Below are positions 1 to 50,014 of a stretch of DNA of 50,014 nucleotides, piece after piece. The first letter of the stretch is position 1. Every line of letters begins with the position of its first letter. The translations under genes were made by a program, and so were the position numbers. Under the pieces are notes generated by a model that searched no databases, was not told the DNA's origin, and saw only the letters and a program-made list of their open reading frames with translations. Source of the stretch: a virus. The DNA lies in IMG/VR virus record IMGVR_UViG_3300036801_000108, positions 1 to 50,014 of that record. One strand, written 5' to 3'.

Positions 1-127
1 TGGGGAGGACGTTGATCCCGCCGAACTCGAAGAAATGGGCGGCATCGCCGACAAGTCGATCAAGGACACCTACTACACCACGCCCGATGCCTTGTTCCGA
101 CTGACCCAAGTCCTCGAAAACATGGGC
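1..127. repeat. Terminal direct repeat, copy 1
   Basis: These 127 bases are identical to the last 127 bases of the window. The repeat lies inside one reading frame that continues across the join. A 127-base overlap is what a de Bruijn assembler run at k=127 leaves on a circular contig, so it is more likely a sign of circular or circularly permuted DNA than a biological terminal repeat. That reading is inference from the length. Confidence 0.97.
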
Positions 128-271
128 ATCGAAGACCTCGACACCAAGACGGTTCGACAGGCATTGTCCGAAACCCCGAACTGCGCCATCCGCATCGTCG
201 TCGGCCATCGCGCTAGCGAAGACGGTCAGCAAATCTTTGCCGAGGTTAAGCGAACGATGCGCGCCGACTAA
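2..271 (+). CDS. SSB-like / DUF669-like protein, 3' part (gene wraps the ends)
   Basis: This is the C-terminal part of the protein that begins at 49703. Joining 49703-50014 to 128-271 gives one uninterrupted frame of 151 residues ending in TAA. It lies directly downstream of a Sak4-like ATPase, where phages usually carry a single-strand-binding or annealing partner, and its overall look (an early proline-glycine-tyrosine stretch, then a beta-rich body) fits DUF669-type proteins. Role as an SSB-like recombination or replication accessory is inference from position. The gene is the last of its unit: a terminator follows at 323. Confidence 0.75.
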   Translation, partial: GEDVDPAELEEMGGIADKSIKDTYYTTPDALFRLTQVLENMGIEDLDTKTVRQALSETPNCAIRIVVGHRASEDGQQIFAEVKRTMRAD

Positions 272-322
272 CCCTACCCACTTCCCCTACGCTCGGGTGC
301 CGACCAGACACCCAGCGCAACT

Positions 323-357
323 CTCCCGAGCGCCGCGAATGGGCTCGGGAGCCTTTT
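323..357 (+). terminator. Rho-independent terminator
   Basis: A perfect 9-bp stem (CTCCCGAGC with GCTCGGGAG, 323-331 and 343-351) with an 11-nt loop is followed by CC and TTTT. It ends the transcript that carries the nuclease, Sak4-like ATPase and SSB-like gene, before the HTH gene at 384. Confidence 0.85.
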
Positions 358-383
358 CCCAACAACCGAGGCCCCGATGCTAG

Positions 384-725
384 ATGAAAACCGAGTATTC
401 GATATATCTTCGATCGAAGCGGAAGTCGCCGAAGCGGTACGTCCATATGCGCCCCGAGGAAATCGACACCCTGCGCAAGCTCCGTTACGAAGGTTGGTCA
501 CTATGCCAGATAGCGAAGTTCATGAAGCGGCCGCAGACCACGCTCAGCCGATGGGTGAACCAGCCCGGCCCGCGGATGCGAGCCAAGCTCTCCTTGCCGA
601 TCGTGGCAGCACCCATGGTTCGTTTGAAAACAACGCCCGCGTCTCCCAGTACATCAAACGCGCCTTCCGTAATGAATCGGGTTGGCACGGTCTTACGGAC
701 GTTGAACGCGAAGCTATGGACATGA
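384..725 (+). CDS. Small helix-turn-helix protein (overprinted 3' end)
   Basis: The 113-residue frame has a convincing HTH between about residues 22 and 60, with the pattern EIDTLRKLRYEGWSLCQIAK followed by a recognition-type helix ending SRWV. The same layout occurs in small phage DNA-binding proteins. After about residue 42 the frame overlaps the DUF6378 gene that starts at 503, and the residues beyond about 60 look unconstrained. The start at 384 has only a weak GAGG upstream; ATG 447 is an alternative. It is the first gene after the terminator at 323, so it could regulate the replication operon, but that is inference. Confidence 0.5.
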   Translation: MKTEYSIYLRSKRKSPKRYVHMRPEEIDTLRKLRYEGWSLCQIAKFMKRPQTTLSRWVNQPGPRMRAKLSLPIVAAPMVRLKTTPASPSTSNAPSVMNRVGTVLRTLNAKLWT

Positions 726-841
726 TCGCGTTGAAGTTCTCGCGATTGCTAAGTGGGAAGTCCCTAGAAAAACAACACTGGGAAGACGTGGTCGGCTACG
801 CTCAGCTTGCGCTTAACCAATGCGTTGTTGAGGCCAAATGA
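503..841 (+). CDS. DUF6378-domain protein
   Basis: The 112-residue protein matches the DUF6378 pattern from residue 28 on: LLADRGSTHGSFENNARVSQ, then a helix with REAMDMIALKFSRLLSG and the ending WEDVVGYAQLAL. This family is common in phages of proteobacteria; its biochemical role is not known to me. A longer frame starts at 377, but residues before this ATG are unlike the family and a GAAGG lies 8-10 nt upstream of ATG 503. Its stop overlaps the next start (ATGA at 838). Confidence 0.75.
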   Translation: MPDSEVHEAAADHAQPMGEPARPADASQALLADRGSTHGSFENNARVSQYIKRAFRNESGWHGLTDVEREAMDMIALKFSRLLSGKSLEKQHWEDVVGYAQLALNQCVVEAK

Positions 842-1935
842 CAAAGATTATAGTGCTGGGTGAGGCCTGGGGCGAAGCCGAAGCCCGCATCTCCCAAGGC
901 TTCTGTGGACCTAGCGGAATCGAACTATTAAGGATGCTACATGAAGCAAGAATCATCGAACTCACTCGAGTTGATCGAAACTACATCTCTGACTATTACC
1001 GGCGGGGGGACCCAAAGTCTATTGACTCTATTTGGCGGCTTCACGAAGAGGTCTTTCGCACGAACGTGTTCAATATACATCCGCCCGGGAACCGCCTCGA
1101 ATGGTTCTGCGGTGCTAAAGGTGAGGGTATACAATCCTACCCCACCCTCATCAAATCCGGCTACGTCCGTCGCGAGTTCGAGCCGGAGTTGGATCGGCTT
1201 GGTGAAGAGATTCTCTATCATGATCCTAATCTCATTATCTGTCTCGGAAACACTGCTCTTTGGGCTCTCGCAGGTCGGACTGGAGTTAGCAAACTTCGGG
1301 GTACTACAAGCACTAGCAGTCATTGCGTTAGCGGTTATAAGCTCCTTAGCACTTATCACCCTGCTGCTGTCCTCCGCGAATGGTCCCACCGACCCACCGT
1401 CATCTTCGACCTGATCAAAGCCGCGCGCGAAGCCGAGTTCCCGGAAGTCCGCCGCCCGGCATGTGAAATCTGGATCGAGCCAACTTTGGAGGATATCGAT
1501 GTCTTTACCCGCACCTACATCCAAGGCTGTCGACTCCTTTCTGTGGACATTGAAACGTCTGGAACGCGAATCACATGTCTTGGCATGGCTCCATCAACAG
1601 ACCGAGCCATCGTTGTTCCATTTGATGACGAACGAACAAAGAGCGGATGCTATTGGCCAACTGCGAGTGACGAGAGGCTTGCTTGGGCTGCGATTAAACG
1701 AACTCTTGTCGATCCTGGAATCCTCAAGCTGTTCCAAAATGGCGTCTATGACATCGCCTTCCTCTGGCGAGCATATGGAATCGGAGTAATGGGAGCGGTG
1801 CATGATACCATGCTGGCGCAGCATTCGTTGCAGCCAGAATCATTGAAGGGCCTTGGATATCTCGGCTCCATCTATACCGATCATGGTGCTTGGAAAAGCG
1901 AACGGAAGATGCCGACGATTGGGAGAGACAAATAG
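838..1935 (+). CDS. UDG-like domain plus 3'-5' exonuclease domain of a family A DNA polymerase (front half)
   Basis: Residues 1-200 form a uracil-DNA-glycosylase-superfamily domain: LGEAWGEAEARISQGFCGPS at the start corresponds to the family 4 GEAPG motif, and YHPAAVLR near residue 173 corresponds to the HPS/HPA motif. From about residue 230 a DnaQ-like proofreading exonuclease follows, with ExoI (SVDIETSG) and ExoII (FQNGVYDIAFL). The frame stops at TAG 1933-1935 before the third exonuclease motif, which is encoded in the same frame directly after the stop. The two frames together make a normal UDG-exonuclease-polymerase of 868 codons. The glycosylase could be catalytic or structural. Translation is coupled to the upstream gene by ATGA. 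Confidence 0.85.
   Translation: MTKIIVLGEAWGEAEARISQGFCGPSGIELLRMLHEARIIELTRVDRNYISDYYRRGDPKSIDSIWRLHEEVFRTNVFNIHPPGNRLEWFCGAKGEGIQSYPTLIKSGYVRREFEPELDRLGEEILYHDPNLIICLGNTALWALAGRTGVSKLRGTTSTSSHCVSGYKLLSTYHPAAVLREWSHRPTVIFDLIKAAREAEFPEVRRPACEIWIEPTLEDIDVFTRTYIQGCRLLSVDIETSGTRITCLGMAPSTDRAIVVPFDDERTKSGCYWPTASDERLAWAAIKRTLVDPGILKLFQNGVYDIAFLWRAYGIGVMGAVHDTMLAQHSLQPESLKGLGYLGSIYTDHGAWKSERKMPTIGRDK
1933..1935 (+). other. In-frame amber codon splitting the polymerase
   Basis: TAG separates two frames that are in register (838 and 1936) and falls between ExoII and ExoIII of a single exonuclease fold. The next codon is ATG with GGGAGAG 9-10 nt upstream, so re-initiation is possible. TAG serves as an ordinary stop for at least eight other genes here, so global recoding is ruled out. 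Confidence 0.9.
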
Positions 1936-3444
1936 ATGGCCCGCATAATTCGCACAGATCAGTCGAAGCCAGATGATTTTATAAATCAGTGGGAAAGGGA
2001 TCAAATTTATAATGGATTGGATGTATGCATCACCGCCGAATGCCTAGCCGCTCAGCTTCCACAATTCGACACCACCACCCGTGAGACCTATCACTTCTCC
2101 CTCGCGCTCCAAGCACCAGCCCTCGAAATGCGCCTGCGCGGTGTCCGGATCGACCAACAGCGCAAGGCCGAGGTTATCGATGACTTCTACGACAAAATCG
2201 AACGCCTCGAACGCAACCTCGAACGCATTGTCCTCGAAGGCGTGGGGATGTCCGGCTTCAACCCCCGCTCCAACGCCGATCTCCAGGACCTATTCTACAA
2301 CCGCCTTGGCATTCCCGTCATCCGCAAACAAGGACGCCCCACCGTTGACCGCAACGCGCTTGAGAAGATGGAATCCTACACTGTCGCCCGGCCGATTGTC
2401 TCGCACCTGTCCGCGATCCGGGAGCTATCCAAGAAGATTTCGGTACTCAAGACTGAGATCGACCCGGATGGACGAATTCGTACTAGCTACAACATCGCAG
2501 GAACTGACACCGGGCGGTTTAGTTCTAGTTTCTCAGAATTCGGGACTGGTGGCAATCTCCAGAACATTGAAGAAAACCTTCGATCGATCTTTGTGGCCGA
2601 TCCCGGAATGAAATGGGCCAAGTGCGACGCCAAGTCTGGCGAATCCTTCGTCGTTGGCGCTTTGGAATGGAACCTGTTTGATGACCCACGATATTTGGAA
2701 GCATGCGAATCCGGCGATCCTCATACCGCTGTTGCTCGAATCTGTTGGCCACAACTTGCATGGACCGGTAACCTTAAGCGAGATAAAAATCTCGCAGAGT
2801 CACCCTACTACCGACACTACACGTATCGTTTTATGTGCAAGAAGCTCGGACATGGAAGCAACTATGGTGGTAAAGCTGCGACCTTGTCGGCGCAAAGCAA
2901 GCTCCCAATCGAAACGGTCCAAGCCTTCCAGCCCCTCTACTTCCAAGCCTTCCCCGCGCACCTGCTCTGGCAGCAATGGGTCCCGCAACAACTCGCGACC
3001 AAGGGCTACCTAACCTCGCTCGGCGGCCGCAAGCGCTGGTTCTGGGGCAGGAGGACCGAACCGGACACCATCCGCGCGGCCCTCGCGTTCGATCCACAGG
3101 AAACCCTGGCCAAGGTCGTGAACCGGGCCATGCTGCATATCTGGCGCCAGAATTACTGCACCGTTATGCTCCACGACCACGACGCCCTCACCTTCCAATA
3201 CCCCGCACACCTCGAAGACGAAATCATCCCCCGCCTCATGCGTGATCTGATCCAACCTATCCAACTCAAAAACGGACGAATGTTAGCAATCCCATATGAC
3301 TGCAAGGTCGGCTGGAATAAAGGGGAATATGATGCACGATCGAACCCGGATGGGCTCCGCGATTACGAAGCCGGGGACCAAGGGCGCAAGCGGCAGCCGG
3401 AAGTTGGGGTCTTGGATCGAGTCGTTCGTAGAGCATACCGATAA
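1936..3444 (+). CDS. Family A DNA polymerase, polymerase half
   Basis: This frame carries the missing ExoIII motif at its start (YNGLDVCITAE, Y25 and D29), then thumb and palm regions. Motif A is KCDAKSGES (Asp about residue 231), motif B is CKKLGHGSNYGG (about 301-312) and motif C is MLHDHDALTF (about 411-420). HDH replaces the usual HDE of bacterial Pol I; a variant motif C is not rare in phages. The protein replicates the phage genome. The first 60 residues only make sense as a continuation of the preceding exonuclease, so the native product is either a readthrough fusion or a two-chain enzyme. The last 115 nt overlap the next gene in another frame. Confidence 0.9.
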   Translation: MARIIRTDQSKPDDFINQWERDQIYNGLDVCITAECLAAQLPQFDTTTRETYHFSLALQAPALEMRLRGVRIDQQRKAEVIDDFYDKIERLERNLERIVLEGVGMSGFNPRSNADLQDLFYNRLGIPVIRKQGRPTVDRNALEKMESYTVARPIVSHLSAIRELSKKISVLKTEIDPDGRIRTSYNIAGTDTGRFSSSFSEFGTGGNLQNIEENLRSIFVADPGMKWAKCDAKSGESFVVGALEWNLFDDPRYLEACESGDPHTAVARICWPQLAWTGNLKRDKNLAESPYYRHYTYRFMCKKLGHGSNYGGKAATLSAQSKLPIETVQAFQPLYFQAFPAHLLWQQWVPQQLATKGYLTSLGGRKRWFWGRRTEPDTIRAALAFDPQETLAKVVNRAMLHIWRQNYCTVMLHDHDALTFQYPAHLEDEIIPRLMRDLIQPIQLKNGRMLAIPYDCKVGWNKGEYDARSNPDGLRDYEAGDQGRKRQPEVGVLDRVVRRAYR

Positions 3445-4567
3445 TTTGGAGTCCCCAACGCTGTTCCGCAAATGGGCTGCGATCTTCACCATCGCAGCGG
3501 CTATGGAGATGAAGTGTTGGCTTCAAACATCCAGCCCGCTTTATCCTAACCTCTATGTCTTTATCGTGGGCCACCCAGGCGTAGGAAAGAATCGGATCAT
3601 CCGCGTGGCGAAGCGATATATGGGAGAGATTCATGAGTTTCACTTTGCACCGACTTCGCTTACTGGAGCGTCCTTGGTGGACACTCTCGCTGCTAGTAAA
3701 CGATTCATCGCTCGCTTACCAGACCCACCGCTTGAATATTTTAACACTACCATCACCGCAGAAGAGCTTACTGCTTTCATGCACAAGTATGACGACGAGA
3801 TGGTGGGGCTACTCAGCGCGTTCTACGACCCAGACCCTTACGCTCAATCGCGACGAGGTCGAGATATTAAGATCAAGATCGATCGCCCACAAGTCAACCT
3901 GATCTCCGGCACCACCCCCAGCAATCTAATCGGTCTTATGCCCGAGTCCGCATGGGATCAAGGCTTTACCTCCCGCGTTATCTTAGTACACTCGGACGAA
4001 CGGATCGTTGGCGATGACTTTGCCGGGACCTCGCGCGAGATGGATACCTCGCTGGTTAATGATATCAAAATGATAGGAGCGTTAAGTGGGGAGTTCAAGG
4101 TCACCGAAGACTATCGTAATGCGGTTAACAATTGGCGGGCGCTGGGTGAGCCCCCTGTCGTCAACCATCCAAAGCTTCTACACTATAAAACGCGAAGGCG
4201 CGTACACTTGTATAAGCTTTCAATGGTTTCGGCTGCGGACCGAAGTGACGTACTTCTCCTCACGAAGGAGGATTTCAATCGGGCTATGGGTTGGCTACTC
4301 GAAGCCGAATGCTTTATGCCTGATATTTTCACCGCAGGCAGTACAGGAACGGATGCTCGCGCGATCGACGAAATCGCCCACTTCATCAGCGTGAGCGATA
4401 AGGGCGAAGGCGTTCCCGAGAACCGAATCGTGAACTTTGCCCGAGCCCGAGTGCCGATGCATTCGATCCTGCGCGTGATCGATATCATGGTGGCGAGTGG
4501 GCAGATTAGCAGCCGAGGCATCGACAAGCACGGGCTGCGATGGTTCCGTGCTGTGCGTCGGGATTAA
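3329..4567 (+). CDS. P-loop ATPase, DUF3987/primase-helicase-like
   Basis: The 412-residue protein has a Walker A motif GHPGVGKN at about residues 81-88, an acidic Walker B-like ITAEEL segment near 145, and the IDRPQVNLISGTTPSNL stretch typical of DUF3987/VirE-like replication ATPases that act as phage replicative helicases. It follows the polymerase, which supports a replication role. The longer frame starts at 3296, but AAAGGGG directly before ATG 3329/3332 favours the shorter start. The stop TAA shares the palindrome TTAA with the convergent gene on the other strand. Confidence 0.75.
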   Translation: MMHDRTRMGSAITKPGTKGASGSRKLGSWIESFVEHTDNLESPTLFRKWAAIFTIAAAMEMKCWLQTSSPLYPNLYVFIVGHPGVGKNRIIRVAKRYMGEIHEFHFAPTSLTGASLVDTLAASKRFIARLPDPPLEYFNTTITAEELTAFMHKYDDEMVGLLSAFYDPDPYAQSRRGRDIKIKIDRPQVNLISGTTPSNLIGLMPESAWDQGFTSRVILVHSDERIVGDDFAGTSREMDTSLVNDIKMIGALSGEFKVTEDYRNAVNNWRALGEPPVVNHPKLLHYKTRRRVHLYKLSMVSAADRSDVLLLTKEDFNRAMGWLLEAECFMPDIFTAGSTGTDARAIDEIAHFISVSDKGEGVPENRIVNFARARVPMHSILRVIDIMVASGQISSRGIDKHGLRWFRAVRRD

Positions 4568-4854
4568 GGATACTCCCGATCAATCGTCCGGGCTCCATGG
4601 TCTTGCTTATACCCGATCCCGCGTTTCATATCAGCAATATCCTGCTCGACCCGCTCGATCTGGACCTTCTGCACAGCCATTGTGGTTAAGGCCCCAGCAA
4701 TAGTCTTTGCGGTGTCTTTCAATTCTTCAATCTCCTCTTGCATCATGTCGATTGTCTCCGCGAATCGGCCAGATTTGAAGGCATAGATCATCATAGTCCC
4801 GCCGAGACCTGCAAGAACTAGCAGGTCTCCAACACGCACGTTCCAATCGATCAT
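4564..4854 (-). CDS. Small membrane protein with coiled coil (lysis-region candidate)
   Basis: The 96-residue protein has one hydrophobic segment near the N-terminus (about residues 10-26) followed by a long charged helix (MQEEIEELKDTAKTIAGAL and on) likely to form a coiled coil. It is the last late gene, after endolysin, holin candidate and outer-membrane barrel, so a spanin-like or second holin role is possible; there is no lipobox. It ends on the shared TTAA with the helicase gene. Function not recognised. Confidence 0.65.
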   Translation of the reverse strand: MIDWNVRVGDLLVLAGLGGTMMIYAFKSGRFAETIDMMQEEIEELKDTAKTIAGALTTMAVQKVQIERVEQDIADMKRGIGYKQDHGARTIDREYP

Positions 4855-4877
4855 GATGCAAGCCTGAGGGTGCGTGG

Positions 4878-5576
4878 TTAGTACTTAAAGCTAGCGCCAA
4901 CGACCCCGCGATTGCCCAAACTGGCACAAGCAAGGCCATTGCCGGGGCAGAAGGTCTGGGATCGCGGTTCGAACCCGGCCCAAGTATCGACCACCACATT
5001 GTTGGATAACCGAGTCAACAAGCCGATCCCAACCATTCCCGAGACTGCCCAGACATGGCCCGAGGTCCCGTTGCCAAGTTGCGGGGTCATATCTTGTTCT
5101 TCGAGCCCAACAAAGAAGTAAGGCTGGGCGTTAGGATTGGCAGTGACGCCATTGGGAAGTAAGGGCAGTGATGGCACCGACAGCGAAGTACTGAACGGAT
5201 TGAACACCGAGTTGATCGGCGACCCAGCACCAAGGCGTTCGCGCAGGACTACTGGCCCAGACAGTGCTAGCCCGTTCACCGAACCATTGACATTGGTCAT
5301 CCCGACCGAGCCCTCGGCAAACCAGAACGCCGAAGTGGCGAATGGGCAGGTGTAACCGACCGTGGCATTGAGTTCGCCTTGCACGATCTGAGTGCCGACT
5401 ACAGCACCATTCACCGCACCAGCGGACCCAGCGGTGCCGAGGCCATAATAGAACCCGCATCCGACCGGGTATCCATTGAAGCCCCCGCCCTTGGTAATCA
5501 ACGGCGGCAAATCAGCCCCAAGTACCGGGCTCCCCAGCCCAAGCGCAACAGCAAGCAGAAGACCTTTCTTAATCAT
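4878..5576 (-). CDS. Outer-membrane beta-barrel protein (Omp25/Omp31-like)
   Basis: The 232-residue product has a clear Sec signal peptide with cleavage after about residue 20 (GLGSPVLG, then ADLPP), alternating glycine- and aromatic-rich strands, four cysteines and a C-terminal aromatic residue (ASFKY), the usual signal for barrel assembly. The ADLPP start of the mature form is common in small porin-like proteins of Rhizobiales. It sits in the lysis region, coupled by ATGA to the gene before it. It could insert into the host outer membrane late in infection, for superinfection exclusion or release, or be a captured host gene. Family assignment is by appearance. Confidence 0.75.
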   Translation of the reverse strand: MIKKGLLLAVALGLGSPVLGADLPPLITKGGGFNGYPVGCGFYYGLGTAGSAGAVNGAVVGTQIVQGELNATVGYTCPFATSAFWFAEGSVGMTNVNGSVNGLALSGPVVLRERLGAGSPINSVFNPFSTSLSVPSLPLLPNGVTANPNAQPYFFVGLEEQDMTPQLGNGTSGHVWAVSGMVGIGLLTRLSNNVVVDTWAGFEPRSQTFCPGNGLACASLGNRGVVGASFKY

Positions 5577-5785
5577 AACTTATCCCCTTTTACAAAGTTA
5601 ATGATCTCTGAAAGCACAGGTGCAACGGCGTCGAGATCAGGTTTCGCCTTTGCATAGAGAGCTTCAACCGCGGGCAAGAGTGCAAGTAGGCGCTCGGCTG
5701 CCGGGATCGCGGCCTCGATATCGGTGATGGTCTTGCTTGGCATTCCTGCAATACCAAGCGCGAATTTGATTTCCCCACGCATCAT
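5573..5785 (-). CDS. Small helical protein, unknown
   Basis: A 70-residue alanine- and leucine-rich helical protein (AAERLLALLPAVEALYAKAK) with no membrane segment of full length. It lies between the holin candidate and the outer-membrane barrel; its stop overlaps the next start (ATGA). Two ATG codons in tandem open the frame. Not recognised; lysis-cassette membership is by position only. Confidence 0.6.
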   Translation of the reverse strand: MMRGEIKFALGIAGMPSKTITDIEAAIPAAERLLALLPAVEALYAKAKPDLDAVAPVLSEIINFVKGDKL

Positions 5786-5786
5786 G

Positions 5787-6134
5787 CTATGCGCCCTTCG
5801 CAGTTTGGATTAAGGTTGCGCGCACTTCTGGCGTAGTGGCAGCGGCCTTCGGTTGCGTTGGGTCGGTAGCGATGGCAGCAGCCGCAGGTGTGGCTTGCTC
5901 ATTGAACAAGACCTTAGCCACTCCCGGCATCGCGGTCACGTCTTTAATCTGTGCAGTTTGCGTGGTCAAGGCCACAGTCACCGATTGCAGAATCATATTC
6001 GCTAGGCCTGCGATGGTGACGATGTACTTGGCCCATCCAGCACCAATTAGGTCGGTGAGTTGCGCCGATGACACCATCAACACACTGATGATAGCGCCGA
6101 TGATAGCGATGATCTGCTTGCTGTTTAGGTTCAT
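5787..6134 (-). CDS. Putative holin
   Basis: The 115-residue protein has two hydrophobic segments in its first 55 residues (about 8-24 and 36-54) joined by a short loop, then a soluble alanine/threonine-rich tail ending in a charged segment. It is directly downstream of the endolysin with an ATGA overlap. Size, two-segment topology and position fit a class II holin that permeabilises the inner membrane. It ends with TAG. Confidence 0.7.
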   Translation of the reverse strand: MNLNSKQIIAIIGAIISVLMVSSAQLTDLIGAGWAKYIVTIAGLANMILQSVTVALTTQTAQIKDVTAMPGVAKVLFNEQATPAAAAIATDPTQPKAAATTPEVRATLIQTAKGA

Positions 6135-6655
6135 GCTGCACTTCCTTTCTGAACCATTTTCAAAGCATTGGCTTTCACAAACTGCACTCGATTCAACCAG
6201 CCTTTCAAGAATCGGGGCTGATGCAAGGATCGGTAGAAGGCTTCCTTGGCATTGGAGTAAGACTGAATAAGCGCGGTTGGGTTAGCATTAGCAATCGCTT
6301 GTCGTGTAATCGGCCCAATTCGTCCATCCGAAGCAACACCGAGGGCGCGTTGGAGGAGTACTGTCGCACGTCCTGGGCCGGCGTTAACCGCCATATCGAA
6401 GTACATGTAGTCGGTTCCATTCGGTAGCAGGTCACAGTACGGCTCCCAATATTCATCGTGATAGATGATTTCGATATCGGATTGTGGGGCACGCCAAACA
6501 TCAAGGGTTGGCTCGCGATGCTCTCTACGCCATGCATCGTATTCACGCTGGGTGATTCCGCGTGATGTTCGCCCGCCATGATCATTGGGATCATCATCAT
6601 TGCCTCCTTCGGATTGAAGGATATAACCAAGACTCTGTTTCCAGTTTGCCTGCAT
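6131..6655 (-). CDS. Endolysin, glycoside hydrolase family 108
   Basis: The 174-residue enzyme starts with the family 108 signature: catalytic Glu16 in LQSEGG, then DDPNDHGGRTSRGIT. The C-terminal half resembles the PG_binding_3 domain that usually follows (DMAVNAGPGRATVLLQRALG and GRIGPITRQAI). It cleaves peptidoglycan glycan strands. No signal peptide is visible, so it should depend on a holin. The ATG overlaps the stop of the giant upstream gene as TGATG; a TTG three nt upstream is less likely. Confidence 0.92.
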   Translation of the reverse strand: MQANWKQSLGYILQSEGGNDDDPNDHGGRTSRGITQREYDAWRREHREPTLDVWRAPQSDIEIIYHDEYWEPYCDLLPNGTDYMYFDMAVNAGPGRATVLLQRALGVASDGRIGPITRQAIANANPTALIQSYSNAKEAFYRSLHQPRFLKGWLNRVQFVKANALKMVQKGSAA

Positions 6656-9600
6656 CAATCTACCCTCGTTTTCTGTTGCTTGCCAGTTACTACTCCACGG
6701 AAGACTTCACCTGCGGTCCGGGGCTTGGGCTGCGCGCCGGTAGCGAGGTCGATGCCATAGTGCGCGAGCGAGCCGATATGCGCGCTGCCGATTCCGGTGA
6801 AATCGCCGAGGGTGGTCAGCGCGTCATGCACGAACTTGCCTGCGTTCTGTTTTGCCAATGGCCGATCCTTTTTAGCATCGCGAATCAATTGCACTGGATC
6901 GTGGAGCAAGGTCGATAGGGTCCCGATTGCTGGCTCGCGGTTGTGTTCCAGCGCATAGAAGATATCACGAATGCCGATGACTGATTGGCCAAGGGTGCCG
7001 AAGGTGTAGGCAAGCGCATGCGAGAGCAGTCCGCCCTTCTTGCGTTCTTCATAGAACTGGGCCGATACCGCTTCCTCAACTAACATCGGCCAAAGCATGT
7101 ACACAAAGGTCTTGCGGGCGATCGTGGGAAACATCTTAGCAGCTTCGGTGAATTCGCCACTGGTGCCAAGGTGATAAGCATCGGCAGTGTCATGCCCGAG
7201 CTCGATCAACCGCTGCATCCGTGTGCCCCAGAAGCCGTAGATGGTCGAGAGCCAAGGCGCAAGGACACCACGATTGGTGGCGACGGGTGGGGCGTTGGTG
7301 ACGGCAGTGGACCCATGAGCCCGTCGCACAGCGCGGTCGGCAACGTCACGAGCGCGGGCCACATCGCCGGTTTCTTCAATTGCATCACGATACACCGCCA
7401 ACCACGTCGGGTCCGCCGACAACCGATCCGAGAACGCCACGCCCTTGGACCCGATCTCGATGAACTTGCGGCGAAAGGCTTCAAAGCGTGAGCCGGTCGC
7501 AGTGAGATGGGACCCGGAGATGGTTTCCTGGAAGTTCTGGGTCCGCCGTTCGATTTCCTCGGACTCATGCTCAATGAACTTGGTTACCGAGTCGCCAAGA
7601 TCACGAGACTTGCCAAACAGATCAAGCGTGGCATCGGCGAATGCTGATGGTGTGGTTTCGGCCCAAGCCTTGGCGAAGGATTTGTACCCGGCTTCTTCGG
7701 TCGAGAACATTGCCGCAGTGGGCCCGTGCTTCATGATAGTTGTGGCGCTGTAGGCAATATGCGAGGCTACCACGTTCTGCCGCATCCAGCTTGACCAACG
7801 AGCCATTAGGCCAATGGTATCGGAATCGTAGCTCGCGTTACCCGCGATCTTGGTGAGCCAGTGGTTGATGGTTTCGACATATTCAGCGCCGTAATGATCC
7901 CGCACTGCGGCTTGAAAGGATTTGTTCCGGGTGATCTTCGCGGTTTCGTGCACGAATTGGCGGAACGCGACATCGTGTAGGACTTGGTTCAGCTTGACCG
8001 GGATCATGTCCTGCGCAAGACTAATGGTATAGATCGCACCGGTGCGTCGTTTGGTGTAGCTGTTCGAGGTCGAGGGCCAGAAGTTGGCGTATGCCGGATT
8101 GTTTGGGTCGTCTTCGCGGATTGGAGACCGGAGTTCGTCGCGGATCAGCGGATGGTACCATCCGGGGAGTTGACGGCCATCAGGAAGATCGACCGGGCGC
8201 ACGCTGATCTTCTCAGGCGCGATGCCGTAGAGTTGGCCATAGACATTGCGCGTGAGTTCATAGGCTTCGTTGAACACATCCCCAAGCTTCTGTGCGCGGT
8301 CGAACATTTCCGGTGGTGCCACTCTCATCACCGTGTCCCACAGCCCCTGTGGCGACTTCGGGCCTTGCTTCTCACCATAGCCCCAGCCCTTCGCGAACAC
8401 GCGCCAGTTGTAGTCGTTGCCCATGTTCGAGACCACGGTCATCATGTTCGCGCGGGTGAAGTCGCGAACGGGCTCGCCGGTCTTAGGATCGATGATTGGT
8501 GAAACCATCTTCTTGTTCGGGTCCGCGATGTCGCCAATGGCCTTGTACTTGGCCGAGAAGTCTCGATCGAGCTTGTTGTAAGCATTGGCCGCGCGGGCTG
8601 CTGGGTAGCTAAAGGTCCGGGTGAATAGACCGTCCGGGTCCCGGCCATCGAATCGGGCGAATAGTGTTTCCAGTCCGGTGTGCCACGCGACCCCGCGCTT
8701 GATCATGCTAGGTTTGCCCTCAGCGCCGTAGTCGATCACCCGAGGAAACTTAGTCTGGACTGTCTCGTTCAAGCGGCCGACCAGATCGGTTAGGTCAGCC
8801 GAGCGCCCTTGATCATCCCATTGTTTGATACTGCGACCGAAGTTATGTAGTGAGGCAACCGAATCATTAAGCTCGCGGAACTCGGCAACGGTCAAGTCCG
8901 GCACAGCCTTGCCCGGGCCTTTGTCATAAAGCCAATCCGCGATCGGAAGCTCGATGCCTTCTAGGCCATATTCCCGATTGGTCCGCTCAACGAAGTCCTG
9001 CAAGCCTTTGTATCCAGAATCCGCTAGGCTTTCCTCCAACCACTGCACTGACATGCCGTATGGTCGCTGGACCTTGGACAGGATATCTCGAATCATCAAC
9101 TGGAACGATGGGTCCACCGAGCCGGGCTTTGTCGGGTCCCAACGCTTGGCATAGCGCTTTGCCAAGGTATCGAACTTGCCGAGTTCGGCTTGGACCTTCT
9201 TCATCTCGGCAACCCGAGTGAGGTTGTATTCTCGTTGTTGCGCTAGCTGAAATGCCGTGTTCCAATCCTCGGCCCGGTGCGCGGCTTCGATCGCGCGACC
9301 TTGCTGGCCAATCTTGTTCATCAACCGCTCGGTGTCGATCGCGGCCATCGGGACCCCTTGAAAGTCCTCACGAACCTTGGCCCGGATGTTATCGCGCGAC
9401 GCTGGCAGTTCGCCGATCTTGTTGGCGTAGTATAAGGTTTCCTGATGTACTCGTTCTTGGTAAACATCACTGGCAATATGTTCTTGCGCAGCGTCAATGA
9501 TGTTGTTCTCCAACACACCATGCTGCAATTGCATCTGCCGATCGGTTTCGGTGTCGATCACGCGTGATACGAAGTCCCGAGCCGACATCTTGGACATAAC

Positions 9601-12456
9601 CTTCGCTACGTTGTACGCGCCAAGCTGCGCTACCATGACATCGCCCGAGGGATATCCAAACATCGGAGCCACATCGTCCGGATCGAGCCCGTGCTCGCCA
9701 TAGTATTGCCGCGGTAGCATGGCTTTTTGTTCCGGGGTTAACTTGCTGGCATCCATCTTCACCGAGGTCATCGGGACTTTCTTGCCATGCAACTCGCCAG
9801 CGCCGAAGAACAAGTCCGCTGCCACATCCGGCCGTTGTTTAATCGATTCCGCTACCTCCTGCCGCAGCGCCTTGCGATTGTCCTTCCACTCCTTCGTCTG
9901 CTTCCGCGCCTGCTGTGTCATTTCTTGCTTCAACGCGTGGGCCGAATCGGCCTCGAATTGCTTTTGGGTCAGCCGGTCATAGTCACGGAATTGGCCAACC
10001 GGCATGCCGAAGGTGTTGGCGCGTTCGTAGGGTCGGGAGCCGCCGTCTTCGGGCACGGAGAGCTTCTCATCAAACGCCCTAGCATCCAACGGCTTGCCTT
10101 CCCGCGATCCAACTTCGCCGGTGGAGACCTTTTGGAAGATGTCTTCCCAAGTCGGGTCCTTGCCAAGGAGTTCGCCAATGCGGTTACGAATGGATTCGAA
10201 TAAGGCCTTTAGCTTTTCAAAGATGGTGTGGATTTCTGGGGTTGGTGCTTTGGCTCCACCTTCCCATTCTTTATAAGCGTCTGCTATCGCTTCTTCTAAT
10301 CGCAGTAAATGAGAGAGCTTTGGATAGCGCCCACCAATGTCAAATCTACCAAGCCAGTCATTGTCTATGGCTGCTTTTTCTAACGTACCCCATTCGCCTT
10401 TGTTAAAAAATCCATAGTTACGTAAATGATGTATAGCCTCATGTCTCATTGTACCTAAGGGCTCGGGTCCGTCAAGTGAATACAGAATAATTGGATATGA
10501 TTCACGTGTTGTTATATAAGCACCATGCGGTTCAATAGTTCCGCGTTGTTGTCCTTCAATACTATGTGCTTGTATACCTTGTACTGCTTGGACTGAAACC
10601 TTATTTGGAATAATCCTAGCAGCTTCTTCATTCACGATACGTGTGATTTCGGACTGTTTAGGAGTTAGTTCCCATTTAGGCTTGATATAAGCATTGATAT
10701 TATGCCCAAATTGTTCCCATTCCCCGCCAGCCAATGCTCTACCAAATGCTTCTACCTGCTTTTCCCACGCGGTGTCAGTTGTATCCAGCTTAACCGACGC
10801 CTCAGGCATCGACATCTCTTTGCCCGCACGCTCCCGCGCACCTGAGACTCGGTGGCCGGAAATGGATTCGGCATTGGGGAATTCGGCTTTGATCTGACGT
10901 AGGAGGTCACGCATCAATGCAGGGCCGAAGTCGCGTGGGCCTAGGCCATTGACGCCGGTGATGTTATCGACGTAGAGTTGCTTACCGCCTTTCTGTTCGG
11001 AGATGTTTAGGGCACCGATGGTATTGCCCTTTTCGTCAAGCATGTTAAAGTCATGGAAGCCTTGAGCAGGACCCCATCTATCATTTATGTTTATATCATG
11101 CGCAGTATTGTCATAACTTCTTTGTTCTGTTGAATTTAGTTTGTTCCAATCTATACCCTCATTCTCAGCAATATCCCTTCCTGTCTTCGCTTTCACCATC
11201 CGCTGTAATTCCAGCTTCCGGTCCCCAACACTCAGCAACGGCTCCAACGCTGCGGCTCCGCGTGAGGCTGAGAGGGGGTCGCCGAATGGAATCGGAGGCG
11301 GTTGGGCGGTATCGGCTTCGGCTTGGAGCTTGGCTTCGTTAGCAGTGATGCCAGTCGGGCGCATGCGGATATCGTCGCCGATTGCGTCAAATAGCTCAGG
11401 CTTGGCGTAGGCGACCCAGTCCGAGAACGGGACCCGAACATCGTCACCGGACGCACGAGCGGCGTTGAGTTGGGCCTCGATATCCGGCACCCAGCCGAGC
11501 AGGCCATCGTCAAGAGCCGGTGGCTTGTCACCATAGAGCCGGGCTACCGCGTTGCCGTCAATGCCGATCGAATCGGTTGTGTGGAGGTTGATGTAATCCT
11601 TAAGCTTCTCCGGCGCGAGTTCGGTTAGCGGTATCTTCTGCGCAGTGTCGGTGATGTCTTTGAGTTGCTCGACATCCTGTGCGTTTTGCTCAGTGCGGAA
11701 TTTGTCGTATTCAGGCAGGGCACCATGTGGTGGTTCTTTGCCATTGCGCAGGAATGGTAGTGCTGGTCGGAACTTGCCCAATGCGGACGATAGCCCAGCG
11801 AGCACTGCGCCATGCGGACCTAAACCTTGCAGCGTGGCTTGGAGCCCTGGGTCGGTTATCATCGAAGCTAGCTGTTCGCCAGATTCCTCACCTGCGGCAC
11901 CATAAGCCGCGCCGTAGATCAGTGCGTTGATCGGCCGGATCACGAACTCGGCAGCCATTGCACCGGCCCGGGCCTCGGCTTCGAGCAATCGGTTCTCGGG
12001 ACCCAGGGTTTGGTTGGGCGGGAACAGCATCTCGCCAAACGGCTGCTCACCAAGGCCACGAAGGAAGCCTTTTTGAATGGTGTTGGATTGTAGCCATTTG
12101 TTCACGTTCGATGGTAAGAACGACATCGACGAGATTTTTTGGCTCAGTTCGTCTAGCGCCGCGTAGTCATTACCTGCAATCTTCGGCACCATTGGATCGC
12201 TGGCGATGAATTGACGCAGGTAGTTATCGTTGTTAAGCAAATCGGCAGTGAGCGCGGCTTTGTGCTGGTGCTCGAAATTCTCCAGATCGCTATGAATCAC
12301 CGGAGCCGGGATGCCGGTTGCATCGGATAGCTGGACTGCGCGCGCGGCTTTGGCCGGATCATCCTCCAGCCCACCAATCGCCGCAGCCGTGGTCTGTCGT
12401 TGGAACGAGGTGATGAAGTCAGTCGGATCGGAGTTCAGGACCGGATCATTTTCCAT
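6655..12456 (-). CDS. Giant ejected polyvalent protein (T7 gp16 position) with zincin domain
   Basis: This 1933-residue protein is the last of the internal virion set and should enter the host with the DNA. No transglycosylase motif was recognised. Near residue 672 it has a zinc-metallopeptidase motif, MRHEAIHHLRNYG, with a likely third ligand in LEEAIADAY about 50 residues on. The C-terminal 300 residues contain hydrophobic stretches (for example TFVYMLWPMLVEEAV) typical of large polyvalent phage proteins that make a conduit through the inner membrane. The central segment encoded by about 10270-10720, and a shorter one at 11060-11170, are clearly richer in A and T than the rest and use different codons, suggesting acquired domains. 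Start ATG at 12454-12456 overlaps the previous gene. Confidence 0.8.
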   Translation of the reverse strand: MENDPVLNSDPTDFITSFQRQTTAAAIGGLEDDPAKAARAVQLSDATGIPAPVIHSDLENFEHQHKAALTADLLNNDNYLRQFIASDPMVPKIAGNDYAALDELSQKISSMSFLPSNVNKWLQSNTIQKGFLRGLGEQPFGEMLFPPNQTLGPENRLLEAEARAGAMAAEFVIRPINALIYGAAYGAAGEESGEQLASMITDPGLQATLQGLGPHGAVLAGLSSALGKFRPALPFLRNGKEPPHGALPEYDKFRTEQNAQDVEQLKDITDTAQKIPLTELAPEKLKDYINLHTTDSIGIDGNAVARLYGDKPPALDDGLLGWVPDIEAQLNAARASGDDVRVPFSDWVAYAKPELFDAIGDDIRMRPTGITANEAKLQAEADTAQPPPIPFGDPLSASRGAAALEPLLSVGDRKLELQRMVKAKTGRDIAENEGIDWNKLNSTEQRSYDNTAHDININDRWGPAQGFHDFNMLDEKGNTIGALNISEQKGGKQLYVDNITGVNGLGPRDFGPALMRDLLRQIKAEFPNAESISGHRVSGARERAGKEMSMPEASVKLDTTDTAWEKQVEAFGRALAGGEWEQFGHNINAYIKPKWELTPKQSEITRIVNEEAARIIPNKVSVQAVQGIQAHSIEGQQRGTIEPHGAYITTRESYPIILYSLDGPEPLGTMRHEAIHHLRNYGFFNKGEWGTLEKAAIDNDWLGRFDIGGRYPKLSHLLRLEEAIADAYKEWEGGAKAPTPEIHTIFEKLKALFESIRNRIGELLGKDPTWEDIFQKVSTGEVGSREGKPLDARAFDEKLSVPEDGGSRPYERANTFGMPVGQFRDYDRLTQKQFEADSAHALKQEMTQQARKQTKEWKDNRKALRQEVAESIKQRPDVAADLFFGAGELHGKKVPMTSVKMDASKLTPEQKAMLPRQYYGEHGLDPDDVAPMFGYPSGDVMVAQLGAYNVAKVMSKMSARDFVSRVIDTETDRQMQLQHGVLENNIIDAAQEHIASDVYQERVHQETLYYANKIGELPASRDNIRAKVREDFQGVPMAAIDTERLMNKIGQQGRAIEAAHRAEDWNTAFQLAQQREYNLTRVAEMKKVQAELGKFDTLAKRYAKRWDPTKPGSVDPSFQLMIRDILSKVQRPYGMSVQWLEESLADSGYKGLQDFVERTNREYGLEGIELPIADWLYDKGPGKAVPDLTVAEFRELNDSVASLHNFGRSIKQWDDQGRSADLTDLVGRLNETVQTKFPRVIDYGAEGKPSMIKRGVAWHTGLETLFARFDGRDPDGLFTRTFSYPAARAANAYNKLDRDFSAKYKAIGDIADPNKKMVSPIIDPKTGEPVRDFTRANMMTVVSNMGNDYNWRVFAKGWGYGEKQGPKSPQGLWDTVMRVAPPEMFDRAQKLGDVFNEAYELTRNVYGQLYGIAPEKISVRPVDLPDGRQLPGWYHPLIRDELRSPIREDDPNNPAYANFWPSTSNSYTKRRTGAIYTISLAQDMIPVKLNQVLHDVAFRQFVHETAKITRNKSFQAAVRDHYGAEYVETINHWLTKIAGNASYDSDTIGLMARWSSWMRQNVVASHIAYSATTIMKHGPTAAMFSTEEAGYKSFAKAWAETTPSAFADATLDLFGKSRDLGDSVTKFIEHESEEIERRTQNFQETISGSHLTATGSRFEAFRRKFIEIGSKGVAFSDRLSADPTWLAVYRDAIEETGDVARARDVADRAVRRAHGSTAVTNAPPVATNRGVLAPWLSTIYGFWGTRMQRLIELGHDTADAYHLGTSGEFTEAAKMFPTIARKTFVYMLWPMLVEEAVSAQFYEERKKGGLLSHALAYTFGTLGQSVIGIRDIFYALEHNREPAIGTLSTLLHDPVQLIRDAKKDRPLAKQNAGKFVHDALTTLGDFTGIGSAHIGSLAHYGIDLATGAQPKPRTAGEVFRGVVTGKQQKTRVD

Positions 12457-14191
12457 CAGAAGCCTTGGCTTTCGGCGGGTAGAGCTTCATAAGTTGGGTC
12501 CGGGTGTACGCGCGGTCCAGTTCGGATTCGGTCGGCTCACGGCCTTGATCAGCCAGATCGCCACGAGCCTTAGCCACAAAGTCTTGGTATTGCTTAGAAT
12601 TCCGGTCGGGCTTGAAGAACGGCTCGTCATTGGTTCCCCACCACGCACCCGGCACCGCGCGTGATTGGATCACCTGCGGGCCGATCTTGTCGATGACTTC
12701 TTCATACGTCGCGGGCTTGCCGTGGGATTGCTGCCACAGGTCTAGTGCCGATTGCAGGGTCCCAGTCATATGATCGTAGTCATCAGGGTTGCGGGCATCC
12801 CGGTGATAGACGCCAAGAGCCGCTAGCTCGCCACCACGAGCCGCGCGGAGCCAGCCTAGTGCTCGGTTCACCCGAGGATCGGAGTTTTGATTCTTCTTGT
12901 CGGCTTGTTGCCAACCCATTACCTCGCGCTGCTGGGCTTGGTTTAGCTGGAGCTTGGGATCGGACGGATCGAGCGAGAGGAAGGATTCGACATCGTTGTT
13001 GCGTAGGCCCATAACACGGGTTAGGGATTCTTGAGACCCGATCTTGTCTCGCGCGGCGTTGTAGGCGTTGATGCGTGCAGGAATCTTGAGTTGCTCGGAT
13101 TTTGGCAACGCGTCGATAGCAGCTGCAACCTTAGGATCAGTACGGAGTTCTTGGATATCCTTCACGCCATTTTGGATACCAGCAGCAATCGTTTGATTGT
13201 TATCCCAGCGAAATTGCTTATCGGCGTAGATTTTTTGGTTATACAGCCCGCGAAGGGCATCGGTGGTGTGCTTTGCAAGCATCGCGTCGTCAGGAGCGCG
13301 GGACTTGGCTTCGGCTTCGGCCTCGGCCTGCATCTTTTCAAATGAGACATCTGGCTTGCCGTCATCGCCGATGTGTTTGTTGATTATGTCTTGCGCGATA
13401 TTGACCGACCCCACCGCGCGCTTGGTGTTGTCAACGATGGTCAGCGCGCGGTCGTAGTCTTGCTGCGTCATCCCTTCTTTGCGTTTTTCCAATTCATCAG
13501 CCGCAGCGAACGGCTGGGTCCGGGTCATGTGTTGGATGACATTGAAGTCGAGCGAGGAGTTGATGGTTTTCTCTTGATACGCAGCGGAACTCTCGTCTTG
13601 CCCATGCAGCGCAGATAGCTGTCGACTGAGGCCTTTTAGATGCTGCCGCGCGGCATCGACATCATCGGGATTGTTGCTGGTCGCCGCGAGATCGGTCTGA
13701 GCCTTGATCTGGCTCTCAGTAGCATTGATCGCGTATTGTTTGTTAGCACTCGCCGCAACCCCGGCACCATTGAACACAGTCCGCGATCGGATGTTCAACG
13801 ATTCCGAATCGAACATCTTTTGCGACATGCCATTGCTAAGGCCATCGCGAATGGTCTTGCGTGCGGTATCGAGGTCTTGTTTGAAGCCGTTAGCGTAGTA
13901 ATCGACCGCGTCTTTGCCTTGCATCGCGCCGAGCTTGGCATGGATGTCGCCTGCGGCATCGGAGAACTTGGCTGTGGCTTCTTGCGCTTCGCTATGGTTC
14001 GCAAGGTCCTGCATGGCGAGGCCACGCTGGAAGATTTCACCGCCAACTTTATCGGCAACATCGCCAAGGTGCTGGGTCGCTGCGGCGATGTTAACGCCGA
14101 ATGCCTCGGGCCGCGCATCGACTTGGTACCGCGGAATCGGGTCCAGCGCTGGGGCAACGGACGGGACGCCGGTGTAGGGAACGGTTGGCAT
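12446..14191 (-). CDS. Internal virion protein (gp15-like position)
   Basis: The 581-residue protein is mainly alpha-helical, with charged helices throughout (for example ATAKFSDAAGDIHAKLGAM) and no catalytic motif that I can see. It lies between the small internal protein and the giant ejected protein, the place of T7 gp15. A longer frame begins at 14212, but ATG 14191 is preferred because it overlaps the upstream stop (TGATG), GGGGAGG lies 12 nt upstream, and MPTVPYTGVPSV is the kind of N-terminus these proteins have. Likely part of the ejection channel. Confidence 0.75.
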   Translation of the reverse strand: MPTVPYTGVPSVAPALDPIPRYQVDARPEAFGVNIAAATQHLGDVADKVGGEIFQRGLAMQDLANHSEAQEATAKFSDAAGDIHAKLGAMQGKDAVDYYANGFKQDLDTARKTIRDGLSNGMSQKMFDSESLNIRSRTVFNGAGVAASANKQYAINATESQIKAQTDLAATSNNPDDVDAARQHLKGLSRQLSALHGQDESSAAYQEKTINSSLDFNVIQHMTRTQPFAAADELEKRKEGMTQQDYDRALTIVDNTKRAVGSVNIAQDIINKHIGDDGKPDVSFEKMQAEAEAEAKSRAPDDAMLAKHTTDALRGLYNQKIYADKQFRWDNNQTIAAGIQNGVKDIQELRTDPKVAAAIDALPKSEQLKIPARINAYNAARDKIGSQESLTRVMGLRNNDVESFLSLDPSDPKLQLNQAQQREVMGWQQADKKNQNSDPRVNRALGWLRAARGGELAALGVYHRDARNPDDYDHMTGTLQSALDLWQQSHGKPATYEEVIDKIGPQVIQSRAVPGAWWGTNDEPFFKPDRNSKQYQDFVAKARGDLADQGREPTESELDRAYTRTQLMKLYPPKAKASDGK

Positions 14192-14769
14192 CAGGGTGCT
14201 GTGCCTCCCCATGAGATTGGGCTAGAGGACTTGGTCCCGCCCCACATTCCGGCTTGTTGCCCAGCGCCCCATTTGCTAGAAACGGAGCCGATAGTGCCGA
14301 GGATCGAGGCCGTGGCATTGATATCCCCAGCAGTCTTGGCGTTTTGCCCTGCCATCACGTCGAGGCTCGCTTGGTTCAGGTCCATATCGGATTTGACACT
14401 AAAGTCGTAGGCCACCTTCGCGGCATTGGCGCGGATTTGTGCGAGATCGATCCCGGTGATGGCGCGTTGGGAATCCTGCACCCGTGCATTGGACCCGGAG
14501 TTCACATCAATATTGCTCGCGCCTTGCACCGCGCGGATTTGTCCAGCAACCTGCGCGCCTTTCATCCCTTCGATCCCGGCCTGCCGCTCGCCTTGGTCCA
14601 GCGCGTAGTCCCGGTTCTGGAGATCAATCTTGGAATTGATCCGCGCGACCCCGGCTTGGTAGTTGTACATCTGCTGCTGGGCTTGACCCTGCCGCTCGGC
14701 GCCGAATGCCGAAAGCAGGCCCCCGGCCAGCGAGGTGCCTAGGCCAATCGAACCGACCGCTGCTGCCAT
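14191..14769 (-). CDS. Internal virion protein (gp14-like)
   Basis: The 192-residue product begins with a glycine-rich hydrophobic segment (GSIGLGTSLAGGLLSAFG) and continues as a glutamine- and alanine-rich helix. This layout and the position upstream of the gp15-like gene are those of T7 gp14-type proteins that cross the host outer membrane during ejection. The upstream frame extends to 15063, but that part is the shadow of the GNAT-like gene. The last 31 nt of the previous gene overlap its start. Confidence 0.72.
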   Translation of the reverse strand: MAAAVGSIGLGTSLAGGLLSAFGAERQGQAQQQMYNYQAGVARINSKIDLQNRDYALDQGERQAGIEGMKGAQVAGQIRAVQGASNIDVNSGSNARVQDSQRAITGIDLAQIRANAAKVAYDFSVKSDMDLNQASLDVMAGQNAKTAGDINATASILGTIGSVSSKWGAGQQAGMWGGTKSSSPISWGGTAP

Positions 14770-15191
14770 TGTGATGCTTCTATTGTGAATGGAAGGAATC
14801 GACCCTGTGGCTCGCCGAACTTGGCGCCGAGCCAGTGAAGCCAGCGGAGGGAGCGTGGTGCATCGGTAGTGCCGTGGCCAACGATGACTGGGAATTCTTG
14901 GAGCATTTCCTGAACCATGCGCTGGGAATGGCGGATGAAGACGAAGACATGCTCGGTCATGTGGTGCGTGGTGTAGAGCCAGAGGTACGCGCGGTTGCTG
15001 AGCATGGTTGGCGGGATCAGGCCGAATGCGCAAAGGATCGCATCGTCGTTGAACCCGATCCACACCCGTGAAGAATTGCTCATGGTCCGTTGCATGGTTT
15101 CCTGATCCACGCTAGATAGCATTGCAAGGTGATCGGGAAAAATCAAGTCGTATGCTTCGGCACCGGGGATGCTGGTGATGCGCGCGGTCAT
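14739..15191 (-). CDS. GNAT-like T7 gp13-type protein
   Basis: The 150-residue protein has an acetyltransferase-like order: early helices, a beta pair (VWIGFNDDAILCAFGLIP), YLWLYTT and a C-terminal WLGAKFGEP segment. Proteins of this type (Gp13/DUF2833) sit between the nozzle and internal virion genes in many podoviruses. Whether it acetylates anything is unknown. It starts in an ATGA overlap with the nozzle gene and stops with TAG inside the next gene. Confidence 0.7.
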   Translation of the reverse strand: MTARITSIPGAEAYDLIFPDHLAMLSSVDQETMQRTMSNSSRVWIGFNDDAILCAFGLIPPTMLSNRAYLWLYTTHHMTEHVFVFIRHSQRMVQEMLQEFPVIVGHGTTDAPRSLRWLHWLGAKFGEPQGRFLPFTIEASQWQQRSVRLA

Positions 15192-18019
15192 CGGTCGCGT
15201 TGACCTCCATCGCCAATAGTGACTTCGGGAAATACGCCAAGGACGGTGGCAGGGTAGGGAAGGGATTGTTGGATGCAGAACTGGCCCGGGACGGTGTAAG
15301 TTGGATCGAGGATGGTGCGCGCGTCGCCGTTGACGAGGTTGGTGACGACTTGGGATGGTTGGCCGGTAAGCATCGAGGACACGTTGCCTTGGATCAGGTC
15401 TTTCATCGGGGTCATTGCCGCGTCAAAGCTGGAGCCGATGGATAGGCCAAGGGTGTCGGCCACGCGGACATCGACAGAGTTGATCTTCTTGACCTTGCCT
15501 TGGATAGTGGGATCGCCAAGGTCAAGGGGCAGGGTTTGAAGGCTGCATGTGTAGGCAAGGCCGATGATGACGTTGGAATAGCCGCCGGATGGGAATGGCT
15601 GGCCGGGCAGAGTGAAGGTGCCGTCTGTAGGCATCACGAATGGAGTGATCACCGTAGTATTGCCGAGGTTATCGGTCTGGAGCCCGGTGACGAATTGGCC
15701 GCCGAGGAAGCCTGCGCCGGAGAAGGTGAGCGCAGGGGTGCCAGTGTATTGGATGCCGCAATCCACACACCAAGCGTTTTCGACACCGCCTACGAAGGTC
15801 CGCTCGGCTATGCGTTCGATATATTTCACTAGCTGGCCGTTGATGAACCGGGTGACCACGACATAGATCGCGTCCACTTCGCCTGCGGTGATGGTGTTCT
15901 CGACCACAGTGGCAACGGACTGAAACACGCCATTGGTAATATGGTGAGCCCAGCCAATGAATTCTTGCTCTTTGAGAAAGGTCAACGAGAGCAATTGGCC
16001 ATCGTTGCGTACGGCCCAGACGACTTTGAAGGGTTCTTCCGCCCATGCCCATTCGGTGATCTGATAGCCGTAGAAGAGGTGGGAGCTTATGATTGAAATG
16101 TCGGTACCGGTGAAGACGTTGGCGTAGATGTTGTAGCTGGAATCGCGAATGACCGAACCTTTGGCCTGGATGTAGAGTACGTCAAAGTTCGCGACAATTG
16201 GCGGGACATCGGAGATGCCGCTGAATGATTGTGGGTTCGCAGCGATCGAGGTCGGGGTTACTGGCGATCCGGAGGTGCCGCCGTTCACGAGCCAGGAATT
16301 GCGGTCGGTGAAGAACAGAAGCCCGGCGGTCTGTGGGATCATCGCGCGGATGGTGTTGAGTTGGCCTGAGACCAAGGTCGCGGTGATGGAATCGTCGGGC
16401 TGGGTAATGGTAGAGATGTCGAAGTTGTAATATGCCCCAGGCTTGGACATGATGAATTCTTGCGGACTGTTGACCAGCCCAGCAAGCACGAGGCGTTGTT
16501 GGAAGAAGCCTGGAACGGTAGGGTTGCCATTGGCCGTGGCGCCAATGGCCGCGGTTCCGGTTGCCCCGCCACCGGAGAAGGTAACGGTTGGTGGAGAGCC
16601 ATAGCCAGTGCCGGGAGAGGTGACGCCAACGGAGGCCACGCCGAAGGTCAGGGTGACTTGACCTGTGACGATCACGCCGCTACCGACTACGTTGACTGGC
16701 TGGCCAGACATGGAGCCGCTGTATAAGCCACCAGTGGATACAATTGCGCTGGCAATGCCTTCATTAATATCGACCGCAGTGACTTGAATAAAGGTACCAC
16801 CGCCTACGGAATAGACTTGGCCCACAGTGTAACCAGCACCCGGAGTGGAAACGACGAGGCTGGTAGCGGTCATAAAGGCAATAGCTGAGGCTCCAGAACC
16901 ACCACCGCCAGAGAAGGAAATAGTGGGGGCTGCTATGGGGACCGAGCCCGGAGTATAGGACCCTGGAGCAGTTACTGCAACCGATGCTACTCCCGTGCCG
17001 ACAAATGGATTCTGTGGCAGCGGTGGCACTTGGGAGAAATCCGGGCCGATGTTGGAGTCGATGAAGTTGACATCGGTGCAGTTGCCAACGAAGCCGAATT
17101 GAGAACCGGCAGGGACCGCACCAGCTAGGGAGATTTCGGCCCGATAGACATTGTAGCTAACGGCACCGCCAACTGCGGACCATGAAACAGTATTGGTGCC
17201 AGGGGTAGTGCGAATGTCCTCAGATGAAGCAAGGACCGCGAAGTTGGATGGTGCGGATTCTTGACCGGTGGTATCGACCGCGGTGATGACGTAAGCATAG
17301 TTCGCGTCGCCAGCGCTGAGGGTAGTGGCGACTGACTGGCCAGTGGGAGCAGGTAATGTGGCGCCGAAAGTAATTTGACCAAGGGTCCAGTTGGCCGCGG
17401 AGTTGAGGACAAGGGAGTAGGGTAGGTGGTTGGGGTGGCAGAGGATCAGGTTGTTGACGGACTGGGCGAATTTGAGTTGGGCTAGTTCGCCTCCGGTGTA
17501 TGGCGAGGTAATGACATAGACCCGTTGAACCGAAGCCGGGATGGTGAATGGATTGACGTTGATGGCGTTGCCAAATAGATCGGTAAGGGTAAATGCGTCG
17601 GTTGATGCGGTGCCAATGCGGTAGTAGTTGCCTTGGATGAATACCCAATCGCCAACGCCATAGCCGTGGGCTGTGTCGTTGAAGGTCCAAGGAGCAGAGG
17701 GAGTGGTGCTGGTGATGGTGGTAGCGGTTTCAAGAACCGGCGCGCCGTTGTTGTAGAACCGGACATAGCCGTCACCGAACTCGCAGATATAGCCAACGGC
17801 AAAGCTGGCTTGGAAGGGGATTAGGCGGACGGGAGCGGTGGAGTTGAAGCATTGGAGGATATATTTGGTGCCGGGCCGGGTGGATGCACCGCCGCGATAG
17901 TCGACGAAGAAGTTCTCAAGCAGCGCGGCACCTGAGCGGTACTTGGCCATATCCACGCGAGCAAAGAGCTTAGGGCTCCATTCGCCTGAGTTGAAGGATG
18001 CTTGGAGAGCGGTTGGCAA
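15188..18019 (-). CDS. Tail tubular protein B / nozzle (gp12-like)
   Basis: The 943-residue protein opens with the signature of this family (FNSGEWSPKLFARVD, then RYRSG-like and GGASTRPGTKYI). Around residues 225-300 a fibronectin III-like domain is inserted (GLESAPS-type strands, SWSAVGGAVSYNVYRAE). Residues about 340-505 form a glycine-rich beta module with GAGYTVGQVY and PPTVTFSGGGATGTA. The rest is the nozzle body (FFQQRLVLAG onwards). It closes the tail tip and must open for ejection. It overlaps the GNAT-like gene by ATGA. Confidence 0.92.
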   Translation of the reverse strand: MPTALQASFNSGEWSPKLFARVDMAKYRSGAALLENFFVDYRGGASTRPGTKYILQCFNSTAPVRLIPFQASFAVGYICEFGDGYVRFYNNGAPVLETATTITSTTPSAPWTFNDTAHGYGVGDWVFIQGNYYRIGTASTDAFTLTDLFGNAINVNPFTIPASVQRVYVITSPYTGGELAQLKFAQSVNNLILCHPNHLPYSLVLNSAANWTLGQITFGATLPAPTGQSVATTLSAGDANYAYVITAVDTTGQESAPSNFAVLASSEDIRTTPGTNTVSWSAVGGAVSYNVYRAEISLAGAVPAGSQFGFVGNCTDVNFIDSNIGPDFSQVPPLPQNPFVGTGVASVAVTAPGSYTPGSVPIAAPTISFSGGGGSGASAIAFMTATSLVVSTPGAGYTVGQVYSVGGGTFIQVTAVDINEGIASAIVSTGGLYSGSMSGQPVNVVGSGVIVTGQVTLTFGVASVGVTSPGTGYGSPPTVTFSGGGATGTAAIGATANGNPTVPGFFQQRLVLAGLVNSPQEFIMSKPGAYYNFDISTITQPDDSITATLVSGQLNTIRAMIPQTAGLLFFTDRNSWLVNGGTSGSPVTPTSIAANPQSFSGISDVPPIVANFDVLYIQAKGSVIRDSSYNIYANVFTGTDISIISSHLFYGYQITEWAWAEEPFKVVWAVRNDGQLLSLTFLKEQEFIGWAHHITNGVFQSVATVVENTITAGEVDAIYVVVTRFINGQLVKYIERIAERTFVGGVENAWCVDCGIQYTGTPALTFSGAGFLGGQFVTGLQTDNLGNTTVITPFVMPTDGTFTLPGQPFPSGGYSNVIIGLAYTCSLQTLPLDLGDPTIQGKVKKINSVDVRVADTLGLSIGSSFDAAMTPMKDLIQGNVSSMLTGQPSQVVTNLVNGDARTILDPTYTVPGQFCIQQSLPYPATVLGVFPEVTIGDGGQRDR

Positions 18020-18028
18020 GGAAGGTCC

Positions 18029-19171
18029 TCAGAACATCGGGAAGTAGGAGCCCCAGTCGTAGCCTTGATAGGGGCCGGAGTACATAGTGCCATCAGCGTA
18101 GGCGATGCCGCGAATTCGAATCCAATCCGGGGTCACGTCGTTGATGGTGAGGCCTTCGTTGCCGTCGTCTTGGCGTGCGGACATAATGGCGTCGTTAGCC
18201 ATTTTCACGAGTTGGTTCGAGAAGTCCCGGTTGCCTTTGAGCGCCATTTGCAACTGGGCGCCACCGATCATGTAGAGGGCTTCGCGGAATGTCGGGTCGA
18301 AGAGGTTCGGGTCGGTGACCTGTTGGGTGTAGGCGAGCGTGGCGAATTCTTGATTAGTGAGGATAACGCGCTGGGAGGCTGGAGCGGTGGTGAAGGTTAG
18401 GTTGAAGGTCGCGCCAGTGCCTGCACCAGTGGTCGAGCCTTGGGGCACAGCGTTGTTGCCGACGGTGCCGGAGTAATCGTAGAAGTACGAGCCGCCAATT
18501 GGTGTGGCATCGCCAGTGACTTGACCAACCACGGCGACGGTACCGATAACCCCGGCTGGTGCGGTAAGGACTTGAAGGACAACGGCTGCGCCCTGTGGTG
18601 CGCCAGCAAGGAAGGTGGTGAGCTTGTTGGTGAGACCGTTGACGGTGGGTTCGAGAGCGACCACGATAAGATCGCCAACAGCGTAACCGGTTCCACCAGC
18701 ATTGATCGCCGCTGCGGATACTGAATAGAACTGATCGTTCTGGACCTTGAACCGAACTGGTTGGCCCCACCAATAGGACGAGGCGCCACCAGTAACGGCT
18801 GTGGTGATCGGGACCCCGCCAGCGAAGCCGGTTTGGGTCGATGGAATCACCCAGCGCGGTTGAAGGCAATCGACGGGGTATTGGTATTCATAGGCCCAAG
18901 GCGGGGCTGGTTGGCCAGGGGCCCAGAGGTTGGTGGCTGCCGAAGTGTTCTCCGGGGTCCCGGTTTGCGAGGTGATGTAAGTCAGGTTCGCGGTCCGCAT
19001 TGCGCAGTTCCAGGGTGCCTTGCGCAAGAGGGTATCGCGGAGTTCGGCGTAGATCAAGTTGAATTGGATGGCTTCGTTGGTGGTGTTGCCTGCGATCTCA
19101 GCATCAGTCACGGACGTGCGTGTGCCGATCTTTTGAAGCATTCGGTTGCATACGTCCGTGACCGAGGTCAT
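18029..19171 (-). CDS. Tail tubular protein A / gatekeeper (gp11-like)
   Basis: The 380-residue protein starts with the family pattern (CNRMLQKIGTRTSVTDAE, then YAELRDTLLRKAPWNCAMR). Helical adaptor parts are interrupted at about residues 160-275 by a beta insertion with INAGGTGYAVGDLI and TGAGTGATFNLTF, resembling the module in the nozzle gene. The end (FRDALYM-like and DWGSYFPMF) returns to the family fold. It joins portal and nozzle. Confidence 0.9.
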   Translation of the reverse strand: MTSVTDVCNRMLQKIGTRTSVTDAEIAGNTTNEAIQFNLIYAELRDTLLRKAPWNCAMRTANLTYITSQTGTPENTSAATNLWAPGQPAPPWAYEYQYPVDCLQPRWVIPSTQTGFAGGVPITTAVTGGASSYWWGQPVRFKVQNDQFYSVSAAAINAGGTGYAVGDLIVVALEPTVNGLTNKLTTFLAGAPQGAAVVLQVLTAPAGVIGTVAVVGQVTGDATPIGGSYFYDYSGTVGNNAVPQGSTTGAGTGATFNLTFTTAPASQRVILTNQEFATLAYTQQVTDPNLFDPTFREALYMIGGAQLQMALKGNRDFSNQLVKMANDAIMSARQDDGNEGLTINDVTPDWIRIRGIAYADGTMYSGPYQGYDWGSYFPMF

Positions 19172-19398
19172 TTCACATTACCTTTTATAATGAATCCATG
19201 CCATCCGCAGCAATCTGGACCATTGCAATTTATTGATGGAGTGAGCGTTGGAGCTTCTTCATTATGATCCCAATCCCATGTATTTGCTCCAATAATCGGC
19301 CAAGGCTTGAGGAGTACACTACATTCATGCCTTGGCCGATGTGGGCAATTGAAATATATACGATCTCGGTTAGGTCCATAATGATCAATACGGACCAT
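19168..19398 (-). CDS. Small Cys/His protein resembling DUF6527
   Basis: The 76-residue protein contains CPHRPRHEC, a WDWDHNEEAPTLTPSI stretch and CCGWHGFIIKG. The order of a tryptophan-rich strand, TLTPSI and a C-terminal GWHGFI is that of small DUF6527-type phage proteins of unknown role. The gene is richer in A and T than its neighbours. A start at 19446 is possible (92 residues); ATG 19398 is chosen because it lies just after the previous stop. It overlaps the gatekeeper start (ATGA). Confidence 0.6.
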   Translation of the reverse strand: MVRIDHYGPNRDRIYFNCPHRPRHECSVLLKPWPIIGANTWDWDHNEEAPTLTPSINCNGPDCCGWHGFIIKGNVK

Positions 19399-19402
19399 CC
19401 TT

Positions 19403-19591
19403 TTAGTGGCGTCCTTGCGTTCCGCAGCAACCGTGGTTGGTTCCATTGCGCCCGACTTCGGTCTTGTTCCGTGGACCGACTGGTTCGGAATACGGGATCG
19501 GCTTCACTTCCTGCTGACCGCCGTTGGTGGCGCGGGGTTTCTGGCCAGCACCGGAGTCCCGGCCATACATATCAAGGATATCATCCGCCAT
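19403..19591 (-). CDS. Small protein, unknown
   Basis: A 62-residue hydrophilic protein with CC near its end and no recognised domain. AGGAG is 6 nt upstream of ATG 19591, and the ATG overlaps the previous stop as TGATG, which supports it. It belongs to a run of five short genes before the gatekeeper. Confidence 0.55.
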   Translation of the reverse strand: MADDILDMYGRDSGAGQKPRATNGGQQEVKPIPYSEPVGPRNKTEVGRNGTNHGCCGTQGRH

Positions 19592-19851
19592 CACAGTCTC
19601 CTTGCTACATCTGCTTGGGTTGTTGCTTCCTGGCCCTCAGCTTCTACGTTCGCATCAGGCCACTCCACTTGCTGCTGCTGGGCTTGGGCCGCGGCCACTG
19701 CATCGGCCTTGATCTGCGCGTTGATATCCATCAACTCAGTAATAGCCCACGATTGCAGATTGCTGAGTTTGCCTGTATGGCCATTGGCCTTCTCGGCGAT
19801 TTCGAGCAGATAGAACGCGCGGGCGAGTTGTTCGGTAGAGATATCGGTCAT
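19591..19851 (-). CDS. Small helical protein ending in RRL
   Basis: An 86-residue protein with an N-terminal helical region (EQLARAFYLLEIAEKANG) and a glutamine-rich tail ending ADVARRL. ATG 19851 is preferred over the longer frame because GGAAAG lies 6 nt upstream and it overlaps the previous stop. No known domain. The C-terminal RRL is shared with five other proteins of this phage. Confidence 0.6.
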   Translation of the reverse strand: MTDISTEQLARAFYLLEIAEKANGHTGKLSNLQSWAITELMDINAQIKADAVAAAQAQQQQVEWPDANVEAEGQEATTQADVARRL

Positions 19852-20054
19852 TTGTGCTTTCCTTGGCTGCCGCATTCGTGAACAGTGGTACCGACCATCG
19901 GCGCTTCGAGGCCGCGGCCTTCATATAGCGGAAGGCTGGTGCCGCGGACTTGATGGATGCCGATCTCCGACACCGCAGCCGGGGACACAGCATGGGCAAT
20001 GGGCTCGCGCTTGGTGCTGCCCATGCTAGAGGTAGAGGCTTGGCCTTGTTTCAT
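19848..20054 (-). CDS. Small protein, unknown
   Basis: A 68-residue protein, hydrophilic, beginning MKQGQAS. AAGGAG lies 9 nt upstream and both ends overlap neighbours by ATGA. No domain recognised. A longer frame reaches 20099 but lacks a ribosome site. Confidence 0.55.
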   Translation of the reverse strand: MKQGQASTSSMGSTKREPIAHAVSPAAVSEIGIHQVRGTSLPLYEGRGLEAPMVGTTVHECGSQGKHK

Positions 20055-20452
20055 TGTGCATCGCTCCTTTTGAAAGTTAGTTGCTTCTTGTGATCCCATC
20101 TATTGTCTGGGTCTTCTGCCATTTCGCGTCGAATCTTTTCAATTGACCCTCCTTCGGTATTGTGGCCCTTAAGAATTTGACGATAGCGGTCGTCGAGGCG
20201 TTCTAGCTCGTCCAATGTGTGCTTCGGCGGCTTGCTGCCATGTTCTTCATACATGTACTTGATATCATGCACATCATGCATATAGTTCGCGAACCGCCGT
20301 AAGGACTCAGGTACTTCCTTCTCTGCATCACGATAGAAGCTCAGCAGTTCAGTGTTTTGCTTACGCAAAGTAACAAGCTCGCGGAAGATGCGCCATAGCA
20401 AATCGCGTTCGGTGATGCTATCGTCCAGTTTGAATTCGGGTTCATCGGTCAC
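20051..20452 (-). CDS. Small charged protein, unknown
   Basis: A 133-residue acidic, helical protein (ELVTLRKQNTELLSFYRDAE) with no membrane segment. It starts with GTG, whose G is the last base of the TAG stop of the preceding 29-codon frame, so the two are translationally coupled. Not recognised. Confidence 0.6.
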   Translation of the reverse strand: MTDEPEFKLDDSITERDLLWRIFRELVTLRKQNTELLSFYRDAEKEVPESLRRFANYMHDVHDIKYMYEEHGSKPPKHTLDELERLDDRYRQILKGHNTEGGSIEKIRREMAEDPDNRWDHKKQLTFKRSDAQ

Positions 20453-20541
20453 TATGGGTTTCCTTCAATACCGAGTGAGAGCCATACAGCGAATGCGGCT
20501 AGGAGAAATATCGCACCAAGTATGCATAAGAACACCGTCAT
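20452..20541 (-). CDS. 29-residue single-span membrane peptide
   Basis: A very short frame that is almost entirely one hydrophobic helix (ILGAIFLLAAFAVWLSLG). Its ATG overlaps the stop of the fibre-like gene (ATGA) and its TAG overlaps the GTG of the next gene, so it exactly fills the gap between two coupled genes. That tight fit is the evidence for it. Confidence 0.55.
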   Translation of the reverse strand: MTVFLCILGAIFLLAAFAVWLSLGIEGNP

Positions 20542-21959
20542 CTCGGGTCCGTGGATCGCCAGCCGATCACATAAATCGACAGGGCGGCCCCGCCGGTGAC
20601 CTTATAGCCGAACTTGATATTGCTATCCATTTGCAACCACCACATGGCGGTATCGGAGATGGTGGCAACGGCGGTGTTACCAGCCGGGATACCGGTGCCG
20701 CCGACTCCATTGACGCTGATGAAGCATTGGCCCAAAGTCACAGCGCTAGTGCACACCGTCATCAACAGCGCCATGCGATTGATGTTGGAAAGGACCGGTG
20801 TGGCATCGACTTGGGCAACGGAGGTTGAGGTGCCGTTGGCTAGGACTTGGAACGGAGTACAGGCGCAGGCATCGGTTAGGGTGACATCAACACCGTTGGG
20901 CGTGCCTTGGAAGTCGGGGATGCCGTTGGTGCCGCCCGGGATGCCAGAGGAGCCCCACCGGGTCCAAGACCAGATGAATGAGCCCCAAGGGAGCCCGCGA
21001 TCGAATTTGACTACATTAGCACCGAGTTGGAAGTCGATATCGGCTTGGGTGCCCCATTGACCCTCAACAGAGCCGATAGCATCAGTGGTGGTAGTGAGGC
21101 AAGACCCCGCGTTGGCATTGGCAACAGAAGTGGCAAGGGTGATTTGATCAACGTCTGGGACGGTGCAGACGTAGTAGTGAACTCCTTGGGCTAATGGCGA
21201 AGGCAGAGTGCCACCGTTAGATAATAGATATATAGACTGTCGTGGACGCAGGCCGTGTGGTGCAGAGAAGACAAGGATGCCTGGAGCCCCTGCTGTTGAG
21301 GCAAAGGTTAGCGAGAACGGGCCCTGGATGTCAGAGGAGTCGGCAAAGAAGATCGGAGCGTTGTTAGAGATGCAGTGGCCCATATAGAGATAGACCTCGA
21401 CTCCATCGGTGGAGTCGGAGGTTGGATCGAGAGCACCGGACATCATCCCGCCGAAGGATGGTGATGGCGCGTTATTGCAGGTGACGGTCGAGACGGTTAG
21501 ATCGGCTTTGAGGGTATTGTTGAGTAGGCCATTGGACCAGACCTTGTCGCCGGTGTTGTTGCACCATGAGCCGTAGTTGAGTTCTAGTTCGCCACCGCCA
21601 ACCTTGCCCGGGAGCAGGCCGTCGATATAGCCGATGCAGTTAGCGACTGTGGCAAATGGACCGTAGGTGTTGCCGTTGGTCTTGGTACAGGTAATGGCAC
21701 CAGTAGTGGTATCGGTGGTACAGTCCCCGGACATGGTGAAGCCACCAAAGAGCCCGGAGTTGTTGTATTGAATTTGGCCATTGGTGCCACCAGCGCCCAC
21801 AGAGAAGCCACTGGGCGAGGTGGGACGTGGGACGTTGCTCGAGCCAGTGGCATTGCCACAGACAGTGTTGGTGGGGAAGACACCGTTGCACTGGGCCCAT
21901 GCGAAGGACGGGGCGAGGAGTACGACGAGAGTGGCAAGGGTGAGTAGAAGCTTTCTCAT
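20538..21959 (-). CDS. Secreted-type tail or fibre-like protein
   Basis: The 473-residue protein has a Sec signal peptide (LTLATLVVLLAPSFAWAQ, cleavage at about residue 23). The mature part opens with CNGVFPTNTVCGNATGSS, a segment I associate with tail-associated proteins of Rhizobiales phages, then a beta-rich GGTNGQIQYNNSGLFGG linker seen in phage fibres. The remainder is beta-rich with paired cysteines, fitting an oxidising compartment. Likely a receptor-facing or surface protein; export of a virion protein is unusual and not explained. Confidence 0.65.
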   Translation of the reverse strand: MRKLLLTLATLVVLLAPSFAWAQCNGVFPTNTVCGNATGSSNVPRPTSPSGFSVGAGGTNGQIQYNNSGLFGGFTMSGDCTTDTTTGAITCTKTNGNTYGPFATVANCIGYIDGLLPGKVGGGELELNYGSWCNNTGDKVWSNGLLNNTLKADLTVSTVTCNNAPSPSFGGMMSGALDPTSDSTDGVEVYLYMGHCISNNAPIFFADSSDIQGPFSLTFASTAGAPGILVFSAPHGLRPRQSIYLLSNGGTLPSPLAQGVHYYVCTVPDVDQITLATSVANANAGSCLTTTTDAIGSVEGQWGTQADIDFQLGANVVKFDRGLPWGSFIWSWTRWGSSGIPGGTNGIPDFQGTPNGVDVTLTDACACTPFQVLANGTSTSVAQVDATPVLSNINRMALLMTVCTSAVTLGQCFISVNGVGGTGIPAGNTAVATISDTAMWWLQMDSNIKFGYKVTGGAALSIYVIGWRSTDPR

Positions 21960-22381
21960 TGCAAAAGATTCCAGCCGCCGGTGTCGAGGAGTGGTTCGAG
22001 AATGATGGAGCCGAAGTTCGAGGCAAGGTCCACGTTAGCGAGGCCAGAGATTAGTTCGGTGTCGAATGGGACTATGCGAAAGGTGTTCGCTGCGGCGTTG
22101 CCACCGATATCGACCACGGTGACTGGGTTAATGACCCATTGGCCCGGGATGGCTTGTGGGCCTTGGGGCGTGGCCTTGGAGGAGGATAGGTTCAGGGTCA
22201 CATTGCCGTTCGCACTGATCTTGATCAAGCTGGTGCCGCGGGCAATGGAAAAGGTGCCCGCGGCGGTAATGGGGAGGACAGCAGCGACCGGGACCAGCAA
22301 GTGACCGACCGACGGCCCCATGTAGGTGCGTTGGAACTGCCGAAAGGTCCCGCCTTGATCGAGATCGGTTTGGGAGCCCAT
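21956..22381 (-). CDS. Probable structural protein, unknown
   Basis: A 141-residue beta-rich protein (TFSIARGTSLIKISANGNVT and VTVVDIGGNAAANTFRIVPF) with the composition of small phage tail or decoration proteins. Its ATG follows the previous TAA with no gap and its stop overlaps the fibre-like gene. No named family. Confidence 0.55.
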   Translation of the reverse strand: MGSQTDLDQGGTFRQFQRTYMGPSVGHLLVPVAAVLPITAAGTFSIARGTSLIKISANGNVTLNLSSSKATPQGPQAIPGQWVINPVTVVDIGGNAAANTFRIVPFDTELISGLANVDLASNFGSIILEPLLDTGGWNLLQ

Positions 22382-22927
22382 TTATGCTCTCCGGATTGCG
22401 GCCTCAGGGCTAGCCTTGACCGAAGTCAGTGTGGCGATCAATGCAGCGTTCTGCTGCATCATTGCTGTCATAGCTTGCAGCATATCCGACATGCCTTCGA
22501 TTTTGACGTTGCTGTCTTTGTTCGCCGCGGACTCTTTCATATTGGCAAACTGTTGCATGAGAGCGTGGCCATAGTTGTTATCTTCGCTCGGCTTGGCTTG
22601 CCACTTCTCAGTGAAGCTTTCGGAGATTTCTCGAGCTTCGTCATCAAGCGGAAACATATCGGGGGTTGGATCGCCGGTAAAAAGGTAGTCCCGCGATTCA
22701 TGGGCTTTGTCTTTGTAGGCGACAATGATATCACCATCGAGGACTTCGCCACGGGGGTTACGAATGACATTGCCGTTCCAGAGCTTGGGGTCTTTTACGT
22801 CAAGAAGATAGGGAACAGCATAACGCTTACGGACTTCTTGCCCGGTCATTTGATCAACTTCCATCTGTTCCCATTCTTTGCCTTCGACGCTGAGGTAATG
22901 AGCAACAATGAGTTTCCATCGAGCCAT
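22382..22927 (-). CDS. Phage protein of unknown function
   Basis: A 181-residue protein. The first 100 residues look globular (ARWKLIVAHYLSVEGKEWEQ, then RYAVPYLLDVKDPKLWNG); the end is helical with methionine- and glutamine-rich MLQAMTAMMQQNAALIA, perhaps an oligomerisation helix. AAGGAA upstream supports ATG 22927. Not recognised. Confidence 0.65.
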   Translation of the reverse strand: MARWKLIVAHYLSVEGKEWEQMEVDQMTGQEVRKRYAVPYLLDVKDPKLWNGNVIRNPRGEVLDGDIIVAYKDKAHESRDYLFTGDPTPDMFPLDDEAREISESFTEKWQAKPSEDNNYGHALMQQFANMKESAANKDSNVKIEGMSDMLQAMTAMMQQNAALIATLTSVKASPEAAIRRA

Positions 22928-23009
22928 AGTTAGGTTCCTTTCTAAGTTTCCACGCAAGAAGAAGCATGGATGGGGTTAAGTAAAGCATGATCAGGTGCCA
23001 AAAGGTCAT
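22854..23009 (-). CDS. Possible 51-residue membrane peptide
   Basis: The frame begins with ATG overlapping the previous stop (TGATG). Its first 20 residues form a hydrophobic span (FWHLIMLYLTPSMLLLAW) followed by a charged cysteine-containing tail. The last 74 nt overlap the next gene in another frame, so only the membrane part may matter. Weakly supported. Confidence 0.35.
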   Translation of the reverse strand: MTFWHLIMLYLTPSMLLLAWKLRKEPNYGSMETHCCSLPQRRRQRMGTDGS

Positions 23010-23116
23010 CAGTACACGTTGATCCCTTGAGCCATCATCATCGAATTGACAATCAGCGGAAATTCTACCGGATCGACTGAGCCATCGCCGAGGAAGCCCA
23101 TTGCGACTTTGGTCAT
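23009..23116 (-). CDS. Orphan 35-residue copy of the tail-protein C-terminus
   Basis: This short frame starts inside the stop of the beta-helix gene (ATGA). Its product aligns over its whole length with the last 34 residues of that protein: both read VA, a G-x-G, a conserved Asp, V/I-V, S-MMA and GIN at the same spacing, while the DNA differs. It looks like the leftover end of an earlier tail protein after replacement of the gene, or a separately made terminal strand. Confidence 0.6.
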   Translation of the reverse strand: MTKVAMGFLGDGSVDPVEFPLIVNSMMMAQGINVY

Positions 23117-25599
23117 TGTTGATTAATCCCATAAGCCATCATCCCGGACATGACAACTAGGTTGAGCGCGGTGTAGTCAATTGCTCCGCTACCAATCGCA
23201 GCGAATGCAACTTGGCTTGTGGAAAAGTCTTGTGGAGTTCCGTTGTTATTGGCCGCGAGCAAGAACACGCTAAATGCTGGCAGGGTTGACGGCGCAGCCG
23301 TGTTGAAGTGCGTTGATGTGCCATTGTAGATATTATCGGCCCGGTTGGATGCAGAGCGTACTACACCATTCAGACCGACGGCAGCGTTAGGGATGGTCCC
23401 GCCCGGCGAAGATGGGCCATTATTGTTGTTGATCGAGGCGTACTGCGACCCATCGGTAAATGTATAGATGCCAGCTTCTGTGGTGTCCCCGATATTGGTC
23501 GCAAAGATCGGAGCTTTGTTGGTAGCGCCCCCGGTTAGCAGATAGACAAATATCGACCCGCTGTTGAGTGTGTAGACGCCGCCCGCCGTCAAAGGTGTAT
23601 ATTGCGTGTCGATGTAGCTGGTGGTGCCATTGCTGGTATAGCCGTGCAAAGCGGAGAAAGTAGGGGAGTTATGCGTGACAAGGCTAAACGAAGAACCGTT
23701 AAGATTGAGCAGCGACGCTGCCGCATTAGGCGCTGCTAACCAGTACGCAGTATCAAGCGACGAGGCAAAAATGCCGTTGCATAGCAATGAATTGTATACG
23801 ACGTTATCGAGTTTTGCGAACGACGATACGCGCGCAAGGAAAGTCGTCGCTGGTGTGCAGGACGCCGCGAATGACGTGAAGTCCCCGGCCGCCGCGCCAA
23901 CCGGCAGCGTCGATGCCGTGACGGCTGTGCCGTAGTAATCGGTCGAGAGCGGCGTGATGCTGAACTGCGTCGTGACGTTCTGCCCGGTGCCGATCATCGG
24001 CGATCCGGATTGCAGGTTGTTGGCCATGTCTTGCAGGGGCAGATAGCCGCCGGTTGTAAACAGGCCACCGGGAACGTAAAGCGACGGATTGGAGGTCAGG
24101 CCGACGTTCGATCCGCTGATCTTCTCCTGAGAGGTTGCAGTCTGCCACGCGGCAAAGGCCGTTGCGACCGAGGCGTTGGTATAGGTCGAGCCGTTCCACG
24201 CCCACGTCGCGGTGGTGCCGTAGGTGTAATAATCGTTCCCGATAAAGGTGAAGGTCGAAGGGTGCGTGAAATTGGTGAACTTGCCGCCGTTGTTGACCGC
24301 GAAGATGTTGTTGGCGACCTTGAGCGTGTAAGCCTGGTTCGACGAGCCGACATCGCCAATGGCCGAGCCGCCGCGAGATTGAACGACGGTGTTGTTGTAA
24401 ATATAATACGGCCCGGTGGCCGCCTGCGAGAACAACAGCAGGATTTCAGAAGCCGAGGTCTGATCCTTTAGATTATTTTGAAACAGGTTGAAGGCGGCGG
24501 TGTTGTTGCCCCAAACTGCGCAACAGGTACCGTCGCTGTAGTTTTCTCCGGACCAAGCGAAGCCCGCGTTATCGTGAATTTTGTTGTGATGTGCTATTGA
24601 ATTGGTTTGCCCACCATCGAAGCCGCCACCGTCCGCGTGATTGCCAGCAGGGCCGGTCAATCCATTGTACATCTCGTTGTAGCTGATCTCGACCTGATCG
24701 GCATCCGCGGACCAAATACCACCGGGCTCGAACGGGCCATTGTTGAGACCGCCGAAATCGTGCGCGACGTTTGAGCAAGTGGAGCATCCGCCAATAACAA
24801 AGCCACGCGCCTCGAATACACCAATACCAGAACCAGACCAATTCGTCATGCCCGCGCCATTAGTGCCGGTGCAATTAAAAACTGTGTTGTTCGTGATCGT
24901 ACCGCCGATGTGAGCAGGTGTTGTGGCACCGGAGCCATAATTGGTTTTTGAAAAAACGTGGATGCAGGCAGTGCCGAACGTGTCCGTAGAATTGCCCGTT
25001 ACATCGTGAACCGTGCTTCCTGTAATTAATGTATTGAAGAAACCAGAGCTCCCATTCGATCCTTGAATTGCAATTCCATCGTATCCATACCCCGAAACCG
25101 TCACCCCCGAGATCGTCGGTCCAGCAAGCTTGGTGTTGCCTGCTTGATTGTTGATGAAGATTATTCCTGCCGTGGTGTTGGTGAGATTGCCGCCGCCTGT
25201 ACATGTTATATTGCTAATTGTTACCGATGCAATATTGGTTGCGGTTATGCACGAAGTCGAATTATCCGAACTGATCGTTGCTACGCCAGTTCCGTAGGAA
25301 TTGATCGTGAGACCAACTTGCGCAGTGGCCGGAGTGAAGACCAGCGGCGCGGCCGAAGTCTGTGTAAACGTATCGCCGCCATTGAATAAGATCGTGACAT
25401 TCGGTCCGAACCGCTGCGCCGCGACCTTGGAAACGGTTTGCCATGGGTTAGCCTGGGTACCAGGGTTGCTGTCGGAGCCGGACGCGGCGACATAGTACGT
25501 GCCAGTTAAGCGCGCACTTCCGCCTGCCAGTGGAAACCAGCCCGCAACTGCGAGGCCAGACCAAAGCCAGAGGATGATAAGGGCGAGGATACGTTTCAT
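23113..25599 (-). CDS. Secreted-type right-handed beta-helix tail protein
   Basis: The 828-residue protein has a signal peptide (RILALIILWLWSGLAVA), then the start of a parallel beta-helix (TYYVAASGSDSNPGTQANPW, as in DUF1565/pectate-lyase-like proteins). Repeated short strands such as ISNITCTGGG and ISGVTVSGYGYDG fill residues 100-450. The last 200 residues resemble a concanavalin/LamG-type sandwich. Such proteins are usually receptor-binding or polysaccharide-degrading spikes. ATG 25599 overlaps the previous stop; the longer frame to 25659 lacks the signal peptide. Codon use and local AT content differ from neighbours in places, suggesting recent exchange. Confidence 0.7.
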   Translation of the reverse strand: MKRILALIILWLWSGLAVAGWFPLAGGSARLTGTYYVAASGSDSNPGTQANPWQTVSKVAAQRFGPNVTILFNGGDTFTQTSAAPLVFTPATAQVGLTINSYGTGVATISSDNSTSCITATNIASVTISNITCTGGGNLTNTTAGIIFINNQAGNTKLAGPTISGVTVSGYGYDGIAIQGSNGSSGFFNTLITGSTVHDVTGNSTDTFGTACIHVFSKTNYGSGATTPAHIGGTITNNTVFNCTGTNGAGMTNWSGSGIGVFEARGFVIGGCSTCSNVAHDFGGLNNGPFEPGGIWSADADQVEISYNEMYNGLTGPAGNHADGGGFDGGQTNSIAHHNKIHDNAGFAWSGENYSDGTCCAVWGNNTAAFNLFQNNLKDQTSASEILLLFSQAATGPYYIYNNTVVQSRGGSAIGDVGSSNQAYTLKVANNIFAVNNGGKFTNFTHPSTFTFIGNDYYTYGTTATWAWNGSTYTNASVATAFAAWQTATSQEKISGSNVGLTSNPSLYVPGGLFTTGGYLPLQDMANNLQSGSPMIGTGQNVTTQFSITPLSTDYYGTAVTASTLPVGAAAGDFTSFAASCTPATTFLARVSSFAKLDNVVYNSLLCNGIFASSLDTAYWLAAPNAAASLLNLNGSSFSLVTHNSPTFSALHGYTSNGTTSYIDTQYTPLTAGGVYTLNSGSIFVYLLTGGATNKAPIFATNIGDTTEAGIYTFTDGSQYASINNNNGPSSPGGTIPNAAVGLNGVVRSASNRADNIYNGTSTHFNTAAPSTLPAFSVFLLAANNNGTPQDFSTSQVAFAAIGSGAIDYTALNLVVMSGMMAYGINQQ

Positions 25600-26402
25600 T
25601 GCTGCACGTAAGTCAGGACGCCTTTGGCAAACACGGCATTCCCCAGTGTCACGGCGCATACTCCATTGGACGCAGGGGCTGTAATGATCGTGCCAGCACC
25701 GTTGCCGTAATCGATCTGCGTTGGGGTTGTAGAGACTGCCGCGTCATTCGAGCCATAGGCACCGGTCAAATCGGTCGGTGACGTGCAGGCTGCGCCAGTG
25801 CCGTATTCGAATTTGATGGAGTTAGCAGTAGTCGCTGAGCCCGCGAGCGCTAGAGAATAACCGCATACGTAAACCGTGGTCGATCCAGACACAGCGACTA
25901 GCGAAGTCGTGGTTGCTGACGTGATGCTGATCGCAACCGATGATTTCTTGGCGTAACTGCACGGGTCTTGATCAGATGCAAAGGTGACTGGAACTGAGTT
26001 GGCTTTGGTTGCTTGGCCAAGGGCGATAACGCCAGGGGAAAGCGGGTTGAGTTGGACAGTGAGGGATGGATCGGTGGCGACTGCGGCCGTGGATGCAGGC
26101 TTGACTGCAACGGGACCATTGGTTGCATCGCCAATGCGAACCCACCACGCTTGAGCATTGGTTCCGGCGTTGCCTTGATTTGCTGTGGCCGAGCCAGCGG
26201 CGTTGGTGCAAAGGGAGCCTTGGGCATTCATCGCAACGTAGGCTACGGCGTTGTTTGTAAGCGAGGCCGCACCACAGGTGGTGACGACTTGGACTCCCAT
26301 CACAGTGACGCCCGCGGGCGGAGGCATGGTAAAGGTAGACTGAGCCCTAGCTTGGCCGAAGCTGAGGCTTAAGGCAAAGGCTAGGAGCAGGATTCGTTTC
26401 AT
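25596..26402 (-). CDS. Secreted-type phage protein, tail-associated candidate
   Basis: The 268-residue protein has a signal peptide (RILLLAFALSLSFGQARAQ) and a beta-rich mature part with several cysteines (VVTTCGAASLTNNAVAY, DPCSYAKKSSVAISI, VYVCGYSLALAG, SNGVCAVTLGNAV). Similar DPC-AKKS and VYVCG segments are familiar to me from proteins near phage tail genes; the function is unknown. GGAG sits 6 nt upstream of ATG 26402. Confidence 0.6.
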   Translation of the reverse strand: MKRILLLAFALSLSFGQARAQSTFTMPPPAGVTVMGVQVVTTCGAASLTNNAVAYVAMNAQGSLCTNAAGSATANQGNAGTNAQAWWVRIGDATNGPVAVKPASTAAVATDPSLTVQLNPLSPGVIALGQATKANSVPVTFASDQDPCSYAKKSSVAISITSATTTSLVAVSGSTTVYVCGYSLALAGSATTANSIKFEYGTGAACTSPTDLTGAYGSNDAAVSTTPTQIDYGNGAGTIITAPASNGVCAVTLGNAVFAKGVLTYVQQ

Positions 26403-26426
26403 ATCAGTCTCCAAGACCGAACGTGG

Positions 26427-27518
26427 TTATTGAATGGGAATAGGCGAAGGCCGAGGCTGATCGAGCCAAGGTCGCGATGGGTTAGGCCGTGATAGCTGAT
26501 CGCGTCGCCGGTGAGGCATAAGATGCCGAAGCTGGCCCCAACCACGACTAGCGCGACCCGTAAGAACACAGCCGATGAATGCAAGAACCGGGCACCAAAG
26601 CGGGAAGTAGAAGAGGCCGAGAATGGCGAAGGCGAGGAGAGTGCCGCGATAGGGGAAGGCTGAGCGGAGGAGGGCGAGGGCCAGGATGGCGTAGGCGGCG
26701 ATGGCTGCCGGGCCGAACTCGAAATAGAGTTGGAGATAGTCATTGTGAACGAACTCCGCATGGACGAGGCGGGGGATTTGGAGCTTGGGGTCGATATCGA
26801 CGTAGTAGAGGGAATTGAAGGCACCGACTCCGTTGCCCAGCCATGACCAATGGCGCAGGGCTTCGCCCCAGAGCATCAGGCGTTGGGTGTCGGTGCGGCC
26901 AAGGATCGCAGTGGCGAAGATGGCGACGGCGAGAATGGGGATGGCGATCAGCCAACGAGGGAATATGCGGGAGAGTAGGCCGCAGGCGAGGATCAGCCAA
27001 GCGCCACGGGAGTTGGCGAGGTAGAGAGATGGGGCGAGGCCTAGGAGCCAGCGGCGGTCGCCCATTTCGAAGATGGCAATCGCGACGAGTGCGGCCGCAG
27101 CGCCGAGGACGGTTGGGTTGTAGAACAGGCCCGGTGGCGCGTTCTCGGGGATGGCGAGGACTGGAGAGAAGCCGAAGGCTTGGGCAATGGCGATTGTGGA
27201 AGAGATGGTGATACCGCAAGCAAGGCCGTGGAATAGAGCACGGAGATCGATTTCGGTAGCGCCAAGGCGGAAGCATAGGGCCCAGATAGTGGCTTGCCAT
27301 AGGCCAAAGATCGCGTCGTAGGAGATAGGGGACCAAGCAAGCGAAGCAGCGGCCCATGCGAGAAAGGCAGCGCCCAACCAAAACGCAGGACCGGATATGG
27401 TTGGGCGCCAGAGGAAGAACGGCAAGATGATGGATAACACGGCCCATTGCGCAGGGATCGTGGCACCGATGTAACCGGGCACGTAGCAGACTGCGATGAT
27501 GAGGCCGAGGTAGAACAT
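26427..27518 (-). CDS. O-antigen ligase/polymerase-like membrane protein (Wzy_C family)
   Basis: The 363-residue protein has about ten membrane segments. Between two late ones lies the large loop with VHNDYLQLYFEFGP, the hallmark of the Wzy_C/WaaL family, which links or polymerises O-antigen units on the periplasmic side of the inner membrane. An Arg before it (LGRTDTQRLMLWGEAL) also fits. The gene starts by TGATG overlap and lies among secreted proteins in the late block. It probably changes host lipopolysaccharide during infection. The C-terminal tail is short and basic. Confidence 0.82.
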   Translation of the reverse strand: MFYLGLIIAVCYVPGYIGATIPAQWAVLSIILPFFLWRPTISGPAFWLGAAFLAWAAASLAWSPISYDAIFGLWQATIWALCFRLGATEIDLRALFHGLACGITISSTIAIAQAFGFSPVLAIPENAPPGLFYNPTVLGAAAALVAIAIFEMGDRRWLLGLAPSLYLANSRGAWLILACGLLSRIFPRWLIAIPILAVAIFATAILGRTDTQRLMLWGEALRHWSWLGNGVGAFNSLYYVDIDPKLQIPRLVHAEFVHNDYLQLYFEFGPAAIAAYAILALALLRSAFPYRGTLLAFAILGLFYFPLWCPVLAFIGCVLTGRASRGWGQLRHLMPHRRRDQLSRPNPSRPWLDQPRPSPIPIQ

Positions 27519-27982
27519 CAGCTAGCCGATGGGCAGTAGTAGGTGGCTTTGTTGTTGGCACCGACGGCACCGGAGCCGGTGATGGCGAGTGAGGTAGTAG
27601 CGACGGTGTAGGAGATGGTGGTGGTGATGGTGCCGTTCATCGAGACAAGGCACCAAGGGACGCTGGCGAATGCAGTGCCAAAGGTGACGGTCGCGGTAGT
27701 GGCGACCGCGCTCATGGTGACCACGCCAGCGGAATCGGTGCCGACGATGGTGGGGGTGGTGGCGCCCGAGGACACGGTGGGTGCTGGACGAGTGCCGCCG
27801 GTTGGCCAGAGAAGATGGCCGGGGAGGGCGAGGCCGAGGTTGGTATCGACACCGAACTGGCCCGTGGCGTCTTGGGAGAGTTGCAGGGCCTTGTTAATGG
27901 TCTGGGCCCCAGCGAAGCCGATGCCGAGGGCAAGGCCCAAGCCAAGAGCGCTAGAGAGTAGGCGAGAGCGGAGGTTGCGCAT
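27518..27982 (-). CDS. Secreted-type small beta-rich protein
   Basis: A 154-residue product with a signal peptide (LLSSALGLGLALGIGFAGA, then QTI). The mature part has a strand pattern (TATVTFGTAFASVPWCLVSM) that recurs in phage tail and receptor-associated proteins of alphaproteobacteria, ending ATYYCPSAS with a second cysteine. It is adjacent to the preceding gene's TAG with a 2-nt gap. Function unknown. Confidence 0.6.
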   Translation of the reverse strand: MRNLRSRLLSSALGLGLALGIGFAGAQTINKALQLSQDATGQFGVDTNLGLALPGHLLWPTGGTRPAPTVSSGATTPTIVGTDSAGVVTMSAVATTATVTFGTAFASVPWCLVSMNGTITTTISYTVATTSLAITGSGAVGANNKATYYCPSAS

Positions 27983-27984
27983 GG

Positions 27985-28467
27985 CTATCTGATCCTATAC
28001 CATTTGTTTGCTGTGGTGGAATACTGCCAAGTGCTGGAAGTTGCAGTCGAGGCAGTGCAAGAGGTAGGGTTGGTGCCAACGAGGGTAGTGCTCGCTGGGG
28101 CGGATGCAGCAGCGATAGTAAGGGTCGTGGTGTCGCCACCGGGGCAGGAAATGGAGATGGTCTGCCCGGTGTAGGGGTTAGCGGGGAGGGTTACAAGCCA
28201 TGTGGTGATGGCGCCAGTGGCGATTAAGGCGTCATCTTGGGCCCGGGCCAAGGATGTGGCGGTGGTGGTGGTGGCAACGAGAGTATGGTTGCCGCCAGAG
28301 CGGAGGACGTAGGCTGGGACTTGAATGCCTGAGCCACCGGCAGGGAGTGATGCGTTGACGATCTCGGTGCCGACGAGGTTCTTGGTATAGAGACCTTGGG
28401 CCCAAGTCGCGCCAACTGCAAGGGCCCCGAATAAGGCCCCTGCGAGAAGTGTGCGTTTGAGGTGCAT
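27985..28467 (-). CDS. Secreted-type small beta-rich protein
   Basis: The 160-residue product starts with LLAGALFGALAVGATWAQ as signal peptide. The mature part (TGQTISISCPGGDTTTLTI and STWQYSTTANKWYRI) resembles phage decoration or tail-shaft segments. ATG 28467 is chosen over the longer frame (28734), whose upstream part is the shadow of the cement gene. It ends with TAG. It is the first of the secreted cassette after the capsid genes. Confidence 0.6.
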   Translation of the reverse strand: MHLKRTLLAGALFGALAVGATWAQGLYTKNLVGTEIVNASLPAGGSGIQVPAYVLRSGGNHTLVATTTTATSLARAQDDALIATGAITTWLVTLPANPYTGQTISISCPGGDTTTLTIAAASAPASTTLVGTNPTSCTASTATSSTWQYSTTANKWYRIR

Positions 28468-28478
28468 GGGATGTGACC

Positions 28479-29024
28479 TCAGTTCGCTACGTTGATGCCA
28501 GCGACGTAACCACCCATCACCGCGTTGTTGGTGGAGGAGTAGAACTGGTCGTCGCGATCGAGGACGATGCCGGCGATGACGGCGCCAGCGGTGATGGTAG
28601 CAGTGGCGATGGCGTATTGGAGCTTGACATAGCGAGGGATCGCGACGCCCTGCGGCGGGCGAGGGAAGTCCATGTCGAGCAGGCGGGCGCCAGCGACCAT
28701 CTGGGCAATGGTGTAGATGGGGGAGGTCCACCAAGTGGAGAATGCCGCGGGGGCTCCAGCGCCGTTGTCGACTGCACCGGCGAGGTTGATGGCGAGGGTG
28801 CCACCACCAGCGGAGACGAAAGCGGTGGAGACCTGGACAAGGAGCTTCATCGCCGGATCGTCACCGATGCCGATGTCTCGGGCGCCACCGCCATTTGCGG
28901 AAGTGGGGATTCCGGAGATGACACCGAGGTCGATGATGTTGGTGGAGTCGTAGGTCGCTACGATCTGCGCGAGGTTGCGCGGAGCCAGCGGGGAGTCGAA
29001 CATGAGGAGATTGTCGAGGATCAT
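28479..29024 (-). CDS. Bbp16-like capsid cement protein
   Basis: The 181-residue protein begins MILDNLLMFDSPLAP and includes GIPTSANGGGARDIGIGDDP, as in the Bbp16 family. In Bordetella phage BPP-1 Bbp16 is the jelly-roll cement protein that decorates the capsid. It follows the major capsid gene by 12 nt. Role by homology of position and sequence feel; no alignment was run. Confidence 0.78.
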   Translation of the reverse strand: MILDNLLMFDSPLAPRNLAQIVATYDSTNIIDLGVISGIPTSANGGGARDIGIGDDPAMKLLVQVSTAFVSAGGGTLAINLAGAVDNGAGAPAAFSTWWTSPIYTIAQMVAGARLLDMDFPRPPQGVAIPRYVKLQYAIATATITAGAVIAGIVLDRDDQFYSSTNNAVMGGYVAGINVAN

Positions 29025-29036
29025 GGTGCTGGCTCC

Positions 29037-30080
29037 TTAAACCACTTGGGCTTCGTTCGAGAGGATCGCGTCGCAGGTGCGAACGGGGATGCCTCGGAAG
29101 GTTGTAACTACCTTGCCGTTGAATTCCTCCAAACGCAACAACACGTTCGTTTTATTCATTGCCTGGAGATCGAGGTAGGTTCGGATGATGCGGTTGCAGT
29201 AGATCATCAACCGACCCATATTGGCCCGAACCTCAGGGGAATCGGAGGTCTGGATCGCGGTGGCTTGGGCAGGCGCAGTGGGCAGGCGATAGAGTGCGCG
29301 GACGATCAGGTTGATCAGGTTCGCGGCCGAGACGCCGGTGAGTTGGGTCACGTCGATGTTGGCGATGCGAGCGGTGTAGCGCCAATCACGGAGGCAGAGC
29401 CCGACTTCCCATTTGAAGTGGTCGCGATAGGCTTGGTAGGTGTTGCCCGATGCGTCTTGAACTGGCCACTCGCCCATGTCCCGGTGCTGGAGCCCGGTGA
29501 TTTTGCCTTTGGGGAAGATGCCGTGGATGGTGTCGTTGCCCCAAGTGACGAGCCACATGGAGGTGTTGGTGTTGGAGGTGCCGCCTGCATCGAGGACGTT
29601 GTTGGCGGTTTGGGAAGACGCAGTCGAGACGGTCGAGTAGCGTGGGGCAAGGCCGGTGAAGCGTTCCGGGTTGATGTGCTGGTTGCCGTAGATGAACGTG
29701 GCGGCGACCTGTTGGGACATGCCTTCGAGGAAGGCTCGAACCTCCGACAACCGGAACTCGGCGGTGTTGCCATTGAGGTCCGCGATGTCCTTGTCGATCA
29801 CTGCGTAGGTTTCGAGGTTGCCGCAGGTATCGGTGATCTGGGCCGTGGTGGACTTGGCATTGGGGACGCCCGCGTTGAGGAGTCGCCAAGTGGCTTGGGG
29901 CAGCCCAGTGCGGACGGTGGTCTTGTGACCGGTAGGGAGATTGCCTTCCATGACCATGATGTCATCGAGGATTTCATTGGTCTGGGAGAGCAGTTCGATG
30001 ATCATCGCAACGCGATAGCCGTCATCGAGACGTTTGGCCCAGTCCGCGTAAGTTAGCGCGACATTGCCGATTATAGCCAT
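29037..30080 (-). CDS. Major capsid protein (BPP-1 Bbp17-like)
   Basis: The 347-residue protein lies between scaffold and cement genes and has the composition of podovirus capsid proteins: an N-terminal helix (TYADWAKRLDDGYRVAMIIE), LPTGHKTTVRTGLPQATWR, a spine helix after FRLSEVRAFLEGMSQQVA and FIYGNQHINPERFTGLAPRY. In BPP-1 this protein has a rearranged HK97 fold. TAAGGAG 7 nt upstream of the ATG is one of the strongest ribosome sites here, fitting high expression. Confidence 0.9.
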   Translation of the reverse strand: MAIIGNVALTYADWAKRLDDGYRVAMIIELLSQTNEILDDIMVMEGNLPTGHKTTVRTGLPQATWRLLNAGVPNAKSTTAQITDTCGNLETYAVIDKDIADLNGNTAEFRLSEVRAFLEGMSQQVAATFIYGNQHINPERFTGLAPRYSTVSTASSQTANNVLDAGGTSNTNTSMWLVTWGNDTIHGIFPKGKITGLQHRDMGEWPVQDASGNTYQAYRDHFKWEVGLCLRDWRYTARIANIDVTQLTGVSAANLINLIVRALYRLPTAPAQATAIQTSDSPEVRANMGRLMIYCNRIIRTYLDLQAMNKTNVLLRLEEFNGKVVTTFRGIPVRTCDAILSNEAQVV

Positions 30081-30181
30081 TTATGGCTCCTAAGGAAAGG
30101 TGGAAGGGGTGGGTGAGGCATCCTCGTTCCGATCTGGCATTGTGCGTTCAACCCACTCTGGGGCTCGGGCGGTGGAAAGGG

Positions 30182-30940
30182 TCAGCCTGCGGATGGCAGG
30201 TTGGGGTACATGGCCGCTGCGGGTGATGGGCGCACGGGCTTAGAAGGGTCGACTTGACCAGCGGGCGATGGGCCACGGCCGGTCACGGGCTTGCCTTCGA
30301 GTAGTCCTTGGGACAGCTTCCAGAAGGCTTTGACGAATGCAGGGTGGTCGCCCGCGCCGGTGAGGTCCATAGCGGCACGGAATTCGCCAGCGAGAGTCGG
30401 GTCCAAGGTGCCGAGGGCGCGAGAGATGTCGATCTTAACCGCGTCGATGCCGGTCTTGCCGTCGGTGGTATAGGCGCGGATGTCGGTGTCGGCGGTGACC
30501 TTGGCACGCCAGTCCTTGCGCAGGTTTTCGTAGGTTTCTTGGGGGGCCTTGGCGAGGGCCAGTTCGCGTGCGACTTGGATGTCAACGAGGCGCTGGGCTT
30601 GGTCTTGGGTCAGATTGAGTTCTTTGAATGCTGGCAGCGCGGCTTCGAGTAGGACCTTGTCAATGATATAGCCTTCGGGGGCCTTGAAATCGGCATAGGC
30701 TTCGGGAGCACCAGCGACCGGGGCCTTGATGTCCTCAGGCTTGGGTTCGGTGAGAAGGGTTTCGCCGGGCTTGGGGTCAGCTGTAGTAGTTGGCTTTACC
30801 GTCTGGTCCCCAATGCTCTGGGATGGGTCCGTCGGTTTCGTCTCCGTCGGCTTGGTCTCGGTCGGCGCTGTCGCCTGATCCAGTATCTCCCCAGTCGTCG
30901 ATCGTGCTGCTTCGTCGTTCATCAACTGCGGCTCGCTCAT
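30182..30940 (-). CDS. Scaffolding protein
   Basis: The 252-residue protein is acidic and proline/threonine-rich in its first 80 residues, then helical (KELNLTQDQAQRLVDIQVAR), ending with a proline-rich stretch. This and its place directly before the capsid gene fit an internal scaffold. Its first 164 nt overlap the end of the Bbp19-like gene in another frame. ATG 30922 is an alternative start. Confidence 0.78.
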   Translation of the reverse strand: MSEPQLMNDEAARSTTGEILDQATAPTETKPTETKPTDPSQSIGDQTVKPTTTADPKPGETLLTEPKPEDIKAPVAGAPEAYADFKAPEGYIIDKVLLEAALPAFKELNLTQDQAQRLVDIQVARELALAKAPQETYENLRKDWRAKVTADTDIRAYTTDGKTGIDAVKIDISRALGTLDPTLAGEFRAAMDLTGAGDHPAFVKAFWKLSQGLLEGKPVTGRGPSPAGQVDPSKPVRPSPAAAMYPNLPSAG

Positions 30941-31229
30941 TGTGTTCTCGCTGTGCTTGAATGTATTGATCGGGGCAGGCTAGCATGACCTCGGCTAGGA
31001 GGGATAGGCCGATGGCGCGCTGGCCCTCGTTGAAGGCAGTGGCGTCGGATTGGCCAAGGGCGAAGGTGGTGGTGAAGAGGTGGCAAGCGGAGAGTTTGTG
31101 CCAAAACCACGCGCGGCCTTCGGTGGTGGACATTAGGTTGCGGACTATAGCAAGGCGGGAGGCAAGGTCGATCGCGGCCTGCTTTTCGCGGCGTCGGATG
31201 TCTTTGCGGTTGGCGGTGGAGTCGGGCAT
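30777..31229 (-). CDS. Bbp19-like phage protein
   Basis: The 150-residue protein matches the Bbp19-like domain: LMSTTEGRAWFWHKLSAC, FTTTFALGQSDATAFNEGQR and IGLSLLAEVMLACPDQYI. The family lies near portal and scaffold genes in BPP-1-like phages; its role is unknown. ATG 31229 overlaps the stop upstream (TGATG). The acidic tail (last 50 residues) overlaps the scaffold gene. Confidence 0.8.
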   Translation of the reverse strand: MPDSTANRKDIRRREKQAAIDLASRLAIVRNLMSTTEGRAWFWHKLSACHLFTTTFALGQSDATAFNEGQRAIGLSLLAEVMLACPDQYIQAQREHNERAAVDERRSSTIDDWGDTGSGDSADRDQADGDETDGPIPEHWGPDGKANYYS

Positions 31230-31411
31230 CAGTGGACCGGGTAGATGGGAATTCGTCGGGCTTCGGTGCTCCACCAGTGGTCGTCGTCGAGACGGACCAC
31301 GCAGGTCACGGCGATGGCTGAGTTGGTGGTTTCGTTGCCGAATTGATCGAAGAGATCGGTTACGCGATAGATGTTGCCGCGGGAATCGACAGTGCGGTAT
31401 TCGATGCTCAT
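31229..31411 (-). CDS. Small protein between portal and Bbp19-like gene
   Basis: A 60-residue protein with a beta-rich look (YRTVDSRGNIYRVTDLFD, AVTCVVRLDDDHWWS). Overlaps both neighbours by 1-4 nt, which supports it as a gene. Not recognised. Confidence 0.65.
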   Translation of the reverse strand: MSIEYRTVDSRGNIYRVTDLFDQFGNETTNSAIAVTCVVRLDDDHWWSTEARRIPIYPVH

Positions 31412-33153
31412 TGAGTTGCTCCGACTCCGCCACCGGGCGGGGCGATCGCGGCGAGGTTGCCCGCGGATTTGGACAACTGCTCGGCGATCTGGGCCTGCTG
31501 TGCTGCCTGCTGGGCCTTCGCTTCCTCGGCACGGATTTGGGCCAATGCTTCCGGACTCCTGATTAACTTGGGATCATTGTTCTGTAGCGCGGAGTATTTG
31601 TCAATAGCATAGTCGATGTCGATATTGGCCATGGAGCCGGGCTTGATGCCTTCGAGTTCGCCTGCGAGCTTGAGGACGAGTTCGATGCCGGATGCGGCCG
31701 CGGCCTCTTGGGCCTGTTTGAGCATGGAGATGTAGGTGATGTTGATCATCTGGCCCTGGATTTCGGGCGGCGGGGGCGGGAGGATGCCGGCGCGGGAGGC
31801 GATGCCGAAGACCCGATCGATGATTGGGTTGAGGCCTTCATAGTCGATGCGGTCGAGGGCCGGGCCGAGAGCGACCATGGATTCGGACTTGCGCATGTTC
31901 CATTCCACCGCGGTGACGTTGGAGCGGGTTTCGAATTGGGAGGCGGTCATCAGGACATCGTTGAAGAAGGTCTTAGCGAGTCTGGTTTTGACCTCGGTCA
32001 GGTCCTCGGTGATGGCCTGGACTGGGAACTGGTGGGTGTCGTAGATCGAGGTCATGGCGGCTTTGCCACCGGACTGGGCCATGCCTTGGATGTAGGTGAT
32101 GCCGCCGGGAAGGAGCGAAGCGGGCTGGTTCTTGAGTTGGACATCCGCGACGAGTGGCGGGTTGACCATCTTGTCGATGGCTTGGGCCTTGCGCCGGGTT
32201 TCGAGTTGGCATTGCTTTTGGTCGGGGAGTGCGTCCATGCCGGGGGATCGGCCATAGGCGTCGTTGGAGACGATGTCCCAGCGGCAGGCGATGTTGGGTT
32301 GGTCGTAGTAGCCGCGTCGGCGAAGGAAGCCGCGGGGCTGGTAGTTGGAGCCTTGAGGGGATGCAGAGCCGCCCCATTCCCAGTAGAGTTCGCGGAACTT
32401 GAATCGCGGGGAGAACCCGAACTCAGCAGCGCGGCCATCGTCGTTGGGCTCGATGGAGTGAGCGATGATCAGTTCGCGGGTGAGGTTGGCGCCACCGGGG
32501 TCGTTATAGAGTTGTCGGACTGAGTCGGAACAGTTCTCGTAGCCAAATTCATTGACGACGGCGGAGACAGTGAGAGTGAACTCTCGATAGAATATTGTGG
32601 GTCGATATTTGCCATCAATATCAAGGTAGTACTCACCAGCGCAAGGGTTGATGCAGTTGATAACATTTTCGTAGTCCTCGTAGATGAGCATCACCGCAGT
32701 GCCGAAGATGACGAGGTCGAAATAGAACTGGGCGATGGAGTTGTAGAAGTTGGATTCGGAGAAGATGAGGTAGAGGATGCGTTCGCATTCGGCGAGCCAG
32801 AGGGAGACCGGTGAGGTAGTTGTGGAATCCATAGTGCCCACACGTAGCTTGAACCAAGGGCGGGTCGGGGAACTTTTGCCACTTACTAATCCAGAAGCTA
32901 GGTTCCTTGCACAGATGACACCTGTCGAGTCGAGGATGTGTTGGTTGATCGGGGACCCGCGGGCCATCTGATTCGGAGTGACTATCCATTTGTACCTCCT
33001 AGGTAAGAAATAATCAGCAAGCTCTCGCCAATGCGTCCACCAAGAGTATCGGTTGACTCGCAGCCCAAGCAATCGGCCTTCGGAATAGTGCAAGGCGCGC
33101 TCGTCCGGGGTTTGGTACGACCGGTCGGTGCGGGGAAAAGCCGATGCGTTCAT
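31408..33153 (-). CDS. Portal protein (head-tail connector, podovirus type)
   Basis: The 581-residue protein has the expected size and pattern: an early YSWWTHWRELADYFLPRR, LDSTGVICARNLASGL, FGTAVMLIYEDYENV and a central GRSPGMDALPDQKQCQLETR. The C-terminal 80 residues are a helical, glutamine/alanine-rich barrel (AKAQQAAQQAQIAEQLSK) that can line the channel. It forms the ring through which DNA is packaged and ejected. The ATG overlaps the previous stop. Confidence 0.93.
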   Translation of the reverse strand: MNASAFPRTDRSYQTPDERALHYSEGRLLGLRVNRYSWWTHWRELADYFLPRRYKWIVTPNQMARGSPINQHILDSTGVICARNLASGLVSGKSSPTRPWFKLRVGTMDSTTTSPVSLWLAECERILYLIFSESNFYNSIAQFYFDLVIFGTAVMLIYEDYENVINCINPCAGEYYLDIDGKYRPTIFYREFTLTVSAVVNEFGYENCSDSVRQLYNDPGGANLTRELIIAHSIEPNDDGRAAEFGFSPRFKFRELYWEWGGSASPQGSNYQPRGFLRRRGYYDQPNIACRWDIVSNDAYGRSPGMDALPDQKQCQLETRRKAQAIDKMVNPPLVADVQLKNQPASLLPGGITYIQGMAQSGGKAAMTSIYDTHQFPVQAITEDLTEVKTRLAKTFFNDVLMTASQFETRSNVTAVEWNMRKSESMVALGPALDRIDYEGLNPIIDRVFGIASRAGILPPPPPEIQGQMINITYISMLKQAQEAAAASGIELVLKLAGELEGIKPGSMANIDIDYAIDKYSALQNNDPKLIRSPEALAQIRAEEAKAQQAAQQAQIAEQLSKSAGNLAAIAPPGGGVGATQ

Positions 33154-33341
33154 TTACCATTCCTTCGAGAGGTTCGGTCGCTGCTTCGGCTAGCGAACTC
33201 TGACAGGTCAGGTTTGTTTGTGATTAGGCGACCTTCCGAATGCATCTGCGCGGCGGCCATCAAGGCAAAGGGCTCGGTCGGGGGAGTGGGGAGTGGAGGT
33301 TGGCCGGGCTGCTGGGGCGCGCCGAAGGGGACTACGGGCAT
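33150..33341 (-). CDS. Small proline-rich protein
   Basis: A 63-residue protein, proline-rich in its first third (PFGAPQQPGQPPLPTPPTEP) and basic at its end. GAGGT lies upstream of ATG 33341 and the stop overlaps the portal start. Not recognised. Confidence 0.6.
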   Translation of the reverse strand: MPVVPFGAPQQPGQPPLPTPPTEPFALMAAAQMHSEGRLITNKPDLSEFASRSSDRTSRRNGK

Positions 33342-33508
33342 GGGACCTCATAAAGATCATGTACCAAATCCCAAAAAATTGGCGCTGTAATTATAATCTT
33401 GTTTGCTATATCTTCTTGTCCACCACCGCGCAAATCACACTCCAAGTAATCGATTTGTTTTGCGATGATGGTTGCGCGTTCTTTAATCTCGTCCCTAGTC
33501 ATCATCAT
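33332..33508 (-). CDS. Small AT-rich gene, unknown
   Basis: A 58-residue frame opening with three consecutive ATG codons; the product is helical and charged (TRDEIKERATIIAKQIDYLE). The DNA is markedly richer in A and T than neighbours, suggesting a recent gain. It overlaps the next start by 10 nt. No strong ribosome site. Confidence 0.5.
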   Translation of the reverse strand: MMMTRDEIKERATIIAKQIDYLECDLRGGGQEDIANKIIITAPIFWDLVHDLYEVPCP

Positions 33509-33540
33509 ACGCTTTCAGTTAGAGAATACGGGCATCGGGG

Positions 33541-33834
33541 TTATTGTCCTAGCAGGGTTTTAGTTCCAGATTGCTGGGGCGTGGGAACGGTGCTGGTGCC
33601 GAGGTAGGTCGGGGATTGGGACTGGGGCCGGGGCTTGGTGCCGGTTGGGGCTTGGGCCGGTGGGATCACTGCGGCCTCGGGTGCTGGGGCGGTCGCGGCC
33701 GCTGGGGTGTCGGGGGATTTGAAGGCACCACCAGCGGCTGCGCCAGCTAGGGACCCGGCTGCGCTGAGGGCTAGGCCAGTGAGGGTGATGGGGTCCACGG
33801 AACAAAGGCCGTGGGGTTGATCGTGAGGCTTCAT
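33541..33834 (-). CDS. Small protein with hydrophobic N-terminal region
   Basis: A 97-residue protein with DPITLTGLALSAAGSLAGAA, a small hydrophobic glycine/alanine segment, and then a proline- and alanine-rich linker. Proteins with this DPIT-hydrophobic start commonly lie before portal genes in podoviruses. A GTG start at 33798 would give an 85-residue form; neither start has a clear ribosome site. Confidence 0.55.
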   Translation of the reverse strand: MKPHDQPHGLCSVDPITLTGLALSAAGSLAGAAAGGAFKSPDTPAAATAPAPEAAVIPPAQAPTGTKPRPQSQSPTYLGTSTVPTPQQSGTKTLLGQ

Positions 33835-33858
33835 GCAACAACTCGCAGCTTGGGATGG

Positions 33859-34035
33859 TCATGCAACCACATCGGAAGGCTCCATAAGATCGAGATTGCG
33901 ATAGATATAGATGCTGCAAGGAATGCAAGACCAACGAATACACTGAAAGGTCATTGTGGGTTTGCGATCTTGCTGATGCGAATAAGGCCATTCGCCTTCG
34001 TTGAGCAAAGGCTGAGTGCAATTGGGGCAGTTCAT
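33859..34035 (-). CDS. Small zinc-ribbon-like protein
   Basis: A 58-residue frame with two cysteine pairs, CPNC near the N-terminus and CIRWSCIPC about 30 residues later, as in a zinc ribbon. The ATG overlaps the terminase stop (ATGA). Confidence 0.6.
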   Translation of the reverse strand: MNCPNCTQPLLNEGEWPYSHQQDRKPTMTFQCIRWSCIPCSIYIYRNLDLMEPSDVVA

Positions 34036-35618
34036 GCCAGCATCCTTTTCTCTTCATACGGATCGTATTCGGTTTCGACCATTGGCGGGTGCGGGTGCTC
34101 GCCACCAGCGGTTTGGTTGGTCTTGTTGATTGGGCCGCCGAAGGTGCAGAACAACGCATCGAGTTCGTCTAGTTCGAGGTCGGGGTTGTCGTCGAGGAGG
34201 TCTTCTTTGGAGACGAGTTGGATTTCGTCCTTCTTGTTGAAGATGTATTTGATCGAGAGCATGGCGGTGCGGAGGCTGGCGGATTGGGGCAGGAGCCCGG
34301 TCTTGAGCCATGCGCGGCAGGCCCCGGCCATTGCGGAGCGCTTGTTGGCGTAGCGCTCGCCTTGGTTATCGAAGACGACGCCGGTGATGTCGTCCTTGCC
34401 GCCGAATTGAATTTCCCAGACGAAGAGTCGTTGGTTGCGGCAGTTGTCGACTACGCCACCGCCGACACCGCCGCCATCGACGAAGATTCCGTCAGGTCGC
34501 CATTCGGTCCAGGCATCGTGGATTCGGTTGGCGAGTTCGACGGTGTTGAGACCTTGGTAGATGCGAGTGGGAATGGTGCGAGCGTCGCGGCCTTTGCGCG
34601 GGAAGAGAACGGACTTGTTGCGACCGTAGCGGGCTACGTCGACGCCAAGGGCGAGCGGGGTGAAGGCATCGACATAGACCTCGCGCTCGGGCGACATCGC
34701 AGTGTCGATCTCGGTCGCGGAGAAGAATTCCATCTCGCCGAGCCGGGGGAACTGGCCCAGCCAGCGGACTCGGATATAGTCGTTGTCGGCATCGCCATAG
34801 GCCGCGATCTTGGCGTTGATGTATTTCTTGTCGGTGATGGCAACGGTACGGGAGTCGATCTGACGGTGCTTCCACATGAAGGCGAATCGGCCGCCATCGA
34901 AGCAATCGCGGAAGCGGCCGGTGTTGCGGGTCGGGTTGCCGAAGACGAGCCAGATGCGTTGGGTGTCGGAGTCGGAGAATGCGCCTTCGATGGTTTCCCA
35001 GATGATGTCGGCGATGGCGGATGCTTCGTCGAAGATGATTAGAAGGCGTTTGCCCTTGTTGTGCATCCCGGCGAATGCTTCGGGATTGGTCTCGGACCAT
35101 GCAATCATATCGATGCGCCATGTTCGCTCGCGGGATGGGTCTTTGGAAACGAGTGAGGTGGCGTTTAGGATGAAGTGGTCGCGGGCGAAGAAGCAGAGGT
35201 TGAACCAGCGGCCGAGTTCGGCCCAGGTCTTTGTCTTTAATTGGGTTTCGGTATTAGCCGTAACCACTCCGCGACAGTCAGGATAGGTGGTAAAGGCCCA
35301 GAGTATGAGCATTGAAACGAGTGCGGATTTGCCAACTCCATGACCTGATGCCGTCGCAAGTTGAATGGCCTCATCGATGCTGAGGAGCCCCGTCCTAATC
35401 TGCTCCATGATCTCCCGTTGCCAATCGAGCGGTCCATCGTATTTCTCCAATACTGTTCCGGGTTCGGACCAAGGGAAGGCGCCGAGGCAGAAGGCGAGTG
35501 GGTCATCAGCGACCGAGGCTAGCCATCCGAACAGTTCGGCCGACATGGCTTCGGGGCCAGAGGACGCGAGCAGTGCGCTGGGTGTCCGACTTGCATCCAG
35601 TGTTTGCTCTAGCGACAT
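34032..35618 (-). CDS. terL: Terminase large subunit
   Basis: The 528-residue packaging motor has a Walker A motif ASGHGVGKS (about 90-98), a Walker B LLIIFDEAS (about 192-200) and a C-terminal nuclease fold beginning GVDVARYGRNKS (about 325) with further acidic residues in IFVDGGGVGGGVVD. It translocates DNA into the prohead through the portal and cuts it. The gene follows the small subunit by 18 nt. ATG 35618 gives the full ATPase domain. Confidence 0.95.
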   Translation of the reverse strand: MSLEQTLDASRTPSALLASSGPEAMSAELFGWLASVADDPLAFCLGAFPWSEPGTVLEKYDGPLDWQREIMEQIRTGLLSIDEAIQLATASGHGVGKSALVSMLILWAFTTYPDCRGVVTANTETQLKTKTWAELGRWFNLCFFARDHFILNATSLVSKDPSRERTWRIDMIAWSETNPEAFAGMHNKGKRLLIIFDEASAIADIIWETIEGAFSDSDTQRIWLVFGNPTRNTGRFRDCFDGGRFAFMWKHRQIDSRTVAITDKKYINAKIAAYGDADNDYIRVRWLGQFPRLGEMEFFSATEIDTAMSPEREVYVDAFTPLALGVDVARYGRNKSVLFPRKGRDARTIPTRIYQGLNTVELANRIHDAWTEWRPDGIFVDGGGVGGGVVDNCRNQRLFVWEIQFGGKDDITGVVFDNQGERYANKRSAMAGACRAWLKTGLLPQSASLRTAMLSIKYIFNKKDEIQLVSKEDLLDDNPDLELDELDALFCTFGGPINKTNQTAGGEHPHPPMVETEYDPYEEKRMLA

Positions 35619-35636
35619 CTGGCCCCGAAAGCTTGG

Positions 35637-36284
35637 TTAGAGGCGGCGAAGGGTGGACGGACCCGAAGTCGAGGGAGGTGGCGACGGCTTCGGGTCCGAT
35701 CGAGGCACAGGCGACGTGGGGACACCGGAGGCCTCAATTTGGCGCAGGGCTGGGGCGCGGGAGGAGCGGGATCGGGCTTGCTCCAGCTTGGCTGCGAAAT
35801 CGACATTGATGTTGACATTCTTGTTGACCTTGCCGTAGCCGGTGCGGTCGGCACCAAACTCGGCAATGCCAAGGAGATCACGGGTGGGGAGGAACTCGTT
35901 GCGCTCGGCCGCGTCATCGAGCTTGTCCGAGATCATGGCCTGGGCCTTAAGCGCGTTGGTGCGCATGAACTCGATTACGGTGTCCTGGGATGCCCATTCG
36001 TCGGTGAGGACCGCGCGGTAGTGAGCGGTAAGGTCGCGGAAGGCGGGGTCAGCGCGGAGTTGGACCACGCGACCAATCGAGATGCCGCAGACGCCCGCGA
36101 CTTCGGCATTGGACATGCCGGACGCAACGGCGCGGGCGACCCGGTGATGATTGTCGCGGAGGGTTTGGATTTGGTTGGGCGGGCGCGGGATGAGGAGGTG
36201 GTTGAGGTCAGCGCGCGCGAGTTCGCGGATGCCCGAGACCTCGGGGGTTTCGGTGATGATCTTGTGGATCGCGCGGGTGGCCAT
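35637..36284 (-). CDS. Terminase small subunit
   Basis: The 215-residue protein has a helix-turn-helix (ASGMSNAEVAGVCGISIGRV) after about residue 50, then a helical oligomerisation region and a basic, proline/serine-rich tail ending STLRRL. Position directly before terL supports DNA recognition for packaging. ATG 36284 is chosen; the frame to 36551 is arginine/proline-rich shadow sequence of the nuclease gene. The C-terminal RRL is shared with other phage proteins. Confidence 0.82.
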   Translation of the reverse strand: MATRAIHKIITETPEVSGIRELARADLNHLLIPRPPNQIQTLRDNHHRVARAVASGMSNAEVAGVCGISIGRVVQLRADPAFRDLTAHYRAVLTDEWASQDTVIEFMRTNALKAQAMISDKLDDAAERNEFLPTRDLLGIAEFGADRTGYGKVNKNVNINVDFAAKLEQARSRSSRAPALRQIEASGVPTSPVPRSDPKPSPPPSTSGPSTLRRL

Positions 36285-36289
36285 GGCGG

Positions 36290-36682
36290 TTACAATCGTC
36301 GTTCGAAGTATGGGGCTGGCGGTCGGTGGTTCAGGGTGGCGAGGATTGCGCCGTTGCGTTCGAGGGTTAGGGGGACGGAGACGGCGGTCGGGGACTTGAG
36401 CGCGATGTTGTAGCGGGGTTTGTAGATGTCGATCATTGCGCGTTCGAGGGTGTTGAGGTCTTCGACTCGGCAGGGCAGGACGTAGACTTGATCGAACAGG
36501 ATTCCTCGGGTCGATGCCGGGAGCCAAGCCGGCACTGACTTCCGCCCCCAATTCGACTTATGGGCCGAGATGCGCGAGAGCATGCGCTTGCTCTGGCCGA
36601 TGTAAACCACAACTCCATCGCGCAGCAGGGCATAGACCCCGGCGGCTAGAATCGGCGTGACCTCGATAAACCCGTCAAGCAT
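36290..36682 (-). CDS. GIY-YIG nuclease
   Basis: The 130-residue protein has the GIY-YIG core: GVYALL (residues 15-20), VVYIGQSKR (25-33) with the conserved Arg33, and the Glu/Asn end of the core in NTLERAMIDIYKPRYN. A free-standing nuclease next to terminase genes is often a homing endonuclease or helps packaging cleavage. GGAAG 9 nt upstream favours ATG 36682. It ends PPAPYFERRL. Confidence 0.85.
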   Translation of the reverse strand: MLDGFIEVTPILAAGVYALLRDGVVVYIGQSKRMLSRISAHKSNWGRKSVPAWLPASTRGILFDQVYVLPCRVEDLNTLERAMIDIYKPRYNIALKSPTAVSVPLTLERNGAILATLNHRPPAPYFERRL

Positions 36683-36833
36683 CGGCACAATCTTCCATTC
36701 TCAAGTTCCACCATCGCACGTAACGCGCAAGAAGTCAAGCCCCCGCCCGCGCCATCGCCACCAATCATATGCATGTTTCAAAAATCGAACGCAATATTTG
36801 GGGGCACACTGCGGCCGCGCGGGAGACAAAGTT

Positions 36834-36866
36834 TTGGCCCGCCCCCGGTCGATGAGGGCGGGCCAA
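36834..36866. other. GC-rich hairpin, 11-bp stem
   Basis: A perfect 11-bp inverted repeat (TTGGCCCGCCC, 36834-36844, with GGGCGGGCCAA, 36856-36866) lies between the nuclease gene and the gene ending at 36888. No T-run follows on either strand, so it is not a typical terminator. The 200 nt around it hold no gene and border the terminase genes; a packaging-site role is possible but unproven. Confidence 0.6.
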
Positions 36867-36887
36867 GGGATTGCGCGGGATGGCGGG

Positions 36888-37136
36888 CTAGTCCTTGGTC
36901 GCGAGCAGGGCAACATTGGCCTTGGCGAATGCGCGCAGGTCATCGGAGAGCGAGAGCAAGCGGTCCCACTGGCCAGCGTACAGGGTGACGGGGAAGCGGC
37001 CGAGGCCATAGACCGAGATCGCGCCCTTGTCGCTGACTTTCATCGAGAGCTTGCGTGCGGGTTGCGCTTGGGCCGCAGCAAGGGCTTCAATCAATTGCTC
37101 GCGGGTGAGTTCGTTCAGATTGCGAAGGATGGCCAT
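36888..37136 (-). CDS. Conserved small phage protein, unknown
   Basis: An 82-residue protein (LNELTREQLIEALAAAQAQ, then ISVYGLGRFPVTLYAGQWDR). I have seen this kind of small protein in alphaproteobacterial phages but know no function. It is the first gene of the leftward block. GGGAA upstream supports ATG 37136; it stops with TAG. Confidence 0.7.
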   Translation of the reverse strand: MAILRNLNELTREQLIEALAAAQAQPARKLSMKVSDKGAISVYGLGRFPVTLYAGQWDRLLSLSDDLRAFAKANVALLATKD

Positions 37137-37549
37137 GTGTGATGTTCCCTTAGCGGTTTGCAATGATGGCGGGTTTGCCAACAACGCCACAATGGACGCA
37201 TTCGGCTCGATTGTCCAATCACGAAATGTTACAACCACGCCGCACCGCACCATCCCGCCATAATCCTTGGTACCCCTCTGATACCCCTCTGATCCTCTCA
37301 TTCACCCACCCACACTGCCCGGTGGCCCTGCACTCGTGCTTGCTTTGCGAAAAAAAAAATTTGAAGAGATAGACACTAGCAAGGCCCTAACCCTACCGCC
37401 ACGGGGTGTGGGGAGCTGAATGAGAGGGTGAGGGGGGGATGAGAGGGGTATCAGGGATTATGGGCGTGGGATTGGGGAGCGATTGTGCTTGCTTTGTTCA
37501 CGGTTTGGTGGTATACTGTGATGGTAAGCTGGAGAGAGGGAGGATGCCG
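37137..37549. promoter_or_regulatory. Divergent control region with long inverted repeat
   Basis: The 413 nt between the two blocks contain no convincing gene. An imperfect inverted repeat pairs 37252-37316 with 37404-37470: read outward from the centre, each arm shows GTGTGGG, TGAATGAGAGG, AGAGGGGTATCA and GGATTATGG in the same order. Between the arms are a run of ten A followed by TTT (37350-37362) and a copy of TGCTTGCTTTG that recurs at the rightward -35 box. Features fit a divergent operator and possibly a replication origin; this is inference. Confidence 0.7.
37489..37517 (+). promoter_or_regulatory. Early promoter P1 (sigma-70 type)
   Basis: TTGCTT, 17 nt, TATACT. It drives the first early gene at 37550. 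The sequence GGTGG before and ATGGTAAG after the -10 box resembles three further early promoters. Confidence 0.75.
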
Positions 37550-37804
37550 ATGGCCAAGCTGAACAATCGACCGATGGTGTTGCGTTTGCAACGGCTGAGC
37601 GATGGACGCGAGCCGAATGCTGGCACGTTCGTGGATGATTTCACAGGCGAGGTGCTGCCGAGTGCTGTGCCGTTGGAGCCGGCCAAGGAGTTGGCATCAG
37701 GCTTGGAGCTTGCTGCCGATCGATCACGCGCGAAGGCTGCCGCGCAGCGTGCACTCCTTGATCGCGCAATGGCAGAGCCCAAGCCATTCGTGCGGCGGGT
37801 GTGA
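37550..37804 (+). CDS. Small early protein ending in RRV
   Basis: The 84-residue first early product is hydrophilic and helical (ASGLELAADRSRAKAAAQRA) and ends AEPKPFVRRV, close to the RRL tail of other proteins here. GGGAGG lies 6 nt before ATG 37550; ATG 37544 is too close to it. Function unknown. Confidence 0.65.
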   Translation: MAKLNNRPMVLRLQRLSDGREPNAGTFVDDFTGEVLPSAVPLEPAKELASGLELAADRSRAKAAAQRALLDRAMAEPKPFVRRV

Positions 37805-37959
37805 TGCAGAGCCCTCGGCAACAAATGAACGAAGTTTCGATTGATGCGGCGCAACAAATGAATTCACAATTCCGTGATCGATGTTCGCAGTTCGTTCCGG
37901 GTTCGTTCGCAACGGTTCGCTTGCAATGCTGCGGTGCGGTGTGCAATAATGGGCGGTGA
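37804..37959 (+). CDS. Possible 51-residue coupled peptide
   Basis: The ATG overlaps the preceding stop (TGATG). The product contains QQMN twice and ends with three cysteines (LQCCGAVC). It also spans five GTTCG repeats and a promoter, so the DNA may be regulatory rather than coding. Confidence 0.35.
   Translation: MQSPRQQMNEVSIDAAQQMNSQFRDRCSQFVPGSFATVRLQCCGAVCNNGR
37921..37949 (+). promoter_or_regulatory. Early promoter P2 (weaker)
   Basis: TTGCAA, 17 nt, CAATAA, preceded by five GTTCG units in 37883-37919. The GGTGTG before and ATGGG after the -10 region match the other early promoters. It would feed the gene at 37978. Confidence 0.5.
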
Positions 37960-37977
37960 AGCAGGGAGCACAGGCCA

Positions 37978-38199
37978 ATGATTAAAGCTGAAACCCTACC
38001 ATATACTGCAATGGTCGATGGTCTTGGTGTTGTCCATATCTATCGTAATGAGAATGGTAGGATTGCGGTTGATATCAATGGCAAGATTGCATGGACATAT
38101 ATGGTTGGGTTAGAGCAGACCTTGTGGTATGTAAATGAGGATATTCGGCGCTGGCGATACGTCAATTCCTTTAGCAAGCCTTGCGGCGAAGCCCTCTAG
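37978..38199 (+). CDS. Small early protein, unknown
   Basis: A 73-residue beta-rich protein (GLGVVHIYRNENGRIAVDIN) with several tryptophans. A GGGAG lies 12 nt upstream. The stop is TAG. No domain recognised; less GC-rich than neighbours. Confidence 0.6.
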   Translation: MIKAETLPYTAMVDGLGVVHIYRNENGRIAVDINGKIAWTYMVGLEQTLWYVNEDIRRWRYVNSFSKPCGEAL

Positions 38200-38214
38200 C
38201 AGAAGGTGATGGTG

Positions 38215-38418
38215 ATGAAACTCCCAAAGGGACTGACTGTGGACACAGTAATTGACGCAGCCAAGCGTCAGATGTTCGGCTTGGACAATCCGGGCTTCTG
38301 TCTTGCTTGTGGCTATGAACAGGATGGTTGTGAGCCCGATGCTATGGGTTATGAATGTGAGGAATGCGGTGAGCCTAAGGTTATGGGTGCTGCCGAATTG
38401 GCTATGTGTCTTGCCTAA
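38215..38418 (+). CDS. Small zinc-binding-like protein
   Basis: A 67-residue protein with cysteine pairs CLAC and CEEC plus an extra Cys (GFCLACGYEQDGCEPDAMGY), as in a short zinc ribbon. GAAGG 8 nt upstream favours ATG 38215; GTG/ATG codons from 38206 are alternatives. Confidence 0.6.
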   Translation: MKLPKGLTVDTVIDAAKRQMFGLDNPGFCLACGYEQDGCEPDAMGYECEECGEPKVMGAAELAMCLA

Positions 38419-38426
38419 AGGTCGAA

Positions 38427-38683
38427 ACCCAAGGCTAATCCCTTGGGTCTGCCAGTGATGCTGGTACTGATGATGACCACTAGGCCGCCCACCTCAACGG
38501 CCTAGCGTGGGCTATCTCCCACGGGCTGTTTGAAACGATGTAAGACTATGGGATTGTATCGGCGGAGGCAGAGTGCTAGTTCGCTCCTAGCATTGCCGCT
38601 ATAGTGTGGAGCGTGCACTATAGATAGGCTAAAGTGATTGGCTAAGAACCAGTTGCTGTGTCTGCCTCCACCCGTGCAATCCC
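38427..38683 (+). ncRNA. Candidate structured non-coding RNA
   Basis: No convincing gene lies in 38419-38898. Hairpins follow one another: ACCCAAGG with CCTTGGGT (38427-38448), CTAGGCCG with CGGCCTAG (38480-38505), CGTGGG with CCCACG (38506-38523). A long-range stem then joins 38550-38572 to 38661-38683: GGGATTG with CAATCCC, CGG with CCG, and GGAGGCAGA with TCTGCCTCC, 19 bp with two small internal loops. Inside it are TGCTAG with CTAGCA (38574-38592) and CTATAGTG with CACTATAG (38599-38623). It could be a stand-alone RNA or the leader of the gene at 38899. It matches no RNA class I know, including tRNA. Confidence 0.65.
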
Positions 38684-38898
38684 GCACGACCAATATGCCA
38701 CGATCCAAGACCGATGGGGCCTAGGGGCTCTGCCCTTGCCAACGCAATGGTAGCGACTGCCGCGAAGCGTTCACGCCTAGCAATAGTCCAAAGACCACTG
38801 CCGAAGCTCGGCCAACCCTTGCGACCGCCATAACCATCAGTGACTACCTTGGCATATACCCCGGTGGCAATCCCGCCACCACAAAGAGGACTGTAGTT
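38684..38898 (+). other. Leader region with further hairpins
   Basis: No gene seen. A nested hairpin pairs AACGC with GCGTT around GGTAG-CGA-CTGCC near 38739-38771, and GGTGGC-AATCCC-GCCACC lies at 38863-38880, ending 19 nt before the start at 38899. The latter is close enough to the ribosome site (AAAGAGG) to affect initiation. Confidence 0.55.
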
Positions 38899-39585
38899 AT
38901 GACAGACCTAGCGACTGATGTTGCGGCCGACGCCGCGGTACCCTCCACTGACATCACCTTTGCCCTTAAAAACGGCGCAGGCGAGTTCACGGTCAATACC
39001 TTACGGCTCCCAATCGACGTATACCGCGAAGCCCTCATGCAGGGCCTCAAGGCCATCGCCGAACGCAACATGAGCAAGCTTACCAAAGCTGCATTCCCCG
39101 AGGACAACGCTGACGGCACCAAGCGCAAAGCCGCTATCCGTGCCAAGGCCGAGGCCAACATCGAGGACATGTACTCCGGTAAGACCAAGATCACCGGCCA
39201 GTCTAAGGCCAAAAAGGCCGGTGGGAATAAGGAAGTGGTCGCCGAAGCCATGCGGCTGGCGCGAAACCTCGTCAAGGACGCAATCAAAGCGGCCAAGGGC
39301 AAGATTTCGCACTACAAGGCTTCGGAAATCACCGAGGGCGCCAAGCAGCTTATCGCTGCCGATCCCTCGATCTTGGAGACAGCCAAGGCCAATCTCGAAG
39401 CGCGGGCAGCGACCCCGGTGAAGCTCAACGTCATGAGCGTCATCAAGGCCGATCCCAAGCTGGTGGCCGAGGACGAAGCCAAGAAGGCCAAGGCCAAGGC
39501 GGACAAGCCCCTTAGCGCAAAGCAGGCCGGTAAGGTCGCGCCGAGGGCAAAGGGCTCGAAGCCGCAGCCGCAGGCTAACGCCTAA
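38899..39585 (+). CDS. Lysine/alanine-rich basic protein, unknown
   Basis: A 228-residue protein. Residues 1-50 look globular (DITFALKNGAGEFTVNTLRL); from about residue 60 it is rich in Lys and Ala, and the last 45 residues (DEAKKAKAKADKPLSAKQAG and on) resemble the tails of histone H1-like bacterial proteins. It may bind DNA or RNA. AAAGAGG is well placed. It is the only gene after the structured RNA region and before a hairpin at 39775, which suggests a self-contained unit. No family recognised. Confidence 0.6.
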   Translation: MTDLATDVAADAAVPSTDITFALKNGAGEFTVNTLRLPIDVYREALMQGLKAIAERNMSKLTKAAFPEDNADGTKRKAAIRAKAEANIEDMYSGKTKITGQSKAKKAGGNKEVVAEAMRLARNLVKDAIKAAKGKISHYKASEITEGAKQLIAADPSILETAKANLEARAATPVKLNVMSVIKADPKLVAEDEAKKAKAKADKPLSAKQAGKVAPRAKGSKPQPQANA

Positions 39586-39920
39586 CGGAACGTCCATCGT
39601 GACTAAACTAGCCGAGTAATTGGAACCTAGGGTACGCAAGACGGAGCCCCCGCTCCTGATCTACCCTCTGACAACAGCCAAGGATCGGCTAGTTCTCCTT
39701 CCAACACCCATCCAGAGTTAACAGCTTTAGTATGGAATGGGACTAAAAAGCTGATTATGACGACCCAACTCTCCCCCAAGGGCACCCGGCGGTATATCCG
39801 CGCTGGCCCCTTGGGCTTCTTCCAGCAACGATGTGAGCAAGTGCCAGCATTGCTAGGCCATAGGCCCACATGACGCAAACCCAAACAGGGCATCCGACTG
39901 CCCTAACGGAGCACCATCTA
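39586..39920 (+). other. Gap with hairpin, no clear gene
   Basis: A 335-nt stretch. A hairpin at 39775-39815 pairs CCCAAGGG with CCCTTGGG around an inner GCGG-TATAT-CCGC and is followed by CTTCTTCC; it may be a weak terminator. The outer stem repeats the one at 38428-38447. A 38-codon frame (39757-39873) ends in an ATGA overlap, but it coincides with the hairpin and has no ribosome site. Confidence 0.45.
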
Positions 39921-40613
39921 ATGACCGGACATCAAATCAACAGCCTCGTTGGCGATCTTGTCGCTATGGCACAAGCCATGGAGCGACTGCCACAGGTCGA
40001 AACAGAACTTCATCGGCTTGAACATGAGCTTGAACAGGCTCACGCAACTATCAGCCATCGCGAGCTTCGGATCATCGACCTTAAGCAGCAGATTGAGGAC
40101 TTGCAGTCCAAGCTCTCGCAGGCGGAGGTAGCCCGTGACGACGCCGAGCTTCGGTTTCTCGAAGCTGACGAGAAGTCTTCCAAGGTGGTTCGCTTCTTGG
40201 CTCAAATTCAGGGCATGGCTGTCCAAGCTGAATGCGAACTGAACCCGCCCAAGCCAATGCCGCAGCCCGAAGTAACGGCCGAGGCAGTCTATCACGTTGG
40301 CGATCGTAGGCTCAGCGATAACGGCTCCGTGGTCAGTGTGCAAACGGACCCTACGAATGGCGCTTCCGTCAGCGAGGAACCGAGCCAGTCGGACCCTACT
40401 GGAGTCGTCCCCGATACTGTGGCTGTGGAGCACTCCGGTACTTCTCCCTTGATTGTCGATGCCCCAAGTGCGGTCGAGACTAATCCCGGCCCCTATCACG
40501 GCCGCCGCTACATCGACGTCCCCGGCTGGATTTCCCGCGCTGATTGGCTCGCTGGTGGCGGGACCAATGAGGACTATGATTGGCGCGAGGGCCAGCAATC
40601 CGCAGCGCAATAG
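39921..40613 (+). CDS. Coiled-coil early protein
   Basis: The 230-residue protein has a strong coiled coil at about residues 25-90 (HRLEHELEQAHATISHRELR, LKQQIEDLQSKLSQAEV), then a flexible acidic middle, and a C-terminal segment YIDVPGWISRADWLAGGG. GGAG lies before ATG 39921; the longer frame from 39870 has none. Function unknown. TAG stop. Confidence 0.6.
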   Translation: MTGHQINSLVGDLVAMAQAMERLPQVETELHRLEHELEQAHATISHRELRIIDLKQQIEDLQSKLSQAEVARDDAELRFLEADEKSSKVVRFLAQIQGMAVQAECELNPPKPMPQPEVTAEAVYHVGDRRLSDNGSVVSVQTDPTNGASVSEEPSQSDPTGVVPDTVAVEHSGTSPLIVDAPSAVETNPGPYHGRRYIDVPGWISRADWLAGGGTNEDYDWREGQQSAAQ

Positions 40614-40632
40614 GCTTTGCATCCATCAATCC

Positions 40633-40658
40633 TTGGGGCTGGCCGAAGCCAGCCCCAA
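40633..40658 (+). other. Perfect 11-bp hairpin before a start codon
   Basis: TTGGGGCTGGC and GCCAGCCCCAA are separated by CGAA. No T-run follows. It ends 5 nt before the ribosome site GGAGGG of the gene at 40674, so it may separate or regulate translation, or protect an RNA end. Confidence 0.6.
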
Positions 40659-40673
40659 ACAATGGAGGGACCA

Positions 40674-40832
40674 ATGATTACTCTTTGGTTTTGTATGCCA
40701 TCTTCAACGAACAAAGACAATTATGCAAGCTGTGACAAGCGGTTCAAATCACACGATGAGCTTGTTACATGGCTAGAGGACGCCACTACCACTAAAGGCC
40801 CTATTCTAGTTACAAAAGTCATATACAAATGA
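40674..40832 (+). CDS. Small early protein, unknown
   Basis: A 52-residue protein (ITLWFCMPSSTNKDNYASCD and HDELVTWLEDATT). GGAGGG 5 nt before the ATG. In frame with the previous gene's stop by chance. AT-richer than neighbours. Confidence 0.6.
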   Translation: MITLWFCMPSSTNKDNYASCDKRFKSHDELVTWLEDATTTKGPILVTKVIYK

Positions 40833-40902
40833 CTCCCCAACCTACCAACTACTCCCACCATATCCTCACATACCTCATGTGGCAATTTTGGAAAGGAAGG
40901 CG

Positions 40903-41043
40903 ATGATGCTAAAGCCTAATCTCAAGAAACTTCAACGCCAAGCCAAGCGCAATCTCAAGATGCGCGATTACAAGCCGAACGGCGAGCGCGAGGTAGCACG
41001 ACGCAAACGCCAGCTAGACCAAGGACGCTTGCGTTCGACCTAA
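40903..41043 (+). CDS. Small highly basic protein
   Basis: A 46-residue protein with more than a third Lys and Arg (LKKLQRQAKRNLKMRDYKPN). AAGGAAGG precedes two ATG codons (40903, 40906). A terminator follows at 41054. Likely nucleic-acid binding by composition only. Confidence 0.6.
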   Translation: MMLKPNLKKLQRQAKRNLKMRDYKPNGEREVARRKRQLDQGRLRST

Positions 41044-41053
41044 CCTTCCCTCT

Positions 41054-41085
41054 GGCCCTAGCCCTCACCCGGCTAGGGCCATTTT
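41054..41085 (+). terminator. Rho-independent terminator
   Basis: GGCCCTAGCC, 7-nt loop, GGCTAGGGCC, then ATTTTCATT. It ends the first early unit; promoter P3 follows 30 nt on. Confidence 0.88.
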
Positions 41086-41116
41086 CATTAGCCCCATATC
41101 TAACCACACTAGGCCA

Positions 41117-41145
41117 TTGACTTTCGCGGCTTGGTGTGGTACAAT
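41117..41145 (+). promoter_or_regulatory. Early promoter P3 (strong sigma-70 type)
   Basis: TTGACT, 17 nt, TACAAT. The -10 context GGTGTGG before and GGTAGTCAT after is nearly the same as at P4. It starts the transcript of the gene at 41172 and, probably, the long operon after it. Confidence 0.85.
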
Positions 41146-41171
41146 GGTAGTCATAATGGAGGATTGCTCCA

Positions 41172-41393
41172 ATGAAATCATTTATAGTTGGTCATATTGA
41201 CTGGAGCGAGAACGAACTTAGATTAGAACACCACATGGGCGAAGACTGGCGTGCGGCAGTAGCACAACACAGCAAATACCCATGGCGCGAATACCCTCAA
41301 GACGATGAATTGTTCACAAGCAGACTAAATCCCGAGGCTTTCAAACAAACTTGCTTTGATTGTGACTGCATGATGTCTTGGATAGAGATTTAG
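41172..41393 (+). CDS. Small early protein, unknown
   Basis: A 73-residue protein (FIVGHIDWSENELRLEHHMG) with three cysteines at the end (CFDCDCMMSW). GGAGG is 9 nt upstream. First gene after promoter P3. TAG stop followed 2 nt later by the next ATG. Confidence 0.65.
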   Translation: MKSFIVGHIDWSENELRLEHHMGEDWRAAVAQHSKYPWREYPQDDELFTSRLNPEAFKQTCFDCDCMMSWIEI

Positions 41394-41395
41394 CC

Positions 41396-41563
41396 ATGCC
41401 CATGATCCTCGACGCTTATGAATGGTACATCGAACGTGCCAAGCTGATGCACTGGCACATCCCCACTCGCGAGCAATGGAACGAATGGTGCGCTCGTCCT
41501 CGACCTGCGCCACTGCTCCCCCATTGGACCTTCTCACCTGCCGATTGGAGCCGAGAGTCATGA
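41396..41563 (+). CDS. Small early protein, unknown
   Basis: A 55-residue tryptophan-rich protein (AYEWYIERAKLMHWHIPTRE, WNEWCARP). Coupled to the next gene by ATGA. Not recognised. Confidence 0.5.
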   Translation: MPMILDAYEWYIERAKLMHWHIPTREQWNEWCARPRPAPLLPHWTFSPADWSRES

Positions 41564-42120
41564 CCGAACCTGCGAACACCCGCGCCCCTCCCTCCCCACA
41601 AGCCGCGCAGCCGGTCGCGTGGGACGACAACAGGTTAGCCGCGTGGGCTCGCAACTGGCACTGGAACGATTGCGCCGAGGATAGGCCAGTCGATCCGTCG
41701 ATTTACTTCCGCGACATGCGAATGCTCAAAGCGTTCGTTGCCCTCTTCTCCGCACCCCCACCCGCTCAAGGCTCGGAGGTCAAGCCACATATTTACGCGC
41801 CGGATTATCAGGCAATGGGCGATTGCCGAGTGTGTGGGCACGAGGAAAACAAACCTTGGCATTTGTATTCTGGAGCGGCGCAGGTTCAAGGCTCGGATGA
41901 GGGGGAGCATCGCAAGTGCTCTGAGGGAAGCGCGGACGACTTGAGAGCGCAGGGATGGTCAGTGGCCGTACACAACGATTATTCCCTTCATGGGACGCCT
42001 CACACTTTTTGGCTTTTGACCAAAGATGGCAGAGCGATCAAGGGCGAGGGCTTTACCGACGCCGACGCTTTGAACGCCATCCGCGCCCTCGCACAGCAAC
42101 CTGAACACCATGGGGAGTAA
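41560..42120 (+). CDS. Early protein with Cys pair, unknown
   Basis: A 186-residue protein. It has CRVCGHEENKPWH in the middle and a C-terminal segment HTFWLLTKDGRAIKGEGFTD that resembles a small domain common at the ends of phage accessory proteins. ATG 41560 overlaps the previous stop; the frame extends to 41422 only as a shadow. Confidence 0.55.
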   Translation: MTEPANTRAPPSPQAAQPVAWDDNRLAAWARNWHWNDCAEDRPVDPSIYFRDMRMLKAFVALFSAPPPAQGSEVKPHIYAPDYQAMGDCRVCGHEENKPWHLYSGAAQVQGSDEGEHRKCSEGSADDLRAQGWSVAVHNDYSLHGTPHTFWLLTKDGRAIKGEGFTDADALNAIRALAQQPEHHGE

Positions 42121-42123
42121 CCA

Positions 42124-42585
42124 ATGACCACCACCCTCTACAACCTCCGCACCGACGGCGACCAATACCGCATCACCAAGTTCACCGACGGCAACCCCGA
42201 ATCCTCCTACCTCATCTCCCACTTCGAATGCCAATGCCCGGCTGGCGAGCGCGCGACCTGCCGACATCGAGCAATGCTACCTGTAATGCTCAATCACGAG
42301 ATGGCCAACACGCCCTATTTCTGGGATTTCGATATCAGCCGCATGTGTGATTTCGAGGGTAATACTCTTGAAATGATGCCTGTGGCCGAAGGCCCTCCAG
42401 CCGAAGCTTTACCTACATCAATTCCTCCACCTGCCGCGACAGCGATGCACGCCGAACCTGCGCCCCATGGTGTAGTGGTTAGCACGAGGGACTTTGCCCA
42501 CAATGAACTAATCGATCAAGCAGTAGCTGCGGGACCAATCAAGATCACAACTCCACTTCCTTTAATACGCTGGCGCAGGCTCTAA
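42124..42585 (+). CDS. SWIM-like zinc-finger early protein ending in RRL
   Basis: A 153-residue protein. The segment ECQCPAGERATCRHRAML fits a SWIM-type C-x-C...C-x-H zinc finger, which binds DNA or proteins. A proline-rich middle leads to PLPLIRWRRL at the C-terminus, the shared tail motif. Function otherwise unknown. Confidence 0.6.
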   Translation: MTTTLYNLRTDGDQYRITKFTDGNPESSYLISHFECQCPAGERATCRHRAMLPVMLNHEMANTPYFWDFDISRMCDFEGNTLEMMPVAEGPPAEALPTSIPPPAATAMHAEPAPHGVVVSTRDFAHNELIDQAVAAGPIKITTPLPLIRWRRL

Positions 42586-42589
42586 CCCC

Positions 42590-43228
42590 ATGCCCATCCC
42601 CCCACTCAACCCCCTCGCCTACCTGCGGTCCCCAATCACCGCCCACACCGATTCGCGACTAATCGACGCGGTGTTTCGCAAGACCCAAGCATTCCGTTGC
42701 GAGCAGCTTGCCTTCAAGGACTACCCGCGCCACGTCCTCGACTTCGGCGGCGGCTTCGGGGTGCATTATCGGCAGTTTGGCTACCGAACCCAACGCTGGG
42801 CCGTGGTGGAAAACATCGAGATAGTTCGCAAGGCCCAAACCTGCGATCTCGAATCCTCTAACCTCCGCTTCTTTCCCAACATCAGCGAGGCCATGGCTTG
42901 GCTCGGCACCTGCGATCTTGTCTATTCCAACGGCGCGTTGCAATATACCCATGTGCCTATAGCCATCCTTATTCAATTAATCGCTTTTGGCATCCCCACC
43001 ATCCGCTGGGACCGAACCGAGCTATCCTTCGATTCCTCTACTACCGACATCGAACGCACTTGGCTCTCTTGGCACGGGCCACGCACCAACGTCCCTATCA
43101 CCGAGCGCCGAGTCCTACTCCCCCGTACCCTAATCCCTTGCTCCACCTTCCTCGCTGCGCACTCGGCCTACACCGCACGTGCGTCCTCGCGCACCAGCTT
43201 CCACTTCCAGCTAAAGGCATCACCATGA
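42590..43228 (+). CDS. SAM-dependent methyltransferase, TIGR04325-like
   Basis: The 212-residue protein has the SAM-binding motif VLDFGGGFGVHY (residues 49-60), WAVVENIEIV and a CDLVYSNGALQYT motif. This set matches the TIGR04325 (LIC12133) family, usually found in surface polysaccharide gene clusters. Its target here could be lipopolysaccharide or nucleotide sugars; it is not a typical DNA methylase as no NPPY/DPPY motif is seen. No strong ribosome site. It goes with the O-antigen-ligase-like and outer-membrane genes of this phage. Confidence 0.72.
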   Translation: MPIPPLNPLAYLRSPITAHTDSRLIDAVFRKTQAFRCEQLAFKDYPRHVLDFGGGFGVHYRQFGYRTQRWAVVENIEIVRKAQTCDLESSNLRFFPNISEAMAWLGTCDLVYSNGALQYTHVPIAILIQLIAFGIPTIRWDRTELSFDSSTTDIERTWLSWHGPRTNVPITERRVLLPRTLIPCSTFLAAHSAYTARASSRTSFHFQLKASP

Positions 43229-43416
43229 CCCCACGATATCTAGTCTTTGCTTGCGAAGCCTACTACCCCAGTGGTGGTTGGGGAGACTTCCAAAAAGCAT
43301 TCACTTCCTACCAAGAAGCACGCGACTACGCTGATAGCATCCGGCATAAGTGGAGCGGTAGCGTAGAACTTGTGGACCTTAACTATGTTTATCCAGATCG
43401 TAGGGGACAGCTATGA
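43225..43416 (+). CDS. Small early protein, unknown
   Basis: A 63-residue protein (YLVFACEAYYPSGGWGDFQK, ARDYADSIRHKW) that looks like a small two-strand, one-helix domain common in phages. ATGA overlaps at both ends. Confidence 0.6.
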   Translation: MTPRYLVFACEAYYPSGGWGDFQKAFTSYQEARDYADSIRHKWSGSVELVDLNYVYPDRRGQL

Positions 43417-43754
43417 TGGGCACCCTCGACACCGACCCCCCACCTCATGCCGTAACCCTATGGCTCACCGACCACGACATCATCGTCCAACTCCCGATGA
43501 CCGCCGGCGGCATCCCCTACCTGCTCAAGCTCCCGCTCTCCGAAGGCGGCCTCATGCAGGCCCTCGAACTCCTGCGCAAGCGCAAGCACGAGGTCCTATC
43601 CCCATTGGAGGCCCAAGCCCTCTACGAGCCCCCGCGACATCAACCCCAAGTCAAACTCACCAAGGCTCAAGAACGGCTCAATGCCGAGACCACACCCGAG
43701 CAACGGGCCGCGGCTAAGGCATTGATTGAGCGGTTGGGATTGGTGAAGCGATGA
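43413..43754 (+). CDS. Early protein, unknown
   Basis: A 113-residue protein; N-terminal half beta-rich (AVTLWLTDHDIIVQLPM), C-terminal half charged helix (TPEQRAAAKALIERLGL). Overlaps the HNH gene start by ATGA. Not recognised. Confidence 0.55.
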   Translation: MMGTLDTDPPPHAVTLWLTDHDIIVQLPMTAGGIPYLLKLPLSEGGLMQALELLRKRKHEVLSPLEAQALYEPPRHQPQVKLTKAQERLNAETTPEQRAAAKALIERLGLVKR

Positions 43755-44245
43755 CCGATCTCTTCCTAATTGCCCACACGGCAGCGGCAGTTAGTCTAGA
43801 AAGACGATTGCTTGAGAAAACAACTAAGCTGGAAAATGGCTGCTGGTATTGTAGCGCTGGCGGTGAAGAAAGTCGTTATGGCACCATCTGGTTTAAGCAC
43901 CAAAATATCGGTAATCATGTTGCGTCATATTTAGTGCATAAAGGTTCAATTCCCAACGGTATGTTAGTCTGTCACACCTGCGATTACAAGCGATGCATTG
44001 CACCAGATCATTTGTTCTTGGGCAGTAACCAAGACAACACAGATGACATGATACGCAAAGGGCGTAAAGATAGGCGGGTTGGTAGTTTGAATACACGGGC
44101 CATTCTTACTGAGGATCAAGTTCGTGAAATCAAATACTTTCTTGAACACGCAGGTATGACACAACAAGCCATTGCCGATTATTTTGGCGTATCTCGGGTT
44201 ATTATCAGTCAAATCAATACAGGCAAGAGGTGGGTGCATGTCTGA
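43751..44245 (+). CDS. HNH endonuclease with C-terminal HTH (homing type)
   Basis: The 164-residue protein has a zinc-stabilised HNH core (HVASYLVHKG, VCHTCDYKRCIAPDHLFLGS, then N and D) and an HTH at the end (GMTQQAIADYFGVSRVIIS). This domain pair is that of free-standing phage homing endonucleases. The DNA is AT-richer than neighbours, as expected for a mobile gene. Its first nine residues, MTDLFLIAH, copy the start of the next gene, MSELYLVAH. Confidence 0.85.
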   Translation: MTDLFLIAHTAAAVSLERRLLEKTTKLENGCWYCSAGGEESRYGTIWFKHQNIGNHVASYLVHKGSIPNGMLVCHTCDYKRCIAPDHLFLGSNQDNTDDMIRKGRKDRRVGSLNTRAILTEDQVREIKYFLEHAGMTQQAIADYFGVSRVIISQINTGKRWVHV

Positions 44246-44639
44246 ATTATATTTGGTGGCGCATAAAGTTAGAGGCGAACCTGCTTTCGATATCGCGACG
44301 CGGATCGAGTGCGCCGAATGCAAACAAGATAATGGCAATATCCCCGGTTGCAGCGAATGCGACGGCCTCGGCTATTGGTGGATCATCCCCACCTCTGGCC
44401 ACCGGGCATATCCGTGGCGTTGGTGGGGATTAGATCACTTGCGTTATCAATCACAAGCCGAGGTACAGGATTGGGATGACGTAGTACAACCAATGGATGA
44501 AATCCAAAATGGTGTTCCAGACCACCTCCCCGACCACTACCCTACCCGCTCCGCCTCTACCCCATCCTTGACCGATATCCTTGGCCTGCGAAAGCCTAAG
44601 CCAGCAACACCACCCGCACCAATCGTGAGGCGGCTATGA
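44238..44639 (+). CDS. Zinc-ribbon early protein ending in RRL
   Basis: A 133-residue protein with two CxxC pairs (CAEC and CSEC) in DnaJ-like spacing, followed by GYWWIIPTSGHRAYPW. A proline-rich tail ends PAPIVRRL. I recall this protein type from Rhizobiales phages; function unknown. It overlaps the HNH gene by 8 nt. Confidence 0.65.
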   Translation: MSELYLVAHKVRGEPAFDIATRIECAECKQDNGNIPGCSECDGLGYWWIIPTSGHRAYPWRWWGLDHLRYQSQAEVQDWDDVVQPMDEIQNGVPDHLPDHYPTRSASTPSLTDILGLRKPKPATPPAPIVRRL

Positions 44640-44845
44640 GGAAACCTAAGTCACCACCCGACCTACGCCCCAACTGGCGCGACCCAGCAATGAAAGTACT
44701 TGTCCAATCCAAAACCGAGGGCCAAATCTACATCGAGCCCGAGCGCTTGGTCAAAGTCGCGCAGCATCGCTTGGCCTTTGCCAACGAACCGACCTACCAC
44801 ACCGACCCGACCTACAACCTGCGAAAGGACCACCGCAAGCCATGA
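44636..44845 (+). CDS. Small basic early protein
   Basis: A 69-residue protein (VLVQSKTEGQIYIEPERLVK) coupled by ATGA on both sides. Not recognised. Confidence 0.55.
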   Translation: MRKPKSPPDLRPNWRDPAMKVLVQSKTEGQIYIEPERLVKVAQHRLAFANEPTYHTDPTYNLRKDHRKP

Positions 44846-45078
44846 CCGAACCCTTCTCCACCATCGGCGGAATCGCCACCAAAGACGAAGCCTACCGCAA
44901 ACTAATGCACCACATTGAAGAAGCCATCAACCAATGCCTCGCCATCGGCCATTTCTACAACACCGAAGACGACAACACCTCGCGCCTGATCGCCAAGGGC
45001 TGGTACGGGATCGGCAACGAATTGCTGCCAAGGTTCAAGGAACAGGTTCGGCAACTCGCAATGAGGAGGGCGAATTGA
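44842..45078 (+). CDS. Small helical early protein
   Basis: A 78-residue protein (DEAYRKLMHHIEEAINQCLA, WYGIGNELLPRFKEQVRQLA). Its last codons carry the GGAGG ribosome site of the helicase gene, whose TTG start overlaps its TGA. Not recognised. Confidence 0.6.
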   Translation: MTEPFSTIGGIATKDEAYRKLMHHIEEAINQCLAIGHFYNTEDDNTSRLIAKGWYGIGNELLPRFKEQVRQLAMRRAN

Positions 45079-46505
45079 CCCCAACCCCCGAACAATTCGC
45101 CATCCTCGATCACTGCACTACCAAGGACCATCCCAACCTCATGATCAACGCCTTAGCAGGCACAGGCAAATCCGCAACGCTCAAGCTAATCGATCAAGTC
45201 CATCGAACCAAGCCCGCGCTCTATCTCGTATTCAACAAACGTAACCAACTCGAAGCCATTGAGGCCCAAAAGGCCGGCGACTTCGCCTCAACCACCACGA
45301 TCAAAACCTTCAACTCCCTCGGGCACGGCATCTGGGCCAAGGCCATTGCCCACGATATCCACCTCGACAAGTCCAAATCCCGAACCCTCTGGCGCGAGAT
45401 GATCGACGAGATGTCCCGCGCCGATGCCAATGCCGCGTGGAAGGAATATTCCGTGGTGATGGATGGAATGGAGAAGGCTAAGGCCTTAGGCTATGTGCCT
45501 AAGTCGGTCAAGCTTCCACACCAATCCCTAATCGATCACACCGCGCTCCACCACGCAATGGATGAAAGGCCTAACGAATATGCCGGAGAACTCATTGATC
45601 AACTGCTCAAGGCCTCGATCACCAAGGCTTACTCCGGCCTTATTGATTTCAACGATCAGATTTACATGCCCGCATTGTTTGGAGGAACATTCCCAAAGTT
45701 TCCCCGCGTCATGGTTGACGAGTACCAAGATCAATCGCCGGTTAACCATGCGCTGCTCCAACGTCTCGTCAAAGGTCGTCTTATTGGAGTTGGCGATCCA
45801 TATCAAAACATCTATGGCTTCCGCGGGGCCAAGTCGGGAGGGATGTCCTCGGCAATCGACACTTACTCCATGACCCAACTCCCACTCTCCATATCCTTCC
45901 GCTGCCCATCCGCCATCGTCGAAGCAGCCCGCTGGCGCGTCCCCCACTTCCAATGGTCCAAACGCGGAGGCAATGTCAGTGTGGCCAACACCTACAACGG
46001 TTGCGATTTCCCTGACGATAGCACTATTATCTGTCGCAACAATGCACCATTGCTTCGATTGGCCTTTAAGCTTATCTCAGCAGGTCGCTCTGTTAGCGTT
46101 GTCGGTAGCGAACTTGGTCCTCGTCTGGTCGCTATCATGAAGAAACTCGGCGATGCCACTATGCCGCGCGCGCGCTTGTTCACCGAAATCGAATCATGGC
46201 GCGAGGCCCGCCTAATCGCGGGCTCCAAATCCGCCAACGACCTCGCCGACTGCATGCGGGTCTTCGCTGAACACGGCGACACTCTATCCTCTGCCATTTC
46301 CTACGCCGAACACATCTTCGCTCAATCCGGCACCATTCGCCTGCTCACCGGACACAAGGCCAAGGGGCTAGAATTCGAAAACGTCTTCTGGCTCGATCGG
46401 CGCCTGTGCGGTGACAACGAGCAAGACCTTAATCTCCAATACGTCATCACCACCCGCAGCCAACATTCGCTCACCGAGCTTGACTCCTCTAGCATAGTGT
46501 GGTAA
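45075..46505 (+). CDS. SF1 (UvrD/PcrA-like) helicase
   Basis: The 476-residue helicase has motif I INALAGTGKSAT (about 24-35), motif II VMVDEYQDQSPV, motif III GDPYQNIYGFRGA, and a motif VI-region LLTGHKAKGLEFENVFWLD with VITTRSQH. It unwinds DNA with 3'-5' polarity in the UvrD family. GAGGAGGG lies 4 nt before TTG 45075; the long frame to 44934 is shadow. It precedes a nuclease and recombinase, so it may act in recombination-dependent replication. It is short for UvrD and lacks much of the 2B domain. Confidence 0.9.
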   Translation: MTPTPEQFAILDHCTTKDHPNLMINALAGTGKSATLKLIDQVHRTKPALYLVFNKRNQLEAIEAQKAGDFASTTTIKTFNSLGHGIWAKAIAHDIHLDKSKSRTLWREMIDEMSRADANAAWKEYSVVMDGMEKAKALGYVPKSVKLPHQSLIDHTALHHAMDERPNEYAGELIDQLLKASITKAYSGLIDFNDQIYMPALFGGTFPKFPRVMVDEYQDQSPVNHALLQRLVKGRLIGVGDPYQNIYGFRGAKSGGMSSAIDTYSMTQLPLSISFRCPSAIVEAARWRVPHFQWSKRGGNVSVANTYNGCDFPDDSTIICRNNAPLLRLAFKLISAGRSVSVVGSELGPRLVAIMKKLGDATMPRARLFTEIESWREARLIAGSKSANDLADCMRVFAEHGDTLSSAISYAEHIFAQSGTIRLLTGHKAKGLEFENVFWLDRRLCGDNEQDLNLQYVITTRSQHSLTELDSSSIVW

Positions 46506-46508
46506 GAT
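46480..46508 (+). promoter_or_regulatory. Early promoter P4 (sigma-70 type)
   Basis: TTGACT, 17 nt, TAAGAT, with AGTGTGG before and GGTAGCTAT after the -10 box, like P3. The -35 lies in the last codons of the helicase gene. It serves the nuclease-recombinase group. Confidence 0.75.
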
Positions 46509-46535
46509 GGTAGCTATCATCGTGAAGGAATCCTG

Positions 46536-46940
46536 ATGTCACTTCCCAATGCCCTCCGCGCCTATGAGGACTGCCGCACACTATTCGAGGCCGCGGCAGC
46601 CGACTCCAAAGGCGCGCGTGCCAAGCTCATCAGCCACGACGCTTGTATCAACATGCGTTCACGGCTCCACAACTTCCGTGCCCTCGACCGCGCGGCCAAC
46701 GCCGAGACCTACCCCGATCCCAACGACCCGCTCCACGGCCAGTCCGTCTACGATGAATACGTGGTCCAAATCTTCCCCGACGAGGATGGCGAATGGTGGG
46801 TTTATGTCTCGCTCCGTACTAGTCAACTCCTCGCCATCGAGCCGCTCTCCGACACCCCACCGTTGCTCGAACTGAACGCCAATCCAACCGACACTACGGC
46901 CCATGAAGTCCACTTAATCGAGGACCATAGCGATGGCTAG
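46536..46940 (+). CDS. Early protein, unknown
   Basis: A 134-residue acidic protein (ALRAYEDCRTLFEAAAADSK, VVQIFPDEDGEWWVYVSLR). GAAGGA lies upstream of the ATG. TAG stop inside the next gene's start. No domain recognised. Confidence 0.6.
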   Translation: MSLPNALRAYEDCRTLFEAAAADSKGARAKLISHDACINMRSRLHNFRALDRAANAETYPDPNDPLHGQSVYDEYVVQIFPDEDGEWWVYVSLRTSQLLAIEPLSDTPPLLELNANPTDTTAHEVHLIEDHSDG

Positions 46941-47169
46941 ACCTTCCCCCCTAACCTGGCTCCCGCTCTGGCAGCGCGCGCTAGAAACCGAAATCGGCAT
47001 CGCGTTCGTCATCTCCGGGGTCCGCCGCGAATACTTTCGCAAAACCCTATACGACGCGAAGAAGGCGGCTGGGGACCCGGCGCTGGAGGATTTGGTCATG
47101 TTCCTACCTGCGGCGCCGTTTGATAACGAGATTTGGATATGTAAGAAACAGGTGGAGCTTGAATCATGA
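46933..47169 (+). CDS. Small early protein, unknown
   Basis: A 78-residue protein (WQRALETEIGIAFVISGVRR, FRKTLYDAKKAAGDPALED). It overlaps both neighbours. The second half looks like a single helix and strand; no family known. Confidence 0.6.
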   Translation: MARPSPLTWLPLWQRALETEIGIAFVISGVRREYFRKTLYDAKKAAGDPALEDLVMFLPAAPFDNEIWICKKQVELES

Positions 47170-47390
47170 GCCCGGCCCGCTCCGATGACCCACTCCGCCG
47201 CACCACCCTCAACCTCTACGCAGCCGATTGCGCTTATCTCGAAAAGACCGTAGGCCAAGGCTGGACCGAACTAATTCGTCAACTGGTTCATGCCGAAGTC
47301 CAGCACCGTGTGACATCTAGCCGTCCTGTTCTAATAACCGTAGCCGACCTCCAAACCCGATCCGACCGAATTGGAGATTATGACGAATGA
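47166..47390 (+). CDS. Small RHH-like protein
   Basis: A 74-residue protein with a strand (RRTTLNLYAADCAYLEK) followed by a helix (WTELIRQLVHAEVQHR), the order of ribbon-helix-helix DNA-binding proteins. ATGA overlap on both sides. Could regulate its own operon. Confidence 0.5.
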   Translation: MSPARSDDPLRRTTLNLYAADCAYLEKTVGQGWTELIRQLVHAEVQHRVTSSRPVLITVADLQTRSDRIGDYDE

Positions 47391-47686
47391 CCAACCCCCT
47401 CCTCGACTCCCTCGCCAAACCTCCGCCCCCACCTTCCGAACTCGACGAGCTAATCTCCCGTGACCCACTCGACCTATCGGCCCAGGACATCGACTCCATC
47501 ATCGCCATGCAGCGCCAGCATCGCGCACGCAAAGAAGCCGGTGGCCGCACCCGCAAGTCCGCTGCCGATGCACCGAAGCAGACCCTCGATCTCGCCGCGC
47601 TGGGCCTGCTCAAGCCCAAGCCCGCGCCTGCAATCGCCGCACCGGGCACGGTTCCGGCTGTGGTGTCTAGCTTTAGGCGCCTATGA
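47387..47686 (+). CDS. Small early protein ending in RRL
   Basis: A 99-residue protein: proline stretch, acidic helix (DLSAQDIDSIIAMQRQHRAR), a basic linker and a proline/alanine-rich tail ending VVSSFRRL. It directly precedes the Cas4-like nuclease with ATGA overlap. Not recognised; an adaptor role through the tail is a guess. Confidence 0.6.
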   Translation: MTNPLLDSLAKPPPPPSELDELISRDPLDLSAQDIDSIIAMQRQHRARKEAGGRTRKSAADAPKQTLDLAALGLLKPKPAPAIAAPGTVPAVVSSFRRL

Positions 47687-48684
47687 TGAACATCCACCCC
47701 GCCCACCTCACCGAAGGCACACAGTCCCCATTCCTCCCGGGCACCAAAATCCAGTACGCTTGGGACTCCACCTCGCTAGGCTATCTCAAAACCTGTCCCC
47801 GACTCTACCAATACATCCTAATCGACGGCTGGGGTTCCCGCGACGAATCCATCCACCTTCGCTTCGGCATCGAATACCATACCGCCCTCGAAGACTACGC
47901 CCGATCCCGCGCTCAAGGCATCTCCCATGACGACTCTATCCATGACACTATCCGCGCTCTTCATTCTCGGGTGTGGGATTGGCGCCCTGATCGGTCGAGT
48001 CGCGCTGGGCGTTACAAGAATCCAGAAACACTCATTGGACTAGTTGTGGATTATCTGGACCACTTCCATGATGACCCGGCAGAGACGTTCATCTTGGAGA
48101 ACGGGTCCCCGGCGGTGGAGCTGAGCTTTAGGTTCGAGCTTGATTGGGGTCCTGAGCGCAGCATGAGTGATGGCTATGGTGCCCCTCCACACAACCAACC
48201 CTACCTCCTCTGCGGCCATCTCGACCGGGTCGTAGACTTCAACAACGATCTCTACGTCATGGACCGGAAGACCTCCGTGAGTACGCTAAGCGGCTACTAC
48301 TTTGATCAATGGACCCCCAGCAACCAAATGACCCTCTACACCCTCGCCGGCAAGGTCATGCTCAACTCGCCAATCAAAGGCGTGATTATCGACGCGGCCC
48401 AAGTCTTGCTCGAAAAGCCCAACGCCTTCGCCCGCGGCTTTGCCTACCGCACTGCCGATCAACTCGACGAATGGCTGCTCGATCTGCGCTATTGGTTAGG
48501 CCAAGCCGAGGCATTCGCCACTGCCGACTACTGGCCCCAGAACGACACCGCCTGCCACAAGTTCGGCGGGTGCCAATTCCGCGAGGTGTGTTCGCGAAGC
48601 CCACAGGTGCGGGAGCAATACCTCAAAGGCAGCTTCGACAAACTGGCACCGGAGGATCGATGGAATCCGCTCAAAGCTCGCTAA
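47683..48684 (+). CDS. Cas4/RecB-like PD-(D/E)XK nuclease with Fe-S cysteines
   Basis: The 333-residue protein has the RecB-type nuclease core: FGIEYHTALE (His66), GHLDRVVDF (Asp181), YVMDRKTS (Asp194, Lys196) and the QMTLY motif (Gln215). One cysteine near the start (TCPRLYQY, C38) and three near the end (C291, C297, C303) match the four ligands of an iron-sulphur cluster in Cas4/AddB. It would resect double-strand ends or cleave flaps for recombination with the adjacent Sak4-like ATPase. Confidence 0.88.
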   Translation: MMNIHPAHLTEGTQSPFLPGTKIQYAWDSTSLGYLKTCPRLYQYILIDGWGSRDESIHLRFGIEYHTALEDYARSRAQGISHDDSIHDTIRALHSRVWDWRPDRSSRAGRYKNPETLIGLVVDYLDHFHDDPAETFILENGSPAVELSFRFELDWGPERSMSDGYGAPPHNQPYLLCGHLDRVVDFNNDLYVMDRKTSVSTLSGYYFDQWTPSNQMTLYTLAGKVMLNSPIKGVIIDAAQVLLEKPNAFARGFAYRTADQLDEWLLDLRYWLGQAEAFATADYWPQNDTACHKFGGCQFREVCSRSPQVREQYLKGSFDKLAPEDRWNPLKAR

Positions 48685-48872
48685 GAGCCCGCCTAATCCT
48701 CGGCAAGTTCCGGGTCCTCGAACGATCCGAAGCCGAAATGAAAGTCGCCCTCGGTGGCTCCACCACCATGACCGTCCGGCTCGAACCATTTATGGATGTG
48801 AAGGCTGGAGATTTGATCACGCTATACACGGAGGTGTTCCTTGCCAAGCCTAGCCAATCATCAGTCGAATGA
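48660..48872 (+). CDS. Small protein between nuclease and Sak4-like ATPase
   Basis: A 70-residue beta-rich protein (ARLILGKFRVLERSEAEMKV, TMTVRLEPFMDVKAGDLITL). GGAGG 4 nt before ATG 48660. It overlaps the nuclease gene by 25 nt and the next by 32 nt. Function unknown. Confidence 0.6.
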   Translation: MESAQSSLRARLILGKFRVLERSEAEMKVALGGSTTMTVRLEPFMDVKAGDLITLYTEVFLAKPSQSSVE

Positions 48873-49671
48873 CTTTACGAAGCTGCTTCTTACCGGAGAT
48901 TCTGGCTCTGGCAAGTCCGGAGCGCTCGCTTCGCTTGTCAAAGCTGGCTACAAGCTGCGAATCCTTGATATGGACAATGGACTTGATCCCCTCAAAACCT
49001 ATGTCCTCAAAGAGTGCCCTGCTCTTGTCGACAATGTTGAATTCAGAACATTACGTGATAACTACAAGACTACTGCTGCGGGGCCTAAGGTGGACAAGCC
49101 CACTGCCTTCGTCGCCGCGATGAAAATGATGGACCACTGGAAATACGACGATACCGATCTTGGCAAGCCCGGCGACTGGGGACCCGAGTGCATCCTCGTC
49201 CTTGACTCCCTCTCCTTCTTCTCCGATGCCGCATTCGACTGGGCCGAGTCCATGAATCCTGGTGCCAAGGACCCAAGGCAATGGTTCTACAGCGCACAGC
49301 AAGCGGTGGAGGCTGCCCTTGCCCTCCTCACCTCGGCCAGCTTTCGCACTAACGTCATCGTCACCGCCCACGTCCGCTACTCCACCGGTGACGACGGCCG
49401 TACCAAAGGCTACCCTAACGCAATCGGCTCAGCCCTAGGCCCCACCATCCCCCGCTACTTCAACCATTGGGCCCAATGCGAGAACAAGTCCGGCAAGCGC
49501 ACCATCCAAACCGCCGCCACCGCGATGTTTGACCTCAAAAACACCAAGCCGTTTGAAATGTCCAAGACCTACGACCTTGCCACCGGTCTTGCTGAATTCT
49601 TTGCCGTGTTACGAGAGCCACCGGCAACGATTCCGACTAAACCCAAGGCTCTCACTCTCAAGCGTGCATAA
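48841..49671 (+). CDS. Sak4-like RecA-family ATPase
   Basis: The 276-residue protein has Walker A GDSGSGKS (19-26), ILDMDNGLDPL and Walker B CILVLDSLSFF (117-127), then NVIVTAHVRY, the order of the AAA_24/Sak4 phage recombinases. These act in single-strand annealing with an SSB partner, here the next gene. It starts with TTG; GGAGGT lies 5-6 nt upstream. Confidence 0.88.
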   Translation: MPSLANHQSNDFTKLLLTGDSGSGKSGALASLVKAGYKLRILDMDNGLDPLKTYVLKECPALVDNVEFRTLRDNYKTTAAGPKVDKPTAFVAAMKMMDHWKYDDTDLGKPGDWGPECILVLDSLSFFSDAAFDWAESMNPGAKDPRQWFYSAQQAVEAALALLTSASFRTNVIVTAHVRYSTGDDGRTKGYPNAIGSALGPTIPRYFNHWAQCENKSGKRTIQTAATAMFDLKNTKPFEMSKTYDLATGLAEFFAVLREPPATIPTKPKALTLKRA

Positions 49672-49702
49672 CCCCACCACCAACCAAGGACCCATCCACC
49701 AC

Positions 49703-50014
49703 ATGGCAAAACCAGCAACACAGCAATCTTTTGAATCCATCCTCGACACTCCGGTCGCTGATGTCCAGCGACCGAAACCTATCCCCGCAGGCACCTACGA
49801 CTGCATCGTCCGCGGGCTCTATGAAGAAGACGTGAGCACGCAAAAGAAGACCCCATTCGTCCGGTTCACCTACGCGGTGCAGGCGGCTGGGGAGGACGTT
49901 GATCCCGCCGAACTCGAAGAAATGGGCGGCATCGCCGACAAGTCGATCAAGGACACCTACTACACCACGCCCGATGCCTTGTTCCGACTGACCCAAGTCC
50001 TCGAAAACATGGGC
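49703..50014 (+). CDS. SSB-like / DUF669-like protein, 5' part (gene wraps the ends)
   Basis: The first 104 codons of a 151-residue protein that continues at position 128 of the window. N-terminus SFESILDTPVADVQRPKPIP, then AGTYDCIVRGLYEED and a beta-rich body. It follows the Sak4-like gene by 31 nt, the place of an SSB-like partner. The ends of the window cut it artificially. Confidence 0.75.
   Translation, partial: MAKPATQQSFESILDTPVADVQRPKPIPAGTYDCIVRGLYEEDVSTQKKTPFVRFTYAVQAAGEDVDPAELEEMGGIADKSIKDTYYTTPDALFRLTQVLENMG
49888..50014. repeat. Terminal direct repeat, copy 2
   Basis: Identical to 1-127; see there. Removing one copy restores a single reading frame across the join. Confidence 0.97.

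Follow-up and report, generated by a model that had tools for sequence, protein, structure and literature searches.

What is encoded in the 480 nt (38419-38898) that precede the first conserved gene of a phage replication operon? We addressed this question for the virus record IMGVR_UViG_3300036801_000108, a sequence of 50,014 bases which, over its whole length, is called the window here. The original prediction had described the region as highly structured and non-coding, and as a candidate new phage RNA that is either stable and expressed early or the leader of the protein starting at 38899. The record is probably a near-complete genome, since relatives often measure 48.8-50.6 kb. No DNA similarity of the window to cultured phages was found. 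Among the annotated genes, those for head, tail and packaging (major head protein, portal-like adaptor, terminase) lie on the - strand and the replication genes on the + strand. The following genes are referred to below.

838-3444, + strand, DNA polymerase
3296-4567, + strand, primase
38206-38418, + strand, 70-aa ORF with its stop codon directly 5' of the ribozyme (like layout in L170, L172, L176 and L202)
38899-39585, + strand, 228-aa K-rich protein; the replication operon's first conserved gene, which follows each of the RNA copies found
44934-46505, + strand, helicase
47683-48684, + strand, exonuclease
48841-49671, + strand, Sak4-like protein

The 228-aa gene stands at the head of the + strand operon, with the helicase, exonuclease, Sak4-like, DNA polymerase and primase genes downstream; its conservation extends to every relative in the comparison. 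Its protein gave no match to PHROG or Pfam and no fold match in a fold search, and no relative of the gene was found among 50,697 phage records. The DNA polymerase is seemingly split, with adjacent ORFs at 838-1935 and 1936-3444 that match consecutive parts of PHROG profile phrog_17.

Folding of 38419-38898 provided an MFE of -187.6 kcal/mol compared to -159.2 ± 5.6 kcal/mol for dinucleotide shuffles (z = -5.07, none of 100 as good), i.e. a gain of 28 kcal/mol over shuffled sequence. The - strand folds similarly (z = -4.64), such that the strand must be decided by comparison. No + strand ORF of at least 40 aa was found between 38459 and 38898 and no tRNA in the region, as had been expected. 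Likewise, no known riboswitch or phage RNA was recognised: no Rfam family reaches its cut-off over the region, and the only credible lead of a permissive Rfam scan was Hammerhead_II.

From 5' to 3' the RNA consists of an optional hammerhead, variable hairpins, a UGUUUGA segment, P1 with stem X, hairpin H1, and P2 enclosing P3a, P3b, a YGAY bulge and P3c, the latter carrying a variable tip. P2/P3 is sometimes followed by a second AAUCCY hairpin, and then by the ribosome-binding site and the start codon. The core thus combines a hairpin, whose AAUCCY loop is invariant, with a long bulged stem. In the window the elements are located as follows.

37921-37950, + strand, promoter-like TTGCAA-18-AATAAT (weak), located 5' of the small ORFs; consensus match only
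38420-38478, + strand, type II hammerhead ribozyme (first 59 nt); permissive Rfam scan, homologous ribozymes in L170, L172, L176 and L202
38480-38505, + strand, hairpin CUAGGCCG...CGGCCUAG, sequence not conserved
38506-38523, + strand, hairpin CGUGGG/CCCACG; a similar one at the equivalent place in L169, L172 and L202
38523-38536, + strand, conserved segment GGGCUGUUUGAAAC, which reads UGUUUGAMA in most relatives of the main clade
38550-38572, + strand, P1 5' arm (GGGAUUGUAU) and stem X; covariation
38573-38660, + strand, variable stem X insert with hairpins 38572-38594 and 38599-38623
38661-38683, + strand, stem X and P1 3' arm; covariation
38673-38688, + strand, hairpin H1, CGUGC-AAUCCC-GCACG; stem covaries, loop kept
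38693-38700, + strand, P2 5' strand AUAUGCCA; own-partner duplex test
38713-38717, + strand, P3a 5' strand GAUGG; own-partner duplex test
38718-38727, + strand, P3b (GGCC) and P3c (UAGGGG) 5' strands; covariation
38816-38829, + strand, P3c 3' strand CCCUUG, conserved YGAY bulge (CGAC) and P3b 3' strand CGCC; covariation
38834-38838, + strand, P3a 3' strand CCAUC; own-partner duplex test
38850-38857, + strand, P2 3' strand UGGCAUAU; own-partner duplex test
38863-38880, + strand, hairpin H4, GGUGGC-AAUCCC-GCCACC, just 5' of the ribosome-binding site; AAUCCY hairpin search
38884-38889, + strand, probable ribosome-binding site AAGAGG; sequence

The long-range stem, noticed before as 19 bp with two small internal loops, turned out to be exact and conserved: GGGATTGTATCGGCGGAGGCAGA (38550-38572) pairs with TCTGCCTCCACCCGTGCAATCCC (38661-38683) as 10 bp, a 1x1 loop, 2 bp, a 1x1 loop and 9 bp. 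Both hairpins described inside it were confirmed. Two of the upstream hairpins belong to the hammerhead and are joined by those at 38480-38505 and 38506-38523, while the downstream ones correspond to H1, which overlaps the 3' arm of the stem, and H4. Overlooked before were the hammerhead at the 5' end, the core reaching past the described stem, and an additional long-range stem at 38693-38857. The stem X insert holds a small ORF in six relatives (L160, L168, L169, L180, L182 and L202).

Relatives were reached via the terminase and from there via the conserved 228-aa gene; a single-sequence search with the 228-aa protein had failed. Aligning this gene yielded first 28 and then 49 viral loci (L170 and L135 are one and the same contig), and homologues of the RNA come from about 25 related uncultivated phages. 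A 21-nt pattern of H1 plus flank matched 19 stretches in 2.9 million viral contigs. Of these, 18 lie on contigs already known for the 228-aa gene. The nineteenth, L202, carries the gene at 54% identity and, in addition to both 3' helices, has P1, a stem X that pairs perfectly and encloses a small ORF, and the fifth of the hammerheads. An 18-nt pattern gave 12 matches in bacterial genomes, about chance level.

For P1/stem X in 19 phages, 95.8% of the cells were paired, and 63 double-change cells were counted compared to 18.5 ± 3.6 after shuffling. Stem X partners swapped in from other phages paired only 51% of the time, and slid-register controls were 32-52% paired; the latter retain the relatedness of the phages, which the shuffle controls do not remove. 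H1, P3b and P3c were 95.7% paired with 48 double-change cells (12.7 ± 2.7 shuffled), and in an untargeted test of all column pairs the P3 pairs took the top five places. H1 is near-invariant in the main clade; in L229, L230, L231 and L233 both sides of its stem change and the AAUCCY loop is retained. For P3a and P2 the duplex energy with the own partner beat that with the partners of other phages (0 of 20000 permutations each). These helices were first spotted by eye and then tested, such that this test is not independent of their discovery. With a covariance model built from the 3' domain, the held-out phages scored 72.3 bits (L202) and 43.6 bits (L180). The model also matched six phages at greater distance, in each case on the + strand and immediately 5' of the gene, with L229, L230, L231 and L251 at 28-42 bits; other, unrelated phage loci with the hammerhead pattern (797 kb) gave no score above 12.5 bits. 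No protein frame common to the homologues runs across the region.

The original prediction would have been refuted by a lack of covariation, by a conserved protein frame or by folding no better than shuffled sequence. None of these was encountered: covariation is strong, a shared frame is missing and the fold clearly exceeds the shuffles. The description as structured, non-coding and a candidate new RNA is therefore upheld. As far as sequence comparison can tell, it is close to certain that the leader region is a conserved RNA. The same comparison establishes its parts, namely a + strand RNA with P1/stem X, H1, and P2-P3a-P3b-P3c with the YGAY bulge, directly 5' of the 228-aa gene. Leader cores of 16 phages had no family match in Rfam 15, and a literature search returned no paper describing the RNA.

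Inverted repeats with invariant letters (GGATTG/CAATCC) close to a replication operon could in principle also mark a DNA-level element, such as an origin, packaging or recombination site, that merely resembles RNA. This idea is already largely refuted and hardly tenable. P3c holds a G-U pair in 14 of 20 phages (GC in the other 6) and P1 a U-G pair in 7 of 19; these conserved pairs would be mismatches in DNA or in a - strand RNA, so that only a + strand RNA fits. Moreover, the long-range helices show compensatory changes, a hammerhead core is present, and the ends of the ~50-kb contigs do not fall at the leader region.

By its sequence, 38420-38478 is a type II hammerhead, with self-cleavage being inferred. 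The Hammerhead_II match of the permissive scan (38420-38485, 23.3 bits; E = 0.021 for the short stretch and 2.1 for the whole window) would on its own be weak evidence. Scores stay below the Rfam gathering value of 37 also in relatives (29.4 bits in L170, 21.8 bits in L202). However, hammerheads with identical core and differing stems occupy the corresponding position in L170, L172, L176 and L202. Every core letter (C3U4G5A6N7G8A9, G12A13A14, A15.1-U16.1, H17) is present in all five copies, the stems vary between the phages by paired (covarying) changes, and the MFE structure is in each case a three-way junction with stems I and III loop-closed and stem II open. In the window the order is stem II (GGUC/GACC), GAAA, stem III, UC, stem I and CUGAUGA, with a predicted cut between 38449 and 38450. 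A descriptor requiring stems of at least 5, 5 and 4 pairs found no match in 2 Mb of random sequence with the same dinucleotide make-up. The window copy contains a single extra U (38474) between A9 and stem II, absent from the four relatives, with which it may be slow. An MFE pairing of 38420-38424 with 38686-38690 is not conserved; comparison prefers the local stem II of the hammerhead. All five hammerheads overlap or directly follow the stop codon of a small ORF. Only a minority of the relatives, five known phages, possess the ribozyme.

Compared to the type II hammerheads of Rfam RF02276 (Perreault 2011, PMC3088659), the full CUGAUGA/GAAA/UH core, the three stems open at stem II and the phage-borne setting are alike, and the halovirus copy likewise lies upstream of an early gene. 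The differences are the additional U that precedes stem II in the window copy, the scores of 22-29 bits and the coupling to a large leader RNA. Separately, a scan of viral contigs for the type II pattern matched at least 120 stretches, among them L004, L007, L011, L024, L049, L051, L058, L062, L066, L067, L069 and L078. Several of these contigs carry two or three motifs ~270-1000 nt apart, as if bracketing a released RNA segment.

The sequence upstream of the RNA has further recurrent features. At the place equivalent to the weak promoter of the window, relatives have TTGACG-N17/18-TATACT. It directly follows a palindrome, TCACGAAAANGTGAT, 480-1200 nt upstream of the gene (L160, L163, L164, L170, L175, L180 and others). 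The palindrome probably serves as the operator for a repressor of the early operon; a weak form of the promoter with its palindrome lies at 37860-37950 in the window. A small gene with an LSDGR...DDFTGE motif (37545-37804 in the window) is the gene before the leader promoter in several relatives. Among the small ORFs, L159, L160, L170, L176 and L178 share a conserved hairpin, CGGGYA...TACCCG, followed by GCTTRAGSCANTAG. A small ORF family (FGRKPxQxLxEF...YFKREFAKxGIEI) lies upstream of the RNA in L163 and L176 and inside stem X (-370 to -214) in L168; its placement shifts relative to the RNA, like that of a mobile small gene.

How is the RNA related to the gene behind it? In all RNA copies H1 precedes the 228-aa gene, 98-251 nt away from its start, and P2 of the window ends 41 nt before the start codon. 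In the pattern search of the 2.9 million viral contigs the RNA was never found away from this gene. No terminator-like site was found between the two. Among distant homologues, L185, L186 and others have the gene but no RNA; in L246 and L247, from a distant clade without leader RNA, a 10-bp hairpin with AAUCCU loop occurs 3' of the 228-aa homologue, ~660 nt after the gene start. Between the roles left open by the original prediction, the homologues favour the leader of the 38899 protein over the stable early RNA. A stable phage RNA acting in trans, of the ROOL/GOLLD sort or as a defence decoy, would have its 5' end freed by the hammerhead and its 3' end by host nucleases. The ornate conserved structure that tolerates inserts in peripheral loops would suit this, as would the ribozyme on the 5' side in five phages. 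We nevertheless regard it as improbable: the 3' side has neither terminator nor second ribozyme, the start codon follows P2 at 41 nt, the RNA keeps to its gene, and most relatives have no ribozyme. ROOL, GOLLD and OLE (PMC12286853) are likewise large ornate RNAs, the former two phage-encoded and with variable linkers. The window RNA has no Rfam match to any of them and differs by its leader position, shorter core and lack of a terminator and of a tRNA island.

The reading we favour, tentatively and with a probability of roughly 0.45, is a cis-acting structured 5' leader of the early replication operon, which is trimmed by the hammerhead in some phages and through whose AAUCCY hairpin(s) the 228-aa protein tunes translation. 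Co-transcription as a 5' leader, trimming by the ribozyme and recognition of the AAUCCY loop are all inferred, as is the mechanism as a whole. The hammerhead would cut the nascent transcript, detach the leader from the small ORFs upstream of it and leave a leader-mRNA that begins with a 5'-OH. Translation of the operon's first gene would then be tuned by a protein that binds, close to the ribosome-binding site, to the AAUCCY hairpin(s) and the P2/P3 fold; the simplest candidate, proposed without binding data, is the K-rich 228-aa product itself. Such autogenous control is favoured because the RNA never occurs away from the 228-aa gene and AAUCCY hairpins occur nowhere else in the record: only two with at least 4 bp exist on either strand of the 50 kb, H1 and H4, both in the leader. 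A second AAUCCY hairpin is also found in L159 and L233. Such control would be lineage-specific, since the RNA is missing beside more distant homologues of the gene. The absence of the RNA there also counts against the favoured reading, together with the minority of relatives that have a hammerhead, the extra U and sub-threshold score of the window copy and the lack of support from experiment or RNA-seq. Furthermore, occlusion of the ribosome-binding site was not seen in the MFE structure, where the site is predicted to be unpaired.

Structured leaders of replication genes have a precedent in the T4 gp32 and gp43 leader operators (PMC3014915). Like these, the window RNA lies just 5' of a replication gene, has a conserved loop and places structure near the ribosome-binding site, with H4 ending 3 nt before AAGAGG. 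The T4 operators are small, whereas the window leader is multi-helix and its binding protein is not identified. In a halovirus a hammerhead lies 13 nt upstream of an early helicase gene, with a transcript end mapped near the cut (PMC3088659).

The loop and 5' strand of H1 double as the P1 3' arm. In L233 an upstream GGGAUU matches the H1 loop exactly, and in the main clade the match runs into the H1 stem; therefore P1 and H1 are alternative or the loop is pseudoknotted. Nearest-neighbour energies prefer P1 over H1 in 21 of 21 phages examined, where a pseudoknot cannot be scored by the model. Within autogenous control, P1 pairing would switch the protein site on or off. A ribozyme-trimmed two-state switch, in which the AAUCCY loop is either presented to a partner or captured by the GGGAUU arm across the cargo-bearing stem while an optional hammerhead removes accessory genes, appears unlikely to us, if not to be dismissed.

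The main rival to autogenous control is an antiterminator resembling the put RNA of phage HK022: the nascent leader would bind the host RNA polymerase and read through terminators of the long early operon, with the hammerhead trimming it without untethering. HK022 put RNAs are ~70 nt long with two stem-loops downstream of early promoters, putR lying ~270 nt from the start site (PMC9378689). The leader studied here is similarly a structured RNA of an early operon, placed between an early promoter (by consensus match only) and the 228-aa gene. The smallest members, L231 and L233, span only ~100-120 nt between H1 and the start codon and are compact two-stem-loop RNAs, and no phage RNA polymerase gene was seen in the proteins scanned. 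However, the window RNA is much larger, no sequence relation to put was seen, polymerase binding is only hypothetical, and an antiterminator would not need to be tied so closely to a single gene and the ribosome-binding site of that gene. We thus consider antitermination possible and rather unlikely.

Finally, structure and ribozyme might just insulate or stabilise the early mRNA without any specific binding partner. Such a passive role would agree with the very stable fold and with a hammerhead located where small accessory ORFs have their stop codon. It is quite doubtful, as the invariant unpaired letters (AAUCCY loop, YGAY bulge, UGUUUGA) amid changing stems suggest a recognised surface.

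The leader RNA has not been described previously, while the hammerhead is of a known kind and no new mechanism is demonstrated. With this finding, a broad group of uncultivated phages gains an early-region RNA family that is backed by covariation and missing from Rfam 15. Its invariant loop on changing stems is a precise bait for a binding partner, and a hammerhead tied to the leader of a replication operon is among the few settings in which the purpose of phage hammerheads can be tested directly. For these phages the leader looks like a built-in control region for early genes, a function that is inferred.
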